The notes below the pieces were generated by a model that saw nothing but the letters and a program-made list of their open reading frames with translations, did no database searches and was not told the origin of the DNA. From the NCBI RefSeq assembly GCF_900109115.1, contig NZ_FNYV01000009.1, forward strand, positions 62,001 through 126,000: DNA of 64,000 nucleotides, given 5' to 3'. Shown one piece after another: positions 1 through 64,000 of this stretch (the stretch's first letter is position 1; each line of letters begins with the position of its first letter). A program made the translations under genes and the position numbers. Origin of the DNA: Micromonospora phaseoli (GTDB lineage: Bacteria; Actinomycetota; Actinomycetes; Mycobacteriales; Micromonosporaceae).

Positions 1-1344
1 TACCTGCACGAGCGGCGTCAGCAGCTCGGCGGCTACCTGCCCACGCGGCGGACGAACCACAAGTCCCTGAGCATCCCGGGTCCGGAGCGCTTCGCCGACG
101 TCAAGCGGGGTTCGGGCAAGCAGAAGGTGGCCACCACGATGGCCTTCGTCCGCCTGCTCAAGGACCTGATGAAGGACAAGCAGTTCGGCAGGCGTTGGGT
201 GCCGATCATCCCGGACGAGGCGCGCACCTTCGGGCTGGACTCGATCTTCCCGACCGCCAAGATCTACTCGCCGCACGGTCAGCGGTACACCTCGGTCGAC
301 CGGGAGCTGTTCCTGTCGTACAAGGAGTCGACCACCGGGCAGATCCTGCACGAGGGGATCAACGAGGCCGGCTCGGTCGCCTCGTTCACCGCCGCCGGCA
401 CCTCGTACGCCACCCATGACGAGCCGATGATCCCGATGTACATCTTCTACTCGATGTTCGGGTTCCAGCGCACCGGCGACGGCCTCTGGGCGGCGGCCGA
501 CCAGATGACCCGGGGCTTCCTGCTCGGCGCCACCGCCGGGCGCACCACCCTCAACGGCGAGGGCCTGCAGCACGAGGACGGGCACTCCCTGCTGCTCGCC
601 GCCACCAACCCGGCGGTGGTCGCGTACGACCCGGCCTTCGCGTTCGAGATCGCGCACATCATGGAGAACGGCCTGCACCGGATGTACGGCGAGGAGCAGG
701 AGAACGTCTTCTACTACCTCACGGTCTACAACGAGCCGATCCACCAGCCGGCGGAGCCGGAGGGCGTGGACGTCGAGGGGATCGTCAAGGGCCTGCACCG
801 GTACGCCCCCGCGCCCTCGGTGGAGGGTGACGCGCCGCGAGCGAACGTGCTCGCCTCCGGCACCGGCATGCAGTGGGCGCTCAAGGCACAGCAGCTGCTC
901 GCCCAGGACTGGGGGGTGGCCGCCGACGTCTGGTCGGTCACCTCGTGGACGGAGCTGCGCCGGGACGCGGTGGAGTGCGAGGCGTACAACCTCCTGCACC
1001 CGGGCGCGGAGCAGCGGGTGCCGTACGTGCAGCGCAAGCTGGCCGAGGCCGAGGGGCCGAAGGTCGCGGTGAGCGACTGGATGCGCGCGGTGCCGGACCT
1101 GATCTCCCGGTGGGTGCCCGGGGACTGGACCTCGCTGGGCACCGACGGCTTCGGGCTGTCGGACACCCGGCACGCGCTGCGCCGGCACTTCCACGTCGAC
1201 GCCGAGTCGATCGCGGTCGCGACGCTGCGGCAGCTCGCCCTGCGCGGGGTGGTACCGGCCCACGTACCGGCCGAGGCGGCCAAGAAGTACGCCATCGACG
1301 ACGTCAACGCCGCCCCGGTCGGCGAGACCGGCGGCGACAGCTAG
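1..1344 (+). CDS. aceE: Pyruvate dehydrogenase E1 component (AceE), 3' part
   Basis: This is the last 447 residues of the homodimeric AceE-type E1 enzyme, which decarboxylates pyruvate with thiamine diphosphate and hands the acetyl group to the lipoyl domain of E2 in the cytoplasmic pyruvate dehydrogenase complex. The frame is open from base 1, so the start lies upstream of the window. The visible part carries the conserved blocks [44 protein letters not shown] and GLQHEDGHS, followed by the C-terminal transketolase-like domain. A full AceE is about 900 residues, so roughly half is present. A strong hairpin follows the stop. Only the missing 5' end is uncertain. Confidence 0.97.
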
Positions 1345-1363
1345 CCAGCACCCACGCCCGACG

Positions 1364-1396
1364 GGGCCCGGCGCGGTGACACCGCGCCGGGCCCTT
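1364..1396 (+). terminator. Intrinsic terminator after aceE
   Basis: A perfect 13-bp stem (gggcccggcgcgg paired with ccgcgccgggccc) with a 5-nt loop lies 20 bases after the aceE stop. It has no long T-run, which is usual for high-GC actinomycetes. Confidence 0.8.
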
Positions 1397-1593
1397 CGCG
1401 TACCGCCGGTATGACCCGTCCGGTATCGACGGACGTCTTCTTCTTGTAACAGAAGGCATCCACAATTGCCGATAGGTGTTTCAGGCAACCCCCCACGTGC
1501 ACCAGGCTGGACCGGTGGACCTTCCCCCGTCGCGCCCGTCCCCAGCCGGCCGGGACGCCATCGTCGGCGACGGCGCGACGGGAGGGAGCCTTC

Positions 1594-2883
1594 ATGCGAA
1601 TCATCCGGATCGGCCTCGCCCTGGCCGTCGGCACCCTGCTGGTGTCCACGCTCGGGCCCGGCTCGCCCTCGGTGGCGCACGACCCGGCCACCCCGGCCGG
1701 GCGGGAATCCGCGCAGGAGTTCATGGCCCAACGTGAACCGAGCCAGCAACTGGTCGCGGCCGCCGCGGCGACCTGCGCCAACGGCCAGGCGGCGGGCTAC
1801 CCCTGCCGCAACGTGGACCTGCTGTCCTTCATGCCGTTGTCGAGCATCGGCGGCAGTCAGGCCAACGACATCTGGGGCTGGACCGACCCGCAGACCGGCA
1901 AGGAGTACGCGCTGGTCGGCCGCCGCAACGGCACCTCCTTCGTGGACGTGTCCAACCCGACCGCCCCGGTCTACCTGGGCAACCTGCCGGCGTACCAGAA
2001 CCGCACCGCGGTCTGGCGGGACATCAAGGTCTACCGCGACCACGCGTACGTGGTGGCGGACGTCTCCGGGCACGGCATGCAGGTGTTCGACCTGACCCGG
2101 CTGCGCGGCGTCACCGCACCCCAGACCTGGACGGCCAACACGCACTACAGCCAGTTCGGCAACTCGCACAACATCGCTATCAACGAGCAGACCGGGTACG
2201 CGTACGCGGTCGGCACGAACACCTGCAGCGGCGGACTGCACATGGTCGACATCCGCACCCCGAAGTCCCCGGCGTACGCGGGCTGCGTCAGCAACGACGG
2301 CTACACCCACGACACCCAGTGCGTCGTCTACCGGGGCCCCGACACCGCCTACACCGGTCGGGAGATCTGCGTCAGCTCCAACGAGGACACGGTGACCGTG
2401 GTCGACGTGACCACCAAGTCCGCGCCCCGCCAGCTGTCCCGGATCGGCTACAGCGGGCGGGCGTACACCCACCAGGGCTGGTTCACCGAGAACCAGCGGT
2501 ACTTCCTGCTCGACGACGAGCTGGACGAGACCCGTCGCGGGGTCAGGACGCAGACCTACATCTGGGACCTGGCGGACCTGGACGCGCCCCGGCACATCGG
2601 CACCTACAGCGCCCCCAGCGGGGTCTCGGCCACCGACCACAACCAGTACGTCAAGGGCAACTACAGCTACCAGGCCAACTACCGGGCCGGGCTGCGCATC
2701 CTGGACCTGCGCAACGTGGCCGCCGGCCAGGCCACCGAGGCCGGCTACTTCGACATCTACCCGTCGAGCAACAGCGCCTCGATGAACGGGGCGTGGAGCA
2801 CCTACCCGTACTTCCCGAGCGGTGTCGTGGTGGTCAGCGGCATCGAGCAGGGGCTGTTCGTGCTCCAACCCCGCTTGTCATGA
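1594..2883 (+). CDS. Secreted LVIVD-repeat (choice-of-anchor B type) protein
   Basis: A 429-residue exported protein. Residues 1 to about 30 form a signal peptide (MRIIRIGLALAVGTLLVSTL, then a small-residue region ending near VAH). The rest resembles LVIVD/choice-of-anchor B beta-propeller proteins: repeated blade cores such as TSFVDVSNPTAPVYLG, LHMVDIRTPKSPAYAG, VTVVDVTTKSAPRQLS and LRILDLRN can be seen. The family is usually extracellular with unknown ligands. The start is supported by GGAGGGAG five bases upstream of ATG. Its stop overlaps the next ATG (ATGA), so the two proteins are probably made together and may act together at the cell surface. The catalytic or binding role is not known. 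Confidence 0.88.
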   Translation: MRIIRIGLALAVGTLLVSTLGPGSPSVAHDPATPAGRESAQEFMAQREPSQQLVAAAAATCANGQAAGYPCRNVDLLSFMPLSSIGGSQANDIWGWTDPQTGKEYALVGRRNGTSFVDVSNPTAPVYLGNLPAYQNRTAVWRDIKVYRDHAYVVADVSGHGMQVFDLTRLRGVTAPQTWTANTHYSQFGNSHNIAINEQTGYAYAVGTNTCSGGLHMVDIRTPKSPAYAGCVSNDGYTHDTQCVVYRGPDTAYTGREICVSSNEDTVTVVDVTTKSAPRQLSRIGYSGRAYTHQGWFTENQRYFLLDDELDETRRGVRTQTYIWDLADLDAPRHIGTYSAPSGVSATDHNQYVKGNYSYQANYRAGLRILDLRNVAAGQATEAGYFDIYPSSNSASMNGAWSTYPYFPSGVVVVSGIEQGLFVLQPRLS

Positions 2884-3821
2884 CCGCGACCAGCCAGCAT
2901 CCGGCGGCCGTCACCGACACCGTCGAGGGGGCGTCCCAGCCGGGACGCCCCCGCCCCGACGGGCCGCTCGTGGCCCAACCGGGCGCCGGTCGGGGCGCGC
3001 GCTACGCCGCCGCCGCGTTGGTGCTCGGCCTGACCCTGACGGTCGGCTTCTTCGCGGGACGGGCCGGCACCGACGCCGACCCGTCCCGGCCGGCGGCGGC
3101 CGGCGCGGGCGCACACACCAACCACGGGCCGGGCGGGCTGGAGGTGTCCCGCGACGGCTGGACACTGGCCCTGGACACCCCGGACCTGACCGCCGGCAAG
3201 CCGGGTGAGCTGGCCTTCCGGATCACCGACTCGGCCGGCGCCGCACTGACCACGTTCCAGGAGAACCACGAGCGGCGGATGCACCTGATCCTGGTCGGCC
3301 GCGACCTGACCGGCTACCAGCACGTGCACCCGGAGATGTCGCCGGACGGCACCTGGCGGGTCATGGTCACCCCGACCGCGCCCGGCCCGCTGCGGGCGAT
3401 CGCCGACTTCTGGCCCGTGGGGGCGCCGGCGGGGGTCACCCTGGGCGTCGACGTGCCGGTCCCCGGCCGGTACGCCGCCGCGCCGCTCGTCGAGCCCGAG
3501 GAGACGGTCGTGGTGGACGGCTACACCATCACCCTCGACGGTGGGCTGCGCGCGGGCGAGTCGAACCAGGTGCTTGTCTGGCTCGGCCGCGACGGCCGGC
3601 CGGTGCCCGACCTGCAACGGCACCTGGGCGCGTACGGGCACCTGGTGGCGCTACGCCAGGGCGACGTGGCGTACCTGCACGTGCACCCGGCCGCGGCGAG
3701 TCAACCCAGCTCGGTGGTGGCGTTCGGCGTCACCGTGCCGGCGGCCGGCACCTACCGGCTGTTCTTCGAGTTCCGACACCTCGACGAGGTACGCGTCGCC
3801 GCGTTCACCGTCGTCGTGTGA
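2880..3821 (+). CDS. Membrane-anchored protein with paired HVHP motifs
   Basis: A 313-residue protein whose ATG overlaps the preceding stop by four bases. A disordered N-terminus is followed by one membrane segment at about residues 40-62 (YAAAALVLGLTLTVGFFAG), then an extracytoplasmic region with two beta-rich modules. Each module carries a histidine motif: YQHVHPEMSPDGTW in the first and YLHVHPAAASQPS in the second, plus the YGHLVAL segment. The spacing suggests a copper or other metal site, but this is inference. I do not recognise a characterised family. The coupling to the LVIVD gene suggests a shared envelope function. Confidence 0.82.
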   Translation: MTATSQHPAAVTDTVEGASQPGRPRPDGPLVAQPGAGRGARYAAAALVLGLTLTVGFFAGRAGTDADPSRPAAAGAGAHTNHGPGGLEVSRDGWTLALDTPDLTAGKPGELAFRITDSAGAALTTFQENHERRMHLILVGRDLTGYQHVHPEMSPDGTWRVMVTPTAPGPLRAIADFWPVGAPAGVTLGVDVPVPGRYAAAPLVEPEETVVVDGYTITLDGGLRAGESNQVLVWLGRDGRPVPDLQRHLGAYGHLVALRQGDVAYLHVHPAAASQPSSVVAFGVTVPAAGTYRLFFEFRHLDEVRVAAFTVVV

Positions 3822-3849
3822 GGACCGCGAGGACGCCGGCAGCCGAAAG

Positions 3850-3896
3850 CGGTGGCGGCCCGGGTGCACCTGGCAGGGACACCTGGGCCGCCACCG
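3850..3896. terminator. Bidirectional terminator between convergent genes
   Basis: An inverted repeat (ggtggcggccc and gggccgccacc, extended inward by near-complementary bases) sits between the stop of the HVHP protein and the stop of the minus-strand SRPBCC gene, so it can end transcripts from both sides. Confidence 0.7.
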
Positions 3897-3923
3897 TCGC
3901 GGGTGACGCCGGGACCTGGCCCG

Positions 3924-4370
3924 TCAGCCGACGGCGGCCAGATCGGTCAGCCGGGCCAGTGAGTCCTCCAGGTCAGCGCCGACCCGACGCAGGCCGAGCC
4001 GGAGCAGGGCGGCCTTGACCGGGCCGGCCGGCCAGCGTACGACGATCAGCCGCACGACCGTCCCGCTCTCCTGTTCGTCCGGGGTGAGCTGGACGTATAT
4101 CTCGGTGCGCGCCTCCGCTCGGGCACCGGCGCCCTTGGCGCGTTCGCGCCAGCCGATCAGGGTCGGCTCCTGGTAGGCGATCACCTCGGCCTCATGCGCG
4201 GCACCGCGTCCGGCCTGGACCAGCTGCCGCCGACCGAAGCCCTCCCCCGAGAGCACCTCGGCCGCACGGACGCCGGCCAGCCAGGCCGGCAACTGCTCGG
4301 CCCGCTGCACCACGTCCCAGACCGCTTCCACCGGCGCCGCCACGTGCGCGCTGCGTTCCACGAGGATCAT
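3924..4370 (-). CDS. SRPBCC-family (START/Bet v1-like) protein
   Basis: A 148-residue cytoplasmic protein of the SRPBCC helix-grip fold, opening with the typical VERSAHVAAPVEAVWDVV strand-helix and ending with a long C-terminal helix (LEDSLARLTDLAA). These proteins bind hydrophobic ligands; no ligand can be deduced here. The frame stays open for 30 more codons upstream, but I place the start at ATG 4370 because GGAGGAAG lies just upstream; the extra residues would be encoded by the AT-rich promoter DNA shared with the divergent beta-glucosidase gene. Confidence 0.85.
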   Translation of the reverse strand: MILVERSAHVAAPVEAVWDVVQRAEQLPAWLAGVRAAEVLSGEGFGRRQLVQAGRGAAHEAEVIAYQEPTLIGWRERAKGAGARAEARTEIYVQLTPDEQESGTVVRLIVVRWPAGPVKAALLRLGLRRVGADLEDSLARLTDLAAVG

Positions 4371-4441
4371 TTTTCCGTCTTCCTCCAGTGAGGACATCCC
4401 ACGATATTTGGAACTGTATGCGCAAAAACGGACGTATGCGG

Positions 4442-4540
4442 ACGTGTTCGTAAAAGACACGCCGAAACGTATTGCCCTCCGGGGCTCCGGCGCCTATGGC
4501 GTCCCGCCACGCGGGCCCCTAGAGTTCCGAACACGTTTCG
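4442..4540. promoter_or_regulatory. Candidate LacI-type operators and promoter of the beta-glucosidase gene
   Basis: Inverted half-sites recur in the divergent gap: acgtgttcg (4442-4450), cgaaacgt (4463-4470), and the composite cgaacacgtttcg (4528-4540), whose two halves are the reverse complements of the first two. The last site would overlap the start of transcription from a TAGAGT -10-like box at 4520-4525. This is the pattern expected of a LacI-family sugar repressor; the regulator itself is not in the window. Confidence 0.45.
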
Positions 4541-4558
4541 CGTTAGCCGGGAGGGCGC

Positions 4559-5908
4559 ATGCCGACCGCTCCGATGCCCGAGTTCCCCACCGGATTCCGC
4601 TGGGGTGTCTCCACGTCCGCCTACCAGATCGAGGGCGCCGCCGGTACCGACGGTCGCGGGCCCTCCATCTGGGACACCTTCGCCCACCCGCCCGGTCGCA
4701 TCGTCGACGGCAGCAGCGGCGAGGTGGCCTGTGACCACTACCACCGGTACGCCGAGGACGTGGCCCTGATGGCCGGGCTCGGTGTCACCGCGTACCGCTT
4801 CTCGGTGGCCTGGCCCCGGGTGCTGCCCACCGGAGGTGGCGCGGTCAACCCCGCCGGGCTGGACTTCTACGAACGGCTGGTCGACGAGCTGCTCGACCAC
4901 GGCATCGACCCGGTCGCCACCCTCTTCCACTGGGACCTCCCCCAGCCGCTGGAGGACGCCGGCGGCTGGTTGAACCGGGACACCGCCCACCGCTTCGCCG
5001 ACTACGCCGACGCGGTGGCGGCCCGCCTCGGTGACCGGGTGAAGCTCTGGATCACCCTCAACGAACCGTTCATCCACATGAGCCTCGGGTACGGCATCGG
5101 CGTACACGCGCCGGGCCGGATGCTGCTCCTCGACGCCTTCCCGGTGGCCCACCACCAACTGCTCGGCCACGGTCTCGCGGTCGCCGCGCTGCGCGCCCAC
5201 AGCACCAGCCCGGTCGCGATCGCCAACAACTACTCGCCGGTGCGTACCGTCGGCGACAGCCCGGCCGACGCCGCCGCCGCGGCGGCCTACGAGGCGCTGC
5301 ACAACCGGCTGTTCACCGACCCGCTGCTCGGCCGCGGATACCCACCCGAACTGGGCTTCGACACCACCGTGGTACGCGACGGCGACCTGGACGTGATCGC
5401 CGCCCCGATCGACGTGCTGGGCGTCAACTACTACCACCCCACCGGCGTACGCGCGCCCGAGGAGGGGGCACCGCTCCCCTTCGACCTGGTGCCGCTCACC
5501 GGCTACCCGCGTACCGCCTTCGACTGGCCGGTCGTCCCGGACGGGCTGCGCGACCTGCTCGGCTGGCTGCGTGACCGCTACGGCGCGGACCTGCCGCCGA
5601 TCCAGGTCACCGAGAGCGGCTGCGCCTACGACGACGTACCCGACGCCACCGGTCGGGTGCCCGACCCCGACCGGATCGCCTACCTGGAGGCGCACCTGCG
5701 GGCGGTACGCGCCGCGATCGACGACGGGGTCGAGGTGACCGGGTACTTCGTCTGGTCGCTGCTGGACAACTGGGAGTGGGCCGAGGGCTTCACCAAGCGC
5801 TTCGGCCTGGTGCACGTCGACTTCGACACCGGCCACCGCACGCCGAAGTCGTCGTACGCCTGGTTGCGCGAGGTGATCGCGACGGCCCGCCGGGGACCGG
5901 TCCGGTGA
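4559..5908 (+). CDS. GH1 beta-glucosidase
   Basis: A 449-residue glycoside hydrolase family 1 enzyme that cleaves terminal beta-glucosyl (or related) units from cello-oligosaccharides or aryl glucosides. It has the family N-terminus FRWGVSTSAYQIEGA, the acid/base glutamate in TLNEP (E169) and the nucleophile in VTESG (E352; the usual TENG is TESG here), and the late YFVWSLLDNWEWAEGF substrate-binding block. There is no signal peptide, so it acts in the cytoplasm. GGGAGG precedes the ATG. The following MFS gene starts inside its stop codon (GTGA), so uptake and hydrolysis of a beta-glucoside are likely coupled. Confidence 0.95.
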   Translation: MPTAPMPEFPTGFRWGVSTSAYQIEGAAGTDGRGPSIWDTFAHPPGRIVDGSSGEVACDHYHRYAEDVALMAGLGVTAYRFSVAWPRVLPTGGGAVNPAGLDFYERLVDELLDHGIDPVATLFHWDLPQPLEDAGGWLNRDTAHRFADYADAVAARLGDRVKLWITLNEPFIHMSLGYGIGVHAPGRMLLLDAFPVAHHQLLGHGLAVAALRAHSTSPVAIANNYSPVRTVGDSPADAAAAAAYEALHNRLFTDPLLGRGYPPELGFDTTVVRDGDLDVIAAPIDVLGVNYYHPTGVRAPEEGAPLPFDLVPLTGYPRTAFDWPVVPDGLRDLLGWLRDRYGADLPPIQVTESGCAYDDVPDATGRVPDPDRIAYLEAHLRAVRAAIDDGVEVTGYFVWSLLDNWEWAEGFTKRFGLVHVDFDTGHRTPKSSYAWLREVIATARRGPVR

Positions 5909-7176
5909 CCACCGTCGACCCCACCCCGACCTCGCTGCCGGCGGCGCTCGCCGAACCGACGGTCTCGGTCCGGCGGGGATGGATCGCGCTGCTGTTCGCC
6001 GCCAATCTGGGCGTCTGGATGGCCTTCTTCACCCCGATCCAGGTGCTGTTGCCGCAGCAGCTCGGGCAGATCGCGCCGGCGAACAAGGAGACCATGCTGG
6101 CGGTGGTCACCGGAGTCGGCGCCCTGGCCGCGGTGATCGCCAACCCGCTCGCCGGCGCGCTGTCGGACCGGACCTGCCTGCGGCTGGGCCGGTGGGAGTT
6201 CGGCCGCCGGCATGTCTGGACCCTCGGCGGCGCGGTCCTCGGCGCGCTGGCGCTGGTGCTCCTCGCGCAGGCACGCACCGTGCTCGCGGTGACGGTGGGC
6301 TGGGTCGCCGCGCAGGTCTGCTTCAACGCGATGCTGGCCAGCCTGACCGCCGCCGTACCGGATCGGGTGCCGGTCACCCAGCGCGGCGGCGTCTCCGGCT
6401 GGGTCGGTATCCCGCAGGCGCTCGGGCTGGTCCTCGGCGTCGTGCTGGTCACGGCCGTGGTCACCGGCAACGCCGCCGGCTACCTGGCGATGGCCGCGGT
6501 CGTGCTGCTGCTGGCGCTGCCGTTCGCGCTGCGTACCGCCGACGACCCGCTGCCCCGCACGCACCGGCCGCCGCTGCGCGGTCTGTTCCGGGGGATGTGG
6601 GTGTCGCCGCGCCGGTACCCGGACTTCGGTTGGGCCTGGATCACTCGCTTCCTGGTCCAGCTCGGCAACGCCCTGGGCACCCTCTACCTGCTCTACTTCC
6701 TCACCGACGAGGTGCGGGTCGCCGACCCCGAGGGCGGGTTGCTGGTGCTGATCCTGCTCTACACCGCCGGGTTGATGGCAACCACGGTGGTGGCCGGCCG
6801 ACTGTCGGACCGCACCGGCAGGCGCAAGGTCTTCGTCATCGCCGCCGGGGTGGTGATCGCGGTGGCGGCGCTGCTGCTGGCCGTCGCGCCCACCTGGCCG
6901 ATGGCGCTCATCGCCGCGCTGCTGCTCGGCGGCGGCTACGGGGTGTACCTGTCGGTCGACGCCGCCCTGATCACCCAGGTGCTGCCGAGAGCAACCGACC
7001 GGGCCAAGGACCTCGGCGTGATCAACATTGCCAACTCGGCGCCGCAGGTGCTCGGCCCGGCCATCTCCGCGCCGATCGTGGTCTACCTGGGCGGTTACCC
7101 GGCGTTGTACGCCACCACCGCAGCGGTGACGCTGCTCGGCAGCGTCCTGGTCCTGAAGATCCGATCCGTTCCGTGA
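5905..7176 (+). CDS. MFS transporter, probable (oligo)saccharide permease
   Basis: A 423-residue major facilitator superfamily protein with about 12 membrane segments. The loop-2 motif appears as NPLAGALSDRTCLRLGRWEFGRR and its second-half copy as GRLSDRTGRRKVF. The sequence resembles the SLC45/GPH-like sugar permeases often paired with GH1 enzymes. I take GTG 5905, which overlaps the beta-glucosidase stop by four bases; the longer upstream frame runs through that gene and is not coding. Substrate assignment (a beta-glucoside or disaccharide) rests on the operon. Confidence 0.9.
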   Translation: MTTVDPTPTSLPAALAEPTVSVRRGWIALLFAANLGVWMAFFTPIQVLLPQQLGQIAPANKETMLAVVTGVGALAAVIANPLAGALSDRTCLRLGRWEFGRRHVWTLGGAVLGALALVLLAQARTVLAVTVGWVAAQVCFNAMLASLTAAVPDRVPVTQRGGVSGWVGIPQALGLVLGVVLVTAVVTGNAAGYLAMAAVVLLLALPFALRTADDPLPRTHRPPLRGLFRGMWVSPRRYPDFGWAWITRFLVQLGNALGTLYLLYFLTDEVRVADPEGGLLVLILLYTAGLMATTVVAGRLSDRTGRRKVFVIAAGVVIAVAALLLAVAPTWPMALIAALLLGGGYGVYLSVDAALITQVLPRATDRAKDLGVINIANSAPQVLGPAISAPIVVYLGGYPALYATTAAVTLLGSVLVLKIRSVP

Positions 7177-7220
7177 CGGGCCGCCGTGTTCCGTGGTGTT
7201 AGGAGGAGGCCCCGGTACAA

Positions 7221-7260
7221 CGCCAGGCGATAACAAGGGCCCCTTCCTTAATGCCTGGCA
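7221..7260. repeat. Dispersed GGGGCCC/TTAAC element, partial copy A
   Basis: The reverse complement of this stretch reads gcctggcattaaggaaggggcccttgttatcgcctggcg-like (given here in pieces: aaggaaggggccctt then gttatcgcctggcg) and matches one half of the elements at 36118, 38804 and 58581. It is bracketed by its own gccaggc/gcctggc inverted repeat. It lies between the MFS stop and the gltX promoter. Confidence 0.7.
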
Positions 7261-7268
7261 GGCGGCCG

Positions 7269-7284
7269 TAGGCTGGGGGCTGTG
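7269..7284 (+). promoter_or_regulatory. Leaderless-type promoter of gltX
   Basis: TAGGCT at 7269-7274 lies eight bases before the GTG of gltX, and there is no Shine-Dalgarno sequence. This is the arrangement of leaderless actinomycete mRNAs. Confidence 0.4.
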
Positions 7285-8691
7285 ACGGTACGTGTGCGCT
7301 TCGCCCCCTCCCCGACCGGTATGTTCCACGTCGGCGGCGCCCGCTCGGCGCTGCAGAACTGGATCTACGCCAAGCAGCAGGGCGGGGTGTTCGTGCTGCG
7401 CATCGAGGACACCGACGCGGCGCGGAACAGGCCCGAGTGGACCGAGGGCATCCTGTCGGCGCTGGACTGGATCGGCATCGAGCGGGGCAGCTACGAGGGC
7501 CCGTACTTCCAGTCCGCGTACGCCGACGAGCACCGTTCCGCCGCCCGGCGGCTTCACGACTCGGGCCGGGCGTACTACTGCGACTGCACCCGGGAGGCGG
7601 TGCAGGCCCGCACCGGCAACCAGTACACCGGCTACGACGGGTTCTGCCGCGACCGGGGGTTGCCGCCCGGCGAGGGCCGGGCGCTGCGCTTCCGCACCCC
7701 GGACGAGGGTTCGACGGTGGTCACCGACCTGATCCGGGGCGAGCCGACCTTCGAGAACAAGCTCATCGAGGACTTCGTCATCGCCCGGGGCGACGGTTCG
7801 CCGGTCTTCCTGCTGGCCAACGTCGTGGACGACATGACGATGGGGATCACCCACGTGATCCGGGCCGAGGAGCACCTGCCCAACACCCCGAAGCAGCAGC
7901 TGCTCTGGGACGCGCTCGGGGTGAAGCCGCCGATCTGGGCGCACGTGCCGGTGGTGGTGAACGAGAAACGGCAGAAGCTGTCCAAGCGCCGCGACAAGGT
8001 CGCCCTGGAGGCGTACCGGGACGAGGGCTACCTCGCCGCCGCGATGCGCAACTACCTGATGCTGCTCGGCTGGGCCCCCTCGGGCGACCGGGAGATCGTG
8101 CCCTGGTCGGTGATCGAGGACGAGTTCCGGCTGGCGGAGGTCAACCCGTCGCCGGCCTTCTTCGACGAGAAGAAACTGCGCGCGTTCAACGGGGAGTACA
8201 TCCGGGCGCTGCCCGTCGAGGAGTTCGTCGAGGCCTGCCAGCCGTGGTTGACCGGCACCGACACCATCGCACCCCCGCCGTGGCAGCCCGACGAGTTCGA
8301 CCCGGCCGCCTTCGCCGCGGTGGCGCCACTGGCGCAGACCCGGATCGCGGTGCTCAGCGAGATCGTGCCGAACGTCGACTTCCTCTTCGTCGCCACGCCA
8401 CTGATCGACGAGGCGGCCTGGGCCAAGGCGATGAAGGCGGGCTCGGCGGAGCTGCTAGACGCCGCCATCGCCGCCTTCGAGGCCGTCGGCTCGTGGGACG
8501 CGGAAACGCTGAAGTCCACTCTTGAGGCGGTCGGCGCGGAGCGCGGTCTCAAGCTCGGCAAGGCCCAGGCTCCGGTACGCGTCGCGGTCACCGGACGCAC
8601 CGTCGGGTTGCCGCTGTTCGAGTCGCTGGAGGTGCTCGGTCCCGAGCGCAGCCTGACCCGGATGCGCGCCGCCCGGGTACGCCTGGTCTGA
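7282..8691 (+). CDS. gltX: Glutamyl-tRNA synthetase
   Basis: A 469-residue class I aminoacyl-tRNA synthetase that charges tRNA-Glu (and possibly tRNA-Gln in organisms using the amidotransferase route). The HIGH-type signature is [17 protein letters not shown] near residues 7-22 and the KMSKS-type loop is KLSKR at 232-236. Zinc-site-like YYCDCTREA follows at about residue 95. The all-helical anticodon-binding domain fills the C-terminal third. The length is normal. The GTG start directly follows a TAGGCT box, suggesting a leaderless message. Confidence 0.97.
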
Positions 8692-9006
8692 CTGCCGAGG
8701 CACTTCCCGGGGCCGCTCGGCGGCGGGCGACACGCCGACGAGCATTACCCGGGGTACCCCGGGCGCGCTATTCTGCCAACCATCACAGCCTTCGCAGAGG
8801 TAAGATCCGCCCGCTGGTACCGGGCGGTCGTTGGTCGAGTCGCGATCGCAGGTAGATCCGATTAGTGTTCCATCAGCTGCAACCGATCGACGTTCCGCGG
8901 AGTCTTTGAGGTGGGTACACCCGTCCTGTGGGCGGTCACCGACGTCGGCCTTCCAACGCGTGACCCCTGCAGCACAGCCACCCATCGAACGGGGCGAGGA
9001 GGCGGC
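8692..9006. other. Long leader between gltX and the next gene
   Basis: No gene is seen in these 315 bases. They hold a perfect 16-bp palindrome cccggggtaccccggg (8748-8763), a TATTCT -10-like box near 8769, and a hairpin with a 7-bp stem (ccgcccg 8807-8813 with cgggcgg 8821-8827). If transcription starts after the TATTCT box, the 9007 gene has a 5' leader of about 230 bases. I compared it with known riboswitch cores and found no convincing match. Confidence 0.4.
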
Positions 9007-9654
9007 ATGGTCCGACGGTTCAGGCGACTGGCTGCGGTGGTGGTGAGCGGGATCGCGGCCCCGCTGCTGGCGCTCACCCTGGCCGAGCCCGCCATGGCGG
9101 CGCCGAAGACGCCACCCGCCGGTGTGGACATCACCGGGCACGGGCTTGGCGAGCCGCTGCGGCTGCGCGCGGAATCCCACCCGGAACACGTCGTCGCCGT
9201 CATCGAGCAGGTCAACCACCGTGGCCTCGTCCGCCAGTCCGGCGGACCGAAGAAGGCCGACCTCGGTCCGAAGTACACGGTCGTGGTGTTCGCGGGCGAC
9301 GTTCCGAAGCAGACCTACGACCTCTACCCGAAGGCGGTCGGCGGTCCCCGGGTGTACCGGCCGGCCAAGCAGCCGGACAACAAGGTCACTGCAAGCTGGT
9401 ACCTGGGGCGGGTCAGCATGTCCGAGACGCTGCGGACCGCCGGTGTGCCGCTGGAGCGGACGTACGAGGCCGTCACCGGCGGCGCGGGTGGCGGCGAACG
9501 CATCATCCCGGAGGAGGCGCTCAACCCCGCCGAGGACCTCAACGAGGCGTTCGGCGAGCTACGGCGCCTGCTCCTGCTCAACGTCGCGGTGATGCTGGTG
9601 ATCACCGTCGGTCTCGCCGGAATCGCGCTGCTGATCCGCCGCCGTACCCGCTGA
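9007..9654 (+). CDS. Exported protein with C-terminal membrane anchor, unknown function
   Basis: A 215-residue protein with a signal peptide (MVRRFRRLAAVVVSGIAAPLLALTLA, cleavage near AMAAP), an extracytoplasmic domain of about 150 residues, and a C-terminal membrane helix (LLLLNVAVMLVITVGLAGIALLI) followed by RRRTR. The topology is that of a surface domain tethered by its C-terminus. GAGGAGG precedes ATG 9007; upstream in-frame starts fall in the leader and are not favoured. I do not recognise the family and nothing in the sequence indicates catalysis. Confidence 0.8.
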   Translation: MVRRFRRLAAVVVSGIAAPLLALTLAEPAMAAPKTPPAGVDITGHGLGEPLRLRAESHPEHVVAVIEQVNHRGLVRQSGGPKKADLGPKYTVVVFAGDVPKQTYDLYPKAVGGPRVYRPAKQPDNKVTASWYLGRVSMSETLRTAGVPLERTYEAVTGGAGGGERIIPEEALNPAEDLNEAFGELRRLLLLNVAVMLVITVGLAGIALLIRRRTR

Positions 9655-10131
9655 TCCGTCTCGCTACCCGGAGACGTCTCGCCACCTGGATCCGCTCAGC
9701 ACCAGGATCCGCTCAGCACCAGCGGCGCGGCGGGCGTTCCCGTCGGAGGCTGCGGTGGGCCGGACGGACCGGGCCGTGGCGGTGCGCCCCGGCCCAACCG
9801 GGCAGCACACTGCGACAGCCACCGGTCGTCGACTCGGGTTGCCCCGGGGCCGGTGGCTCGGCGGCGCGCTGGCGGGGCACCGACGGCTCGACGCCGCGGG
9901 GCCAGGTGGATGCCACGTCCTCCCCCTGGGCGCAGCCGTGCTCGGCCTCCCCCTGCGCCATCGGTGTCTCCTCACCCTCTCGCCCTCACCCGCCGGTGCC
10001 CACCCGACGTGCCCTGTCACCGTACTGGCCGCATCCGACGGCCCGTGCAGCGCGTACCCGATGGGCGTCGACGGTCACCCCCGCCGACGCCTGCCGTCGA
10101 GGTCCAGGTCAGGGCATGCCAGGCTAGACGG
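9655..10131. other. Gene-poor spacer before the fatty-acid cluster, with a 17-bp tandem duplication
   Basis: No credible gene is seen; open frames on both strands here are rich in Arg, Pro and Ala as expected from chance in high-GC DNA. The unit ggatccgctcagcacca occurs twice in tandem at 9688-9704 and 9705-9721. Confidence 0.5.
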
Positions 10132-11379
10132 GTGAGCGAGACGGGCGGGACGGACCTGTCGGCCACGCTGCGCCGGATCGAACGGGCGGCCGGGGCGCTG
10201 GCCACCGCGAGCGTTGCCCGGATGGACGACACCCTGCCCTGGTTCCGGGGGCTGCCGGCCGACCAGCGCTCGTGGGTGATGCTCGTGGCCCAGGCCGGCG
10301 CCCGCTCCCTGGTCCAGTGGCTGCGTTCCGGCGGCGGGGCCGGCGAGGGGACCCAGGAGGTCTCCGACGAGGTGTTCGCCACCGCCCCGCAGGACCTGGC
10401 CCGCTCGATCTCCCTCCAGCAGACCGTCGCACTGATCAAAGTCACCATCGACGTGGTCGAGGAACAGGTCGGCCTGCTGGCCGCCCCCGGCGAGGAGCCG
10501 CAGCTGCGCGAGGCGGTGCTCCGGTTCTCCCGGGAGATCGCCTTCGCCGCCGCCCGGGTGTATGCCCGGGCCGCCGAGTCACGTGGTTCCTGGGACGCCC
10601 GCCTACAGGCTCTGCTGGTGGACGCGCTGCTGCGCGGCGACTCCCCGGACGTGCTGGCCAGCCGCGCCGCCGCCCTCGGTTGGACGGACGCGCCACCGGT
10701 GTCGGTGGCGGTCGGTCCCTCCCCGGGCGGCGAGGTCGCGGCCGTGCTGCACACCGTCTACCGCCAGGCCCGGCGGATCGGGGTGGAGGTGATCGGAGGC
10801 GTGCACGGCGACCGGCTGGTGATCGTGCTCGGCGGGGCGGCCGACCCGGTCGCGGCGACCGGCAACCTGCTGACCGTCTTCGGCGAAGGGCCGGTGGTCG
10901 TCGGTCCGGCCGTGCCCAGCCTGGACGAGGCCACCGAGTCGGCCCGGGCAGCACTCGCCGGGTACCGGGCGGCACCGGCCTGGCCGGCCGCGCCCCGGCC
11001 GGTCCACGCCGGCGACCTGCTGCCCGAGCGGGCGCTCGCCGGCGACGCCGAGGCCCGACGGCGACTGCGCCACGACGTGTACGCGGTGCTGGTCCGCGCC
11101 GGCGGTGAGCTGCTGGAGACGCTGGACGCCTTCTTCGCCGCGGGTGGCACGTTGGAGAGCGCCGCCCGGGCGCTGTTCGTGCATCCGAACACCGTGCGCT
11201 ACCGGCTGCGGCGGATCGCCGATGTCACCGGCTTCAGCCCGCTGGCCCCCCGGGACGCCTTCGCCCTGCGGATCGCGCTGACCGTCGGCCGGCTGGACCC
11301 GGTGGCGCCGAGCCAGACATTGACCCCACCGGTCGGTAAAAGATCACAGATTGGTGATGATCAGCACCAATCTTTGTAG
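10132..11379 (+). CDS. fasR: PucR/CdaR-type regulator next to the fab cluster (FasR-like)
   Basis: A 415-residue transcription factor. The C-terminal PucR-type helix-turn-helix is plain (LFVHPNTVRYRLRRIADVTGF), preceded by a GGDEF-like regulatory region and a helical N-terminal domain. In Streptomyces the equivalent regulator upstream of fabD-fabH-acpP-fabF activates that cluster, and the gene order here is the same, so regulation of fatty-acid synthesis is the likely role. GTG 10132 is chosen because the alternative starts over 250 bases upstream read through low-complexity spacer DNA. The last codons overlap a perfect inverted repeat in the fabD promoter region. Confidence 0.88.
   Translation: MSETGGTDLSATLRRIERAAGALATASVARMDDTLPWFRGLPADQRSWVMLVAQAGARSLVQWLRSGGGAGEGTQEVSDEVFATAPQDLARSISLQQTVALIKVTIDVVEEQVGLLAAPGEEPQLREAVLRFSREIAFAAARVYARAAESRGSWDARLQALLVDALLRGDSPDVLASRAAALGWTDAPPVSVAVGPSPGGEVAAVLHTVYRQARRIGVEVIGGVHGDRLVIVLGGAADPVAATGNLLTVFGEGPVVVGPAVPSLDEATESARAALAGYRAAPAWPAAPRPVHAGDLLPERALAGDAEARRRLRHDVYAVLVRAGGELLETLDAFFAAGGTLESAARALFVHPNTVRYRLRRIADVTGFSPLAPRDAFALRIALTVGRLDPVAPSQTLTPPVGKRSQIGDDQHQSL
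11348..11373. promoter_or_regulatory. Perfect inverted repeat upstream of fabD, candidate operator
   Basis: agattggtg and caccaatct form perfect 9-bp arms around an 8-base spacer, ending a few bases before the regulator stop and about 85 bases before the fabD start. A further half-site-like tttggtg lies at 11405-11411. The A/T-rich arms stand out from the local composition. Position and context suggest a binding site for the FasR-like protein. Confidence 0.55.
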
Positions 11380-11457
11380 GATCCCTCCAACTGTTCTAGT
11401 GCGGTTTGGTGCCAGCCGGCACAGCGCAACCCGTGGGTATCCAGGAGAGTCATACAC

Positions 11458-12459
11458 GTGCTCGCCGTTCTCAGTCCCGGCCAGGGTTCCCAGAAACCCG
11501 GCTTCCTGACCCCCTGGCTCGACCTGACCGGCGTCGAGGCCCGGCTGCGCTCGTGGTCGACGCTGGCCGGCGTCGACCTGGTGCACCTGGGCACCGTCGC
11601 GGACGCCGACGAGATCCGGGACACCGCCCGTACCCAGCCACTGCTGGTCGCCGCAGCGCTGCTCGCCGCCGAGCACCTGCCGATGGGCGACGTCTCGCTG
11701 ACCGCCGGGCACAGCGTCGGCGAACTCGGCGCGGCGGCGCTGGCCGGAGCGCTGCCGCCGGAGGCGGCGATCACCCTCGCCGGCGTACGTGGCCGGGAGA
11801 TGGCCGCCGCCTGCGCGCTGGAGCCGACCGGTATGGCCGCCGTGCTCGGCGGCGACCCGGACGAGGTGGTCGCCGCGATCGCCGGACACGGGCTGTACGC
11901 GGCGAACCGCAACGGCACCGGTCAGATCGTCGCCGCCGGCACGGTCGCCGGGCTGGAGAAGCTGGCCGCCGAGCCGCCCGCCCGGGCGCGGGTCATCCGG
12001 CTGCAGGTGGCCGGCGCGTTCCACACCCCCTACATGGCCCCGGCGGAGACGGCGCTGGCCACGGTCGCGGCGGGGATCACGCCGAGCGACCCGGCTCGGA
12101 CCCTGCTGTCCAACCTCGACGGCACGGCGGTCACCGGCGGCCGGGAGCTGCTGCAGCGGCTGGTCCGCCAGGTCACCGCCCCGGTCCGCTGGGATCTCTG
12201 CATGGCCACCCTGGCCGAGCGCGGCGTGACCGGCGTGATCGAGCTGCCGCCCGCCGGCACGCTCGCCGGTCTGGTCAAGCGCGAACTCAAGGGCTCGGGC
12301 GCCCCGGAGATCGTCACCCTGAACACGCCGGACGACCTGCCCGCCGCCCGCGACCTGATCGCCCGGCACAGCGGCCCGTCGTCCGGCCACGAGCCAGTCG
12401 TCGAACACAGTCCGAACCAGTCTCGTGACGAGACCGACCGTAGGGGGGCCTCGTCATGA
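11458..12459 (+). CDS. fabD: Malonyl-CoA:ACP transacylase
   Basis: A 333-residue transacylase that moves malonyl groups from CoA to acyl carrier protein, the supply step of type II fatty-acid synthesis in the cytoplasm. It shows the substrate loop LSPGQGSQKPGFL at the N-terminus and the nucleophile elbow GHSVGE with Ser86; the partner histidine lies in GAFHTPYM. The GTG start follows AGGAGAG at a good distance. Its stop overlaps the fabH start (ATGA). Confidence 0.95.
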   Translation: MLAVLSPGQGSQKPGFLTPWLDLTGVEARLRSWSTLAGVDLVHLGTVADADEIRDTARTQPLLVAAALLAAEHLPMGDVSLTAGHSVGELGAAALAGALPPEAAITLAGVRGREMAAACALEPTGMAAVLGGDPDEVVAAIAGHGLYAANRNGTGQIVAAGTVAGLEKLAAEPPARARVIRLQVAGAFHTPYMAPAETALATVAAGITPSDPARTLLSNLDGTAVTGGRELLQRLVRQVTAPVRWDLCMATLAERGVTGVIELPPAGTLAGLVKRELKGSGAPEIVTLNTPDDLPAARDLIARHSGPSSGHEPVVEHSPNQSRDETDRRGASS

Positions 12460-13400
12460 CGGGCAGCCGCATCCTGTCCATGGGGCACTACCAGCCCTCC
12501 CGGGTGGTGACCAACGACGACATCGCGCAGCTGGTGGAGACCAACGACGAGTGGATCCGCGACCGGGTCGGCATCGTGAGCCGACGGATCGCCGGTGACG
12601 AGACGGTCGCCGACATGGCCGCGGCCGCCGCCGACAAGGCGCTGGCCAACTCCGGCCTCACCGCCACCGACATCGACCTCGTCGTGGTCGCCACCTGCAC
12701 CTCGATCGACCGGAGCCCGAACGTGGCCTGCCGGGTCGCCGCCAAGCTGGGCATCAACGCGCCCGGGGCGTTCGACCTCAACACCGCCTGCTCCGGCTTC
12801 GCGTACGCACTGGGTACCGTGGACCACGCGATCCGGGCCGGCGCGTCGCGCAACGCCCTGGTCATCGGCGCGGAGAAGCTCTCCGACTTCACCGACTGGA
12901 CCGACCGCTCCACCTGCATCATCTTCGCCGACGGCGCGGGGGCGGCCGTGGTCACCGCCGCCGCCGAGGACGAGCCGGTCGGCATCGGTCCGGTGGTGTG
13001 GGGTTCGGTGCCGGAGCGCGGCGACGCGGTACGCATCGAGGGCTGGCGCCCGTACGTCGCCCAGGAGGGCCAGACGGTGTTCCGCTGGGCCACCACCGCG
13101 CTGGCGCCGCTGGCCCTGCAGGCGTGCGAGCGGGCCGGGGTCGACCCGGCCGAGCTGGCCGCGTTCGTCCCGCACCAGGCCAACTCCCGGATCATCGACG
13201 GGATCGCCAAGCGGCTGAACATCCCGCAGGCGATCATCGCCAAGGACATCGTCGAGTCCGGCAACACCTCGGCGGCCAGCATCCCGCTGGCCCTGTCCAA
13301 GCTGGTCGAGCGCCGCGAGGTGCCCTCGGGCGCCCCGGTGCTGCTGTTCGGCTTCGGTGGTGGCCTGACCTACGCCGGTCAGGTCGTCCGCTGCCCCTGA
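12456..13400 (+). CDS. fabH: 3-oxoacyl-ACP synthase III
   Basis: A 314-residue KAS III, which condenses an acyl-CoA primer with malonyl-ACP to start fatty-acid synthesis; in actinomycetes branched primers are common. The catalytic triad is visible as Cys112 (NTACSGFAYAL), His240 (VPHQANSRI) and Asn270 (SGNTSAASIPLA). It is translationally coupled to fabD and is followed after 83 bases by acpP. Confidence 0.97.
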   Translation: MTGSRILSMGHYQPSRVVTNDDIAQLVETNDEWIRDRVGIVSRRIAGDETVADMAAAAADKALANSGLTATDIDLVVVATCTSIDRSPNVACRVAAKLGINAPGAFDLNTACSGFAYALGTVDHAIRAGASRNALVIGAEKLSDFTDWTDRSTCIIFADGAGAAVVTAAAEDEPVGIGPVVWGSVPERGDAVRIEGWRPYVAQEGQTVFRWATTALAPLALQACERAGVDPAELAAFVPHQANSRIIDGIAKRLNIPQAIIAKDIVESGNTSAASIPLALSKLVERREVPSGAPVLLFGFGGGLTYAGQVVRCP

Positions 13401-13405
13401 TACCC

Positions 13406-13427
13406 CCTCGGCGTGACAGCGCCGAGG
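13406..13427 (+). terminator. Hairpin between fabH and acpP
   Basis: An 8-bp stem (cctcggcg with cgccgagg) and 6-base loop just after the fabH stop. Because acpP is usually expressed well above fabD and fabH, it may be a processing site or weak attenuator rather than a full terminator. Confidence 0.4.
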
Positions 13428-13483
13428 AGCGACGGGTGGCGTCGCCGCCCCGTCGAGAAACCCGATGAGAGGAACCCACCGCA

Positions 13484-13723
13484 ATGACCCGTGACGAGAT
13501 CACCGCCGGCCTCGCCGAGATCCTCGAAGAGGTTGCCGGGGTGAACCCGGACGACGTGGCCGAGGGGAAGTCCTTCACCGACGACCTGGACGTCGACTCG
13601 CTCTCCATGGTGGAGGTCGTGGTGGCGGCCGAGGAGAAGTTCGGCGTCAAGATCCCGGACAACGAGGTGCAGAACCTCAAGACGGTCGGGGACGCCGTGA
13701 GCTACATCGAGGCGCAGTCCTGA
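13484..13723 (+). CDS. acpP: Acyl carrier protein
   Basis: A 79-residue acidic helical protein that carries growing acyl chains on a 4'-phosphopantetheine arm. The attachment serine is Ser39 in DLDVDSLSMVEVV. Length and charge are typical. It lies two bases before fabF and is followed in the same operon, consistent with the standard fab cluster. Confidence 0.97.
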   Translation: MTRDEITAGLAEILEEVAGVNPDDVAEGKSFTDDLDVDSLSMVEVVVAAEEKFGVKIPDNEVQNLKTVGDAVSYIEAQS

Positions 13724-13724
13724 T

Positions 13725-14951
13725 ATGAGTCGCATCGACGTCGTCGTCACCGGGCTCGGCGCGACCACCCCGCTGGGCGGGGACGTCGCGTCGACCTGGG
13801 ACGCCATGCTCGCCGGCCGCTCCGGGGTGGGCGCGCTCACCCAGGAGTGGGCCGGGCAACTACCGGTCCGGATCGCCGCCGAGCTGGCGGTCGATCCGGC
13901 CACCGTGCTGGACCGGGTCAAGCTGCGCCGGTTGGACCGCTCCGAGGCGATCGCGCTGATCGCCGCCCACCAGGCCTGGGCGGACTCCGGCCTGGCCGAC
14001 GCCGGGCTGGACCCGGAGCGGCTGGGGGTCAGCATCGGCTCCGGCATCGGCGGCGCGGTCACCCTGCTCGCCCAGGACGACATCCTGGAGGCGTCGGGCC
14101 CTCGCCGGGTGTCCCCGCACACCGTGCCCATGCTGATGCCCAACGGCCCGGCCGCCTGGGTGGGTCTGGAGCTGCGCGCCCAGGCCGGCGTGCACTCGGT
14201 GGCCAGCGCCTGCGCCACCGGCGCGGAGGCGATCGCGCTGGGCCTGGACATGATCCGGGCCGGCCGCGCCGACGTGGTGGTGGCCGGCGGCACCGAGGCC
14301 GTGATCCACCCGCTGCCGATCGCCGGCTTCGCCTCGATGCGGGCCATGTCGACCCGCAACGACGAACCGGAGCGGGCCTCCCGGCCGTGGGACAAGGGCC
14401 GGGACGGCTTCGTCCTCGGCGAGGGCTCCGGCATCGTGGTGCTGGAACGGGCCGATCACGCGGCGGCCCGGGGTGCCCGGGTGTACGCGCGACTGGCGGG
14501 TGCCGGCATCACCTCCGACGGCTACGACATCGTCCAGCCGCACCCGGAGGGCGCCGGCGCGATCCGGGCCATCGCCAAGGCGATCTCCGACGCGGACGTG
14601 GCGAAGTCCGACATCGTCCACGTCAACGCGCACGCCACGTCGACGCCGGTGGGCGACATGGCGGAGATCACCGCGCTGCGCACGGCGCTGGGCGACCACC
14701 CGGTGCTGACCGCCACCAAGTCCATGTCCGGTCACCTGCTCGGTGCCGCCGGTGCGCTGGAGTCGATCGCCACCATCCTGACGATCCGCGACAGCGTCGT
14801 GCCACCGACGATCAACCTGGACGACCCGGACGACGGCCTCACCCTGGATGTGGCCGCCAACAAGGCACGGCAGCTGGACGTGCCCGCCGCGTTGAACAAC
14901 TCGTTCGGCTTCGGCGGCCACAACGTGGCGCTCGTCTTCACCCGGGTCTGA
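13725..14951 (+). CDS. fabF: 3-oxoacyl-ACP synthase II
   Basis: A 408-residue KAS II elongation condensing enzyme. The active-site cysteine is Cys163 (VASACATGAEAI), with the two histidines in VNAHATSTPVGD and MSGHLLGAAGA, and the glycine-rich C-terminus NNSFGFGGHNVALVF. It begins two bases after the acpP stop and is the last gene of the cluster; two hairpins follow. Confidence 0.97.
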   Translation: MSRIDVVVTGLGATTPLGGDVASTWDAMLAGRSGVGALTQEWAGQLPVRIAAELAVDPATVLDRVKLRRLDRSEAIALIAAHQAWADSGLADAGLDPERLGVSIGSGIGGAVTLLAQDDILEASGPRRVSPHTVPMLMPNGPAAWVGLELRAQAGVHSVASACATGAEAIALGLDMIRAGRADVVVAGGTEAVIHPLPIAGFASMRAMSTRNDEPERASRPWDKGRDGFVLGEGSGIVVLERADHAAARGARVYARLAGAGITSDGYDIVQPHPEGAGAIRAIAKAISDADVAKSDIVHVNAHATSTPVGDMAEITALRTALGDHPVLTATKSMSGHLLGAAGALESIATILTIRDSVVPPTINLDDPDDGLTLDVAANKARQLDVPAALNNSFGFGGHNVALVFTRV

Positions 14952-14980
14952 CCGCAGCGCCGCTGGGCGTAGCCGGATCG

Positions 14981-15063
14981 CCGGGACGTGGACGTCCCGG
15001 CCGCTCAACCGCGGGTACCGCACGCCCCCTGCCGACGTGCACGAGCGTCGGCAGGGGGGCTTT
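14981..15063 (+). terminator. Terminator region after fabF
   Basis: Two hairpins occur in a row: ccgggacgt/acgtcccgg at 14981-15000, then a perfect 13-bp stem (ccccctgccgacg 15025-15037 with cgtcggcaggggg 15046-15058) followed by GCTTT. The second is the stronger terminator. Confidence 0.85.
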
Positions 15064-15139
15064 GCTCCAGGAACTTGACGTTCGTCCCTGGTACCGCTTT
15101 GCTGACCCGTCTGTGGATCAACATCGGGGGGCGGACATC

Positions 15140-15778
15140 GTGAGAAAACGGGCGATCGCAATGGCGGCGCTGACCATCGGGCTGCTCGGCGGATGCGCCG
15201 ACGCCGAGGCCGAGCCGGGCGGAGCCGGCACGACCGGCGAACCATGGCACGACGAGGTGGCCGCCGCCGCACCGGCCGGCACGGTCGGTGCCGGCGCCCC
15301 CTGCCCGCTGCCGGTGACCTTCGGCCTGGCGGACGGCTGGGAGGCCACGCCGGTCGAGGCACCCGATCCCGCGAACGAGTTGGGCAACGCGGTGGCCGAG
15401 GCGCTGACCCGCCGGGGCGGCTCGACCGTGCGCTGCGAGCTGGACGGCCGGGCGGTGGTGCCGGGCTTCCTGCGGGTGTGGACCGTCGACGTCGCGGGCA
15501 CCCCGGCCCGGCAGGCGCTGGAGGCGTTCGTCGACGCCGAGGAGCAGGTGAGCGAGCCGCAGTACCGCGAGACCCGCCCGGGTGACCTCGACGTGGTCGA
15601 GGCGACCTGGCTGGCCCGGCGGGCGCTGACGGACTCCGACGTCCGGGAGTGGGCCCTGGCCGTCCAGCTGGGCGACCGGACGGTGCTGGTCGAGGCGAGC
15701 ACCACCAGCTTCGGCGAGCCGGTCGAGGTGCTGCCCGCGTACCGGCTGGCCCGCGACACCCTCACCGGTTCGGGCTGA
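15140..15778 (+). CDS. Lipoprotein, unknown function
   Basis: A 212-residue protein with a short basic start (VRKRA), a hydrophobic stretch and the lipobox LLGGC (Cys18), so it should be lipid-anchored on the outer face of the membrane. The mature domain has an alpha-beta pattern of about 160 residues that I cannot assign. GTG 15140 is chosen because it gives the basic n-region of the signal peptide; an ATG seven codons later is possible. It stands alone, behind a terminator and convergent with the GH3 gene. Confidence 0.78.
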   Translation: MRKRAIAMAALTIGLLGGCADAEAEPGGAGTTGEPWHDEVAAAAPAGTVGAGAPCPLPVTFGLADGWEATPVEAPDPANELGNAVAEALTRRGGSTVRCELDGRAVVPGFLRVWTVDVAGTPARQALEAFVDAEEQVSEPQYRETRPGDLDVVEATWLARRALTDSDVREWALAVQLGDRTVLVEASTTSFGEPVEVLPAYRLARDTLTGSG

Positions 15779-15787
15779 CCGGGGACC

Positions 15788-17539
15788 TCAGCCGGAGCAG
15801 GTGGTGGCGGGCAGCCCGCTGACCTTCACCGGGGAGCGGCCCTGCGGGCGGGCCTTGCCGGCGAGCACGTCGGCGAGCGCGGCCATCGAGGCACGGCTCG
15901 ACGAGTAGGTGGCCAGCAGCGTCGGCGAGGACGCCCGGGCCAGCACGTACGGGGTGTCCATGGCGACCGTGACGGCGGCGTCAGCGCGCAGGTCGCTGGC
16001 GCCGTCGCCGTACCCGACCAGGTGGACGACCGTGCCGCCGCTGGGCACCACCTTCATCCCGGCCGAGGTCAGCGCCTCGGTCAACGCCGCCCGGGTGTGT
16101 GCCCGGCCGTCCGAGGAGGTGACCGTTACCGGGCCACGGACCCCACTGGTGTCGCACTTGCCGCGCAGCACGGTGACCGCGCCGGCGGCGAGCGCGCCGG
16201 CCGCCGCACGGTGGGCCTTGGAGCCCAGCGTGGACAGCTCCGGCGTGGGCCGGTCGGCCAGGGTGAACTTCATGGTCAGCACGCGGGTGGCCGCCTCCAC
16301 CAGCCGGGACCGGGGCAGCGAACCGTCCCGCAGCGCCGCCAGCAGTCCGTCGTATGCCTGGCCGACGTTCGGCGGCATGAGGATCAGGTCGTTGCCGGCC
16401 TTGAGGGCGCGGACCGCCGCCTCGCCCGGTCCGAAGCGGCGGGCCGGCGGCATGTTCATCCCGTCGGTGATCACCACACCCTGGAAGCCGAGCTCCCCAC
16501 GCAGCACCTCGGTGAGCAGCTTGTACGAGAAGGTGGCGGCCACCCCCGGGTCGACCGAGCGCACGTCGAGGTGGGCGGACATCACGGCCAGCGCGCCGGC
16601 CTCGATGCCGGCGGTGAACGGCGGCCACGCCTCGGCCGCCAGCTTGCCGCGCGACTGCTCGAGTACGGGCAGGTCCTTGTGTGAGTCGACGGCGCTGTGG
16701 CCGTGCCCCGGGAAGTGCTTGAGCGTGGCCGCCACGCCGGCGGTCTGCAGTCCGCGTACCGCACCGCCGACCTGGTTGGCCGCGCGCTGCGGATCCGCGC
16801 CGAACGACCGGGACCCGATCACCGTGCTGCGGGTCACCAGCACGTCGGCGACGGGCGCGAAGTCGACGTTGACCCCCATCGCGGCCAGTTCGGTGCCGGC
16901 GGCACGCCAGGCGGCCTCGGTCAACGCCGGGTCGTTCGCGGCTCCGGCGCCGAGCGCGCTGGGCAGCATGGTGACCCCGTCGGTGATGCGGGTGACCACC
17001 CCGTACTCCTGGTCGGTGCCGATCAGGAAGGGTGCGGCACCGGCGGGCAGCTTCCCGGCGGCCGTACGCAGTCCGGTCGTCAGCTTCCGGACCTGCTTCG
17101 GGTTGTCGACGTTGGTGGTCTCCTGATTGCCCTGGGTGGGGTCGTCCGCGCTGAAACCCACCAGGATCAGCCCGCCGAGCCGGTACTTCTCGATCATCTG
17201 GGCCGGCGTGTCCACCGCGCCCAGGGCCTGGTTGCCGGCTGCCGAGCCGGCCGAGACCTTCGTCGCCTGGTCGCCGTAGGCGTACGGCATCAGCACCTGG
17301 CCGACCAGGTCCTCGTCGGCGAGTTCGGCGACGAGTGCGGCGGCCCGGGTGGCCGGGTCCTCCGGCGGGGCGGTCGATGGTGGCGCCGCTTGCGTGGTCG
17401 GGGCGGCTTCCGTGGTCGGCGCGGCGGACGGGCTCGACCCGGGGCGCTGCCCGGCGCCGGAGCAACCGGAGACGAGCAGCGTGGTCACGACGACGAGCGC
17501 GGCGGCGACGCGCCGAGGGGTGGTCGACACGCGGACCAT
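15788..17539 (-). CDS. GH3 glycoside hydrolase lipoprotein, beta-N-acetylhexosaminidase-like
   Basis: A 583-residue secreted lipoprotein: signal peptide with lipobox LLVSGC, then a Ser/Thr/Pro linker, then a GH3 TIM-barrel. The KHFPGHGHSAVDSHKDLP segment carries the Lys-His and the His-containing loop that supplies the general acid/base in NagZ-type enzymes, and VVITDGMNM holds the nucleophilic Asp. A GH3 C-terminal alpha/beta domain is also present. NagZ-like lipoproteins of actinomycetes remove N-acetylglucosamine from peptidoglycan or chitin fragments; whether this one is a hexosaminidase or phosphorylase is inferred from motifs only. Confidence 0.9.
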   Translation of the reverse strand: MVRVSTTPRRVAAALVVVTTLLVSGCSGAGQRPGSSPSAAPTTEAAPTTQAAPPSTAPPEDPATRAAALVAELADEDLVGQVLMPYAYGDQATKVSAGSAAGNQALGAVDTPAQMIEKYRLGGLILVGFSADDPTQGNQETTNVDNPKQVRKLTTGLRTAAGKLPAGAAPFLIGTDQEYGVVTRITDGVTMLPSALGAGAANDPALTEAAWRAAGTELAAMGVNVDFAPVADVLVTRSTVIGSRSFGADPQRAANQVGGAVRGLQTAGVAATLKHFPGHGHSAVDSHKDLPVLEQSRGKLAAEAWPPFTAGIEAGALAVMSAHLDVRSVDPGVAATFSYKLLTEVLRGELGFQGVVITDGMNMPPARRFGPGEAAVRALKAGNDLILMPPNVGQAYDGLLAALRDGSLPRSRLVEAATRVLTMKFTLADRPTPELSTLGSKAHRAAAGALAAGAVTVLRGKCDTSGVRGPVTVTSSDGRAHTRAALTEALTSAGMKVVPSGGTVVHLVGYGDGASDLRADAAVTVAMDTPYVLARASSPTLLATYSSSRASMAALADVLAGKARPQGRSPVKVSGLPATTCSG

Positions 17540-17600
17540 CCCACCAGCTCACCGCGTATCGGGGCAACTCGACCTTCGCCGGGGCGGCCGGCTGTGCCGC

Positions 17601-18092
17601 TCAGCCGACCCGGGTGAGCAGCGTCACCGGCGCGCCGTCACCGGCGTAGCGGTAGGGCTCGAGCTCCGCGTCCCACGCGGTGCCGAGCGCCTTGTCCAGG
17701 GCGTGCGCGAGAGCCTCCGGCGCCCGCGCTCCGGCCATGATGCTGCGCAGTCGGTCCTCGCCGAGCTGGATGTCCCCGGCGGCGCCAACGGTCGCCCGGA
17801 ACAGCCCTCGACCGGGTACGTGCATGAAGCGTTCGCCGTCGGCACCCTGACTGGGCTCCTCGGTGACCTCGAAACGGATCATGGGCCACTGCCGGAGGGC
17901 AGCGGCCAGCTCGGCACCCGTCCCCGGGCTACCGGACCACCCGCACTCGGCCCGGCGGGCGCCGGGATCGACGGGTTGGGCTGTCCACTGCAGGTTGACC
18001 GGCGCGGCGAGGACGCGCGCGATCGCCCACTCGACGTGCGAGCACACGGCGAGCGGGGTCGAGTGGACATATACGACGCCACGCGTTGGCAC
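17601..18092 (-). CDS. DUF3145 family protein
   Basis: A 163-residue conserved actinobacterial protein matching the DUF3145 pattern, with the N-terminus MPTRGVVYVHSTPLAVCSHVEWAIARVL and the late ALDKALGTAWDAELEPYRYAG block. No signal peptide or membrane segment. The family has no established function. The GTG start follows GGGAGG by five bases. It is divergent from the 18408 gene, and the shared gap carries a perfect operator-like palindrome. Confidence 0.92.
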   Translation of the reverse strand: MPTRGVVYVHSTPLAVCSHVEWAIARVLAAPVNLQWTAQPVDPGARRAECGWSGSPGTGAELAAALRQWPMIRFEVTEEPSQGADGERFMHVPGRGLFRATVGAAGDIQLGEDRLRSIMAGARAPEALAHALDKALGTAWDAELEPYRYAGDGAPVTLLTRVG

Positions 18093-18149
18093 GGTGACCT
18101 CCCGGAGTGCGAGGTGCGTCTTCCCCTACGACCTCGCCCGACCCGGGTG

Positions 18150-18166
18150 TGTGTTGCTGCAACACA
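18150..18166. promoter_or_regulatory. Perfect palindrome tgtgttgc-t-gcaacaca in a divergent promoter gap
   Basis: Eight-base arms around a single T lie in the 315-base gap between the DUF3145 gene and the small protein gene at 18408. The gap otherwise holds a TAAAGT -10-like box at 18293-18298 and no gene. A dimeric regulator is the simplest reader; which one is not clear. Confidence 0.5.
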
Positions 18167-18407
18167 TGATGACTGGTGTGACGGATGGTGCGCCAGGGAA
18201 TCGGGAAATCCGCCGGCCGGAAATACCCGGACAGGTGACCGCCGTTGCACCTCGTGACGGCCGCGATGACCAGCCGGCATCGTGGTTCGTGTAAAGTTCC
18301 ATCGGCGGCCTGTGCCGCGTAAGCCTCCGCGGGTCTCACCCATCCGGTGCCGCCCGCAACAGCCCCCGGACGTCCAGTCCTCCGTACGTCTTGCAAGGAG
18401 TACCTCC

Positions 18408-18737
18408 GTGGCGAGCAACACCTCTAAGACCGCGCGCGCGTCAGTCCGGGCCGGCCAGGCTGGCCAGGGTGGCGCACTCAGCGTGCTGGGCGAGTTCAAG
18501 TACCTGATCCCGCTCAACGGCGGCAAGCACGCCTACGTGCGGAACCTCACCAACGGCAAGACGGCGCACCTGCGTACCGACTCCGAGGCCTTCGTCGAGG
18601 AGATCCGGGTGCTGGCCGCCGCCGGCCACGCCGCCAAGATCCGCGCGGAGATCAACGGCCTCAACGCCACCCACCCGGGTGACGGCTGGGACGCCACCGA
18701 GAAGCGCCTGGTCGAGGCCGGCGTCTTCGAGAGCTGA
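18408..18737 (+). CDS. Small conserved basic-start protein, unknown function
   Basis: A 109-residue protein beginning VASNTSKTARASVRAGQAGQGG, a flexible Ser/Ala/Gly tail, followed by a compact domain (LGEFKYLIPLNGGKHAYVRNLTNG to the end, VEAGVFES). No signal peptide, membrane segment or known motif. GTG 18408 is strongly supported by AAGGAG seven bases upstream; the longer frame upstream covers the promoter. It is followed by a strong terminator, so it is transcribed alone. I do not recognise its function. Confidence 0.8.
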   Translation: MASNTSKTARASVRAGQAGQGGALSVLGEFKYLIPLNGGKHAYVRNLTNGKTAHLRTDSEAFVEEIRVLAAAGHAAKIRAEINGLNATHPGDGWDATEKRLVEAGVFES

Positions 18738-18776
18738 TCCCGCGAGGGCCGAGCGCCCTCCCCGCACCACCGTGAA

Positions 18777-18804
18777 CGCCCGCCGGCCCACCCGGCGGGC
18801 GTTT
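18777..18804 (+). terminator. Intrinsic terminator
   Basis: Perfect 10-bp stem cgcccgccgg/ccggcgggcg with a 5-base loop followed by TTT, 40 bases after the 18408 gene. Confidence 0.85.
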
Positions 18805-18809
18805 CCCGT

Positions 18810-18950
18810 CCCACCCCACCCCCACCCCACCCCCACCCCCCCACCGCGTCGATCATGCAGTTGTGGCGGTCACAGAACGGCCTTCAATTCGCGAAGCGGG
18901 CACCACAACTGCATGATCGACGGTTTGGGGTGGGGTGGGGGTTTGGGTGG
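18810..18950. repeat. Long palindrome between C-rich and G-rich tracts (element 1)
   Basis: Perfect 20-bp arms cgtcgatcatgcagttgtgg (18847-18866) and its reverse complement (18903-18922) enclose 36 bases containing ttcgcgaa. Outside the arms, the left flank is a run of ccccacc-type units and the right flank the matching ggggtgg-type units, so the whole 140 bases can fold on itself. It lies between the stops of two convergent genes. The same plan recurs at 44440-44610. Confidence 0.75.
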
Positions 18951-18951
18951 G

Positions 18952-19566
18952 CTACCGGGGGTCGAGGAGGGTGACTTCGCCGGTGGAGAGGGTGTAGAGG
19001 GCACCGGTGACGGCGACGCGGGCGGCGTCGATCGGGGGCGTCAGGGTGGGATCGGCGCGCAGCGTGGCGACGGTACGGCGGACGTGTCGGCGGATCGCCA
19101 GGGGCTGCACCTGGGGGTCGTCCACGCCGACCTCGACCACCGCGGGGGCGATCCGGTCGACCAGGTGGGCCAGCGCGCCCCCCGGCCGCCGCCCGGTGCG
19201 CAGCGACTCGACGGTCGCCTCCACCGCCCCGCAGCGCTCGTGCCCCAGCACCATCACCAGCGATACGCCCAGCACCTCGACCACGTACTCGATCGAGCCC
19301 AGCACCGCCCGGTCCAGCACGTGGCCGGCGGTGCGGATCACGCAGATCGAGCCGAAGGTCTGGTCGAAGATCGCCTCCAGGGGCACCCGCGAGTCGATGC
19401 AGCCCAGCAGGACGGCGTACGGCTGCTGGTCACCGGAGGCGCTCGCCGCCGCGGCGGTCACGTCGTGCCCGTGTATCGGCTGGCCGCTGACGAAGCGGCG
19501 GTTGCCGGTGAGCAGTTCGGCGAGGGCCGCTCGGGGCGTACCCCCGCGGGCCCGGTGCGCTGCCAT
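18952..19566 (-). CDS. Beta-class carbonic anhydrase
   Basis: A 204-residue enzyme interconverting carbon dioxide and bicarbonate. The zinc ligands are clear: Cys56 in GCIDSRVP (with the Asp58-Arg60 dyad) and His109/Cys112 in LGHERCGAV. No signal peptide, so cytoplasmic; a bicarbonate supply for carboxylases such as acetyl-CoA carboxylase is a reasonable role. The frame is open upstream for 34 Arg-rich codons, but conservation starts at about MAAHRARGG, so ATG 19566 is used; no clear ribosome-binding site decides it. Confidence 0.92.
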   Translation of the reverse strand: MAAHRARGGTPRAALAELLTGNRRFVSGQPIHGHDVTAAAASASGDQQPYAVLLGCIDSRVPLEAIFDQTFGSICVIRTAGHVLDRAVLGSIEYVVEVLGVSLVMVLGHERCGAVEATVESLRTGRRPGGALAHLVDRIAPAVVEVGVDDPQVQPLAIRRHVRRTVATLRADPTLTPPIDAARVAVTGALYTLSTGEVTLLDPR

Positions 19567-19715
19567 GCCCACAGCTTGACCGGACCGTCGTCGGCGCGGA
19601 GGGGCTTGGCGGGATCTTCTCAGCGCCCCGGTTCGCGTGGTCTCATGACGAGTAGTCCGTGTTACCACCGGGTATCCCCGGTGTTACGCATCCGTGGGGC
19701 CGTGGGGAGGTGGCG

Positions 19716-20639
19716 ATGCCGGAGCCGATCAGGGTACGGCTGGGCGACGACGTACACCTGCACGTGGAAACCACCGGCCCGGCGGATGCCGAGGTCACCG
19801 CGGTGCTGCTGCACGGTTGGACGCTGGACGGACGCAGCTGGCACCGACAGTTGACCGCGCTGCGGGAGGCGTTCGGGTCGATCCGGGTGGTCACCTACGA
19901 CGCGCGTGGGCACGGCCGCTCCAGCTGCATGGCGCTGCCCACGGCGACCCTGGCGCAACTCGGCGACGACCTGGCCGCGGTGCTCGACGAGGTGGCGCCC
20001 GCCGGCCCGGTGGTGCTGGTCGGACACTCGCTGGGCGGCATGACGATCATGGAGTACGCGCACCGTCACCCCGAGCACTTCTCGCGACGCACCGCCGGGC
20101 TGGTCTTCGTCTCCACCACCGCCGAGGGGCACACGCACACCGTCTACGGCCTGTCGCCACGGATCGCCCGGATCATCCGGCTGGCCGAGACCACCGGGGC
20201 CGGGCTGCTGGCCCGCTGCGGCGCCTGGCGGCCGCCCCGGGCCCTGCTGCGCGCCCTGCGACCCAGCATCCGCTGGATGCTCTTCGGCGACCGTTGCGAC
20301 CCGACCGACATCCGGCTGGTGACCTCGGCGGTGGCCCGCGCCTCGCTACGCTCGATCGGCGGTTTCCGGGCCTCCATCGGCACCCAGCACCGCCTGGCGA
20401 CGCTCGCCGCGCTGGCCCATCTGCCGGCGGCGGCCCTGGTCGGCGACCGGGACCGGCTCACCCCGACACCGTGCGCGGAGTCGATCGCCGCCGCGCTGCC
20501 GGACACCGAGCTGACCGTCTGCCCCGGTGCCGGACACATGTTGATGATGGAGCGTCCCGACGAGGTCAACGCCGCTCTGCACGGGGTGCTGCGCCGGGTC
20601 CTCGACGCCGTTGCGGCCCGATCTCGGATCGACGGTTGA
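19716..20639 (+). CDS. Alpha/beta hydrolase
   Basis: A 307-residue alpha/beta-hydrolase fold protein. The oxyanion block LLHGWTLDGRSWHRQL, the nucleophile elbow VGHSLGGM (Ser), the acid region LVGDRDRLTP (Asp) and the histidine in PGAGHMLMMERPDEV are all in place. Substrate is not evident; esters, lipids or epoxides are possible. ATG 19716 follows GGGGAGG; the 19 codons upstream belong to the promoter. No signal peptide is visible. Confidence 0.9.
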   Translation: MPEPIRVRLGDDVHLHVETTGPADAEVTAVLLHGWTLDGRSWHRQLTALREAFGSIRVVTYDARGHGRSSCMALPTATLAQLGDDLAAVLDEVAPAGPVVLVGHSLGGMTIMEYAHRHPEHFSRRTAGLVFVSTTAEGHTHTVYGLSPRIARIIRLAETTGAGLLARCGAWRPPRALLRALRPSIRWMLFGDRCDPTDIRLVTSAVARASLRSIGGFRASIGTQHRLATLAALAHLPAAALVGDRDRLTPTPCAESIAAALPDTELTVCPGAGHMLMMERPDEVNAALHGVLRRVLDAVAARSRIDG

Positions 20640-20704
20640 CGGCGGCCCCTCGTCCCCGCCCGCCGTCGACAAGGTGCGCTTTCCCGCAGCTCGGCGGCGG
20701 GGCG

Positions 20705-20710
20705 TAATCT
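20705..20710 (+). promoter_or_regulatory. -10 box of the helD promoter
   Basis: TAATCT lies 40 bases before the helD ATG. No convincing -35 box is seen. I looked for the inverted repeat known as the rifamycin-associated element in this gap and did not find it. Confidence 0.4.
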
Positions 20711-20749
20711 CGTGCGGTTGGCCAGGCGGCGTCACGAGGAGAGCTAGCG

Positions 20750-22864
20750 GTGGATCAGAGCACCCTGGATCAGGAGATCGCCGCCGAGCAACGGCATCTC
20801 GACCGGGTGTACGCACGACTGGCCGAGCTGCGTCGCTGGGCGGTCCGCGCGGAGAAGGAGGGTTACCGCCTCGCCCGGGTCGGTAACTTCGGCGCGCTGG
20901 TCGAGCGGGACGCGATGGTCTTCCACGCGGCGCAGCGGCGCCACGTGCTGGACGCCGAGTACGAGGGGCTGGTCTTCGGCCGGCTCGACCTGCGCGACGG
21001 GCAGGTGCTGCACGTGGGGCGGCTCGGCATCCGCGATGAGGACGCCGCCACCCTGGTGGTGGACTGGCGGGCCCCGGCCGCCGCGGCGTTCTACCAGGCG
21101 ACTCCCGCCGAGCCGCTCGGCGTGGTGCGGCGGCGCACGATCCAGTCCAGCGGGGAGCGGGTCACCCGGATCGAGGACGACCTGCTCGACCCCGACGCCG
21201 CGCCACCGGATCTGGCGGTGGTGGGCGACGGCGCGCTGCTGGCCACCCTGTCCCGGGCCACCGGTCGGGGCATGCGTGACATCGTGGCGACCATCCAGCG
21301 TGAGCAGGACGAGGCGATCCGCTCCCCCGGATCGGGGGTCACCCTCGTCTCCGGCGGCCCGGGCACCGGCAAGACCGCGGTGGCACTGCACCGCGCCGCG
21401 TATCTGCTCTACTCCGACCGCGGCCGGTACGCCGGAGGCGGGATCCTGGTGATCGGCCCCTCGTCGGTCTTCGTCGAGTACATCGCCTCGGTGCTGCCGT
21501 CGCTGGGTGAGGACACCGCCACCCTGCACTCGCTGGGCACCCTCTTCCCTGGGCTGTCCGTCACCCGCACCGATCCGCCCGAGGTGGCGGCGGTCAAGGG
21601 GTCACTGCGGATGCGCCGGGTGCTGGAACGTGCGGCCCGGGACGCGGTGCCCGACTCCCCGGCCGAGCTGCGGCTGCTGTACCGGGGGCAGTTGCTGCGG
21701 CTGGAACGGGCCGAGCTGGACGCCATCCGGGACCGGGTGCTGTCCCGGGGGGCCCGGCGCAACGAGGTACGCCGGGCCGGCTTCGACGGGGTACTCGCCG
21801 CGCTCTGGGCGCAGGCCCGCCGCCTCGGCATCTCCCACCTGCCCGAACAGCGCGCCTTCGAGGACGAGCTGATCGACCGGACGGACTTCCGGGACTTCCT
21901 CAAGGCGTGGTGGCCCCGGTTGCACCCGCGACACGTACTCGGCTGGCTGGCCGATCCGCAGCGGCTGCGCCGGTACGCCGGGGGCGTCCTCTCCGGCGCC
22001 GAGATCCGGCTGCTCGGGGCGGCGTACCGGGGGCTGGCCACCGACGGGCCGAGCGTCGCCGACATCGCGCTCCTCGACGAGCTGGACGCGCTGCTCGGCA
22101 AGCCGATGCGTCCCGCCCGGGCCAAGCGGGATCCGTTCCAGCTGGCCGGCGGGGTTCGTGAGCTGAGCACCTTCGCGGACCGGCAACGGGCGGCACGGCA
22201 GGCGGCACGGGAACGCCCCGAGGACTATCGCGACTACGCCCACGTGGTGGTCGACGAGTCACAGGACGTCTCGCCGATGCAGTGGCGGATGATCGGCCGG
22301 CGCGGTCGGCTGGCGTCCTGGACGGTGGTGGGCGACCCGGCGCAGACCGCGTGGACGGGCAATCCGCAGGAGTTGGCGCAGGCCCGTGACCAGGCGCTGG
22401 GTCGCCGCCAGCGGCACCGGTTCACGCTGACCACCAACTACCGCAACTCGGCGGAGATCTTCGAGGTGGCGGCGGCCGAGATCCGTCGGGCGTACCCCGA
22501 GCTCACGTTGCCCACCGCGGTCCGCTCCACCGGCATCGACCCGATCCAACTGGTGGTGCCGGCGCGGGAGCTGGAGGCCAACGTCGTGACGGCCGCCAGC
22601 GCCCTGCTCGGGGAGGTCGAGGGCACCGTCGGAGTGATCACCCCGGTGCCGCTGCGGAACGAGGTCGCGGCCTGGCTCGGCGATCTGGGCGGGGAGCGAC
22701 TCCAGGTGGTGACCAGCCTGGAGGCCAAGGGCATGGAGTACGACGGTGTGGTGCTGGTCGCGCCGAGTGAGATCCGCGCGGAGCCGGGCGCCGGTGTTCG
22801 GACCCTCTACGTCGCGCTGTCGCGGGCCACCCAGCGGCTGACCACGGTCGACCCGACCGGCTGA
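20750..22864 (+). CDS. helD: HelD-type RNA polymerase recycling factor (UvrD-like superfamily 1)
   Basis: A 704-residue SF1 ATPase. The N-terminal antiparallel helical arm (DQEIAAEQRHLDRVYARLAELRR) and the following VDWRAPAAAAFY block are the hallmark of HelD rather than UvrD. Walker A is GGPGTGKTAVALHRAAYLLY (Lys208), motif II VVDESQDVSPMQWR (Asp502-Glu503), and motif VI VALSRATQRLT. HelD proteins pry stalled RNA polymerase off DNA and, in some actinomycetes, confer rifamycin tolerance. RBS GAGGAGAG. It is monocistronic with a TAATCT box. Confidence 0.92.
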   Translation: MDQSTLDQEIAAEQRHLDRVYARLAELRRWAVRAEKEGYRLARVGNFGALVERDAMVFHAAQRRHVLDAEYEGLVFGRLDLRDGQVLHVGRLGIRDEDAATLVVDWRAPAAAAFYQATPAEPLGVVRRRTIQSSGERVTRIEDDLLDPDAAPPDLAVVGDGALLATLSRATGRGMRDIVATIQREQDEAIRSPGSGVTLVSGGPGTGKTAVALHRAAYLLYSDRGRYAGGGILVIGPSSVFVEYIASVLPSLGEDTATLHSLGTLFPGLSVTRTDPPEVAAVKGSLRMRRVLERAARDAVPDSPAELRLLYRGQLLRLERAELDAIRDRVLSRGARRNEVRRAGFDGVLAALWAQARRLGISHLPEQRAFEDELIDRTDFRDFLKAWWPRLHPRHVLGWLADPQRLRRYAGGVLSGAEIRLLGAAYRGLATDGPSVADIALLDELDALLGKPMRPARAKRDPFQLAGGVRELSTFADRQRAARQAARERPEDYRDYAHVVVDESQDVSPMQWRMIGRRGRLASWTVVGDPAQTAWTGNPQELAQARDQALGRRQRHRFTLTTNYRNSAEIFEVAAAEIRRAYPELTLPTAVRSTGIDPIQLVVPARELEANVVTAASALLGEVEGTVGVITPVPLRNEVAAWLGDLGGERLQVVTSLEAKGMEYDGVVLVAPSEIRAEPGAGVRTLYVALSRATQRLTTVDPTG

Positions 22865-22970
22865 GACCGTGCCGGGCTGACCGTACCGGGACGGGCCAGC
22901 CGACGGTTGCACACATAGCGATGTTGGCATAGATCTGACCTGGGGCGGGCGCACGGCGGAAGGTGTCTGG

Positions 22971-23888
22971 GTGGGCGCGGGTCACGACCACCACCATGCC
23001 GCGGTGTCGAACGCCGCGCACCGCCACTCCGGCCGGCTGTGGGCGGCGTTCGCCCTGCTCAGCACCCTGATGGTGGTCGAGGCGGTGACCGCCCTACGGA
23101 CCGGCTCGCTGGCCCTGCTCTCCGACGCCGGGCACATGTTCACCGATGTGCTGGGCATCGGCATGGCCCTCGCCGCCGTCGCCGCCACCCGGCGGGCCGA
23201 CACCGACCCGCAGCGCACCTTCGGGCTCTACCGGCTGGAGGTGCTCGCCGCGCTGGCCAACGCCGCACTGCTCTCCGGTGTCGCGGTGTATGTGCTGGTC
23301 GAGGCGGTACGCCGGTTCGGCGACCCGCCCGAGGTGCTCGCCGGACCGGTGCTGGTGGTGGCGACGCTCGGCCTGCTCGCCAACGTGGCCGCCTTCGCGC
23401 TACTGCGGCCCGGTGCCCGGGAGAGCATCAACCTGCGCGGCGCGTACCTGGAGGTGCTCGCGGACCTGCTCGGCTCACTGGGCGTGATCGGGGCGGCGTT
23501 GCTGATCGCGCTGACCGACTGGTGGTGGGCCGATCCGCTGGTCGCGGTCGCGATCGGCACGTTCATCCTGCCCCGGACGTGGCGCCTGGGTCGGGCGGCG
23601 GTACGCATCCTGGTGCAGGCCGCCCCGGAGCACCTCCAGGTCACCGCGGTGTACGACCGGCTGGCCGCGGTGCCCGGCGTGGCCGGCGTCCACGACCTGC
23701 ACGTCTGGACGCTCACCTCCGGAATGGAGGTGGCCTCCGCACACCTGACCGTCACCTCCGACGCCGACGTCGGCGCCGTGCTCACCGTGGCCCGGTCAGC
23801 GCTGCGTGAGGAGTTCCAGATCGAGCACGCCACCCTCCAGGTCGAGCCACGAGCGGACCCTGGGGACTGCGGGGCTGTTGAGTGGTAG
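22971..23888 (+). CDS. Cation diffusion facilitator (zinc/cobalt efflux)
   Basis: A 305-residue CDF exporter. A His-rich N-terminus (GHDHHHAAVSNAAHRHS) precedes six membrane segments; the metal site residues appear as LLSDAGHMFTD (HxxxD, helix 2) and YLEVLADLLGS (helix 5). The C-terminal cytosolic ferredoxin-like domain (VHDLHVWTLTSGMEVASAHL) is intact. It should expel Zn2+ or similar ions using the proton gradient. The GTG start is followed at once by the His cluster. The 100-base upstream gap has A/T-rich imperfect repeats around tagcgatgttggcatag that could bind a metalloregulator. Confidence 0.92.
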   Translation: MGAGHDHHHAAVSNAAHRHSGRLWAAFALLSTLMVVEAVTALRTGSLALLSDAGHMFTDVLGIGMALAAVAATRRADTDPQRTFGLYRLEVLAALANAALLSGVAVYVLVEAVRRFGDPPEVLAGPVLVVATLGLLANVAAFALLRPGARESINLRGAYLEVLADLLGSLGVIGAALLIALTDWWWADPLVAVAIGTFILPRTWRLGRAAVRILVQAAPEHLQVTAVYDRLAAVPGVAGVHDLHVWTLTSGMEVASAHLTVTSDADVGAVLTVARSALREEFQIEHATLQVEPRADPGDCGAVEW

Positions 23889-24004
23889 CGAGGCCACTCT
23901 GGGCAAAATGACCATATTGTCGCTTTTGGGCTGGTCTACTGGTTAGCAAGTGAACACCAGGCGTAACACCAGCTGCACCGGTCGCAGGAGCACCGGTAGG
24001 CTCA

Positions 24005-24168
24005 GACCCGGCCTCCGCCAGGCGGCACCCAACGGTGCCGGCGGCGGCCGCCGCCTAATCGCCCGCCAGGGCGAACCGGGGAACCATGTTCCTGGGGTGC
24101 ATCCGCGTCAGCGGTAGGGATCTTCCGTCCCGAACCCGTCAGCTAACCCGGTCGGCGGCTGACGGAAG
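24005..24168 (+). promoter_or_regulatory. Cyclic-di-AMP riboswitch (ydaO/yuaA type)
   Basis: The conserved blocks of the ydaO class occur in order: gaaccggggaacca (24073-24086), cctggggtgcatcc (about 24091-24104), gtaggga (24114-24120) and tcccgaacccgtcagctaac (from 24128). The 3' closing strand (ggcggctgacggaagga) overlaps the ribosome-binding site of the following gene. In actinomycetes this riboswitch precedes cell-wall hydrolase genes, as here. The 5' boundary is approximate. Confidence 0.92.
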
Positions 24169-24177
24169 GACATGTGC

Positions 24178-25266
24178 ATGCCAGCAGTGGCAACAGTGAG
24201 ACCGGCGGCGCTGATCGCCGCCGCGCTCGCCCTCACCCTGGGCGCCGCGCTCGCCCCGTTCGCCCCCGCCTCGGCGGCACCGCAGGGGCTGCGCGCGGCG
24301 GCCCCCGACGTGGACGACGAAGGTGGCACCCCGGCACTCCGTGACCAACTGGAGGCCGCCAGCAAGGGCTACCTGGACGCCAAGACCGCGCTCGACCGCT
24401 CGGTCAAGCGCCAGAAGCAGCTCGCCGAGCAGCTCGCGACGACCGAGAGCCAGCTCGTCGAGCACAGCACCAAGGTCGCCGAGATCGCCGCTCAGGCCTA
24501 CCGCAGCGGGCGTCTGGGCGCCGCGTCGGCACTGCTGCACAGCGGCTCCCCGGCCGGCTTCATGGACCGGGCGGCGGCGCTGGACGCGGTGGCCGCCAAC
24601 GAGGACCGTGCGGTGCGCGAGCTCCAGAACACCCGCGACAAGGTCAGCACGACCAAGCAGGCCCTGGACGTCGAGGTCCAGGAACAGCGCAAGCAGGTGG
24701 CCGTGATGGCCAAGCGCAAGGACCAGGCCGAGCGGGCCTTGACCGTCTCCATCGAGCGGGACGAGGCGGCGGAACGGGCCGAGGCCGCCGAGCGGGCCAG
24801 CCGTACGCCATCGCGCAGCAGCGGGTCCAGCCCGACCGCCAAGGCCGCGCCGCGCAACTCGGACGGCTCGTGGCCCTCGGAGTCGTGCAGCGTCAACGAC
24901 CCCACCCCGGCCAACGGTTGCATCACCCCGCGCACGCTGCACGCGCTGAAACAGGCCAAGGCAGCCGGCTACACCCGGTACGTCTCCTGCTACCGCTCCG
25001 GCGGTTCCGGTGAGCACCCGAAGGGCCGGGCCTGCGACTTCGCCGCTCAGAAGAACGGCTTCGGCGGGGACGCCACCGGCGGCGACCGCACGTACGGCAA
25101 CAACCTGGCGGCGTACTTCGTCAACAACGCCGACCGACTCGCCGTGCTCTACGTGATCTGGTACCGGCAGATCTGGCTGCCCAGCAGTGGGTGGAAGGCG
25201 TACAGCGGCGCTCGGGGCGACCCGTCCAGCGACCACACCAACCACGTACACCTTTCGGTGTACTGA
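24178..25266 (+). CDS. Secreted coiled-coil cell-wall protein under c-di-AMP riboswitch control
   Basis: A 362-residue exported protein. Signal peptide (MPAVATVRPAALIAAALALTLGAALAPFAPASAAP), then a coiled coil at about residues 45-200 resembling the PcsB/EnvC-type regulatory hairpin (LEAASKGYLDAKTALDRSV and following heptads), a Ser/Thr linker, and a C-terminal globular domain of about 120 residues (SCSVNDPTPANGCITPRTL to SSDHTNHVHLSVY). The latter, with HPKGRACDFA and DHTNHVHL, resembles peptidase-like domains of secreted actinomycete wall hydrolases. ATG 24178 is preferred over 24172 because GGAAGGA is then properly spaced. Inferred role: remodelling of peptidoglycan in response to c-di-AMP. 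Confidence 0.88.
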   Translation: MPAVATVRPAALIAAALALTLGAALAPFAPASAAPQGLRAAAPDVDDEGGTPALRDQLEAASKGYLDAKTALDRSVKRQKQLAEQLATTESQLVEHSTKVAEIAAQAYRSGRLGAASALLHSGSPAGFMDRAAALDAVAANEDRAVRELQNTRDKVSTTKQALDVEVQEQRKQVAVMAKRKDQAERALTVSIERDEAAERAEAAERASRTPSRSSGSSPTAKAAPRNSDGSWPSESCSVNDPTPANGCITPRTLHALKQAKAAGYTRYVSCYRSGGSGEHPKGRACDFAAQKNGFGGDATGGDRTYGNNLAAYFVNNADRLAVLYVIWYRQIWLPSSGWKAYSGARGDPSSDHTNHVHLSVY

Positions 25267-25428
25267 CCTCCCCGCACCGGGTGGGCCGCCGTGACAGGCG
25301 GTCCGCCCGGTGTCGTGTTTCCACCCTTCGCCGGCCGGGCATCGTCCCCTCGGCGCGCGTCGTCGCGCCTTCTTGGTTACCGTCGTACCAAGAGGCGGAC
25401 ATCTCGCCACTAGCGGGAGGAAGCGCGC

Positions 25429-25503
25429 ATGAGCGAGCGAATCATCAGGTTCAGCGTTGTGGTGCCTCGTGCCGGCACGCAGCGCAGCGGAGTGCCAGCA
25501 TGA
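25429..25503 (+). CDS. 24-residue leader peptide coupled to the PfkB kinase gene
   Basis: A short frame, MSERIIRFSVVVPRAGTQRS plus GVPA, begins 8 bases after GGAGGAAG and ends in TGA that overlaps the kinase ATG (ATGA). The ribosome-binding site is better than that of the kinase. The DNA (gagcgagcgaatcatc, then gcacgcagcgcagcggagtg) looks like a copy of a repeat I associate with start codons in Micromonospora-type genomes; I cannot verify that from this window alone. It may be a translated leader rather than a functional peptide. Confidence 0.45.
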   Translation: MSERIIRFSVVVPRAGTQRSGVPA

Positions 25504-26480
25504 GCGGACATGTCATGGTCTTCGCACCGACCCCGCTGCTGACCGTCACCATCGACCAGCCGAACGACACCCCGGAGTTGCACCTGCATCCCGGCGGTCA
25601 GGGGGTCTGGCAGGCGCGGATGGTGTTGTCTCTCGGCGTCGACGTGGTGCTCTGCACGGCGCTCGGCGGCGAGGTCGGGCAGGTGCTGGAGCCGTTGCTG
25701 GTCAGCGAGGGGGTCGACCTCAAGGTGGTGGCCCGTGACTCCGGCGGCAGTGGCGGGTACGTGCACGACCGTCGCGACGGCACCCGTCAGGAGATCGTCG
25801 ACGTGACCGGCCAGCCGTTGAGCCGCCACGAGATGGACGAGTTGTACAACCTGGCGCTCGGCGAGGGGCTGCGTGCGCCGGTGAGCGTGCTCAGCGGGCC
25901 GAACGAGCCGTCCCTGGTCCCCGCCGACCTCTATCGGCGCTTCGCCGCCGACCTCGGGGCCAACGGCAGCCGGGTGGTGGTGGACCTCTGCGGCGAGCAC
26001 CTGACGGCGGTGCTGGACAGCGGCGTCTTCTTCCTCAAGGTCAGCCACGAGGAACTGATCGCCGACGGCAGGGCCGCCGGTGACGATCAGGAGCAACTCA
26101 CCCGCGCGATCTACGACCTGCATGCCGAAGGTGCCGAGAACGTGGTGGTCAGCCGGGCCGACCAGCCGGCGTTGGCGCTGGTCGACGGCGAGGTGTTCGA
26201 GGTGCGCATGCCTCGGCTGGAGGCCGCCGATCCGCGCGGGGCCGGCGACTCGATGACCGCGGGGGTGGCCGCCATGGTGGCCCGGGGCCACGACGTACGC
26301 ACGGCGATCCGCACCGGCGCGGCGGCCGGCGCACTGAACGTGACCCGGCACGGTCTGGGTACCGGGCGGCTCGACTCGATCACCGGCCTGGTCGACCGGG
26401 TTCGGCTGGAGCCGGCGGGCAACCGCCCGCAGGAGCGCACCACCCCCGACGAGTTTGCCCAGCGGGCGGGCGGCCGATGA
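25500..26480 (+). CDS. PfkB-family carbohydrate kinase
   Basis: A 326-residue ribokinase/PfkB-fold kinase related to 1-phosphofructokinase/tagatose-6-phosphate kinases. The N-terminal PfkB region (FAPTPLLTVTIDQPNDTPELHLHPGGQGVWQA, with the GGQG glycine motif) and the second signature with catalytic Asp (AADPRGAGDSMTAGVAA, D in GAGD) are visible. The phosphorylated substrate cannot be fixed. The start overlaps the leader stop and has GGAG upstream; the stop overlaps surE (ATGA). Confidence 0.9.
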   Translation: MSGHVMVFAPTPLLTVTIDQPNDTPELHLHPGGQGVWQARMVLSLGVDVVLCTALGGEVGQVLEPLLVSEGVDLKVVARDSGGSGGYVHDRRDGTRQEIVDVTGQPLSRHEMDELYNLALGEGLRAPVSVLSGPNEPSLVPADLYRRFAADLGANGSRVVVDLCGEHLTAVLDSGVFFLKVSHEELIADGRAAGDDQEQLTRAIYDLHAEGAENVVVSRADQPALALVDGEVFEVRMPRLEAADPRGAGDSMTAGVAAMVARGHDVRTAIRTGAAAGALNVTRHGLGTGRLDSITGLVDRVRLEPAGNRPQERTTPDEFAQRAGGR

Positions 26481-27301
26481 CGCTGCGGGTCCTGATCACC
26501 AATGACGACGGGATCGCCGCGCCCGGCATCCAGGCACTGGCCTGGGCCGCGGTGCAGCGGGGTCTGGACGTGGTGGTGGCCGCGCCACTGGAGGAGGCCA
26601 GTGGCACCAGCGCCGCGATGAGCGCCGTGGAGCAGGACGGTCAGGTGGTGGTCCGCGAGCATCCGCTACCGGAGCTCGACGGGGTGCCGGCCTTCGGTGT
26701 CGGCGGCTCGCCCGGTTTCATCGCGCTCATCGCGGTGCACGGCGCGTTCGGACCGCCACCTTCCGTGCTGCTCTCCGGCATCAACCGGGGCGCCAACGCC
26801 GGTCGGGCGGTGTTGCACTCGGGCACGGTGGGCGCCGCCTTCACCGCCGCGGCCAACGGCTGCCGGGCGATGGCCGTGTCGTTGGACGTGCTGTCGGTCG
26901 GCGAGGCCACCTCGGTCAGCGGGGGCGCGGCGGTGGCCGCCGCCGCCCTGGTACGCGATGCCGAGCGCAACTGGGCCACCGCCGCCCGGGTCGCACTGGA
27001 CCTGCTCCCCCGGCTGACGGCCGGCCCGGCGGAGAGCGTACTCAACGTCAACTCGCCGGATCTGCCGTTCAGCCGACTGCGTGGGGTACGCCGGGGCACC
27101 CTGGCGACGTTCGGCCAGGTGCAGATGACCGTCGCCGAATCCGGCCACGGTTTCGTGCGCACCTCGCTGGAGGAGCCCGGCCAGGCGGTGCAGCCGGGCA
27201 CGGACCTGGCTCTGCTCGCCGACGGCTACGCGTCGGTGACCGCGGTCCGGGCGGTGACCGAGGTCGCCGACGTGGACCTGTCCGGGCTCGGCGAGGGCTG
27301 A
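26477..27301 (+). CDS. surE: 5'/3'-nucleotidase SurE
   Basis: A 274-residue metal-dependent phosphatase acting on nucleoside monophosphates and, in several bacteria, other phosphorylated metabolites. The Asp-Asp metal site is in LITNDDGIAAPG and the SurE signature in SGINRGANAGRAVLHSGTVGAA. Its ATG overlaps the stop of the PfkB kinase, so a kinase and a phosphatase are made from one message, which suggests opposing steps on a common sugar or nucleotide pool. Confidence 0.95.
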   Translation: MTLRVLITNDDGIAAPGIQALAWAAVQRGLDVVVAAPLEEASGTSAAMSAVEQDGQVVVREHPLPELDGVPAFGVGGSPGFIALIAVHGAFGPPPSVLLSGINRGANAGRAVLHSGTVGAAFTAAANGCRAMAVSLDVLSVGEATSVSGGAAVAAAALVRDAERNWATAARVALDLLPRLTAGPAESVLNVNSPDLPFSRLRGVRRGTLATFGQVQMTVAESGHGFVRTSLEEPGQAVQPGTDLALLADGYASVTAVRAVTEVADVDLSGLGEG

Positions 27302-27354
27302 CCTGGGTCGGTAGTGGCGACCCGGGCCCGGTGCCGAGGCCCGGCTGAGGAAGC

Positions 27355-27720
27355 TCAGGCGCCGGGGATGACCTCAGGGGTCGTGACCGCGCCAGCGTAG
27401 TAGGGCTCGGGGGCGCCGAAGAGGCCGAGCAGGCCGGTCACCCAGAGCTGCCGGTGCACGAACCGGCTCGGTTCGGTGACGATCAGCTTCACGCCGCTGA
27501 CCTCGGCGGTCTGGAAACCGGCGACCATCGCGCTGATGCCCACCGAGTCGATGAAGGTGACCAGCCGCATGTTGAGCTCGATCCGGGCCGGCCGCCCCTT
27601 GGCCAGCACTTCGGCGATGGCCTCTTTCACCTCGTACGCGGTGTCTACGTCGATCTCGCCCCGCGGGGCGATCTCGATGACACCACCGGGCCGAACCGTC
27701 TGCAGGATCGACAGGCTCAC
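27355..27720 (-). CDS. STAS-domain anti-sigma factor antagonist
   Basis: A 121-residue SpoIIAA/RsbV-like protein. The phosphorylatable serine is in VTFIDSVGISAMV. Such proteins release a sigma factor when their unphosphorylated form binds an anti-sigma kinase; the kinase and sigma factor are not nearby. GTG 27720 is chosen because GGAG/AGGTG precede it and the STAS fold begins at SLSILQTV; the upstream 35 codons are Arg-rich and unlikely. Confidence 0.9.
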   Translation of the reverse strand: MSLSILQTVRPGGVIEIAPRGEIDVDTAYEVKEAIAEVLAKGRPARIELNMRLVTFIDSVGISAMVAGFQTAEVSGVKLIVTEPSRFVHRQLWVTGLLGLFGAPEPYYAGAVTTPEVIPGA

Positions 27721-28015
27721 GCGAGCACCTCCACTCGCCCGTACGCCGGGCGCCTCATCAGTACGCGGGCCGCGACCGAGAGTATTCCTCCGATGGCCTC
27801 GGTCGCCACCCCTCGGGATGAGCAATTCTTGGACACGGGCGCACCAAATCGCCCTTATCCATACTTATCTGCCCTATCTCTCGACGCGCGGCACCGCGAC
27901 GTCGCCGGACCAGGGTAGCGGGCCGACGCCAACCCGTCCCACGTCCGTGATGCGCGGCGTGGTTGCCGGACGGGTTCTGACCTCGTCCGACGAGCGAAAG
28001 ATGCCGCGGTGTGCC
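27721..28015. other. A/T-richer divergent promoter gap
   Basis: No gene is seen. The segment 27835-27895 (atcgcccttatccatact and neighbours) is clearly less GC-rich than its surroundings and probably holds the promoter of the STAS gene on the minus strand. Confidence 0.4.
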
Positions 28016-28054
28016 TAGCATCACGGATGTACCGTGATGTGCCCGGCATCACGG
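28016..28054. promoter_or_regulatory. Promoter with triple CATCACGG operator
   Basis: A TAGCAT -10-like box (28016-28021) overlaps a perfect inverted repeat catcacgg (28019-28026)/ccgtgatg (28032-28039) with a 5-base spacer; a third catcacgg copy follows at 28047-28054. The layout would block transcription of the small lipoprotein gene when a dimer is bound. Confidence 0.5.
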
Positions 28055-28077
28055 ACGACGCACGAGAGGACGACGCG

Positions 28078-28221
28078 ATGCTTCGCAGACTCACGGCGCT
28101 GGCCGGCGTCAGTGCCCTGCTCGCTCTCATGCTGGCCTGCGGGTTCGGCGGTGGGGACGATGACGACGACGATGACGACGATTTCGCCCAGGCGTCCGTC
28201 GTCGCGGTCGTGTCCCACTGA
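28078..28221 (+). CDS. Small lipoprotein-like peptide with poly-Asp run
   Basis: A 47-residue product: MLRRLTALAGVSALLALMLAC, then GFGGG, nine aspartates in a row, and FAQASVVAVVSH. The signal-like helix ends in LAC, a passable lipobox. GAGAGGA lies seven bases upstream of ATG. The Asp run could bind cations, but no function is known. The tight operator in front argues that it is a real, regulated gene. Confidence 0.6.
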   Translation: MLRRLTALAGVSALLALMLACGFGGGDDDDDDDDDFAQASVVAVVSH

Positions 28222-28352
28222 TCCGCACCGGATGCTGGTTTGCGGCGGCACCGGGCGGGGCACAGCCTCGGATGGCGAACCGCCACACGCCGGGCAAAGT
28301 CGCCGACGTCTGATGTGCGCACCGGCTTCCGCACTGTCGAGGAGGGAACCAC

Positions 28353-28766
28353 ATGTTCGGAACCAACCTGCTGGAGCGCCGAAGCAAGCCCGAGCGGATC
28401 GCGGACCAGGCCTGGCATCACCTCGTCTCGGCGGTGAGCACCGCGGGTGACAGCATCCGCGACACCGCCCGCTCCGCCCGTCACAACTCCGCCGGCCTCG
28501 CCGACGACGCCGGTGATCTGATGGGGTCGGCCGCCGACGAAGCCCGCCACCGCGCGGTCCGCGCCTTCGACGCGCTCGCCGGACGCCGCCCCGCGCTGCC
28601 CTGGACGCTGCTGATCGGCGCGGCCCTGGTCGGTGCCGCGGTCGGCTGGGCTGCCGGCACGGCCGCGCGGGCCGCCGGCAGCCGCGACGGGGCGCTGGAG
28701 GACATCGAGTTCGTCGACGTGCAGCGCCCCGACTCCCCCGCGGACCCGGCCAATCCGGCCAACTGA
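28353..28766 (+). CDS. Single-pass membrane protein of apolipophorin/YtxH-like type
   Basis: A 137-residue protein with an amphipathic, Ala/Asp/Arg-rich helical N-terminus (residues 15-75), one membrane segment (WTLLIGAALVGAAVGWAAGTAA) and a short acidic Pro-rich tail. Proteins of this make-up (YtxH/DUF883-like) are stress-associated envelope proteins in other bacteria; the match is by architecture only. A GAGGAGGGA ribosome-binding site is present. It leads a same-strand run with the BON and DsbA-like genes. Confidence 0.75.
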   Translation: MFGTNLLERRSKPERIADQAWHHLVSAVSTAGDSIRDTARSARHNSAGLADDAGDLMGSAADEARHRAVRAFDALAGRRPALPWTLLIGAALVGAAVGWAAGTAARAAGSRDGALEDIEFVDVQRPDSPADPANPAN

Positions 28767-28786
28767 CAAGTAGTTCCGCCGCGACG

Positions 28787-28819
28787 GGCCCCGTCCGACC
28801 GCACCGGTCGGACGGGGCC
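28787..28819 (+). terminator. Intrinsic terminator
   Basis: Perfect 15-bp stem ggccccgtccgaccg/cggtcggacggggcc with a 3-base loop, 20 bases after the 28353 gene. Confidence 0.8.
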
Positions 28820-28987
28820 TGCTGCCGTCCTGACCCCTGGGACCGGATCATCGGCGGGCCCATCAGAAGCCCACCCTGTCCGCGTCGCCCGATCCGGGCG
28901 AGGCGCCCTCACCCGGACGACCACCAGGCTCGGTCTCGGCGGAGGTCCATCCCGGCCCACGCCATGTCCGGCAGGAAGGAGCGATCG

Positions 28988-29452
28988 ATGGCCAGCGTCT
29001 CGACGATCAACCGCACCGACCCGGAGATCGCCGCCGCGGTCGAACACGCCCTGGAGTGGCAGGCGTTCGTGCCCGTCGAGCGGCTCGACGTGACGGTCTC
29101 ACAGGGCTGGGTCACCCTGCACGGACCGGTCGAGTGGGAATATCAGCGCCGCGCCGCCGAGCAGGCGGTCGGCCGGTTGACCGGGGTACGGGGGGTCAGC
29201 AACGGCATCGCGGTCCGGCCTCCGGTACACCCCGACGGCACCGACCTGGCGCACCGCGTCGTCGACGCGTTGGCCCGCAACCGCGCCACCGACGCCGAAC
29301 ACGTGACGGTACGCCTACACGGCGACACGGTGCTGCTGGGCGGGCTGGTGCACTCGATGCCCGAGCGTGCCGAGGTGGAGCGGGTCGTCTGGTCCATCCC
29401 GGGCGTCCGGGCGGTGCAGAACCACATCGCGGTCGCCCCGGTGCTGCGCTGA
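28988..29452 (+). CDS. Protein with two BON domains
   Basis: A 154-residue protein made of two BON repeats (about residues 12-80 and 84-152), each ending in the typical V-x-G-V-x-x-V/I-x-N-x-I block: GVRGVSNGIAV and GVRAVQNHIAV. BON domains bind phospholipids or membranes and are linked to osmotic and envelope stress (OsmY-like). No signal peptide is seen. AAGGAG precedes ATG 28988 at six bases, which decides against the upstream in-frame ATG. Confidence 0.9.
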   Translation: MASVSTINRTDPEIAAAVEHALEWQAFVPVERLDVTVSQGWVTLHGPVEWEYQRRAAEQAVGRLTGVRGVSNGIAVRPPVHPDGTDLAHRVVDALARNRATDAEHVTVRLHGDTVLLGGLVHSMPERAEVERVVWSIPGVRAVQNHIAVAPVLR

Positions 29453-29489
29453 GCCGGCCCGGTGGCCGCGCCGGGTCGCGAACCACCCG

Positions 29490-29516
29490 GGCCGGGTGAG
29501 CCACCCTCACCCGGCC
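29490..29516 (+). terminator. Hairpin after the BON gene
   Basis: Perfect 11-bp arms ggccgggtgag/ctcacccggcc with a 5-base loop between the BON and DsbA-like genes. Confidence 0.55.
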
Positions 29517-29535
29517 GGGTACCAGGCTGGTAGGC

Positions 29536-30096
29536 ATGACCGATCGGCTGAGCACGCCACTACAGGTCACTGCGCGGCTGCGTACACCCGTCACCGACGA
29601 GGACCATGTCCGAGGGCCGGTGGACGCGCCGGTGACGATCGTCGAGTACGGCGATTTCCAGTGCCCCTTCTGCGGCCTCGCCCACGCGAACCTGCGGGAG
29701 GTGCTGCGGCAGCGGGCCGAGACGGTCCGCCTCGTCTACCGCCACTTCCCGATCGCCAACATCCACCCGTACGCGGAACGTGCCGCCGAGGCCGCCGAGG
29801 CGGCCGGCCGGCGGGGCCGGTTCTGGGAGATGCACGACTGGCTCTACGAACACCAGGACCAGTTGGACCCGGTGCACCTGACGCTCGGCATCGAGCAGCT
29901 CGGCCTACCCGTCGACGAGGTCGAGGCGGAGATCGCGGGACACACCCACGGCGACCGGATCCGGCAGGACTTCGTCAGCGCCGTCCGCAGCGGGGTGGAC
30001 GCCACCCCCACCGTCTTCGTCAACGACGCCCGCCACGACGGTGACTTCGACGTGGCCACCCTGCTCACCACCGTCGACGCCGCGGCCACTGTCTGA
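29536..30096 (+). CDS. DsbA/DSBA-like thioredoxin-fold protein
   Basis: A 186-residue thioredoxin-superfamily protein with the DsbA-type insertion of helices. The redox site is EYGDFQCPFCGLAH (CPFC), and the cis-Pro loop is GVDATPTVFVN. It lacks a signal peptide or anchor, so it probably works in the cytoplasm as an oxidoreductase or isomerase, as seen for the thioredoxin domains that accompany NhaA antiporters. Its neighbours are envelope stress proteins. Confidence 0.9.
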   Translation: MTDRLSTPLQVTARLRTPVTDEDHVRGPVDAPVTIVEYGDFQCPFCGLAHANLREVLRQRAETVRLVYRHFPIANIHPYAERAAEAAEAAGRRGRFWEMHDWLYEHQDQLDPVHLTLGIEQLGLPVDEVEAEIAGHTHGDRIRQDFVSAVRSGVDATPTVFVNDARHDGDFDVATLLTTVDAAATV

Positions 30097-30112
30097 CACC
30101 CACTCCGCCGGG

Positions 30113-32977
30113 TCAGATGAGGTGGAGTTCGCGGGCTCGGCGGACGGCGTCGCGGCGTCGGGTGGCGTCGAGCTTGCGGTAGATGTTGCGCACGTGGGTC
30201 TTGACCGTGTTCACCGAGACGGACAACTCAGCGGCGATCTCCACGTTGGACAGGATGCTCTGCAGGTACCGCAGGATGGTCAGCTCCCGCTCGGTGAGCG
30301 GTTCGGCCAGCGACGCCGCCGGCGTGGCCCGCCCACCGGCGAGCGCGCCACCGGCCTGCTCGTCCGGCACGTCGACCGCCCGGACCAGGTCGCTCACCAG
30401 CGACCAGTGGGCCGTGCCGGAATCGAGGTGGGCGGCGAGCAGCTCGCGCAGCCCCGGCTCGGCCCGGATGAACGGGCGACGGCAGCCGTCCGGGGCGGCC
30501 AGCTCCAACGCCTGCTCCAACAGCCCACCCGCCCGCCGTCCGTCGCCCGCCCGCGCGGCGAGCAACGCGGCGAGCAGCGCGGCGTCGAGGCGTACCGGCA
30601 GCGGCCAGTCGGCCGCTGGCGCGGCCGTCCAGTCGGGCAGCAGGTGGGCGGCGGCGCGTGGATCGCCGGCACGCATTTCGAGCCGGGCCGCCGCGACAGC
30701 CAGCGGCCCGGCCGGCTGTTCACCGGCGAGTTCCCGGGCGGCCCGCAGGTCACCCCGGGCGCCGTGCAGCTCCAGCTCGGCGACGAGCAGCCACGACCTC
30801 AGCTCGCCGCCACGACCGGCCCAGCCGTCCCGCGCCTGCATCAGCAGCCGGTGGCCGGCGCTCAGGTCCCCCTCGTCGTGGCGCAGGATCGCCCGGCACC
30901 AGTCGGCCACCACCCGCGCGGGTGGATCCCCGCTCGCCGGGCCGGCCAGCGCCAGATTCGCCTCCGCCTCCGCGGCCTGGTCCCGCTGCAACGCCACGAC
31001 GGCCAGCGCCAGGTACGCGTACCCGCAGTCGACCTGCGCCGACCCGCCCTGGCAGGGCGGCAGGGCGAGCGCGGCAAGGGCCGTCTCCTCGGCCGCCCGC
31101 AGTCGTCCCCGCAGCGCCGCGAGCAGAGCCCAGCGGCTGCCGCAGACCAGCTCGGTGCGAGGCCGTCCCGCCTCCCGGGCCGCCGCCAGCGCCGCCGCGA
31201 AGCCGGTTCCCGCCTCAGTCAGGTCACCGTCGTGCAGCGCGAGCAGGGCCAACGCGGTGCCGGCCACCGCCCGCACGTCGGCATCGTCACCGGCCTCGCC
31301 GCGTAGCTGCCCGCCGGCGGCCATGGTCGCCGATCCGGCGTCGGGCCACGCCGCCTCGGCGGCCACCTCGTGAGCCGCGCCGCCCGGTACCGCGCCGGCC
31401 CATGCCAGTTCGGCGGTCGCGTCGTGCGGTTCGCCGCCAGGGTCGGTCTCGGCCACACCGGCGGGACGGGTGGCGAGCAGGCGGGCGGCGGCGGCGCGTA
31501 CCGCCTCGGGGGCGCCGGCCAGCCGAGCCAGGGTGAGTTCGACCGCGGCGACCAGCCGCCCGAACCGGGTGCGGCGGGGTTGCGGCAGCCGCCCGGCGTG
31601 CCCGGTGGCCAGCCGCAGGTGCGCCCCGGCGGCCTCGCCGTCGCCGTCGAGGGCCCGCTGGGCGGCGTAGGCCAGGGCGAGTTCGGGATCGCGCGCCACC
31701 GCCGCCGGTGGCGGCGGCGGTGGCGGTGGCGGCGCGGGCACCGCGCCCACGGCGGTCACCCGGTCGTACGGCATCAGCTCCGGCCACCGCGCCACGAGCA
31801 GGTCGGCGGCGCTGCGCCAGTCGCCACCGGTCAACGCGTGCCGCAGCGCGTCGGCGGGGCGACCGTTGCGGGCGTACCATCCGGTCGCTCGTAGGTGCAG
31901 GTCACGCAGATCCTCGGCGGGCAGCCGACCCAACTCGCGACGCAGCAGGTCGGCGAGGAGCGGGTGACAGCGGTACCAGACCGGTTGGCCGCCGTCGCGG
32001 TGCAGCAACCCAGTGCCCTCCGCGAGACCGCGCAGCCGTACCTCGGCATCCGCGTCGCCGGTCAGCGCGGCGGCGAGACCGGCACAGACCGTTTCGACGA
32101 CCGCGGCCCGGCGGAGCAGTTCGATCTCCGGCGGCGGTACCCCGGCGAGCAGCTCCTCACGCAGGTAGCCGGCGATCTCCGGGTGGTCACCGTCGAGCTG
32201 GACGATCCAACGGTCCGGGTCGGGCTGACCGCGCAGGGCGAGCGCGGCGATCCGCGACGCCGCCGCCCAGCCCTCGGTACGTTGCCGCAGCCGCCGTACG
32301 GCGGCGGCCGGTACCGCCACCCCGTGTGCGGTGAGCAGGTCGGCGGTCTCGTCGTCGGTGAAGGCCAGCTCGTCCGGGCCGATCTCGGTCAACTCGCCGG
32401 CCAGCCGCAGCCGGTGCACCGCCAGCGGCAGCCCGGTCCGCCCGGCCGCCACCAGACGCAGCCGCTGCCCGGTGTGGCGCAGCAGGAACTCAAGCCCGGT
32501 CAGGGCCGCCGGGTCGGCGATCCGGTGCAGGTCGTCCACGACCAGCACCACCGGCCGATCCCGGGCGGCCAGGGCGGCGGCGAGCACCTCCAACTCGTCG
32601 GGGCGCGGCACCCGGTCGGGCACCGGCTGGCCGGCCGGGTCCAGCACCGAGCGCAGCGCCGCCGCGAGATAGGACCAGAGGCGGTCGGAGTCGTCACCCA
32701 CCTCCACCGACACCCAGGCCGGTGCCGGCGCCTCCGGGTCGGCCTCGCTCACCGATCGACGCCAGGAGGCGAGCAGCGTGGTCTTGCCCCAGCCCGCGGG
32801 CGCCCGGACCAGGGTGACCGGGCGGGCCACCCCGTCATCGAGCAACCGGGCCAGCCGGGGCCGCAGCACCACCGGTTCGGGCAGCACGGCCGGTTTCAGC
32901 CGGGACGCCAGCAGGGGCGGGCCGGCCGGCGTACGAACCGCCGTCTCGGCCCGGACGGTGCTGCGGTCATCCGGCAT
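30113..32977 (-). CDS. MalT-type (LAL) LuxR-family regulator
   Basis: A 954-residue signal-transduction ATPase. Near the N-terminus lies Walker A VRAPAGWGKTTLLASW and later Walker B VVLVVDDLHRI; the middle is a long helical repeat (TPR-like) region with a run of about ten prolines; the end is a LuxR helix-turn-helix (LTERELTILRYLQSILSNVE, then VNTVKTHVRNIYRKL). Such regulators bind an inducer and ATP, oligomerise and activate transcription. ATG 32977 is used; the frame upstream is Arg/Pro/Thr-rich and has no family similarity. Targets are unknown; the divergent 33180-36137 genes are candidates. Confidence 0.9.
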   Translation of the reverse strand: MPDDRSTVRAETAVRTPAGPPLLASRLKPAVLPEPVVLRPRLARLLDDGVARPVTLVRAPAGWGKTTLLASWRRSVSEADPEAPAPAWVSVEVGDDSDRLWSYLAAALRSVLDPAGQPVPDRVPRPDELEVLAAALAARDRPVVLVVDDLHRIADPAALTGLEFLLRHTGQRLRLVAAGRTGLPLAVHRLRLAGELTEIGPDELAFTDDETADLLTAHGVAVPAAAVRRLRQRTEGWAAASRIAALALRGQPDPDRWIVQLDGDHPEIAGYLREELLAGVPPPEIELLRRAAVVETVCAGLAAALTGDADAEVRLRGLAEGTGLLHRDGGQPVWYRCHPLLADLLRRELGRLPAEDLRDLHLRATGWYARNGRPADALRHALTGGDWRSAADLLVARWPELMPYDRVTAVGAVPAPPPPPPPPPAAVARDPELALAYAAQRALDGDGEAAGAHLRLATGHAGRLPQPRRTRFGRLVAAVELTLARLAGAPEAVRAAAARLLATRPAGVAETDPGGEPHDATAELAWAGAVPGGAAHEVAAEAAWPDAGSATMAAGGQLRGEAGDDADVRAVAGTALALLALHDGDLTEAGTGFAAALAAAREAGRPRTELVCGSRWALLAALRGRLRAAEETALAALALPPCQGGSAQVDCGYAYLALAVVALQRDQAAEAEANLALAGPASGDPPARVVADWCRAILRHDEGDLSAGHRLLMQARDGWAGRGGELRSWLLVAELELHGARGDLRAARELAGEQPAGPLAVAAARLEMRAGDPRAAAHLLPDWTAAPAADWPLPVRLDAALLAALLAARAGDGRRAGGLLEQALELAAPDGCRRPFIRAEPGLRELLAAHLDSGTAHWSLVSDLVRAVDVPDEQAGGALAGGRATPAASLAEPLTERELTILRYLQSILSNVEIAAELSVSVNTVKTHVRNIYRKLDATRRRDAVRRARELHLI

Positions 32978-33179
32978 CCGGCCCACCCCCACGGACGCGT
33001 TCTCCCTCCCCCGGCCCTGCGGCGGGCGTTTACCCCGGCCGAGTCGGTTCACCCCTTCCGGGGGAGCCCGGTTCACCCGGCCGCCGGCGACGGTGGCGAT
33101 GGGCCGGGCAGGCGCGCAGACCGACGCGGGCACCAGACGGTCCGCGCCGGGACGGCAGGAACGAGATCCGGAGGTACGA

Positions 33180-33728
33180 GTGGGACGGGTCGGGACGGTG
33201 TTCGCGGTGGCCGGAGCCCTCGGTGCGGCGGCGGCCGGCAGCGCGCGGGCCGCCGTCACCCGCCGGCGAGCCGCCAGCAACCACCCATCGCGCGGCGCCG
33301 GCACCCGCCCGCGCGCCGCCATGACCCGACGACGAGACGCCGGCACCCGCCTGCCGGCCGGGCCGGACGACGGTCGGCCCGGGCATTGGCAGGTGGTGAC
33401 GATTGACCGGTCACCGCAGGAGGTGCTGCCCACGGGCGCCCGGCCGGAGCCGCTGCGCCGTCTCGGCGACGCCGTCGAGGTCACCGTTCGTCCCGCTCCC
33501 GGCGACCGGGGCACCGAACTCGCCGCCCGCCCGGTGCCCGGGGCCGCCTGGCCCGGGCTCGCCGCGCATCTGCTCGGCGACGACCCCGCTCTGCTGGTAC
33601 GGCGAACGTTGTGGCAGGTCAAGCAGCTCGCCGAGGCTGGCGAGCAGCTGCGCGCGGACCGCCCGCCCTACGAACGCACCGAGCCCGACGGGACCTGGCT
33701 GCCGCCGCCCGATCGGCCAGCGGGATGA
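33180..33728 (+). CDS. Conserved hypothetical protein, possible membrane-tethered domain
   Basis: A 182-residue protein with a small-residue hydrophobic N-terminus (VGRVGTVFAVAGALGAAAAGS), an Arg-rich linker, and a C-terminal domain (HWQVVTIDRSPQEVLPTGAR to PPYERTEPDGTWLPPP). The last domain has the look of SRPBCC/coenzyme Q-binding-like proteins that accompany dehydrogenases, but I am unsure. GGAGG lies five bases before GTG. The stop overlaps the next ATG (ATGA), tying it to the alcohol dehydrogenase. Confidence 0.75.
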   Translation: MGRVGTVFAVAGALGAAAAGSARAAVTRRRAASNHPSRGAGTRPRAAMTRRRDAGTRLPAGPDDGRPGHWQVVTIDRSPQEVLPTGARPEPLRRLGDAVEVTVRPAPGDRGTELAARPVPGAAWPGLAAHLLGDDPALLVRRTLWQVKQLAEAGEQLRADRPPYERTEPDGTWLPPPDRPAG

Positions 33729-34921
33729 GGGCGCTGTGCTGGACCTCAGGCGGCGAGCTGGCCGTGCGCCAGGTGCCCGATCCGGAGCTGCGCAACGAGC
33801 ACGACGTGATCGTCCAGGTGCGGCGCAGCGCCACCTGCGGTGCCGACCTGCCGCTGCTCGCGGGACGGGTGACGGGCCTGGCCGCCGACGACGTACTCGG
33901 TCACGAGTTCGTCGGCGACGTGGTCGAGGTGGGTCCGGCGGTACGGCGGCACCGGGTCGGCGACCGGGTGGTGGTCTGCGCCTCGGTGGCCTGCGGCGGC
34001 TGCTGGTACTGCCGGCAGGGGCTGCCCTCGTGCTGCGACAACGGCAGCACCGAGCCGGCCGAGGCCGAGGCGGAGTGGGGGCATCCGGTGGCGGGTGGCT
34101 TCGGTCAACCACGGGCCGCGGGCGGCTTCGCCGGCAGCCACGCCGAGTACGTGCGGGTGCCGTACGCCGACTTCGGTGCGTTCACGGTGCCGGAGGCGGT
34201 CGGCGACGACCGGGCCCTGTTCGCCTCGGACGCCGCCCCGGCCGGCTGGATGGGAGCCGAGGGGGGCGAGGTGCGTCCGGGGGACGTGGTCGCGGTGTGG
34301 GGCGCGGGGGCGGTCGGTCAGCTGGCCGCCCGGTCGGCCTGGCTGCTGGGCGCCGATCGGGTGGTCGTCGTCGACCGGCACCCCGCCCGCCTGCTGATGG
34401 CCCGGCAGCACTCCGGCGCCGAGACCATCGACCTGCGGCACACCGACGTGGCGGCGGAGCTGCGGGAGCTCAGCGGCGGGCGGGGCCCGGACGTCTGTGT
34501 CGAGGCCGTCGGCGGCCTCGCCGCCGAACACCGCTCGCTCGCCGACCGGTTCACCGGGCGGACCCGGATGCCGGAGGCGATCCGCGAGGCGGTGTACGCC
34601 TGCCGCAAGGGCGGGAACGTCTTCGTCCTCAACAGCGGCGCCCGCTTCGTCGACGCCTTCCCCACCGGCGCGGCCGTCCACAAGGGGCTCACCGTGCGCG
34701 GGGCACGACAGCACGGCCAGCGCTACATCCCGATGCTGCTGGACCGGATGGCCCGTGGCGAGCTGCGCACCGAGCACCTGGCCACCCACCACTTCCCGCT
34801 GGAGCGGGCCGTCGAGGGGTACGCCCTGTTCCGGGACCGCCCCGAGGAATGCCTACGCGCCGTCTTCACCCCGCAGGAGCCGCACTCGCCGCCGGGCGAC
34901 ACGGCGGTGCGGGTGGCATGA
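33725..34921 (+). CDS. Zinc-dependent alcohol dehydrogenase, MDR superfamily
   Basis: A 398-residue medium-chain dehydrogenase/reductase. Catalytic zinc ligands are Cys in SATCGADLP and GHE in VLGHEFVGDVVEVG; the structural zinc lobe is CGGCWYCRQGLPSCC. The Rossmann motif VAVWGAGAVGQLAARSAWLLGA and acidic VVDRHP indicate NAD(H). It resembles the glutathione-independent formaldehyde dehydrogenase-like branch with a long insertion after the zinc lobe. Substrate unknown. Translationally coupled to the preceding gene. Confidence 0.9.
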   Translation: MRALCWTSGGELAVRQVPDPELRNEHDVIVQVRRSATCGADLPLLAGRVTGLAADDVLGHEFVGDVVEVGPAVRRHRVGDRVVVCASVACGGCWYCRQGLPSCCDNGSTEPAEAEAEWGHPVAGGFGQPRAAGGFAGSHAEYVRVPYADFGAFTVPEAVGDDRALFASDAAPAGWMGAEGGEVRPGDVVAVWGAGAVGQLAARSAWLLGADRVVVVDRHPARLLMARQHSGAETIDLRHTDVAAELRELSGGRGPDVCVEAVGGLAAEHRSLADRFTGRTRMPEAIREAVYACRKGGNVFVLNSGARFVDAFPTGAAVHKGLTVRGARQHGQRYIPMLLDRMARGELRTEHLATHHFPLERAVEGYALFRDRPEECLRAVFTPQEPHSPPGDTAVRVA

Positions 34922-34928
34922 TCGCGGA

Positions 34929-36137
34929 ATGGCTGCGCAACGGTCGTACGACATCGTGTTGTTCGGGGCGACCGGGTTCACCGGTGGCCTCACCGCCCGC
35001 TACCTGGCCCGGCACGCGCCAGTGGGGCTGCGCTGGGCGATCGCCGGGCGTAACGCCGACAAGCTGGCCGCGGTCCGCGGCGGGCTGGCCGAGATCGATC
35101 CGGCGCTGGCCGGCCTGCCGCTGCTCACCGCAGACATCACCGACGCGACGTCGATGCGCGCCGTGGCCGAGCAGGCCCGGGTGGTGGCCAGCACCGTCGG
35201 GCCGTTCATCCGGTACGGCGAGCCGCTGGTGGCCGCCTGCGCCGCCGCCGGCACCGACTACCTCGACATCACCGGCGAGGCGGAGTTCGTCGACCTGACG
35301 TACCTGCGCCACCACGCCGAGGCGGTCCGCACCGGCGCCCGGCTGGTGCACGCCTGCGGTTTCGACTCGATCCCGCACGATCTGGGCGTCTGGTTCACCA
35401 TCAAGCAGCTACCCGACGACGTGCCGATCACGGTGGACGGCTACGTCCGGGCCGGGGGCCGCTTCTCCGCCGGCACCTACCACTCGGCGTTGACCGCCTT
35501 CTCGCGTACCACCGAGGCGTCGCAGGCGGCCCGCGAACGCCGCGCCGTCGAGCCCCGCCCGACCGACCGCCGGGTCCGCGCCGTGCCCGGCCGGCTGGCC
35601 CGCTCGCGGGACCTGCCCGTCTGGGCGGTGCCGCTGCCGACGATCGACCCGCAGGTGGTCCGCCGCTCGGCGGCGGCCCGGCCCGAGTACGGTCCGGACT
35701 TCCGCTACCGGCACTTCGCCGCCGTGAAGCGGCTGCCCACGGTGCTGACCGCCGGTGCCGGGCTGGGTGCGCTGGTCGGGCTGGTGAAGCTGCCGCCGAC
35801 CCGGCGGTGGCTGCTCGGCCGGCTCGCCTCGGGGCAGGGGCCGAACGCCGAGCAGCGGGCGAAGTCGTGGTTCACGGTGCGGTTCGTCGGCACCGGCGGC
35901 GGCCGACGGGTGGTGACGGAGGTGGCCGGCGGCGATCCCGGGTACGACGAGACCGCGAAGATGCTCGCCGAGTCGGCGCTCTGCCTGGCGTACGACGACC
36001 TGCCGGCGACCTGCGGCCAGGTCACGCCGGTCAGCGCGATGGGCGACGCCCTGCTGCACCGCCTCACCGCCGCCGGCATCACCTTCCGCGTCCTGAGCGA
36101 AGACGCCGCAGAAAGCGAAGGAAGGGCCCCTTGTTAA
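34929..36137 (+). CDS. Saccharopine dehydrogenase-like NAD(P)-binding protein
   Basis: A 402-residue protein of the saccharopine dehydrogenase-like/trans-acting enoyl reductase family: VLFGATGFTGGLTARYLA is the dinucleotide site, followed by STVGPFIRYGEPLVAACA and the family block DITGEAEFVD. Mycobacterial relatives reduce double bonds during lipid assembly, so a lipid redox role is possible here. The final codons (EGRAPC and stop) are supplied by the dispersed GGGGCCCC element, so the native C-terminus was probably altered by its insertion. Confidence 0.88.
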   Translation: MAAQRSYDIVLFGATGFTGGLTARYLARHAPVGLRWAIAGRNADKLAAVRGGLAEIDPALAGLPLLTADITDATSMRAVAEQARVVASTVGPFIRYGEPLVAACAAAGTDYLDITGEAEFVDLTYLRHHAEAVRTGARLVHACGFDSIPHDLGVWFTIKQLPDDVPITVDGYVRAGGRFSAGTYHSALTAFSRTTEASQAARERRAVEPRPTDRRVRAVPGRLARSRDLPVWAVPLPTIDPQVVRRSAAARPEYGPDFRYRHFAAVKRLPTVLTAGAGLGALVGLVKLPPTRRWLLGRLASGQGPNAEQRAKSWFTVRFVGTGGGRRVVTEVAGGDPGYDETAKMLAESALCLAYDDLPATCGQVTPVSAMGDALLHRLTAAGITFRVLSEDAAESEGRAPC

Positions 36138-36170
36138 CGCCTGCGGTAGAGCAGGGGCCCCCTATTAACA
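36118..36170. repeat. Dispersed GGGGCCCC/TTAAC element, copy B
   Basis: Two tandem half-units: aaggaagggccccttgttaa-c and agcaggggccccctattaac-a, joined by gcctgcggtag. It overlaps the last six codons and stop of the preceding gene. Copy C (38804-38855) is its near-exact reverse complement. Confidence 0.85.
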
Positions 36171-36226
36171 CCGCCGGAGCGGGCCAGGCTTGACCCTCGA
36201 CCAGGTCGAGGGGGCAGGATCGGGCC

Positions 36227-37342
36227 GTGAAGAGTGACCTGCGCAGCATCGGCGAGCTGGCCCGGGCCAGCGGGCTGACGGTGAGTGCCCTGCGGTTCTA
36301 CGACGCCGCCGGAGTGCTGGTCCCCGCCCAGGTCGACCCGGGTAGCGGGTACCGCCGCTACACCGACGACCAGGTGGCGCCGGCCCGGCTGGTGGCCGGG
36401 CTCCGCCGGGTCGGGATGCCGGTGGCCGAGATCGCCCGGGCGGTACGCGCCGAACCCGCCGTCGTACACCGGCTGCTCGACGCGCACCTGCGCCGGTTGA
36501 CGGAAGGGCTGGCCGACACCCGCCGCGAGGTCTCCCGGATCCGGGCCCTGCTCCCCGCCGACCAACCGTCGACGGCCACCCGACTCGTCCTGGCCGGGGG
36601 TGACCTGGCCGCCGCCGTGGACGCGGTCCGGTTCGCCGTCGGCGCCGACCCGGTCCTGCCGGCGCTGGCCGGCGTCCTGCTCGACGTGAGCGGCGACGAG
36701 GTGCGGCTGGTGGCGACCGACCGGCACCGCTTGGCGGTGGCCACGGTCGATGCATCGGTGCACGGTCCGCCGACCCGGACGCTGCTGCCGGTGGCCGCGG
36801 TCGACGGGCTGCGCCGGCTGCTGGACGGCCCGGACCTCGACACCGCCGTGGTGCGGCTGACCCTGGTCGGGCGGCAGTTCGTCGCCGACGTCGGCGGGCG
36901 TCAGCTGCGGGCCACGCCCCTGCCGTACGACTTCCCGGACTACCACGCCCTGCTGCCCGGCGCGGCCGGCGACCGGCCGGCACGCCGGTTCCAGGTCGAC
37001 GCCGGGTGGCTGGTCGACGCGCTGCGGACCGGTACGCCGACGATCGTCCGGGAGTACGCGGGCAGCCCGCTGCCGGTGACCGTGCTCGGCCTCGGCGGCC
37101 GGGACGCCCTGCGGCTGCTGGGTCCCGCCGACCTCACCAGCCCGCACGATCTGGGCGGTGCCGGTGAGGTCGGCGGGGGTGAGCTGCGCGTCGGGGTCAA
37201 CGGCGACTACCTGCTCGACGCGCTCGACGCGGCCGGCGGGTCGCGCCTGGTGCTGGAGCTGGACGGCCCGATCGCGCCGCTGGCGATTCGTCGACCGGAC
37301 GACGACGCCGCCTTCTCCATCCTGATGCCGATCCGCCTCTGA
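36227..37342 (+). CDS. MerR-type regulator fused to beta-sliding-clamp domains II and III
   Basis: A 371-residue fusion. Residues 6-75 are a MerR winged helix (SIGELARASGLTVSALRFYD, then GYRRYTDDQV); residues 78-110 are a dimerisation helix. From about 118 on, the chain follows DnaN: domain II with VRLVATDRHRLAVATV (Asp165; clamp consensus ATDGHRLAV) and PYDFPDYHALLP, then domain III with GDYLLDALDAAGG and the clamp-like ending SILMPIRL. Clamp domain I is absent, its place taken by the DNA-binding domain. It is probably not a processivity clamp but a regulator using the clamp fold for binding a ligand or protein. GTG start, monocistronic before serS. Confidence 0.85.
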   Translation: MKSDLRSIGELARASGLTVSALRFYDAAGVLVPAQVDPGSGYRRYTDDQVAPARLVAGLRRVGMPVAEIARAVRAEPAVVHRLLDAHLRRLTEGLADTRREVSRIRALLPADQPSTATRLVLAGGDLAAAVDAVRFAVGADPVLPALAGVLLDVSGDEVRLVATDRHRLAVATVDASVHGPPTRTLLPVAAVDGLRRLLDGPDLDTAVVRLTLVGRQFVADVGGRQLRATPLPYDFPDYHALLPGAAGDRPARRFQVDAGWLVDALRTGTPTIVREYAGSPLPVTVLGLGGRDALRLLGPADLTSPHDLGGAGEVGGGELRVGVNGDYLLDALDAAGGSRLVLELDGPIAPLAIRRPDDDAAFSILMPIRL

Positions 37343-37431
37343 GCCACCGCACCCGGGCGGGTCGGGGCGTTCCGGGCGCGGCGGTAGCATCTGGAGGTCC
37401 ACCCCAGCCCGGACGGAGGCCACGGAGCAGC

Positions 37432-38712
37432 ATGCTCGACATGGAGTTGATCCGAAAGGATCGCGACGCGGTGGCGACCGCGCTGGCGAAGCGGCTGACG
37501 GCCGCCGAGGTCGACCGGGCGCTGGACGAGATCCAGCAGCTCGACCGGGAGCGTCGCCGGCTGATCAGTGAGATCGACGGGGAGCGCCAGCGCCGTAAGG
37601 CCGAGGCCCGAGCGTACGCGCAGGCGAAGCGGGCCGGTGTCGAGCCGGAGGTCGGCTCCGAGGCCGGCCGTAAGCAGGTCGCCGAGCTGGAGGCCGAGCT
37701 CGACGAGGTGCAGGCGCGGTTGCGTACCACCATGAGCGAGCTGCCCAACCTGCCCGCCGACGACGTCGTGCCCGGCGGCAAGGAAGCCAACCGGGTGGTG
37801 AAGACCTTCCGCGAGCCGCCGGCCATCGAGAAGGTCCGCGACCACGTCGAGTTGAGCCGGATGCTGGGCCTGGTCGACCACGAGCGCGGCGTCAAGCTCG
37901 GCGGGTCCGGCTTCTGGATGTACACCGGGCTGGGTGCCCGGCTGGAGTGGGCGCTGGTCAACTGGTTGATCGAGCGCAACGTCGAGGCCGGCTACGAATT
38001 CCTGCTGCCGCCGCACCTGCTGCTGGACAGCGCCGGCTTCGCCGCCGGGCAGTTTCCCAAGTTCTACGACGACGTCTACCACCTGGACAAGCAGTCCGCC
38101 CCGCGCGGGCAGTTCCTGCTGCCGACGGCGGAGACGGCGATCCTCGGGGCGTACCAGGACGAGATCCTGGAGACCGCGAAGCTGCCGCTGAAGGTGTTCG
38201 CGTACACCCCCTGCTATCGCCGGGAGGCGGCCGGCTCGCACTCCGACGAGCGGGGCACGGTCCGCGGCCACCAGTTCAACAAGGTGGAGATCTTCCAGTT
38301 CACCCTGCCCGAGCAGGCCGACGCCGCGCTGGAGCAGATGGTCGGCCACGCGGAGAGCCTGGTCGAGGCCCTGGGCCTGCACTACCAGCGCAGCCTGCTC
38401 GCGGCCGGTGACGCCAGCGCCTCGATGCGCAAGACCCTGGACATCGAGGTCTGGATGCCGAGCACCGGCAAGTACAAGGAGGTCTCGTCGGTCTCCTGGG
38501 GCGGTGACTACCAAGCCCGTCGGGCGGCGATCCGCTACCGCGAGCCGGGCGGTAAGCAGACCCGTTTCGTGCACACCCTCAACGGTTCGGCCCTGGCGAC
38601 CAGCCGCCTCTTCCCGGCCATCCTGGAGCAGTTCCAGCAGCCCGACGGTTCGGTGCTGGTCCCCGAGGTCCTCCGCGACCGCCTCGGCACCGACCGCCTC
38701 ACTCCGCGCTGA
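37432..38712 (+). CDS. serS: Seryl-tRNA synthetase
   Basis: A 426-residue class II synthetase. The N-terminal long coiled-coil arm (about residues 30-100) contacts tRNA-Ser; motif 2 is YTPCYRREAAGSHSDERGT and motif 3 NGSALATSRLFPAILEQFQQ. All class II signatures and the normal length are present. The ATG follows GGAG; TAGCAT at about 37384 is a likely -10 box. Confidence 0.97.
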   Translation: MLDMELIRKDRDAVATALAKRLTAAEVDRALDEIQQLDRERRRLISEIDGERQRRKAEARAYAQAKRAGVEPEVGSEAGRKQVAELEAELDEVQARLRTTMSELPNLPADDVVPGGKEANRVVKTFREPPAIEKVRDHVELSRMLGLVDHERGVKLGGSGFWMYTGLGARLEWALVNWLIERNVEAGYEFLLPPHLLLDSAGFAAGQFPKFYDDVYHLDKQSAPRGQFLLPTAETAILGAYQDEILETAKLPLKVFAYTPCYRREAAGSHSDERGTVRGHQFNKVEIFQFTLPEQADAALEQMVGHAESLVEALGLHYQRSLLAAGDASASMRKTLDIEVWMPSTGKYKEVSSVSWGGDYQARRAAIRYREPGGKQTRFVHTLNGSALATSRLFPAILEQFQQPDGSVLVPEVLRDRLGTDRLTPR

Positions 38713-38803
38713 CCGGGTCGTCGGGGGCCGCTTCGCGCGGCCCTCGACGCTCGCGGCCGACCTCCCGCACGTCGTCGGCTGAGCCCGCACGCGTAGGTCC
38801 GGC

Positions 38804-38855
38804 GTTAACAGGGGGCCCCTGCTCTACCGCAGGCGTTAACAAGGGGCCCTTCCTT
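38804..38855. repeat. Dispersed GGGGCCCC/TTAAC element, copy C
   Basis: gttaacagggggcccctgct followed by ctaccgcaggcgttaac and aaggggcccttcctt. It is the reverse complement of copy B with essentially one base change and lies between serS and the convergent lipoprotein gene. Confidence 0.85.
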
Positions 38856-38863
38856 CGCCTCCG

Positions 38864-39448
38864 TCAGGCGGCCAGTGCGGTGACCCGGCGGGTGAGGTCC
38901 TCGCCGTCCAGCCAGCCCTGGTGGATCACCCGCCCGTCCCGGTCGATGATCACGAAGGTGCTCTGCTCGACGACCTCGAAGCGCCGCCAGAGCTCACCCG
39001 CCCGGTCCTCGATCTGCGGCATCGGGCCCAGCTCGAACTCGGTGACGAAGTCGGTCATCGCCTTGCGTTCACCGAGCCCCGCGATCCCGATGATCGGCAC
39101 GGTCTCCCGGAACCCGGGCTCGATCTCCGCTATCGTCCACGCCTGACTCGCGCAGGTGGCGCACCAGGGCGCCCAGAACCAGAGCACCACCGGCCGGCCG
39201 GCGAGGGTGGCGGCGTCGAACGCCGCACCTTCCAGGGTCTTTCCGGTGAAGCGGAGGGTCTCCGGCACCGGCGCCGGGCTGGCCGGCGGCGAGGCGGCGG
39301 CGCTGGCCGGCGGGGTCGCGGCGGGCTGCGCCTCGGGCGACCGGGTCGCCTCGGCACCCGCACCGCACCCGGCCAGCACGGCGGCGAGCAGGGCGGCGGT
39401 GACCATGCCGGTGGCGCGTCTCGTCGTGCGTGCCGCCCTCATCCGCAT
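38864..39448 (-). CDS. TlpA/ResA-like thioredoxin lipoprotein
   Basis: A 194-residue lipoprotein: signal peptide with lipobox VLAGC (Cys28), a Pro/Ala/Ser tether to about residue 62, then a thioredoxin fold with the redox pair WCATC (Cys96/Cys99) and cis-Pro region EQSTFVIID. It should sit on the outer face of the membrane and reduce or exchange disulfides, as ResA/TlpA proteins do in cytochrome c or copper-protein maturation. It is the last gene of an operon with a NuoF/ferredoxin fusion and a heme membrane protein, the likely source of its electrons. Confidence 0.9.
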   Translation of the reverse strand: MRMRAARTTRRATGMVTAALLAAVLAGCGAGAEATRSPEAQPAATPPASAAASPPASPAPVPETLRFTGKTLEGAAFDAATLAGRPVVLWFWAPWCATCASQAWTIAEIEPGFRETVPIIGIAGLGERKAMTDFVTEFELGPMPQIEDRAGELWRRFEVVEQSTFVIIDRDGRVIHQGWLDGEDLTRRVTALAA

Positions 39449-39461
39449 CTCCTCTTGTCGC

Positions 39462-40928
39462 TCAGGCCTGTGTCAGCCGCAGCGCCAGCTCCGGGCAGAC
39501 CTTGACCGCCTTCACCGCACCCTCCCGCAGCCAGGTGGGCACGGGGGTGGGCGGGAAGGCGGGGTAGCCGTTCTGGTCCAGCCGGATGAAGTCCGGCACC
39601 ACGTGGGCGCAGAGGCCGTGTCCGTCGCATCGGGACCAGTCCAGGACCAGCTTCTGCGGGTCGGCGTCGGGCGCGCCGGGCAGACCCATCACGCCCTTGA
39701 CCCGTCGGCCGCACCCCTCGCCCGTGGTGTGCTTCTTCAGGTCGTCGGCGAAGACCTCCATCGCCGACAGCGCGAACCGGGACGTACCGTCGGGGTGGCT
39801 GCACGCGCCGCGTCCCTTGACGTCGCCGGCGGCGGCCCGGACCACCTCCACCGGCGCGCTCCCGGAGACCGCCAGGTCGACGGCGCGGGCCAGGTCGGGC
39901 AGCCCCCGCTTGCACGGGCCGCACTGCCCGGCGGACTCGCCGGAGAGGTAGCGCACCACCTGGGCGGCCTCGCCGAGCGGGCAGGTGTCGTTGGCGAGCG
40001 GGACGATGATGCCGGCGCCGAGGGTGCCGCCGATCGCGGCGAGCCCCTTGCGCGAGACCACGGCCTTCTCCGCCGCCTCCCGGGTGACCCACTTGCCGTG
40101 GTAGCCACCCGTCAGGATGCCCGGACCGTCGGGTACCTCGCAGAGCTCCAGGATCTCGGCCAGTGGCGTGCCGGCGGCGCACTCGATCACCGCGTGACGT
40201 TTGGCCGCGCCGGTCACGCTGAGCAGCACCGTGCCGGGCTCGTCGTCGGTGCCGAGCGCCGCGTACTCGTACGGCCCGAGCCGGGCGGCGATCGCCAGCT
40301 GGGAGTACGTCTCGGCGTTGGAGAGCAGGGTGGGTAGGCCGCCGACACCGGAGTCACTGGAACGCTTCTTGGTGCCGGGTGGGATGTGCGGCAGCCCGTT
40401 GATCCCGTTGACCAGTGCGCCGCCCTCCCCGCTGATGAAGCGGTGCGGAACCGTCACGACGCTGGTCGGCACCGGCATCCGGCGCTCGTCCAGCGCCTCC
40501 ATCAGGGAGTCCCGGCCGACCATGTCGTCGGCCACGCAGAGCACGATCTCCTCGGCGTCCAGGGCGAACGCGGCCAGGGCGGCGCCGTCGAGGATCAGGT
40601 GCGGCGCCCGGGTGAGGATGACCTTGTCCTTCCAGCTGGCCGGTTCACCCTCGGTGGCGTTGACCACCACCACCGGCGGCAGGTCCTGGCGTTCGCAGGA
40701 CTCGAGCACCGCGCGCAGCTTCTTGCCGAACGGGAAGCCGGCACCCCCCTTGCCCTTGAGCTGGGTGCCCTCGGCGAGGCTCAGCAGGTTGGACGGCTCC
40801 AACGGGCTGATCGGGCCGTGCACCAGCTCGTGGGCGCGCAGGTCGAGCCGGCCGAACTCGGCGAACCCGGCGGTGAGCCGGGGTTCGCCGACGCAGGCCA
40901 CCGGGGGAACGGCCGTCCGCATCGTCAC
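39462..40928 (-). CDS. NuoF-like flavoprotein fused to a C-terminal ferredoxin
   Basis: A 488-residue cytoplasmic electron-transfer protein. Residues 55-330 resemble NuoF: FMN site LKGKGGAGFPFGKK, NATEGEPASWKDK, an SLBB domain. The iron-sulfur region is modified: SAGQCGPCKRG has Ala where NuoF has the first Cys, with a later ACSHPDG Cys. From about residue 430 a single-cluster ferredoxin follows (SRCDGHGLCAHVVPDFIRLD, ending VKVCPELAL). It probably oxidises NADH or ferredoxin and passes electrons to the membrane protein whose stop codon region it overlaps (ATGA). No other complex I genes are present. Confidence 0.88.
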   Translation of the reverse strand: MTMRTAVPPVACVGEPRLTAGFAEFGRLDLRAHELVHGPISPLEPSNLLSLAEGTQLKGKGGAGFPFGKKLRAVLESCERQDLPPVVVVNATEGEPASWKDKVILTRAPHLILDGAALAAFALDAEEIVLCVADDMVGRDSLMEALDERRMPVPTSVVTVPHRFISGEGGALVNGINGLPHIPPGTKKRSSDSGVGGLPTLLSNAETYSQLAIAARLGPYEYAALGTDDEPGTVLLSVTGAAKRHAVIECAAGTPLAEILELCEVPDGPGILTGGYHGKWVTREAAEKAVVSRKGLAAIGGTLGAGIIVPLANDTCPLGEAAQVVRYLSGESAGQCGPCKRGLPDLARAVDLAVSGSAPVEVVRAAAGDVKGRGACSHPDGTSRFALSAMEVFADDLKKHTTGEGCGRRVKGVMGLPGAPDADPQKLVLDWSRCDGHGLCAHVVPDFIRLDQNGYPAFPPTPVPTWLREGAVKAVKVCPELALRLTQA

Positions 40929-42724
40929 TTGGCCTCGCCCCGCAGGCCGGCCCAGTAGGCACCGTCGACCGAGTCCGGGTCGGGCCGGCGCCGGCGGTCT
41001 GCCGCCGTCCGCCGGGCACGTCGGGAGGCCAGGTCGACCAGGGTCGGAGTGTCGTCGTCGGCCTCGTCCTCCGGGGCGTACCGCGCTGGCGGGCGCCAGT
41101 AGTCGGTCTCGGCCGCCGGCAGGTCGTCCTCGACGCTGTGGCGTCCGCCGCCGCTGCGGGGCGCCGCGGAGACGGGCGAACCGGAGATCGGTGCGCCGGA
41201 GATCGGGCCGGCCGAGATGGGGGCGGTCGACTCCCAGCGGCGCGGACTGTCCCAGGGCTCCTCCGGCTCTGCCGCGGACCGCTGCGGTGGGGCCGAGTAG
41301 CGGCTGTCGGTGTCGGCGTCCACCCGGGAACGCCGGGAACGGCCGACCACCTCGTCCTCGTCCGAGTCGTCGCGGCCGCGCCGACGCACCGGCTCACGGT
41401 CGTACTCCACCAGGTCCTCGTCGCGTCGGGTCGACCGACGGCCGACCGGCTCGCGTTCGGACTCGCGCCGGGAGCGGCGCCGGGGCGCTTCCTCGTCGTC
41501 GCGCCGGGAGCGGCGAAGCACGGGCTCCAGGTCGTCCTCCTCGACCCGCGGGTGCCGGCCGGTGGTCTCCAGCTCGTCGTCCCGGCGGGAGCCGCGCCGG
41601 CCGACCGGCTCCTCGTCACGGCGGCGGCGCACCACCGGCTCGAGCTGCTCGGTCTCGCGGCGGACGACCCGCTCCAGTTCCTCCTCCTCGCGGCGCGAGG
41701 GACGCCGGACCACCGGCTCGAACTCCTCGTCGCGACGGCCGCGACCCGGGCGGACCGGCTCGCGCAGCGTGCCCGGCTCGGGAACGACCGGCACGGTGAA
41801 GCGCTCCGGGTCGTTTCGCCGGATGGTGGGGCTGGCCCAGGTGCCGGAGGTGCTGTCGGCCCAGCTGGTGTCGCGGCGGACCCGCTTCTCACGGCCGTCG
41901 TCGGCCTCGGCACGCCGACCGGTGAGGTTACCGAGCAGCGACTCGGTGGACTTGCTGCCGGTCATCGCCTCGTTCAGGGCGGCGGCCTGCTGCCGCTCGC
42001 GGCTGCGCCGCTGGAGGGTGACCGAGAGGCGGACCATCAGCGCCATCACGACCAGCACCACGCAGGCGAAGTAGCTGAGGCTGACCCAGCCGGCGGCCGG
42101 GCGACCGGCCAGGAGGCCGTGGAAGATGCCGAACGGCCAGGCGACGTACGCCATCGAATGCAGCGCACGCCACAGCCACTTCGGGCCGACGTCGGCGAAA
42201 CGGGCCCGGATGATGCCGGTCCACAGCACGCTCACCATGAGCAGCGCGGCGATGGTGCCGAGGCCGACGTAGAGGCCACGGCCACCGACGAAGGGTACGG
42301 CGGCGTCGGTCACCCCCGCCCGGCCGCTGGCGATCTTCGTGATGACGTGGAAGCCCAGGCCGGCGACGCCGAGGATGCCGGTGGCCCGGTGCGCGGACTG
42401 CAACAGCACCCGGTGCCGGATCAGCAGCACCAACCGGTCGGTGGCGAGCAGGCCCATCATCACCGTGAGGCTCAGCGCGACCAGGGCGATCACACCGGCG
42501 AAGAACTCGGTGAAGAAGAAGCCCATCGCGTACGCCTTCTGGCCCGCGCCGGTGAGCATGGTCAGCGCCCACAGGGCGGCCAGACCACAGGCGGAGACCG
42601 CAATGACCTGGCCGCGAGACCAGACCCGGATCCCCCGACTGCTGCTGCTGGTACGGACGGCAGGCGTCTTCTCGTTCTGCGTGGCCCGGGCCATCTGCTC
42701 CTCGATCGTCTCGCGGCGGCGCAC
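40925..42724 (-). CDS. Ferric-reductase-like heme membrane protein with long charged tail
   Basis: A 599-residue protein. Residues 30-250 hold about six membrane segments of the ferric reductase-like transmembrane type; paired histidines suited to heme appear in LQSAHRATGILGVAGLGFHV and ALHSMAYVAWPFGIFHGLLAG. From about 260 to the end the chain is cytoplasmic and disordered, with many RR-x-DEE-type repeats (EEFEPVVRRPSRREEEELER and similar). GTG 42724 is used; ATG ten codons later is an alternative. It lacks its own FAD/NAD domain; that function is likely provided by the next gene in the operon. Confidence 0.85.
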   Translation of the reverse strand: MRRRETIEEQMARATQNEKTPAVRTSSSSRGIRVWSRGQVIAVSACGLAALWALTMLTGAGQKAYAMGFFFTEFFAGVIALVALSLTVMMGLLATDRLVLLIRHRVLLQSAHRATGILGVAGLGFHVITKIASGRAGVTDAAVPFVGGRGLYVGLGTIAALLMVSVLWTGIIRARFADVGPKWLWRALHSMAYVAWPFGIFHGLLAGRPAAGWVSLSYFACVVLVVMALMVRLSVTLQRRSRERQQAAALNEAMTGSKSTESLLGNLTGRRAEADDGREKRVRRDTSWADSTSGTWASPTIRRNDPERFTVPVVPEPGTLREPVRPGRGRRDEEFEPVVRRPSRREEEELERVVRRETEQLEPVVRRRRDEEPVGRRGSRRDDELETTGRHPRVEEDDLEPVLRRSRRDDEEAPRRRSRRESEREPVGRRSTRRDEDLVEYDREPVRRRGRDDSDEDEVVGRSRRSRVDADTDSRYSAPPQRSAAEPEEPWDSPRRWESTAPISAGPISGAPISGSPVSAAPRSGGGRHSVEDDLPAAETDYWRPPARYAPEDEADDDTPTLVDLASRRARRTAADRRRRPDPDSVDGAYWAGLRGEAK

Positions 42725-42879
42725 CGCCGGCCGACCTGTTCCCCACTCCAGTACGCACCGGAGGGCCCGGTCGGATCAGTGTCGTAAGAAAAAATATCTG
42801 CGAGTTGTCGAACCGACCCGCGACCCGGCGCGTATAGCGCCCGCACCGCCCACCTAAGGCAGTCATCCATGCCCATGCA

Positions 42880-42909
42880 TTGACAGTCGATGAAACGAGC
42901 TTGTAATCT
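42880..42909 (+). promoter_or_regulatory. Sigma-70-type promoter of the alpha-amylase gene
   Basis: A consensus TTGACA (42880-42885) and TAATCT (42904-42909) are 18 bases apart, about 80 bases before the start. The palindromic tttcggaaa just downstream (42909-42918) and ttgcaag at 42931 may be repressor sites of the LacI/MalR type; this is an inference from amylase genes of Streptomyces. Confidence 0.75.
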
Positions 42910-42990
42910 TTCGGAAATTTTCAGCCCTGGTTGCAAGATCTGGGCAGCCGCACCACCACCCCCATCCCCCGGCACCCCCAGGAGCACCCG

Positions 42991-44439
42991 ATGCATCGAC
43001 GTCGACTCCGCCCGGCGATCATCGCCCTCGCCGTGATCGCCAGTCTCCTCACCCCCAGCGCCGTGACCGCGCCACCGGCCGCCGCAGCCCCGTCGGGCGG
43101 CAAGAAGGTCATCGCCAACCTCTTCGAGTGGAACTGGCCCTCGGTCGCCAGCGAGTGCACCAGCACGCTGGGCCCGAAGGGCTACGGCCACGTCCAGGTC
43201 TCACCACCACAGGAACACGTACGCGGCAACCAGTGGTGGGTGGCGTACCAACCGGTCAGCTACCGGATCGAGTCCCGCAAGGGCACCCGCGCCCAGTTCA
43301 AGTCCATGGTCGACACCTGCCACTCGGCCGGTGTGAAGGTGATCGTCGACGCCGTGGTGAACCACATGTCGGGCCAGGACAACGGCGGCACCGGCTGGGC
43401 CGGCTCGTCCTACCAGCACCACGTCTACCCCGGCATCTACCAGGCGCAGGACTTCCACTACTGCGGCCGCAACGGCAACAACGACATCGTCAACTACAAC
43501 GACCGGTACGAGGTGCAGAACTGCGAGCTGGTCAACCTCTCCGACCTCAAGACGGGGTCGGAGTACGTCCGCTCCCGGCTGGCCGCGTACCTCAACGACC
43601 TGCTGTCGCTCGGCGTGGACGGCTTCCGGTTGGACGCCAGCAAGCACATGCCGGCCGCCGACATCGCCGCGATCCTCGGTCGACTCAGCCGACCGGCGTA
43701 CGTCGTGCAGGAGGTCATCTACGGCGCCGGTGAGCCGATCACCCCGAACGAGTACACCGGCAACGGCGACGTGCACGAGTTCCGCTACGGCAAGGACCTG
43801 GCCCGGGTCTTCCGTTCCGAACGGCTGGCGTACCTGCGCAACTTCGGCGAGGGCTGGGGGCACCTGCCCAGCGGCGTGTCATCGGTCTTCGTGGACAACC
43901 ACGACACCCAGCGCGACACCGGCGGCGTGCTCACCTACCGCGACCGGGGCATCTACGCGCTGGCCAACGCCTTCATGCTGGCCTGGCCGTACGGTTCGCC
44001 CACGGTGATGTCGAGCTACACCTACAGCGGGCGCGACGCCGGCCCGCCCTCGGACAGCAACAACAAGACGCTCAACACGGTCTGCTACTCCGGCTGGGAG
44101 TGCGAGCACCGTTGGCCGGTGATCGCGAACATGGTGGGCTTCCGCAACGCCACCGAGGGCGCCGGCGTCACCAACTGGTACGACAACGGCAACAACCACA
44201 TCGCGTTCAGCCGCTCGGGCCGGGGCTTCATCACCATCAACGACGAGGACAGCGCGGTCAACGGCCGCTCCTACTACACCGGGCTGCCGGCAGGCCGTTA
44301 CTGCGACGTCATCCACGGCACCTTCTCGAACGGCACCTGTAGCGGCCCGGTGATCACCGTCGACGCCAACGGCTGGTTCGCCGCCAACGTCCCCGCCCAC
44401 GACGCCATAGCCATCCACCTCTCCGCCCGCCTCCCCTAA
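42991..44439 (+). CDS. Secreted GH13 alpha-amylase
   Basis: A 482-residue extracellular enzyme that hydrolyses internal alpha-1,4 bonds of starch. Signal peptide MHRRRLRPAIIALAVIASLL to about AAAAP, then the GH13 barrel: region I VDAVVNHM, nucleophile Asp215 (GFRLDASKH), acid/base Glu241 (VVQEVIYG) and Asp305 (VDNHDTQRD). A C-terminal beta domain ends at HLSARLP; no starch-binding CBM20 is attached. It looks like the Streptomyces-type subfamily. ATG 42991 follows AGGAG; an earlier in-frame start lacks a ribosome-binding site. Confidence 0.96.
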   Translation: MHRRRLRPAIIALAVIASLLTPSAVTAPPAAAAPSGGKKVIANLFEWNWPSVASECTSTLGPKGYGHVQVSPPQEHVRGNQWWVAYQPVSYRIESRKGTRAQFKSMVDTCHSAGVKVIVDAVVNHMSGQDNGGTGWAGSSYQHHVYPGIYQAQDFHYCGRNGNNDIVNYNDRYEVQNCELVNLSDLKTGSEYVRSRLAAYLNDLLSLGVDGFRLDASKHMPAADIAAILGRLSRPAYVVQEVIYGAGEPITPNEYTGNGDVHEFRYGKDLARVFRSERLAYLRNFGEGWGHLPSGVSSVFVDNHDTQRDTGGVLTYRDRGIYALANAFMLAWPYGSPTVMSSYTYSGRDAGPPSDSNNKTLNTVCYSGWECEHRWPVIANMVGFRNATEGAGVTNWYDNGNNHIAFSRSGRGFITINDEDSAVNGRSYYTGLPAGRYCDVIHGTFSNGTCSGPVITVDANGWFAANVPAHDAIAIHLSARLP

Positions 44440-44610
44440 CCCCACCCCCACCCCCACCCCCACCCCCTCCCCCTCCCCCCTGTTGATCAAGAAGTTTTCG
44501 CCTACTTTGACCTTCAAATCGGGCCAGAACTTCTTGATCAACACCTTGAGGAGGGGGTGGAGAGGGTGGGGGTTTGGGGTTTTTGGGGGGGTTTGGGGAG
44601 TAGGGTGGAG
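44440..44610. repeat. Long palindrome between C-rich and G-rich tracts (element 2)
   Basis: Perfect 16-bp arms tgttgatcaagaagtt (44481-44496) and its reverse complement (44528-44543) enclose an inner tttga/tcaaa hairpin. The left flank is nearly pure C with A and T spacers; the right flank is a 60-base G/T tract running into the next gene. The arms extend by two more pairs if G-U pairing is allowed. Same plan as 18810-18950, different arm sequence. Confidence 0.75.
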
Positions 44611-44615
44611 GGGTG
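44601..44615 (+). promoter_or_regulatory. Leaderless-type promoter of the L,D-transpeptidase gene
   Basis: TAGGGT (44601-44606) lies six bases before GTG 44613, inside the G-rich arm of element 2. The purine-rich stretch between them is too close to serve as an ordinary ribosome-binding site. Confidence 0.4.
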
Positions 44616-45521
44616 GGGTTTGAGAGGTTTCTGGGGGCGCGGGGGCGGCGGCGGGTTGCTGTCGCGGTGGGCGTGGCCGTGCTGCTGGGTGGGGCGGCGT
44701 ACACCGGATGGGCGCTGACTCCGGTGTCCGGGCCGGCGTCGGTGGCCCGGCCGGGCGACCCGGGGGTTGCGCCGACTGCGGAGGTACCGTCCTCCGCTGA
44801 GATCGTGCCGTCGGCCGCGCCCGCTCCGGACGGACTGCCAGAGATCGACTACGACCCGGCTCCGGCCGGCTTCCCCGACGATCCGGACGCTCTCGACACC
44901 GCGCCACTGACCCGGGGCCTGCACCCGACCCGCAAGCTCGCCGCCTACGACGCGCCCGGCGGGCGGCCGCTGGCCTTCCTGATGCCGAGCATCAGCGAGG
45001 TGGAGCTGACGGTGCCGATCGCCAACCGCGAGTCCGGCTGGACCGCGGTGCTGCTCCCCTCGGCCAACCGCAAGCTGGCCTGGCTACCGCCGGGCGGATT
45101 CCGGACCGTCGAACTGCGCGACCAGATCGTGGTGGAGCGGGTGCCGTTCCGACTCACCTGGTACCGCAACGGCACGGCGCAACGATCCTGGCAGGTCAGC
45201 CTGGGTCAGCGGGGCCAGGAAACCCCGCTCGGCCGGACCTTCGTGCTGGGCCGCACCCCACCACCGGAGTCGGTCTACGGCGGGGTGGACATCTTCGCCC
45301 TCGGCTCGGTGCCCGACGACCCGGACTCGGTCCCGGCCAGCCTGCGCGGTGCGCACATCGGGGTGCACACCTGGTACAACGACGACGAACTCGGCCAGCA
45401 GACCACCAACGGCTGCATCCGGTTGACCGCCAGCGGCCAGCGGCTGCTGCTGGAGGAGGTACGCCCGGGCACACCGGTGGTGGTCGTCGACGAACTGCCG
45501 GCACCACCCCCGACCGCCTGA
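44613..45521 (+). CDS. L,D-transpeptidase (YkuD domain), membrane-anchored
   Basis: A 302-residue wall enzyme forming 3-3 peptide crosslinks in peptidoglycan or attaching proteins to it. An N-terminal signal anchor (RRRVAVAVGVAVLLGGAAY) precedes a Pro/Ala linker and an SH3-like segment (LAAYDAPGGRPLAFLMPS), then the YkuD domain with active-site Cys in HTWYNDDELGQQ followed by TTNGCIRL. The usual SxGC is TNGC here. The GTG start overlaps the G-rich palindrome element. Confidence 0.88.
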   Translation: MGFERFLGARGRRRVAVAVGVAVLLGGAAYTGWALTPVSGPASVARPGDPGVAPTAEVPSSAEIVPSAAPAPDGLPEIDYDPAPAGFPDDPDALDTAPLTRGLHPTRKLAAYDAPGGRPLAFLMPSISEVELTVPIANRESGWTAVLLPSANRKLAWLPPGGFRTVELRDQIVVERVPFRLTWYRNGTAQRSWQVSLGQRGQETPLGRTFVLGRTPPPESVYGGVDIFALGSVPDDPDSVPASLRGAHIGVHTWYNDDELGQQTTNGCIRLTASGQRLLLEEVRPGTPVVVVDELPAPPPTA

Positions 45522-45543
45522 GCCGCACCCCCAACCGCCTGAG

Positions 45544-45582
45544 CCCACGCCGAACTGGTTCCGGACCACCCGGCGGCGTGGG
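45544..45582. terminator. Hairpin after the L,D-transpeptidase gene
   Basis: 9-bp arms cccacgccg (45544-45552) and cggcgtggg (45574-45582) around a 21-base loop. Confidence 0.45.
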
Positions 45583-45679
45583 TCGCCGGATCACAGAACG
45601 TGACCTCCGGCACCGGTCCGTAGTCCCAAGAGCACCTCGGCGGTCGTCACGAAGTGGCGGTCCGGCTCGTCATGCAGGT

Positions 45680-46126
45680 GTGAGCATCAGGAGTAAGCGT
45701 GCGATCGTCGGGCTGCTCGCCGTGACGGCCGCGGTCGTCGGTGTGTGGGCGGCCGCGTACCCCCAGTCCTTCTACACCGATTTTCCCTGGCCGGGGCGGA
45801 ACTGGGTCTCCGCGCTCGGGCCGTACAACGAGCATCTGACCCGCGACGTCGGTGCCCTCTACCTGGCGTTGCTCGTGCTCAGTGTGATGGCCTGGCGGCG
45901 ACCGACGCCGTCCGCGCTGCGGATGGCCGGCGGCGCCTGGCTGATCTTCACCGCGGTGCACTTCCTCTGGCACTCACTGCACTTGCGGGTCTACCCACCA
46001 GCAGACCAGGTCGGCAACGTGATCGCGCTGGGCGGCAACCTGGGGCTGGCCGTTCTGCTGCTGCTACCGGACCGCCCGGTCGCGGCGCAACAGCGTGACA
46101 CCGTGTCACCAGACCATCCGTCCTGA
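45680..46126 (+). CDS. Four-helix membrane protein, unknown function
   Basis: A 148-residue protein with four predicted membrane helices (AIVGLLAVTAAVVGVWAAAY; VGALYLALLVLSVMAW; MAGGAWLIFTAVHFLWHSLH; VIALGGNLGLAVLLLL). The intramembrane His pair in HFLWHSLHLR is notable. The frame is open for 34 Arg-rich codons upstream; GTG 45680 (VSIRSKRAIVG) gives a normal membrane-protein start, but no clear ribosome-binding site decides it. Family not recognised. Confidence 0.7.
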   Translation: MSIRSKRAIVGLLAVTAAVVGVWAAAYPQSFYTDFPWPGRNWVSALGPYNEHLTRDVGALYLALLVLSVMAWRRPTPSALRMAGGAWLIFTAVHFLWHSLHLRVYPPADQVGNVIALGGNLGLAVLLLLPDRPVAAQQRDTVSPDHPS

Positions 46127-46188
46127 CGCGGCACGTGGCGGCGCCGACGGTGGGTGGGCGCGGAACAGGGTAGAGCGGTGGGATCGAA

Positions 46189-48276
46189 CTACTGACCGCC
46201 GACGGGCGTCCGGTCGTGCGGTCTGGAGGGCTGACGCGGCAACCCGTCCGGCGACAGGGCCAGCCGCCGCCAGAGGAACTCCAGCGCCAACGCCTCGATG
46301 AACGCCCGCTGCTCGTTGTTGGCCGCCGCGCCGTGCCCACCCTCGACGTTCTCGTAGTAGGCCACGTCGTGACCGTGCTCGCGCAGCCGGGCGGTCATCT
46401 TGCGGGCGTGCCCGGGGTGCACCCGGTCGTCGCGGGTCGAGGTGATGAACAGGACCGGCGGGTATCGCACCTCGGCGCGCACGTTGTGGTACGGCGAGTA
46501 CTCCCGCAGGAAGGCCCAGTCTGCCGCCACGTCGGGGTCGCCGTACTCGGCCATCCAGGAGGCGCCGGCCAGCAGCCGGTGGTAGCGACGCATGTCCAGC
46601 AGCGGGACGTGCGCGACGACGGCACCGAAGAGGGTCGGGTAGCGGGTCAGCATCGCCCCCATCAGCAGGCCGCCGTTGCTGCCGCCCTCGATGCCCAACT
46701 GGTCCGGTGTGGTGAGGCCCCGGGTCACCAGGTCGGTGGCGACCGCCGCGAAGTCCTCGTACGCCCGGGGCCGGTGCTCCCGTAGCGCGGCCCGGTGCCA
46801 GCGGGGGCCGTACTCCCCGCCGCCCCGGATGTTCGCCACCACGTAGTTGCCGCCGCGGGCCAGCCAACCCCGGCCGGTGATCCCGCCGTAACCGGGGGTC
46901 ATCGACACCTCGAAGCCGCCGTACCCGTAGAGCAGCGTCGGCCCGGCCGGCGCGGCCGGGTCCCCGACCACGAAGTACGGCACCCGGGTGCCGTCGGCGG
47001 AGGCGGCGAAGAACTGGCGTACCGCCAGGCCGTCGGTGTCGAAGAACGCCGGTGCCCGCTTGAGCGTCTCGACGCCGCCACCGACCTGCCCGAGCCGCAG
47101 CGTCGCCGGCTGGAGGAAGCCCTCCGAGGCGACCAGGTAGGCGTTGCCCGACTCCGGGTCGGTCTCGACGAGGCAACCCTCCTCGTCCGCCGGCACCCCC
47201 GGCAGCGGTTCGCGGCGCCAGCCGTCCTCGCCGGGGGTGAGCACCTCCAGCCGGCTGCGTACGTCGGTGAGGGTGGTCAGGATCAGGTGGTCGCGGGTCC
47301 AGGTGAAGCCGCTCAGCGAGGTGCGCTCGTCGGGCCGGAACAGCACCGTCAGCTCCCGGCTGCCGGCGAGGAACGCGTCGAAGCGGATCGCCAGCAGGGC
47401 ACCCGCCGGGTGGGTCGACTCACCCAACGTCCACGGCGTACGCGGTCGGACCAGCAACCATTCCCGGTGTACGTCCCAGCCGGCGTCCTCGGGCACCGGG
47501 ATCCGGACCCGCTCCCCCGCCCCGGTCAGCAGGAAGCTCTCCGACCGGTAGAAGTCGCGGCTGCGGCCGACGAAGTCGCGCTCGAACCCGGGCGTCGGGT
47601 CGTGCCAGCCATGCGCGCCGACATCCTCGGTGGCCGCCTCGTAGACCACCTCGGCGTCGGCCAGCGGTGTGCCGCGCCGCCACCGGAGCACGGTGCGGGG
47701 ATACCCGGAGGCGGTCAACGAGCCCGGCCCGAGCTCCGTGCCCACATAGATGTGGTCCGCGTCGATCCAGCTCACGTCGGTCTTGGCCTCGGCGACGGTG
47801 AACCCGCCGTCGACGAAGGCCCGCTCGACCAGGTCGTACTCGCGCACCACCACCGCGTCCGCGCCGCCCCGGGACAGGCTGACCAGACAGCGCCGGTGCT
47901 CCGGCGGCAGCGTGCGCACACCGCCCCAGACCCAGTTTTCGCCCTCCCGCTCGGCCAGCGAGTCGAGGTCGAGCAGCACCTCCCACTCCGGCTCGGCCCG
48001 GCGGTACTGGTCGAGCGTGGTACGCCGCCAGAGCCCGCGCGGGCGCGCGGCGTCGCGCCAGAAGTCGTAGTAGAAGCCGTCGCCGCGCCAGGCCGGGTAC
48101 GGGATGCGGTCGTCCGCGTCGAGCACCTGCCGGATCTCGGCCTGCCGGGCGGTGAAGGCCGCACCGCCGGTCAGCGCCGCGACGGTCTCGGTGTTGCGCT
48201 CGCGGACCCACCCGGCGGCCTCCGCGCCGTCGAGGTCTTCCAGCCAGAGGTACGGGTCGTCGCCGGCACCGGTCAT
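46189..48276 (-). CDS. Prolyl oligopeptidase family serine peptidase (S9A)
   Basis: A 695-residue cytoplasmic peptidase cutting short peptides after proline. The N-terminal half is the seven-bladed propeller (DPYLWLEDLDGAEAAGWVRE start), the C-terminal half the alpha/beta hydrolase with Ser533 in EGGSNGGLLMGA, Asp in STRDDRVHPGHARK and His in VEGGHGAAA. ATG 48276 is taken because the family begins at about DDPYLWLE; 17 codons upstream are possible but lack a ribosome-binding site. Confidence 0.93.
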   Translation of the reverse strand: MTGAGDDPYLWLEDLDGAEAAGWVRERNTETVAALTGGAAFTARQAEIRQVLDADDRIPYPAWRGDGFYYDFWRDAARPRGLWRRTTLDQYRRAEPEWEVLLDLDSLAEREGENWVWGGVRTLPPEHRRCLVSLSRGGADAVVVREYDLVERAFVDGGFTVAEAKTDVSWIDADHIYVGTELGPGSLTASGYPRTVLRWRRGTPLADAEVVYEAATEDVGAHGWHDPTPGFERDFVGRSRDFYRSESFLLTGAGERVRIPVPEDAGWDVHREWLLVRPRTPWTLGESTHPAGALLAIRFDAFLAGSRELTVLFRPDERTSLSGFTWTRDHLILTTLTDVRSRLEVLTPGEDGWRREPLPGVPADEEGCLVETDPESGNAYLVASEGFLQPATLRLGQVGGGVETLKRAPAFFDTDGLAVRQFFAASADGTRVPYFVVGDPAAPAGPTLLYGYGGFEVSMTPGYGGITGRGWLARGGNYVVANIRGGGEYGPRWHRAALREHRPRAYEDFAAVATDLVTRGLTTPDQLGIEGGSNGGLLMGAMLTRYPTLFGAVVAHVPLLDMRRYHRLLAGASWMAEYGDPDVAADWAFLREYSPYHNVRAEVRYPPVLFITSTRDDRVHPGHARKMTARLREHGHDVAYYENVEGGHGAAANNEQRAFIEALALEFLWRRLALSPDGLPRQPSRPHDRTPVGGQ

Positions 48277-48468
48277 GTCTGCCACGTCCGAAACTATTGC
48301 CCACCGCCAGAGCGATCCCTGTCCCATACAGATGTCGAGATGGTGACTTCCGTGCCGGGGTTACTGGCCTGCATCCGCCGAGCCGCACGTTCCCGGAAAC
48401 GGTCAGTGAGGTTCACGGGTGACGTTCGCCTCTGGTATGGGAGCAGGCTGCGGGGGTATGACCGGAAC

Positions 48469-49608
48469 ATGAAGGCGAGTTTTCAGCTCGGTCGGATCGT
48501 TGGCGTACCTGTCGGGGTCAACTGGAGTGTCCTGGTCATCTTCGCGCTGATCTGGTGGGGGCTGTCGGCCAACCTGTTTCCCCAGTCGTACCCGGATCGG
48601 TCGGTGGTGGCGTACGCGCTGGCGGGGCTGGCCGCGGCGGTGGTCTTCTTCCTGGGTCTACTGGCCCACGAGGTGTCCCATGCGGTGCTGGCCAAGCGCA
48701 ACGGCCTGGGGGTGCAGGGAATCACCCTGTGGCTCTTCGGCGGGGTGGCCGAGCTGCGTGGGGAGCCCCGGTCCCCCGGTGCCGAGCTGCGCATCTCCGG
48801 GGTCGGGCCGCTGGTCAGCCTGATCATCGGGGCCTTCTTCGGGGCGATCGCGATGCTGCTCGCCCTCGCCGGGGTGCAGGGACTGCTGCTGGGCGTGATG
48901 GCCTGGCTCGGCGGCATCAACCTGCTGCTCGCCGTGTTCAACATCCTGCCGGCGGCCCCGCTGGACGGTGGGCGGCTCCTGCACGCGGCGGTGTGGAAGG
49001 CCACCGGTGACCGTACCCGCGCCACGGTGGTGGCGGCCCGGGCCGGCTGGATTCTCGGCCTGGCGCTGATCGGGTTCGGGCTGTGGCGGTTCCTGACCGG
49101 CACCGGCGTCGGCGGGCTGTGGCTGGCGTTGATCGGCTGGTTCCTGATCGGTGCCGCCACCATGGAGGAGCGGCAGGCCCGGCTGGGCAGTGCGCTGCGC
49201 GGGATGCGGGTCACTGACGTGATGACTCCGCAGCCGCAGACCGCGTCGGGTGAGATGACGGTGGCCGACTTCGTGAACAACTACCTCTTCGCATACCGAC
49301 ACACGGCGCTGCCGCTCACCGACGACGGCCGACCCGTCGGCCTGGTCACCCTCGACCGGGTACGCGGGGTGCCCTCCGACGCCCGGGCCAGCACCACCCT
49401 GGAGTCGGTGGCCTGCCGGGCCGACGACCTGGTGATCGCCTCCCCCGACGAGCCGTTGACGGATCTGCTGCCCCGGCTCAACGACTGCGCCGACGGTCGG
49501 GCGCTGGTGGTGGTTGACGGTCGCCTGGTCGGCATCGTCTCGCCCAGCGACATCAGCCGCGCCGTCCAGCGCGGCAGCATGCGCGACCAGCTCACCGCGA
49601 ACCGCTGA
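48469..49608 (+). CDS. Site-2 protease family protein with CBS domains
   Basis: A 379-residue intramembrane zinc metalloprotease. HEVSH (His67-Glu68-His71) lies in the second helix and the third ligand in NILPAAPLDGGRLLHA. The C-terminal half holds a CBS pair (MRVTDVMTPQPQTASGEMTV and VDGRLVGIVSPSDISRAV), which usually senses adenine nucleotides. The relatives (Rip3-like) cleave anti-sigma factors or other membrane proteins. The frame is open far upstream, antisense to the peptidase gene; MKASFQLGRIVGVPVGVNWS is the family start. Confidence 0.93.
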   Translation: MKASFQLGRIVGVPVGVNWSVLVIFALIWWGLSANLFPQSYPDRSVVAYALAGLAAAVVFFLGLLAHEVSHAVLAKRNGLGVQGITLWLFGGVAELRGEPRSPGAELRISGVGPLVSLIIGAFFGAIAMLLALAGVQGLLLGVMAWLGGINLLLAVFNILPAAPLDGGRLLHAAVWKATGDRTRATVVAARAGWILGLALIGFGLWRFLTGTGVGGLWLALIGWFLIGAATMEERQARLGSALRGMRVTDVMTPQPQTASGEMTVADFVNNYLFAYRHTALPLTDDGRPVGLVTLDRVRGVPSDARASTTLESVACRADDLVIASPDEPLTDLLPRLNDCADGRALVVVDGRLVGIVSPSDISRAVQRGSMRDQLTANR

Positions 49609-49614
49609 GGGCGC

Positions 49615-50850
49615 TCAGCGGGGGAAGAGGTGGTCCAGTACCTCGGTGTGGAACTTCGCCGTCGGATCCAGGCGGGCCACCAGTGCGGCGAAGTCGGGCC
49701 AGTGCGGGTAGGTGGAGGCGATCTCGGCCCGGGTGAGCGTGAAGACCTTGCCCCAGTGGGGGCGCGGGGCGAAGGGAGCCAGTGCCCGCTCGACGTCGGC
49801 GACCACCGGCAGCACCGCCGTCGCGTCGGCGATCCAGGTGAAATGGACGGCGAGGCTGTCCCGGCCGTACTGCGGGCTGAGCCAGAGGTCGTCGGCGGCG
49901 ATCGTGCGCAGCTCGCTGGTCAGCGTGACCGGGGCGACCAGGTGCGCCACCTCGTCCAGCGCGGCCAGCGCGTCGGCGGCCACCGCCCGGGGCAGGTGGT
50001 ACTCGGACTGCAACTCGTCGCCGTTGCTGGGAGTGAAGCCGAGCCGGAAGTGCGGCAGCCGCTCGTGCCAGGGGCCGGCCACGCCGAACTGCTCGGTGCA
50101 GTTGACCACCGGCATGCCGGGCACCGGGTGCCAGGGCCGGTCGGCCGCCGTCGTGCCGAGCCAGTCCGCCGGGGGCGGGGGTTGATCCGCGAGCTGCTTG
50201 CGCCACACCTGGGTGCCCCGGGTGGAGCGCCAGTCGGTGAAGACGCTGACGCTGTACGCCGAGGCGAGCGCCGCGTCCAGCGCCGCGCGGGGCAGGTCCA
50301 GGCGGACGTACTGGCGGATGTCGAAGGTGGGTACCACGTCCAGGGTGAGTCGGGTGACGATGCCCAACGCGCCCAGGGAGACCACCATGGCGGCGAACTC
50401 GGGGTGGGCGCGGTCCACGACGTGCAGCTCGCCGTCGGCGGTGACCATCTCCAGGCCGGCGACCGCGGTGGCCAGGTTGCCGACGGTCTCGCCGGAGCCG
50501 TGGGTGCCGGTGGCGACCGCGCCGGCCACCGAGATGTGCGGCAGCGAGGCGAGGTTGGCCAGCGCGTACCCGCGCTCGTGCAGCCAGGTGGCCAGGTCGC
50601 CGTAGCGCAGCGCGGCCGGCACGTCGACCACCCGCCGCTGCTCGTCCAGCTGCACGCTGGCCGGCAGCCCCGCCAGGGTGACCAGGTCGCCGGTGGTGTC
50701 GCCGAGCCGGTTGAAGGAGTGCCCGCTGCCCACCGCCCGGATCCGGTCGCTGCCGGCGACCAGCTCACGCAACTCGTCGATCGACGACGGCCGGTGGTAC
50801 GCCCGGGCTGCGTACTCGACGTTGCCGGCCCAGTTACGGTGCGTCGACAC
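49615..50850 (-). CDS. aldO: Alditol oxidase (FAD-linked)
   Basis: A 411-residue flavoprotein closely resembling Streptomyces coelicolor alditol oxidase AldO along its whole length, e.g. NWAGNVEYAA at the start, GSGHSFN with His44 (the covalent FAD attachment site), ASLPHISVAGAVATGTHGSG, NCTEQFGVAGPWHERLPHF and RPHWGKVFTL near the end. AldO oxidises xylitol, sorbitol and related polyols at C1, making hydrogen peroxide. No signal peptide. The similarity is judged from memory of the family. Confidence 0.92.
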   Translation of the reverse strand: MSTHRNWAGNVEYAARAYHRPSSIDELRELVAGSDRIRAVGSGHSFNRLGDTTGDLVTLAGLPASVQLDEQRRVVDVPAALRYGDLATWLHERGYALANLASLPHISVAGAVATGTHGSGETVGNLATAVAGLEMVTADGELHVVDRAHPEFAAMVVSLGALGIVTRLTLDVVPTFDIRQYVRLDLPRAALDAALASAYSVSVFTDWRSTRGTQVWRKQLADQPPPPADWLGTTAADRPWHPVPGMPVVNCTEQFGVAGPWHERLPHFRLGFTPSNGDELQSEYHLPRAVAADALAALDEVAHLVAPVTLTSELRTIAADDLWLSPQYGRDSLAVHFTWIADATAVLPVVADVERALAPFAPRPHWGKVFTLTRAEIASTYPHWPDFAALVARLDPTAKFHTEVLDHLFPR

Positions 50851-50908
50851 GAGGCCCCCTCTCCGCGGCCGGCGGTTACCGCCAGCTCCGTCGGGGAACC
50901 CTACGCCG

Positions 50909-51337
50909 ATGAGCAGCTACCGTGATCCCGCCCCTCGCGGCGACGTGTACCCCTCCGAGGAGGAGATCGACCCGGCAGGCACCGGCGTCGAGCCCGCCAG
51001 CGGCCCGGCCGGCAGAGTTGACGGCTCCTCGGCCAGCTGGGCCGATGCCGGGCCGTGGGCGGGCCAGCCGGACCCGCAGCCCAGCCCCACCCCGGAGCCG
51101 GTGCCGGCACCGCCGCCCGCCCCCGGCCCGCCGCCCCGGGTCGAGGCCGGCGCCCGGTCGATCGTGACCCGGCACATGGACGGCTCGGTCCAGGTGGTCA
51201 CCGACTTCGACGGCGACGGCGTGGCCGACGTGGTGCAGTTCGACCTCGACGGCGACGGGCTGCCGGATGTCACCTACATCGACCGTGACCGGGACGGCCA
51301 ACTGGACACGGTGCTACGCGACGAGCACCGGGTCTGA
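50909..51337 (+). CDS. Small protein with three DxDxDG calcium-type repeats
   Basis: A 142-residue protein. The first 80 residues are disordered (Pro/Glu-rich, PQPSPTPEPVPAPPPAPGPP); then a Gly-Asp module with three adjacent calcium-loop-like motifs: DFDGDGVADVVQF, DLDGDGLPDVTYI and DRDRDGQLDTVL. No signal peptide. Similar repeats occur in dockerin- and VCBS-type proteins; here they would form a small calcium-binding fold. Function unknown. Confidence 0.75.
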   Translation: MSSYRDPAPRGDVYPSEEEIDPAGTGVEPASGPAGRVDGSSASWADAGPWAGQPDPQPSPTPEPVPAPPPAPGPPPRVEAGARSIVTRHMDGSVQVVTDFDGDGVADVVQFDLDGDGLPDVTYIDRDRDGQLDTVLRDEHRV

Positions 51338-51345
51338 GGCGAGAT

Positions 51346-51413
51346 CGACTCCGATTGCGGCATGCCGGTGTCTCCCGGGTCGCTGGGACCCCGGCCTGCC
51401 GCAATCGGAGTCG
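51346..51413. repeat. Long palindrome between convergent genes (element 3)
   Basis: Perfect 17-bp arms cgactccgattgcggca (51346-51362) and its reverse complement (51397-51413) around 34 bases, extended inward by five more pairs after one mismatch. It separates the stop of the Asp-rich protein and that of the minus-strand luciferase-like gene and may end both transcripts. Unlike elements 1 and 2 it has no C/G tracts. Confidence 0.75.
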
Positions 51414-51429
51414 CAACGCTTCGACCAGG

Positions 51430-52359
51430 TCAGAGCTGCCGCATCACCTCGGTGGCGACCAGGTCCAGGTGGTCCAGGTCGGCCAGGTCCAGCACCTGGA
51501 GGTAGAGGCGCTGGCTGCCGACCGCCGCGTACCGGCCGATCTTGTCGACCACCTCGGAGGGCGTGCCGGCCAGCCCGTTCTCGCGCAGCTCGGCCGGCTC
51601 CCGGCCGATCACGGCGGCCCGGCGGGCCACCTCGGCGTCATCCCGACCGCAGCACAGCACCAGCGCGTTGGACCAGGTCAGCTCGGCCGGGTCCCGACCG
51701 ATTCCGGCGCAGGCGGCCCGGACCCGCTCGAACTGGACGACGGTGTCGTCCAGCGAGACGAACGGCAGGTTGAACTCGTCGGCGTACCGGGCGGCGAGCT
51801 GCGGTGTACGCTTCGCGCCCATTCCGCCGATCAGGATCGGCGGGTGGGGGTGCTGCACCGGCTTGGGCAGCGCGGGTGAGTCGCTGACCTGGTAGTGCTC
51901 GCCGGTGAAGTCGAAAGTCCCGCCCGGCGGGGTGCGCCACAGGCCGGTGATCACCGCCAGCTGCTCCGCCAGCCGGTCGAACCGCTCCCCCAGCCCCGGA
52001 AACGGGATCCCGTACGCGCGGTGCTCGGCGTCGTACCAGCCGGTGCCGATGCCCAGCTCGACCCGCCCGCCGCTCATCTGGTCGACCTGCGCGACGGTGA
52101 TCGCGAGCGGGCCGGGCAGCCGGAACGTCGCGGCGGTCATCAGCGTGCCGAGCCGGATGGTGCGGGTGTCGCGGGCCAGCCCGGCCAGGGTCGTCCAGGC
52201 GTCGGTGGGGCCGGGTTCGCCGCTGACCGAACCCATCTTGAGGTAGTGGTCCGAGCGGAAGAAGGCGCCGAAGCCGGTCTCCTCGGCGCGGCGGGCCACG
52301 GCGAGCAGGTCGTCGTAGCTGGCACCCTGCTGAGGTTCGGTGAAGATCCGCAATTCCAT
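51430..52359 (-). CDS. F420-dependent LLM-class oxidoreductase
   Basis: A 309-residue luciferase-like TIM-barrel protein. The blocks FFRSDHYLKMG, GTLMTAATFRLPGPLA, MSGGRVELGIGTGWYDAEH and PPILIGGMGAKRT are those of the F420-dependent branch common in actinomycetes. It should carry out a hydride transfer using reduced or oxidised F420 on an unknown substrate. Monocistronic. Confidence 0.92.
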   Translation of the reverse strand: MELRIFTEPQQGASYDDLLAVARRAEETGFGAFFRSDHYLKMGSVSGEPGPTDAWTTLAGLARDTRTIRLGTLMTAATFRLPGPLAITVAQVDQMSGGRVELGIGTGWYDAEHRAYGIPFPGLGERFDRLAEQLAVITGLWRTPPGGTFDFTGEHYQVSDSPALPKPVQHPHPPILIGGMGAKRTPQLAARYADEFNLPFVSLDDTVVQFERVRAACAGIGRDPAELTWSNALVLCCGRDDAEVARRAAVIGREPAELRENGLAGTPSEVVDKIGRYAAVGSQRLYLQVLDLADLDHLDLVATEVMRQL

Positions 52360-52400
52360 GCATCGAGCATAGGTAGGCCGCCGCCGGTGCCGCCCGCCGC

Positions 52401-52435
52401 GCGGCCCCTCCCGACATTGCGTCGGAAGGGGCCGC
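52401..52435 (-). terminator. Terminator of the GntR-ABC operon
   Basis: Stem of 9 bp (gcggcccct/aggggccgc) plus 5 bp (ccgac/gtcgg) after one mismatch, around a 5-base loop, 105 bases beyond the permease stop. Confidence 0.7.
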
Positions 52436-52539
52436 CCCCGTTCTGTCGCGGCGGGCCCACCCGGAGTCCGCTGGTCGGCACAGCGGCCGAACGTCGGCCT
52501 CCGGGTCGTCGGCGGTCACCGGTCGTCGGTGGCCCTCGG

Positions 52540-53235
52540 TCAGGGCTGCGCGCGTCGGATGGCGAGGTAGCTGAGCACCGCGAGCGGCAGGGTGAGCAGC
52601 GCCGGCCAGCCCACCAGCAGGGCCGCCCCCGACTGGTCGGCGAACCAGCCGACGATCGCCGGCCACCAGCGCAGCCAGGTGGCGAGTACGGCGAGCCCGC
52701 CGAGCCCGACCAGCGCGACCGTGCTCAGGGTGAGCATGCCGTTGACCCCCCAGCGTTTGAAGACCACGGCGATGGCGATGCCGAGGAAGCCGAGCAGCAG
52801 GAACGGGATCGCGAAACCGAGGAACCGCAGCACCGGGTGCTCCACCCAAAGGAAGGGCAGCCCGAAGAAGCGCAGGTCGATGCCCCAGCCGTCGGTCGCC
52901 TGCTCGGCCATCGCCAGCAGGTAGAGCACCGCCGCGTAAGCGATCGCCTGGCCGACGTACTGGAGCACGTTGCCCAGGTAGAAGCTGCGGCGTGAGATGC
53001 CCAACCCGATCGCGAACGGGAAGTCCTGGGTGATCGAGCTGACGCAGGCGACGAACATCACGACGTAGATGCTGAGCAGGCCACCGGTGGTCGGCTCGAC
53101 GTCGACGTTCTCGTTCATCGAGGCGAAGAGCGCCAGGTTGATGACGAAGCTGAGCGCCAGGATCCCCCAGGGCCAGGCGACCACGCTGGGCCAGTCGACG
53201 AACTGGAGCCGGGCGACGGTCAGGGCGCGGTTCAT
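52540..53235 (-). CDS. ABC transporter permease
   Basis: A 231-residue integral membrane protein with about six helices (e.g. WGILALSFVINLALFASM; AVVLYLLAMAEQ; FLGFAIPFLLLGFLGIAIAVVF). It begins inside the stop region of the ATPase gene (ATGA) and is the last gene of the operon. Together with the ATPase it resembles the Ytr-type exporters of peptides or antibiotics paired with YtrA-like repressors. Confidence 0.87.
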   Translation of the reverse strand: MNRALTVARLQFVDWPSVVAWPWGILALSFVINLALFASMNENVDVEPTTGGLLSIYVVMFVACVSSITQDFPFAIGLGISRRSFYLGNVLQYVGQAIAYAAVLYLLAMAEQATDGWGIDLRFFGLPFLWVEHPVLRFLGFAIPFLLLGFLGIAIAVVFKRWGVNGMLTLSTVALVGLGGLAVLATWLRWWPAIVGWFADQSGAALLVGWPALLTLPLAVLSYLAIRRAQP

Positions 53236-54158
53236 CGGGCAGCCTCCTCGTTGGTCGCGCCGGCACCGCCGGCGCCCGGTGCGTGGCCGGTCTTCGACGT
53301 GGTCAATCGGACGACGATGTCCTGGAGCGAGGACGCTTCGAGGTCGAGGCCCAGGGACCGGGCGCGGTCGGGCGCGGCCGGACCGAAGTCGCCGCGTACG
53401 GTGGCCCGGGCCGTCCCGCCGAGCAGCACCCGGTGCAGTTCGGCGCCGGTGCGGGCGAACTCGTCGACCGCGGCGACCGGGCCGGAGACCGTGACCACCT
53501 GGCCGCGTAGGGCCTCCGCCTCGACGTCGAGCAGCAGCCGGCCCCGGTCCATCAACAGCACGTGCTCGATCAGGTCGCTGACCTCGTCGATCAGGTGGGT
53601 CGACAGCACGATCGTGCGGGGGTGTTCGGTGTAGTCGGCCAGCAGGTGGTCGTAGAAGAGCTGCCGGGCGACGGCGTCCAGGCCGAGGTAGGGCTCGTCG
53701 AAGAAGGTCAGCGGGGCCCGCGAGGCGAGCCCGACGACGATGCCGAGCGAGGAGAGCATGCCCCGGGAGAGCTTGCGGACGTTGCGCTGCCGCGGCAACT
53801 GGAACACGTCGATCAGCCGCTGGGCGAACTCCTCGTCCCAGCCCGGGTGGACCAGGCCGCCCGCCCGCAGGACGTGCGACACGCGAAGGTTCGACGGGTA
53901 GGTCTGGCTCTCCTTGATGAAGGAGATCCGGGAGAGCACCCGTTCGTTCTCGTACGGATGCTGACCGAAGACGGCGACGTCCCCGCTGGTGGCGAAGTTC
54001 TGCGCGGTGAGGATCTGCATCAGGGTGGTCTTGCCGGCGCCGTTGCGCCCCAGCAGGCCGTGGATCCGGTTCTCGGTGAGCGAGAAGCTGATCCCGTCCA
54101 GCGCGGTGACGTCTCGGTAGCGTTTCGTCAGGTCGGTGACGGTGACGACGGGGCTCAT
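53232..54158 (-). CDS. ABC transporter ATP-binding protein
   Basis: A 308-residue ATPase with Walker A GLLGRNGAGKTTLMQ, signature KLSRGMLSSLG and Walker B PLTFFDEPYLGLD followed by STHLIDE. A C-terminal extension of about 70 residues is present, ending EEAAR. The upstream frame belongs to the GntR gene region, so the start is ATG 54158, overlapping the GntR stop. Middle gene of the GntR-ATPase-permease operon. Confidence 0.94.
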   Translation of the reverse strand: MSPVVTVTDLTKRYRDVTALDGISFSLTENRIHGLLGRNGAGKTTLMQILTAQNFATSGDVAVFGQHPYENERVLSRISFIKESQTYPSNLRVSHVLRAGGLVHPGWDEEFAQRLIDVFQLPRQRNVRKLSRGMLSSLGIVVGLASRAPLTFFDEPYLGLDAVARQLFYDHLLADYTEHPRTIVLSTHLIDEVSDLIEHVLLMDRGRLLLDVEAEALRGQVVTVSGPVAAVDEFARTGAELHRVLLGGTARATVRGDFGPAAPDRARSLGLDLEASSLQDIVVRLTTSKTGHAPGAGGAGATNEEAAR

Positions 54159-54526
54159 CGGCCCTCCTCCCAGGTGTCGATCATGTTCTTGAGTTCCGCC
54201 GGGTCGATGCCGAGCTTGCGTGCCTCGGCCAGCAGCGGTCGGACGTACTGCCGGGCGAACTCGTCGCGGCGCCGGCCGCGCAGCTGCGCGCGGGCGCCGG
54301 GAGAGACGAACATGCCGATTCCTCGTTTCTTGTAGAGGGTTCCGTCGTCGACCAGCTTGCTGACCCCCTTGGCGGCGGTCGCGGGGTTGATCCGATGGAA
54401 GGACGCCAGCTCGTTCGTCGACGGCACCTGGTCCTCCTCGGCGAGCGTGCCGTCCAGGATCGAGTTCTCCAGCAGCTCCGCGATCTGGAGAAAGATCGGC
54501 CGGCCTTCCTCCATCACGTCCACCAT
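54155..54526 (-). CDS. GntR-family (YtrA subfamily) regulator
   Basis: A 123-residue repressor: winged helix (PIFLQIAELLENSILDGTL, then QVPSTNELASFHRINPATAA) and a short helical C-terminus, the size typical of YtrA. YtrA-type proteins repress adjacent ABC exporter operons and are released by cell-wall-active compounds. It leads the operon, and the promoter region carries a 9-bp inverted repeat. ATG 54526 or 54514 could be the start. Confidence 0.92.
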   Translation of the reverse strand: MVDVMEEGRPIFLQIAELLENSILDGTLAEEDQVPSTNELASFHRINPATAAKGVSKLVDDGTLYKKRGIGMFVSPGARAQLRGRRRDEFARQYVRPLLAEARKLGIDPAELKNMIDTWEEGR

Positions 54527-54538
54527 CCCGACTCGCCG

Positions 54539-54586
54539 CCCTGGTTGGCCGGTTCACTACTCATGTAACTAACCATGCAACCAGGG
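54539..54586. promoter_or_regulatory. Candidate YtrA-type operator
   Basis: Perfect 9-bp arms ccctggttg (54539-54547) and caaccaggg (54578-54586) flank an A/T-rich core with actactcatgtaactaac, a near-repeat of actac/actaac. It lies 13 to 60 bases upstream of the GntR gene. Confidence 0.5.
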
Positions 54587-54651
54587 TGGCCCTGCTGTCA
54601 AGACGCCTGGGCCGACGGCCGACGAATGCGACCGGTCGGCCGAGGCACGCC

Positions 54652-54693
54652 AAAGCCCGCCCGGCTCGGGAAATCCCGGACCGGGCGGGCTTT
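54652..54693. terminator. Bidirectional terminator
   Basis: Perfect 13-bp stem aaagcccgcccgg/ccgggcgggcttt with an inner tcggga/tcccga hairpin, next to the stop of the glycosidase-like gene. Confidence 0.85.
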
Positions 54694-54699
54694 GCCGGA

Positions 54700-55737
54700 T
54701 CAGGCGTACGGGGGCCGGGCGTACGCGGCCCGCAGCGCGGCCAACCCGGTCACCTTCGGGTTGAGGGCGCCCCAGCCGGAGTTGAAGTAGTTCGTCCGGG
54801 CGATGAACGGCCCCCGTTCGGCGTTGAGCCGGGCGATCGCCGGGGGCACCGTGGCGATCCAGCCCGCCTGGTCGGGGAGCTCGGCCACCCGCACGCCCCA
54901 CTCGGCGATGAGCACCGGACGCGACAGCGCCACCGGGCCGAGATCGACCACCGCCCAGTCCTTGGTCCGCCGGAACCGGTCCAGGGCGGTGTGCCCGGGG
55001 CTGGTGGCGTAGACGTTCCACTGGAGGTGGTCCAGTCGCGTCATCAGCGACTCCGGGTGGGTGCGCCGGAAGCAGTCCCGGTCGAAACCGCCGAGGCCGA
55101 CCGAGAAGGTGGTGCCCTGCGGCAGCGCCTTGGCCCTGAACCAGTCGACGATGTACGTCATCGCCTGCACGGCTCGCCCGTCCGACTCCGCCCAGGTGTA
55201 CGCCTTGCCGGATTCGGTGGTGCCGAACTCGTGGTCGGTGTCCAACTCTGAGGCGAGCTGGATGTTCACCCCGAAACCCATCGTCCGGTACTGCGACAGC
55301 GCCCGGGCGAACAACCCGTCGCACTGCCCGGCCAGGACCTGGCCGTACCCGTACGCCTTCGGCCAGACCGTGCCCGGACGCTGCTGGATGGTCATCGTCG
55401 GTGCCGGCACGGTGTGCGTCACGCCGTCCACGACGAATGTCTGCGGCCCGGTGTCGGGCGCACCGTAGTGCTTCAGCTCCAGCACCATGTTGAGCAGCAC
55501 CCCGGACCGGCCGAGGGTGACCAGCCACGGTCGGTTGTAACCGGGGAAGACATAGCCGTCGGCGAAGCTGCGGTACTGGGTCAGCGACCGGAAGTTGCCG
55601 CCGGCCATGTCGGCCGTCGGATCCGCGCCACCGGAGAGGTAGTAACCGCCGAGCACCGGCGGCAGGATCGTGTAGTTGGCGGCGGCGGTGGCGGCCTGCC
55701 CGGCGGAGTCACGAACCGTTACGGTGACCCGGGACAT
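54700..55737 (-). CDS. Glycosidase-like TIM-barrel protein without signal peptide
   Basis: A 345-residue protein: a short beta strand region (MSRVTVTVRDSAGQAATAAA) like the end of an Ig module, a linker, and a barrel-like domain with QYRTMGFGVNIQLASELDTD, YIVDWFRAKALPQGTTFSVG, WNVYATSPGHTALDRFR and PVLIAEWGVRVAELPD. The Glu in IAEWG and the one in ASELDTD would suit a retaining GH5/GH26-like enzyme, but I cannot name the family. No signal peptide is present. The ATG overlaps the stop of the Ig-like gene by one base (TGATG). Similar pairs occur among actinophage minor tail proteins, so a phage origin is possible. Confidence 0.75.
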   Translation of the reverse strand: MSRVTVTVRDSAGQAATAAANYTILPPVLGGYYLSGGADPTADMAGGNFRSLTQYRSFADGYVFPGYNRPWLVTLGRSGVLLNMVLELKHYGAPDTGPQTFVVDGVTHTVPAPTMTIQQRPGTVWPKAYGYGQVLAGQCDGLFARALSQYRTMGFGVNIQLASELDTDHEFGTTESGKAYTWAESDGRAVQAMTYIVDWFRAKALPQGTTFSVGLGGFDRDCFRRTHPESLMTRLDHLQWNVYATSPGHTALDRFRRTKDWAVVDLGPVALSRPVLIAEWGVRVAELPDQAGWIATVPPAIARLNAERGPFIARTNYFNSGWGALNPKVTGLAALRAAYARPPYA

Positions 55738-56006
55738 CACGCCACCGCCCGGTACACGGCCACCGAGCCGTTGTCCGACACCCGGGTCCAGGCGCGCCCC
55801 GAGGTGTCGGTGACGGTGACGACGAGCGGGTCGATGACCGCGCTGACCTTGACCGGTGCGCTGCTGTTGCCCTGTGTGTCGGTGACCACGACGGTGACGG
55901 TCAGGGTCTTGTTGTCGAGGTCGCCGTAGGTGATGGTGAGCAACATCTGGGCACCGGGGGCGAAACTGGTCGCGTTGAGTGAGGCGGTGACGGTGGGAGC
56001 GGCCAT
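55737..56006 (-). CDS. Ig-like domain protein coupled to the glycosidase-like gene
   Basis: An 89-residue all-beta protein: MAAPTVTASLNATSFAPGAQ, then LTITYGDLDNKTLTVTVVVTD and VVTVTDTSGRAWTRVSDNGS, the pattern of a bacterial Ig-like domain used for binding. No signal peptide. AAGGAG lies five bases before ATG. It is the first gene of a two-gene unit and may serve as a binding or scaffold partner of the larger protein. Confidence 0.75.
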   Translation of the reverse strand: MAAPTVTASLNATSFAPGAQMLLTITYGDLDNKTLTVTVVVTDTQGNSSAPVKVSAVIDPLVVTVTDTSGRAWTRVSDNGSVAVYRAVA

Positions 56007-56189
56007 GGCGGCTCCTTCCTGGCTCGGTCGCCACGACCAGCGGTTGTGCCGCTGGCACGGCGGGTCGACGGCCGGAGAGTCAGCCGTGGCCCGCCATCCG
56101 CAGCCCCTCTACCTGCTACAACAGTGCGTCGGGGCAGGGCCTGACGTCCTGTCTGTTTTTGTACACCTTGACCATTATGGAGATGAAAC

Positions 56190-56561
56190 GTGAAATACCT
56201 GATGTTGATCTACGGCAACGAAGAGGTCTGGGGCAGCCTCCCCGAGGGTGACCTGGCCACGCTGATCGGTCAGGTGGACGCCTTCAACGAGGCGCTGCGC
56301 GCCTCCGGCGAGCTGGTGGACTCGCAGGGCCTGGAGACCCGGGCCCGGACGGTACGGATGGTCGACGCCGTCCCGGTGATCACCGATGGGCCGTACCTGG
56401 AGGCCAAGGAGTACGTCGGCTCGTACTTCGTGGTCGACGTCGACAGTGAACAGCGGGCGCTGGAGATCGCCCGGTCGTACCCCGGGCTGCGGCTCGGCAT
56501 CGGCATCGGCGGCGGCCTTGAGATCTGGCCGCTGATGACCCAGGACGGGGCACCGCACTGA
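56190..56561 (+). CDS. DGPF/YCII-related protein
   Basis: A 123-residue YCII-fold protein with the DGPF motif (VITDGPYLEAKEYVGSYFVVDV; here DGPY). Genes of this kind sit next to ECF42 sigma factors across actinomycetes, as here. Enzymatic role unknown. The GTG start has GGAG at seven bases. Its stop overlaps the presumed start of the sigma factor. Confidence 0.93.
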   Translation: MKYLMLIYGNEEVWGSLPEGDLATLIGQVDAFNEALRASGELVDSQGLETRARTVRMVDAVPVITDGPYLEAKEYVGSYFVVDVDSEQRALEIARSYPGLRLGIGIGGGLEIWPLMTQDGAPH

Positions 56562-57814
56562 GCCTCGACGAGGCCACCGTCGGACTGCTGCGCCGGCTCG
56601 CGCCGCAACTGCTCGGCGCGCTGGTACGCCGCTACGGCGACTTCACCCGGGCCGAGGACGCGGTGCAGGAGGCGCTGGTCGCCGCCGTCGAGAGGTGGCC
56701 GCACGACGGCGTTCCGGAACATCCCTCAGGGTGGCTGCACACCGTGGCCGCCCGCCGCTACGTCGACCAGGTGCGCACCGAGGCCGCTCGGGTCCACCGG
56801 GAGCGCGCGATGCTCGACGCCACCCCGCGCGACGCGCTGGTCGCCCCACCACCGGACGCCGAGCCGCCCCGCGACGACCTGCTGGAGCTGTTCCTGCTCT
56901 GCTGCCATCCGGTGCTGCCCCCGCCCGCGCAGCTGGCGCTGACCCTGCGCGCGGTGGGCGGGCTGACCACCGCCGAGGTCGCGGCGGCGTTCCTGGTACC
57001 GGAGAAGACCATGGGGCAACGGATCTCCCGGGCCAAACAACGGCTGAGGGAGGCAGACGCCAGGTTCGCGCTGCCACCGCAGGAGGAACGGGGCCCGCGA
57101 CTGGCCGTGGTCCGCCAGGTGCTGTACCTGATGTTCAACGAGGGGTACAGCGCCAGCAGCGGTCCCGACCTGCGCCGCGCCGAGGTGACCCAGCATGCGC
57201 TGCGGCTGGCCCGACGGCTGCATGACCGGCTGCCGCACGACGGTGAGACCGCGGGTCTGCTCGCGCTGATGCTGCTGACCGAGGCCCGGGCGGCGGCACG
57301 GGTCGGGCCGGACGGCGAACTGGTGCCGCTGGCGGAGCAGGACCGCGGACGGTGGGACCGGACGGCGATCGACACCGGAACCGCGCTCGTCGCGCAGAGC
57401 CTGGCCACCTCGCCGCCGGGCCCGTACCAGGTGCAGGCGGCCATCGCGGCGGTGCACGCCGAGGCGCCGACCGCGCAGGACACCGACTGGCCGCAGGTGC
57501 TCGCCCTCTACGAGGTGCTGGACCGACTCGCGCCCAACCCCGTGGCGACGCTGAGCCGGGCGGTGGCGCTGGGCATGGTGCACGGGCCGGCCGCCGGGCT
57601 GGCGCTGCTGGCCGAGGTGGAGTCGGGCCTGCTCGCCGGCCACCATCGACTGCACGCCGTGCGCGCCCACCTGCTCGAGTTGGCCGACGACCGGGCCGCC
57701 GCCGTGGTGGCCTGGCGGGCCGCGGCGAGTCTCGCCGGCAACGACCCGGAACGGCGACACCTGCTCCGCCGGGCCGCCGCAGCGAGTGACCTGGATCACA
57801 ACGAGATCCGGTAG
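56558..57814 (+). CDS. ECF42-type sigma factor with TPR extension, probable CTG start
   Basis: A 418-residue RNA polymerase sigma factor. Region 2 is LVRRYGDFTRAEDAVQEALVAA and WLHTVAARRYVDQVR; region 4 LTTAEVAAAFLVPEKTMGQRISRAKQRL; the C-terminal 230 residues (LYLMFNEGYSASSG onward) are the TPR-like extension that defines ECF42. No ATG, GTG or TTG lies between an in-frame TGA at 56519 and codon 56663, which is inside region 2; the CTG at 56558, overlapping the DGPF stop as CTGA, is the only plausible start for a whole protein. The neighbouring DGPF gene is its usual partner. Confidence 0.88.
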   Translation: MSLDEATVGLLRRLAPQLLGALVRRYGDFTRAEDAVQEALVAAVERWPHDGVPEHPSGWLHTVAARRYVDQVRTEAARVHRERAMLDATPRDALVAPPPDAEPPRDDLLELFLLCCHPVLPPPAQLALTLRAVGGLTTAEVAAAFLVPEKTMGQRISRAKQRLREADARFALPPQEERGPRLAVVRQVLYLMFNEGYSASSGPDLRRAEVTQHALRLARRLHDRLPHDGETAGLLALMLLTEARAAARVGPDGELVPLAEQDRGRWDRTAIDTGTALVAQSLATSPPGPYQVQAAIAAVHAEAPTAQDTDWPQVLALYEVLDRLAPNPVATLSRAVALGMVHGPAAGLALLAEVESGLLAGHHRLHAVRAHLLELADDRAAAVVAWRAAASLAGNDPERRHLLRRAAAASDLDHNEIR

Positions 57815-57890
57815 AAGCGGTTGGATCGGCTCCGATCCACCAGCGAGCGGGCACCCGTGGCGGATGCCCCCGGATCCTGGAGGAACGGAC

Positions 57891-58580
57891 ATGACGAAGG
57901 TGACCGCGCAGCTGTCGGTGTCACTGGATGGCCACTACGCCGGCCCACGGCACGACGGGGACGGCGACTGGATGCAGTCGGCGGAGAGCCACGGCTTCTT
58001 CCGGGTCACCCGCTGGGCAACCGAGGCGATGGCCTGGCGCGAACGGCAGGGCTTCGCCGGCGGCCGGGACGACACCGACTCCGAGATCATCGCCGAGTCG
58101 TTCGCCGCGGCCGGCGCGTACGTGATGGGGCGCCGGATGGCCGACGGCGGCGAGGTGCCGTGGGGCGACGAACCGCCGTTCCGTGCCCCCGTCTTCGTGG
58201 TGACCCACCGGCCCCGCCCGACGCTGCTACGCCAGGGCGGCACCAGCTTCACCTACGTGACCGACGGGGTGGCCAGCGCCGTGGCCCAGGCCCGGGAGGC
58301 GGCCGGAGGCAAGGACGTCGCGGTGGCCGGCGGCGGCAGCCTGGTCCGGCAGGTGCTGCGCGCCGGCCTGCTCGACGAGTTGGAACTGCACGTGGTGCCG
58401 GTCGTGCTCGGCACCGGACTTGCGCTGTTCGACGCCGAGTTGGGCCTCGACGACTTCGAGGCGATCGAGCTGACCCCCACCCGCGTGGTACCCACCCCGA
58501 AGGTCACCCACATCCGGTACGCCGTCCACGGCCGCGCCCCGCTCGTCCTCGACGACCGCGGCGCCGGCACGCCCGGATGA
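57891..58580 (+). CDS. Dihydrofolate reductase/RibD C-terminal family protein
   Basis: A 229-residue reductase-fold protein: TAQLSVSLDGHYAGP at the start, AAAGAYVMGRRMADGGEVPW, VFVVTHRPRP, VAVAGGGSLVRQVLRAGLLDELELHVVPVVLG. These are the NADPH-binding and substrate blocks of the RibD C-terminal family. Many members have no known substrate. GGAGG precedes the ATG. It follows the ECF42 gene by 76 bases and may be part of its regulon. Confidence 0.92.
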   Translation: MTKVTAQLSVSLDGHYAGPRHDGDGDWMQSAESHGFFRVTRWATEAMAWRERQGFAGGRDDTDSEIIAESFAAAGAYVMGRRMADGGEVPWGDEPPFRAPVFVVTHRPRPTLLRQGGTSFTYVTDGVASAVAQAREAAGGKDVAVAGGGSLVRQVLRAGLLDELELHVVPVVLGTGLALFDAELGLDDFEAIELTPTRVVPTPKVTHIRYAVHGRAPLVLDDRGAGTPG

Positions 58581-58632
58581 AAGGAAGGGCCCCCTATTAA
58601 CGCCTGGCGTAGTAAAGGGGCCCCTTCTTAAC
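58581..58632. repeat. Dispersed GGGGCCCC/TTAAC element, copy D
   Basis: aaggaagggccccctattaa followed by cgcctggcgtagtaaa and ggggccccttcttaac. It begins one base after the stop of the reductase gene. The central cgcctggcg matches copy A. Confidence 0.85.
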
Positions 58633-58750
58633 CTGCCTGTGGGGCGGGGACACCGGGGCGGCGTTCGTGGCCAGCGACAAGGGACAAGGGACAACGCGAA
58701 AGGGTGACCAGCCCTAGAGTGACGGCAACCTGTCGATCTAGGAGGGCGCG

Positions 58751-61099
58751 GTGTCCGAGCCGCCACCCGTCGAGGATTCCCCGGGCACCGGCGAACCCGA
58801 CGAGGTCACTGCCGCATCCGGCGCTGCCCCGGCAGAACCGGCCGCGATGATCCCCCAGTTGCTGGTCATGCCGCCTGCCGAGGAGTTGCAGTCCATCGTC
58901 TGGCCCGGTCCGGCCGACCAGCCGGCCTGGGCGATCCCGGTGACCGTCCCGCCCGGTACCCGGGGTTACGCGATCTTCCTCCCACTGCTCGCGCCCGGGG
59001 AACCGGCCAGCACCACCAGCCCGGCCAGCACCACCGGCCCGGCCAGCACCACCGGCCCGGCCAGCACCGCCGGTCCGGACGCCCCGACGACGACGCGCGC
59101 CGCCGTCTCGGGGCAGCCGGCCACGGTGTCCGCCCCGATCGAAGCAGCCCGCGCGACGCTGCCGTCGCCGCGGAAAGCCGAGGTGACACCAACCCGACCA
59201 CCCGAGGCGGCCACCGCCGCCACCACCGGCGCACCCCACGTCACGGTGACCACCGCCGTGACCACAGCGGACGACCGGGCGACGACCCCACCGGCACCGC
59301 AAGGTGTACCGACGGAGACCGCGACCCCGTCCGCCAGCGCTTCGACCGGCCCAGCCGACGCGACAAGCCCGGCCGACGCGACAAGCCCGGCCGACGCGAC
59401 AAGCCCAGCCGACGCGACAAGCCCGGCCGGCGCGACAAGCCCGGCCGGCGCGACAAGCCCGGCCGGCGCGACAAGCCCGGCTCGGTCGGCGGCCGGGAAC
59501 CGGCTCGGGCCGCCGGTGACAGCCGCCGGCCCGCGCGGCTACCCGCCGCCCGGCTCGCCGTACTCCTTCCGACCGTTGCCGCCGCAGACGTCGTTCTTCG
59601 ACCGGGCGTGGCCCGGACCGGGACCAGCCCGGGACCGGGCCACTCCACTGGCCGTCCTGGTGGGGGCGCTGGGCGTGGCCGCCTTCACGCCGCTGGGCCG
59701 CACCGGCGTCGGCTGGCTCCTCGGCTGGCTGATCCTCACCGCCGGTGTCACCGTCGCGGTACGGCGCCACACCGCCGAGATGCCCCGCGCACAACGGTGG
59801 ATCCGAGCCGGTTGGGCCGCTGCGGCTCTGGCGCTGCTCGGCGTGCTCGCCTTCCGCAACGCCTGGTGGCTGGTCACGTTCTGCGTACTGGGGGCGTTGG
59901 GCTGCGCGGCGCTGGCGATCGTCGGTGGCCGGCGGGTCCGGTCGATCCTGTTCAGCCTGGTGGCCGCCCCGATCGCGGCGGTACGCGGGCTGCCCTGGGT
60001 CCGTGCCCACGTGCGGGCTCCCGGCGGCGACTCCGGGACCGCGCGCCGGGTCGTCGGCTCGGTCGTCGCCACCGTGGTGGTCCTGGTGGTGTTTGGGACG
60101 CTGCTCTCCTCCGCCGACGCCGCGTTCTCGCAGGCGCTCGGCGCCGTCGTTCCGGAGATCAGCGTGAGCGGGGTGTTCCGCTGGCTGTTCCTGGCCGCCG
60201 TGGGCGCCCTGGTCGCCGTGGCGGCGGTCTACACGATCGCCGCCCCGCCCGATCTGACCTCGGTGGACCGGCCGACGGCGCGCAGCCTCAGCCTGGTCGA
60301 GTGGGCGCCGCCGATCGCCACCCTGACCGCCCTGTTCGGCGGCTTCGTCGCCGTGCAGTTCACCGTGCTCTTCGGCGGGCAGCGGCACGTGCTGGCCACC
60401 ACCGGCCTCAGCTACGCCGAGTACGCCCGCAGTGGCTTCTGGCAACTGGTCGTGGTGACCGTGCTGACCGTGGCGGTGCTCGGCGGCGTGGCCCGGTGGG
60501 CCCGCCGGGATCGGGGGTCGGACCGCGTACTGCTGCGGATCCTGTTGGGTCTGCTCAGCGCGCTGAGCGTGGTCGTCGTGGTCTCGGCGCTGTCGCGGAT
60601 GTACACCTACCAGAAGGTCTACAGCTTCACCGGCGAACGGATCTTCGTGATGGCCTTCGAACTGCTGCTCGGCGCCGTCTTCCTGATGATCCTGGCGGCC
60701 GGCCTACGCTGGCGCGGCGGCTGGATCCCCGGCGTGACCGCGGCGCTCGCGGTGGTGATGCTGCTGGGTCTGGCGGCGCTCAACCCGGAGGACTACGCGG
60801 CCCGCCGCAACGTCGCCCGGTACGAGCAGACCGGCCGGATCGACGCCTGGTATCTGCGGGCGCTCTCCGCGGACGCCACCCCCGCCCTGTCCGCCCTGCC
60901 GGATCCGGTACGTCGGTGCACGCTCAGCTGGATCGCCGACGACCTGGCCGAGCCGGACCCGTGGTACGCCTGGAACCTGGGCCGGCAGCAGGCCCGGACG
61001 GTGCTCGACCGGCTGGGGCCGGACGCGATCGGCAACCAGCGCGACTGCCGCCGCGCCGACCAGTTCGACCTGCCGAAGAGTCCTCGACCGGCGCGTTGA
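58751..61099 (+). CDS. DUF4173-type membrane protein with repetitive N-terminus
   Basis: A 782-residue protein. Residues 1-285 are disordered and rich in Thr/Ala/Pro/Ser; the rest has about 12 membrane helices of DUF4153/DUF4173 type (e.g. LLLRILLGLLSALSVVVVVS, FVMAFELLLGAVFLMILAAG) and a soluble end (YLRALSADATPALSALPDPV). Function not established for the family. AGGAGGGC precedes GTG 58751. Two tandem repeat tracts lie in the N-terminal part, see 59006-59479. Confidence 0.88.
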   Translation: MSEPPPVEDSPGTGEPDEVTAASGAAPAEPAAMIPQLLVMPPAEELQSIVWPGPADQPAWAIPVTVPPGTRGYAIFLPLLAPGEPASTTSPASTTGPASTTGPASTAGPDAPTTTRAAVSGQPATVSAPIEAARATLPSPRKAEVTPTRPPEAATAATTGAPHVTVTTAVTTADDRATTPPAPQGVPTETATPSASASTGPADATSPADATSPADATSPADATSPAGATSPAGATSPAGATSPARSAAGNRLGPPVTAAGPRGYPPPGSPYSFRPLPPQTSFFDRAWPGPGPARDRATPLAVLVGALGVAAFTPLGRTGVGWLLGWLILTAGVTVAVRRHTAEMPRAQRWIRAGWAAAALALLGVLAFRNAWWLVTFCVLGALGCAALAIVGGRRVRSILFSLVAAPIAAVRGLPWVRAHVRAPGGDSGTARRVVGSVVATVVVLVVFGTLLSSADAAFSQALGAVVPEISVSGVFRWLFLAAVGALVAVAAVYTIAAPPDLTSVDRPTARSLSLVEWAPPIATLTALFGGFVAVQFTVLFGGQRHVLATTGLSYAEYARSGFWQLVVVTVLTVAVLGGVARWARRDRGSDRVLLRILLGLLSALSVVVVVSALSRMYTYQKVYSFTGERIFVMAFELLLGAVFLMILAAGLRWRGGWIPGVTAALAVVMLLGLAALNPEDYAARRNVARYEQTGRIDAWYLRALSADATPALSALPDPVRRCTLSWIADDLAEPDPWYAWNLGRQQARTVLDRLGPDAIGNQRDCRRADQFDLPKSPRPAR
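59006..59479 (+). repeat. Two 18-bp tandem repeat tracts inside the DUF4173 gene
   Basis: The first tract (59006-59077) is four copies of gccagcaccaccrgyccg, encoding ASTTGP-type units; the second (59354-59479) is seven copies of gccgrcgcgacaagcccg, encoding ADATSP four times and AGATSP three times. Units are in frame, so copy number can vary without breaking the protein. Confidence 0.85.
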
Positions 61100-61100
61100 C

Positions 61101-61140
61101 CGGGTGGGGTTGCCGCCACTGGAGGCGGCAGCCCCACCCG
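61101..61140. terminator. Strong bidirectional terminator
   Basis: 17-bp stem cgggtggggttgccgcc/ggcggcagccccacccg with one G-T pair and a 6-base loop, between the convergent DUF4173 and BAAT-type genes. Confidence 0.85.
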
Positions 61141-61175
61141 AGGGTTTCGGCGCGGATCCGGGCGACGAACGGCCG

Positions 61176-62399
61176 TCAGACCGTGGCGAGGAAGGTGCGG
61201 ACCCGCGACCACCCGTCCAGCCGGGCGGCGGCGTCGCCCGCGCGGGTGCCGCCGTGCGTCTGCGTGCCGGTCCGCCCCTGGTGCACCGTCTCCGACGGCA
61301 GGTACGGGAAGGTGCCGACACCGTGACCCGCGTCCGGATAGACCAGCGCGCGGTGGGATGGGTCGCCGAGCGCCAGCATCAGCTCGGCGGTGTAGGTGGC
61401 CGCGTCCCAGAGTTGGTCGTCCGCTCCGGTGATCGCCAGCACCGGTCCGTCGATCCGGTCGACCGGGATCGGTCCACGCGGGACAGGGCGGCTGTCGTGC
61501 GTCCAGGCCGCCGCTCCGGTGTACGGGTAGCCCGCGTGGACCACGCTGCTCGGCGCGTACACGACGACGGCGCGTACCAGGTCGGGGTGCAGCTGCGCCA
61601 GCAACAAGGCGGCCTCCGTGCCGCGCGAGTAGCCCACCACCGCCACCTCACCGCCGGAGTACCGGGCGAGCAGGCCGGCGGCGCTGGCGAAGTACTCCAG
61701 CGGGATGTCATGCAGGCTGCCCGGCAGGTCCGGCGCGCCGAAGTAGCCCAGACAGAGGACCGGATGCCCACGGGAGGCGAGCAACGGGGCGTCGTACCGC
61801 CCGCCGATGCCGCCCTCGGAGCCACCGAACCACAGCACACCGGGCCGTCGCGGCACGTCCGGCGGCGGCAGTACGAGCATCCCGCGTACGCCGTCGGCCG
61901 CCGGCGACAGCTCGGTGAACGAGACCATGCCGGCTGTCCAGTCCCGGCGTACGGTGACGCTCGCCGGCTCCCGGCCGCCACCGGCGGCCGACAGCCACAC
62001 CGGGAAGTCGCGCCGTAGGTGCGGCCAGACCGGCGCGAAGTAGGAGGCGTCACCGGCGAGCGGTTCCATCGACCAGAACAGCCCCATCGGGTCGACCCCG
62101 GAGTACGAGCCCTCGACGGGGGCGTCCTGGGAGACGTCCACGGTGCCGGTGGCGTCGGCCACGAAGGTGGCTGACGCGTGCCATGACTGCCCCGTGTGGT
62201 CCTCGGCCTCGGCGGAGACGACCACCCGCTCACCGGCGGCCAGACCGCCGACGCGTACCCGGACCGGCTCGTCGGCGAGCGCGGCGGCCGGTGTCACGTC
62301 CAGGCGCAGCTGGGCTGCGCCACCCACCCCCCGGTCACCGCCGAGCATGGCCGCGACCAGCAGCGCCGCCACGACGGCGGGCAGCATCCTGACCTTCAT
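61176..62399 (-). CDS. Secreted acyl-CoA thioesterase/BAAT-like alpha/beta hydrolase
   Basis: A 407-residue protein with a signal peptide (MKVRMLPAVVAALLVAAMLGG), an N-terminal Ig-like domain of the BAAT type (LRLDVTPAAALADEPVRVRV, GLFWSMEP), and a hydrolase domain with LWFGGSEGG, nucleophile GYSRG (Ser where BAAT acyltransferases have Cys), Asp in ITGADDQLWD and His in YPDAGHGVG. Known relatives hydrolyse acyl-CoA or transfer bile acids; an exported version must act on another ester or thioester. GGGGTGA precedes ATG 62399. Confidence 0.88.
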   Translation of the reverse strand: MKVRMLPAVVAALLVAAMLGGDRGVGGAAQLRLDVTPAAALADEPVRVRVGGLAAGERVVVSAEAEDHTGQSWHASATFVADATGTVDVSQDAPVEGSYSGVDPMGLFWSMEPLAGDASYFAPVWPHLRRDFPVWLSAAGGGREPASVTVRRDWTAGMVSFTELSPAADGVRGMLVLPPPDVPRRPGVLWFGGSEGGIGGRYDAPLLASRGHPVLCLGYFGAPDLPGSLHDIPLEYFASAAGLLARYSGGEVAVVGYSRGTEAALLLAQLHPDLVRAVVVYAPSSVVHAGYPYTGAAAWTHDSRPVPRGPIPVDRIDGPVLAITGADDQLWDAATYTAELMLALGDPSHRALVYPDAGHGVGTFPYLPSETVHQGRTGTQTHGGTRAGDAAARLDGWSRVRTFLATV

Positions 62400-62564
62400 C
62401 GGCTCACCCCGCATCGACGGGTTACCGTACCGCCCGTTCGCGACCTGCGAGCGGTACGGCGGAGGGCGTGCCAGCAACGCCGATACCCGGCGGAGCAGCC
62501 GCTGATCAGGACTGGCCGGTTGCCCGCCTCGTCGCGACGCGTGCTCGACCTCGTGGAGCGGACC

Positions 62565-63386
62565 TCACGTCGTCGAGGTGAGGCCGCCACGCGGCTGGGC
62601 GACGTCCTCCTCGATCGCCGGCCCGTACCCCTCGTCGACGCTGACCTTGCGCGCGATGACTCCGAGCAGGACGCCGTACACCACTTTGGAGGTGATGTCG
62701 GCGAGGGTGTAGGTGATCTGTCGGGCGACGACGCCGTCGGCGGAGTCCCACATGGCCGGCATCAGGTACGCGCCGGGGTAGAGCAGCCAGGAGATCAGCA
62801 GCAGCCACCACACCGCCTTGGCGATCGGCCGTGCGGAGATGGGCAGCCGGTGCAGGTTGCCGAAGATGACCCGGTAGACCAGCACGAGCAGCAGCACGAA
62901 GAACGCGGTGCTGACCAGGCCCCAGATCCAGAAGGGCGCCGACCGGTCGACTTCGTGGAACTGGCCGGCGTAGCCGGTGTAGATCATCGCCAGCCCACCG
63001 ACGACGAAGAGCACCCAGGTGCGGTGGAACGCCCGGCCGGTGATGCCGAGTACCACCAGCAGTTGGATGAGCAGCACCGGCACGTCGATCGACCAGTTCA
63101 TGTACCGGTAGCCGTTGCTGAACAGGATGTCGCTGCCCACGTACGCGGTGCCGGTCCAGTCGAACGCCTCGGACCAGCGCTGGGCCAGTACCCACAGCTC
63201 GAAGAACGCGGAGATCATCACGACTGCGGAGAGCGTCGAGGCCAGCTGGTAACGCCGTCCGGACGTGTTCCGGGTGAGCAGGAAGTAGACCAGGCCGGCG
63301 GCCATCACCGCATAGCCGAGGGTCAGCACATGCGAGACGATCGTGTACTGGTCGACGTTGTAGTCGAACAAGTTCTCAAAGTTCAC
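62565..63386 (-). CDS. Type-1 microbial rhodopsin with NDQ motif (probable light-driven sodium pump)
   Basis: A 273-residue seven-helix retinal protein. Helix C reads YRYMNWSIDVPVLLIQLL: Arg94, then Asn97, Asp101 and Gln108 at the positions of bacteriorhodopsin D85, T89 and D96, i.e. the NDQ signature of sodium-pumping rhodopsins such as KR2. Helix G has ADITSKVVYGVLLG with Schiff-base Lys234 and Asp230. NFEN near the N-terminus, SHVLTLGYAVM, TGYAGQFHEV and SWLLYPGAYLMP also follow KR2. The KR2 uptake-site Asn61 is Ser50 here. The GTG start has GGGAG upstream. The retinal-forming blh gene is divergent with only a 33-54 base gap. Confidence 0.95.
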   Translation of the reverse strand: MNFENLFDYNVDQYTIVSHVLTLGYAVMAAGLVYFLLTRNTSGRRYQLASTLSAVVMISAFFELWVLAQRWSEAFDWTGTAYVGSDILFSNGYRYMNWSIDVPVLLIQLLVVLGITGRAFHRTWVLFVVGGLAMIYTGYAGQFHEVDRSAPFWIWGLVSTAFFVLLLVLVYRVIFGNLHRLPISARPIAKAVWWLLLISWLLYPGAYLMPAMWDSADGVVARQITYTLADITSKVVYGVLLGVIARKVSVDEGYGPAIEEDVAQPRGGLTSTT

Positions 63387-63426
63387 GGCACTCCCGCCAG
63401 ATCACTGCTTTCGTCCCAAATGAGGC

Positions 63427-63432
63427 TATATG
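63427..63432 (+). promoter_or_regulatory. -10 box of a leaderless blh promoter
   Basis: TATATG, conspicuous in this DNA, ends eight bases before GTG 63441 and suits a leaderless message. Confidence 0.45.
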
Positions 63433-63440
63433 GTCCGCTG

Positions 63441-64000
63441 GTGTGGGCGGGTGGAGATCAGCTACCGGCCCGGGTAGCCGTCGTGGCGTCCCGGGCCGTG
63501 GTCGGCGCCACGCTCGCCGTCGAGCTGGTGGTGCCGGGCGGCTGGGGCGACGCCGGCCCGGCTCTGCTGGTGGCCGGCCTGGTCGTCGGCATTCCGCACG
63601 GTGCGCTGGACCACCTCGTACCCCGGTTCGTACTCGGCCCGCGGGCACCGCGCGTGGCACTGCTCGCGGCCGGCTACGCGGCGCTGGTCGTGGCGGTCTT
63701 CCTGGCCTTTCGGGCGCTACCCGGGCCGGCCCTGCTCGCCTTCCTGCTGCTCTCCGCCGCCCACTTCGGCACGGGTGAGACGGCCTTCACCGACTTCCGC
63801 GCCGGCCGCCCGTCCCGCATCGACCCGCTCACCGCCGCCGCCTTCGGTACGACGCTCGTGCTGCTGCCCCTCGCGGCGCACCGGGCCGAGGTGGCCCCGC
63901 TGGTCGCGGCGCTCTCCGCCGGTTCCGGCGGCCTGCCCCCCGGCCCGGCCCGCGCGGCCGTCACCGCCGTGACCGTCCTCGCCGTCGTCGCCGGCGTACG
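63441..64000 (+). CDS. blh: Brp/Blh-family beta-carotene 15,15'-dioxygenase, 5' part
   Basis: The first about 187 residues of an integral membrane enzyme that splits beta-carotene into two retinal molecules, the chromophore of the neighbouring rhodopsin. The histidine motifs of the family are in place: VVGIPHGALDHLVP and LLLSAAHFGTGE, within hydrophobic helices. The frame is open to the end of the window, so the gene is cut. ATG 63420 is in frame too (MRLYGPLVWAGG) but has no ribosome-binding site; GTG 63441 follows a TATATG box. Confidence 0.92.
   Translation, partial: MWAGGDQLPARVAVVASRAVVGATLAVELVVPGGWGDAGPALLVAGLVVGIPHGALDHLVPRFVLGPRAPRVALLAAGYAALVVAVFLAFRALPGPALLAFLLLSAAHFGTGETAFTDFRAGRPSRIDPLTAAAFGTTLVLLPLAAHRAEVAPLVAALSAGSGGLPPGPARAAVTAVTVLAVVAGV

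Follow-up and report, generated by a model that had tools for sequence, protein, structure and literature searches.

The 64,000-nt stretch of Micromonospora phaseoli DNA analysed here (the window) ends with a microbial rhodopsin gene and the beginning of a divergently oriented gene for a retinal-making enzyme (Table 1). Which ion would such a rhodopsin move, how would it be supplied with retinal, and is it the only rhodopsin of the cell? Judging from the sequence, its residues, the family placement, the predicted fold and the presence of one Blh gene, the locus very probably encodes an NDQ rhodopsin of Subgroup 2 that pumps Na+ outward in the light, together with a retinal-making enzyme; Na+ transport, ion selectivity and enzyme activity are all predicted on this basis.

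The initial annotation, made from the letters alone, regarded a light-driven Na+ pump as unusual for an actinomycete, a view that finds no support here. One of the 12 NaRs expressed in a 2017 study came from Micromonospora sp. CNB 394-2 and gave a current of 1-2 pA (PMC5531490), which by its presence speaks for a Na+ pump in the window and by its small size against one. Of 160 genomes surveyed in the genus, 17 have an NDQ gene. The protein from that strain (WP_018784639.1) resembles the window protein in being an NDQ rhodopsin of the same genus. With the window protein a known pump family, already represented in the literature for this genus, gains a new member. The wider finding is a conserved cassette of NaR, xenorhodopsin and Blh genes, which is not in the literature located by keyword searching.

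Table 1. Positions of the features discussed (window numbering unless a contig or locus is named)
Feature	Position	Strand	Basis or remark
NDQ rhodopsin (NaR family, Subgroup 2), 273 aa	62565..63386	-	ORF, profile match, alignment, tree, predicted fold
Helix G D230 and retinal lysine K234	62685..62699	-	Translation and alignment
Helix C motif N97, D101, Q108	63063..63098	-	Translation and alignment
Glu63 codon (KR2 L74, ErNaR E64)	63198..63200	-	Extra carboxylate near the Schiff base, the mark of Subgroup 2
Short divergent intergenic stretch	63387..63440	.	AGGCTATA-like element kept in two relatives with the same layout
Brp/Blh beta-carotene 15,15'-dioxygenase, 5' part	63420..64000	+	Family profiles; gene continues 421 bases beyond the window (end L003:6422)
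Xenorhodopsin	C19:401888-402538, L004:7880-8584		PF01036 match, unlinked to the window NDQ gene

A rhodopsin of the Na+ pump family

The rhodopsin ORF starts with GTG, and its product matches the Bac_rhodopsin profile over its full length (PF01036, E 2e-37). Translation and alignment with KR2 find the ORF, its coordinates, N97-D101-Q108, D230, K234, S50 and L67 all where the initial annotation had placed them: KR2 N112, D116, Q123, D251 and K255 correspond to N97, D101, Q108, D230 and K234, and KR2 N61 and Q78 to S50 and L67. The residues that characterise NaRs (R109, N112, D116, Q123, D251 and K255 in KR2 numbering) are all present, and E160, R243 and G263 of KR2, the Krokinobacter eikastus pump, are kept as well. 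Unlike KR2, the window protein has Glu for L74, Leu for Q78 and Ser for N61, carries Ile87 in place of D102, which is part of the interprotomer Na+ site, and has a BC loop shorter by 4 residues. The dN/dS of the gene relative to three relatives is 0.20-0.25, which argues that it is maintained.

The best 24 matches in the PDB are NaRs and their NTQ relatives (E 2e-66 to 9e-61), the closest solved relatives being IaNaR, an NTQ chloride pump, KR2 and ErNaR. An AlphaFold model (pLDDT 91.7) has the seven-helix fold and superimposes on ErNaR and KR2 with a TM of about 0.87-0.92. In a fold search the NTQ pumps (Z 38) came out ahead of ErNaR (36) and KR2 (35), and this slight lead counts against a Na+ pump, though the Thr of the NTQ pumps is Asp here. 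Identity as an NTQ chloride pump was ruled out, since Asp101 stands at the KR2 D116 position where those pumps have Thr.

A tree of 88 NDQ and NTQ sequences (quick search, SH-aLRT support only) groups the window protein with that of the Micromonospora genome G065 (SH-aLRT 95), nests it among 17 sequences of the genus, 16 of them from others (96), and sets this group inside an all-NDQ actinobacterial clade of 25 rows (99). Nine named loci of the genus, probably from the same genomes as rows already in the tree, were left out, as were the short or odd sequences L061 (DTE-type), L089 (unreadable) and L098 (a fragment). Of the phylogeny that the initial annotation had proposed, the position within the NDQ clade stands; the NTQ rows were preset as the outgroup, so the tree is silent on NDQ versus NTQ monophyly. 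PDB matches, aligned residues, tree and predicted fold together bear out the proposed membership of the NDQ/NaR family. Among the 80 loci kept of 173 found in a scan of named records, the nearest NDQ relatives are from Micromonospora and Verrucosispora (75-81% identity), and other genera reach at most 70%. Plasmid relatives amounted to just two records, at 29.5% identity.

Subgroup 2 and the proposed pumping mechanism

Subgroup 2 of the NDQ rhodopsins is defined by a Glu at the position of KR2 L74 (PMC11006869), and in the alignment Glu63 of the window protein occupies this position. In ErNaR the Glu is reported to be bonded to the NDQ aspartate, whose pKa it lowers, and pumping is almost independent of pH; the authors suggest that it also confers greater Na+ selectivity, and they count SrNaR as the sole Subgroup 2 member studied (PMC11006869). 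ErNaR (Erythrobacter sp. HL-111) shares with the window protein the NDQ motif, the Glu at KR2 L74, the Leu at KR2 Q78 and the fold (TM about 0.90); the window protein is unlike it in being actinobacterial and only about 42% identical, and in having a gene that adjoins blh. All 17 NDQ proteins of the genus carry the Glu. It recurs in 21 of the 80 kept loci, one of which (L089) is unreadable at this position, namely in 17 of 17 actinobacterial and four cyanobacterial ones. Subgroup 2 thus takes in every actinobacterial NDQ gene examined here, and four from cyanobacteria.

The initial annotation had overlooked both Glu63 and the second rhodopsin of the genome, and had proposed instead that Ser50 and Leu67 might alter ion choice. 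As determinants of ion choice these two fall away: among the 80 kept loci most relatives from outside the flavobacteria have Ser at the KR2 N61 position, Leu67 corresponds to L68 of ErNaR, and the KR2 Q78L exchange reportedly leaves pumping unaffected (PMC11006869). The telling difference from KR2, as far as the alignment goes, is Glu63 rather than Ser50 or Leu67.

If the protein works like its homologues KR2 and ErNaR, light would isomerise the retinal bound to K234, upon which the Schiff-base proton would move to D101, with a hydrogen bond from E63 keeping the pKa of D101 low. Cytoplasmic Na+ would be taken up next, pass, and be released outside. The residues involved in release we take to be R94, E145 and R222, after R109, E160 and R243 of KR2.

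That the protein might instead serve mainly as an H+ exporter in a native setting low in Na+ appears very unlikely. KR2 and similar NaRs do transport H+ in the absence of Na+ (PMC5531490), and competition of Na+ and H+ for uptake has been suggested in both subgroups (PMC11006869). Yet ErNaR, a Subgroup 2 protein, is reported to carry hardly any H+ current under Na+-free conditions, even when the internal pH is 5 (PMC11006869), and the window protein has the same Glu.

Retinal synthesis

The divergent blh gene that the initial annotation saw beside the rhodopsin is real: its product scores 170 bits against TIGR03753 (cut-off 95) and 173 bits against PF15461 (cut-off 28). The window holds the first ~580 bases of it. 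Translation begins at ATG 63420 or GTG 63441, and two relatives with the same layout conserve the GTG, not the ATG. The dN/dS of Blh relative to two relatives is 0.36-0.46. It is the one PF15461 match of its genome, and window-type Blh proteins form a separate branch (support 85) outside the Blh of the cassettes described below (24 rows, support 99). An AGG[CTG]TA[TA] motif is found in 4 of 14 three-gene cassettes and in the window, and a count of 5 in 15 sequences was not attained in any of 2000 single-base shuffles; the motif was picked after inspection, so a shared promoter element is a lead at most. For an empty-site comparison the left neighbour gene of the window locus was sought in 41 genomes, and it turned up (E 1e-60) in none but the window's.

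Blh would cleave beta-carotene supplied by unlinked crt genes. The genome has one gene of the squalene/phytoene-synthase family (C7:380081-380866), for which no NCBIfam equivalog cut-off was reached, and with it lie a crtE-like polyprenyl synthetase gene and a crtI-family desaturase gene over its cut-off. A crtY-type cyclase is encoded at C29:33737-34843 (E 4e-72); the crtY-family control was positive in 10 of 14 genomes, 9 of them over the cut-off, so that family membership alone is weak. A CarR-type lycopene cyclase was also sought, and the genome gave no match to it, the crtY-type match being found instead. With these genes the route to beta-carotene looks complete. The search for crtY, crtB and further blh genes that the initial annotation had proposed showed the window's Blh to be the only one, and a full retinal route, with blh in the window and crt genes unlinked at C7 and C29, is plausible. 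The C7 carotenoid cluster (L171:5691-10941) also contains a CarH/LitR-like MerR regulator, which scores under the cut-off of the CarH model and has one B12-binding domain over its cut-off and one under it; a regulator of this kind suggests light control of the retinal precursor supply.

A second rhodopsin in the same genome

PF01036 has exactly two matches in the genome, the window NDQ rhodopsin and a xenorhodopsin on contig C19. In the PDB the latter is closest in sequence to Anabaena sensory rhodopsin (ASR, E 4e-65), followed by BcXeR (2e-54); by fold its model (pLDDT 94.6) matches BcXeR (1.6e-16) and ASR (2.9e-16) practically equally, with TM values of 0.90-0.92 to the two crystal structures. 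The protein has E36, D75, K211 and D218 (E36, D75, K210 and D217 of ASR). As is expected of a xenorhodopsin, the D212 carboxylate is lost (P207) and the Asp at the D85 position is kept (D75), and in all these respects, D217 and E36 included, it is like ASR, BcXeR and PoXeR, the last of which absorbs at 567 nm. It differs from these three in its DTA motif, with Ala at the D96 position, and most xenorhodopsins of the genus differ from them in carrying Ser, not Pro, at D212. Arg72 is retained as in ASR and BcXeR; Trp or Phe has been given for xenorhodopsins at this position (PMC9601134).

E36, D75, K210 and D217, among them the cytoplasmic E36/D217 pair, are retained in 23 of 23 xenorhodopsins of the genus. 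The PoXeR counterparts of E36, D75 and D217 along the inward H+ path are E35, D74 and D216, of which D216 is the H+ acceptor and is tuned by E35 (PMC5118547); K210 is the retinal lysine.

No gene for the ASR transducer (ASRT) lies in the same operon as the C19 xenorhodopsin gene; the next gene, on the opposite strand, codes for a GMC oxidoreductase. An ASRT-family gene is found on another contig (C24:67396-67752, E 3e-42), where a Na+/H+ exchanger gene (PF00999) lies some 4 kb away without adjoining it (L201:872-8014). The C19 xenorhodopsin clusters with its Pseudokineococcus counterpart (support 88), not with that of G065 at the same chromosomal site.

The three-gene cassette in Micromonospora

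PF01036 matches clearly over the cut-off occur in 24 of the 160 Micromonospora genomes surveyed; matches under the cut-off (G006, G023, G109) were dropped, as were rows from the wider family about the cut-off with no rhodopsin match (G195, G334) or under it (G323). All matches of the genus over the cut-off are of NDQ or xenorhodopsin type, and none is an outward H+ pump. NDQ genes are present in 17 genomes, xenorhodopsin genes in 23 and both in 16, a co-occurrence with a Fisher p of 1e-15 that is uncorrected for kinship.

In 14 of the 16 two-rhodopsin genomes the NDQ and xenorhodopsin genes are divergent neighbours, with starts 110-210 bp apart and blh behind the xenorhodopsin gene, which it overlaps by 4 bp in 5 of the 14. 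A conserved site, with guaA on one side and a GMC oxidoreductase gene on the other, holds the full cassette in 11 genomes, xenorhodopsin and Blh in four, and xenorhodopsin alone in two, the window's included; away from it the full cassette occurs in three genomes and xenorhodopsin with Blh in three. The NDQ-Blh layout of the window is found in three genomes (the window's own G000, G065 and G135), and none of the five tested flanking genes of the window is shared by G065 or G135. In G000 and G065 both rhodopsin genes are present and unlinked. Since just one Blh was found in the window's genome, it would have to serve both rhodopsins, barring another carotenoid-cleaving enzyme or retinal from outside. 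All nine named Micromonospora and Verrucosispora loci among the 80 kept have the same NDQ-xenorhodopsin-Blh layout; they probably belong to genomes already among the 160 and were not added to the counts. A side observation concerns the Blh frame of G073 (L044:10713-12287), which stays open for 524 aa and runs into a Cys-rich segment, where relatives stop at about 300-370 aa; it may be a fusion or have lost its stop.

Micromonospora type strains have been described as carrying proteorhodopsin-family genes, some together with sensory rhodopsin II genes, and more work on them was urged (PMC5765111). The accessible part of that paper makes no mention of NDQ, xenorhodopsins or gene pairing, and a literature keyword search, of a kind that can miss papers, returned no description of a NaR-xenorhodopsin pair in Micromonospora or Micromonosporaceae. 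To judge from the shared species names these are probably the same genes, for which the present assignments suggest better names than "proteorhodopsin" and "sensory rhodopsin II".

What the two rhodopsins may do together

We lean, tentatively and short of calling it probable, towards two independent rhodopsins that are linked solely through their common need for retinal, their genes gathering at blh and being passed on together with it. What the various layouts share is Blh: NDQ and Blh occur without an adjoining xenorhodopsin gene in the three genomes of the genus and in 6 of 7 Geodermatophilaceae loci, and xenorhodopsin and Blh without NDQ in seven genomes of the genus and at three loci elsewhere in the family. 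The overlap of xenorhodopsin and blh genes and the separate branch of window-type Blh point the same way. Against this stand G000 and G065, in which a Blh accompanies the NDQ gene and a xenorhodopsin gene without a neighbouring Blh is nevertheless kept elsewhere; moreover, a shared need for retinal leaves the second rhodopsin in 16 of 17 NDQ genomes unexplained. This last count speaks for a joint function, in which the NDQ protein would export Na+ and the xenorhodopsin import H+, amounting to light-driven Na+/H+ exchange by two proteins with little net charge and a shared retinal synthase. Light would then do the work of an Na+/H+ antiporter, serving Na+ and pH homeostasis. The divergent arrangement in 14 of 16 genomes, the inward-path residues in all 23 xenorhodopsins (by comparison with PoXeR, PMC5118547), the lack of an outward H+ pump among the matches of the genus and the retention of both genes in G000 and G065 despite their being unlinked all argue for exchange. 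So do the Na+/H+ antiporter genes that adjoin nanohaloarchaeal xenorhodopsins (PMC3198991) and Parvularcula oceani, which likewise has a NaR (PoNaR) and a xenorhodopsin (PoXeR), seemingly without an outward H+ pump (PMC5118547); unlike the Micromonospora genomes it has a Cl- pump (PoClR) as well, and gene pairing is not mentioned in the accessible part of that report.

We nonetheless consider exchange rather unlikely. The Fisher value ignores kinship, H+ import is argued from xenorhodopsin homology, and xenorhodopsins do without NDQ in the seven genomes of the genus and at the three loci of other genera. In the Geodermatophilaceae all seven NDQ genomes tested are without a xenorhodopsin match better than 4e-11. 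As a general association of the two rhodopsins, the pairing was rejected in 390 genomes drawn from the order of G365, where 14 have NDQ-type genes (possible NTQ included, and two with stops), five have xenorhodopsin genes and one, G365 itself, has both, which is no excess; Hymenobacter arizonensis (G369), which carries both, lies outside this draw. The genes of the putative exchange system normally form one divergent cassette, which in the window's genome is not in one piece. Ranked level with exchange, and to us equally doubtful, is a xenorhodopsin that acts as a photosensor in the manner of ASR and regulates genes, perhaps those of the Na+ pump or of carotenoid synthesis. ASR is the best sequence match ahead of BcXeR and practically ties with it by fold, and an ASRT-family gene is present in the genome. 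That gene, however, is on a different contig from the xenorhodopsin gene, which no transducer gene follows; ASRT homologues occur in many genomes free of xenorhodopsins (PMC3198991), and the C-terminus is short, the long Arg-rich tail of ASR being missing in PoXeR too (PMC5118547).

As to what light-driven inward H+ pumping is for, the authors of the PoXeR study described its role as hard to approach, since the native cells could not be grown in culture (PMC5118547). With nine named Micromonospora and Verrucosispora loci in which the xenorhodopsin gene directly adjoins the NDQ gene, this role becomes accessible to expression, deletion and growth tests. Exchange, if true, would give xenorhodopsins the physiological role that they lack.

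NDQ rhodopsins beyond the genus

A search for xenorhodopsins in 31 NDQ genomes drawn from the 80 loci gave an intact full-length match in six, one of which is without E36 and D217, a broken gene in two and a fragment in one. The set excludes Micromonospora and Verrucosispora as well as MAGs and uncultured organisms (bar one uncultured Pseudokineococcus), and also leaves out the cyanobacterial L076 and L092, which have no species names, and L089, the second locus of one genome. Membership of Subgroup 2 was rejected as a predictor of a xenorhodopsin, matches being found in 3 of 10 Glu-type genomes versus 5 of 21 others with the two broken genes counted. The split, stop-bearing or fragmentary xenorhodopsin genes are those of Vasconcelosia (L145 with L164), Lewinella (L146) and Fibrisoma (L147), and they seem to reflect gene decay in some lineages, or assembly errors.

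Other combinations were seen in passing. Modestobacter sp. VKM Ac-2985 (L061:2549-7804) has a DTE-type rhodopsin gene and blh about 2.7 kb before an NDQ gene that likewise has a blh; all four genes share a strand, and the arrangement would pair a Na+ pump with a putative outward H+ pump. The full NDQ gene of Gillisia limnaea is followed after 1.9 kb by a further NDQ-like match that is partial (L098:8669-8989), and Gloeocapsopsis crepidinum LEGE 06123 has two NDQ-like loci on different contigs (L073, L089), the second of which is unreadable in the alignment. Within the window itself, an ORF of 782 aa occupies positions 58751-61099 on the forward strand, and the N-terminal half of its product contains the peptide TSPADA/TSPAGA repeated in tandem.
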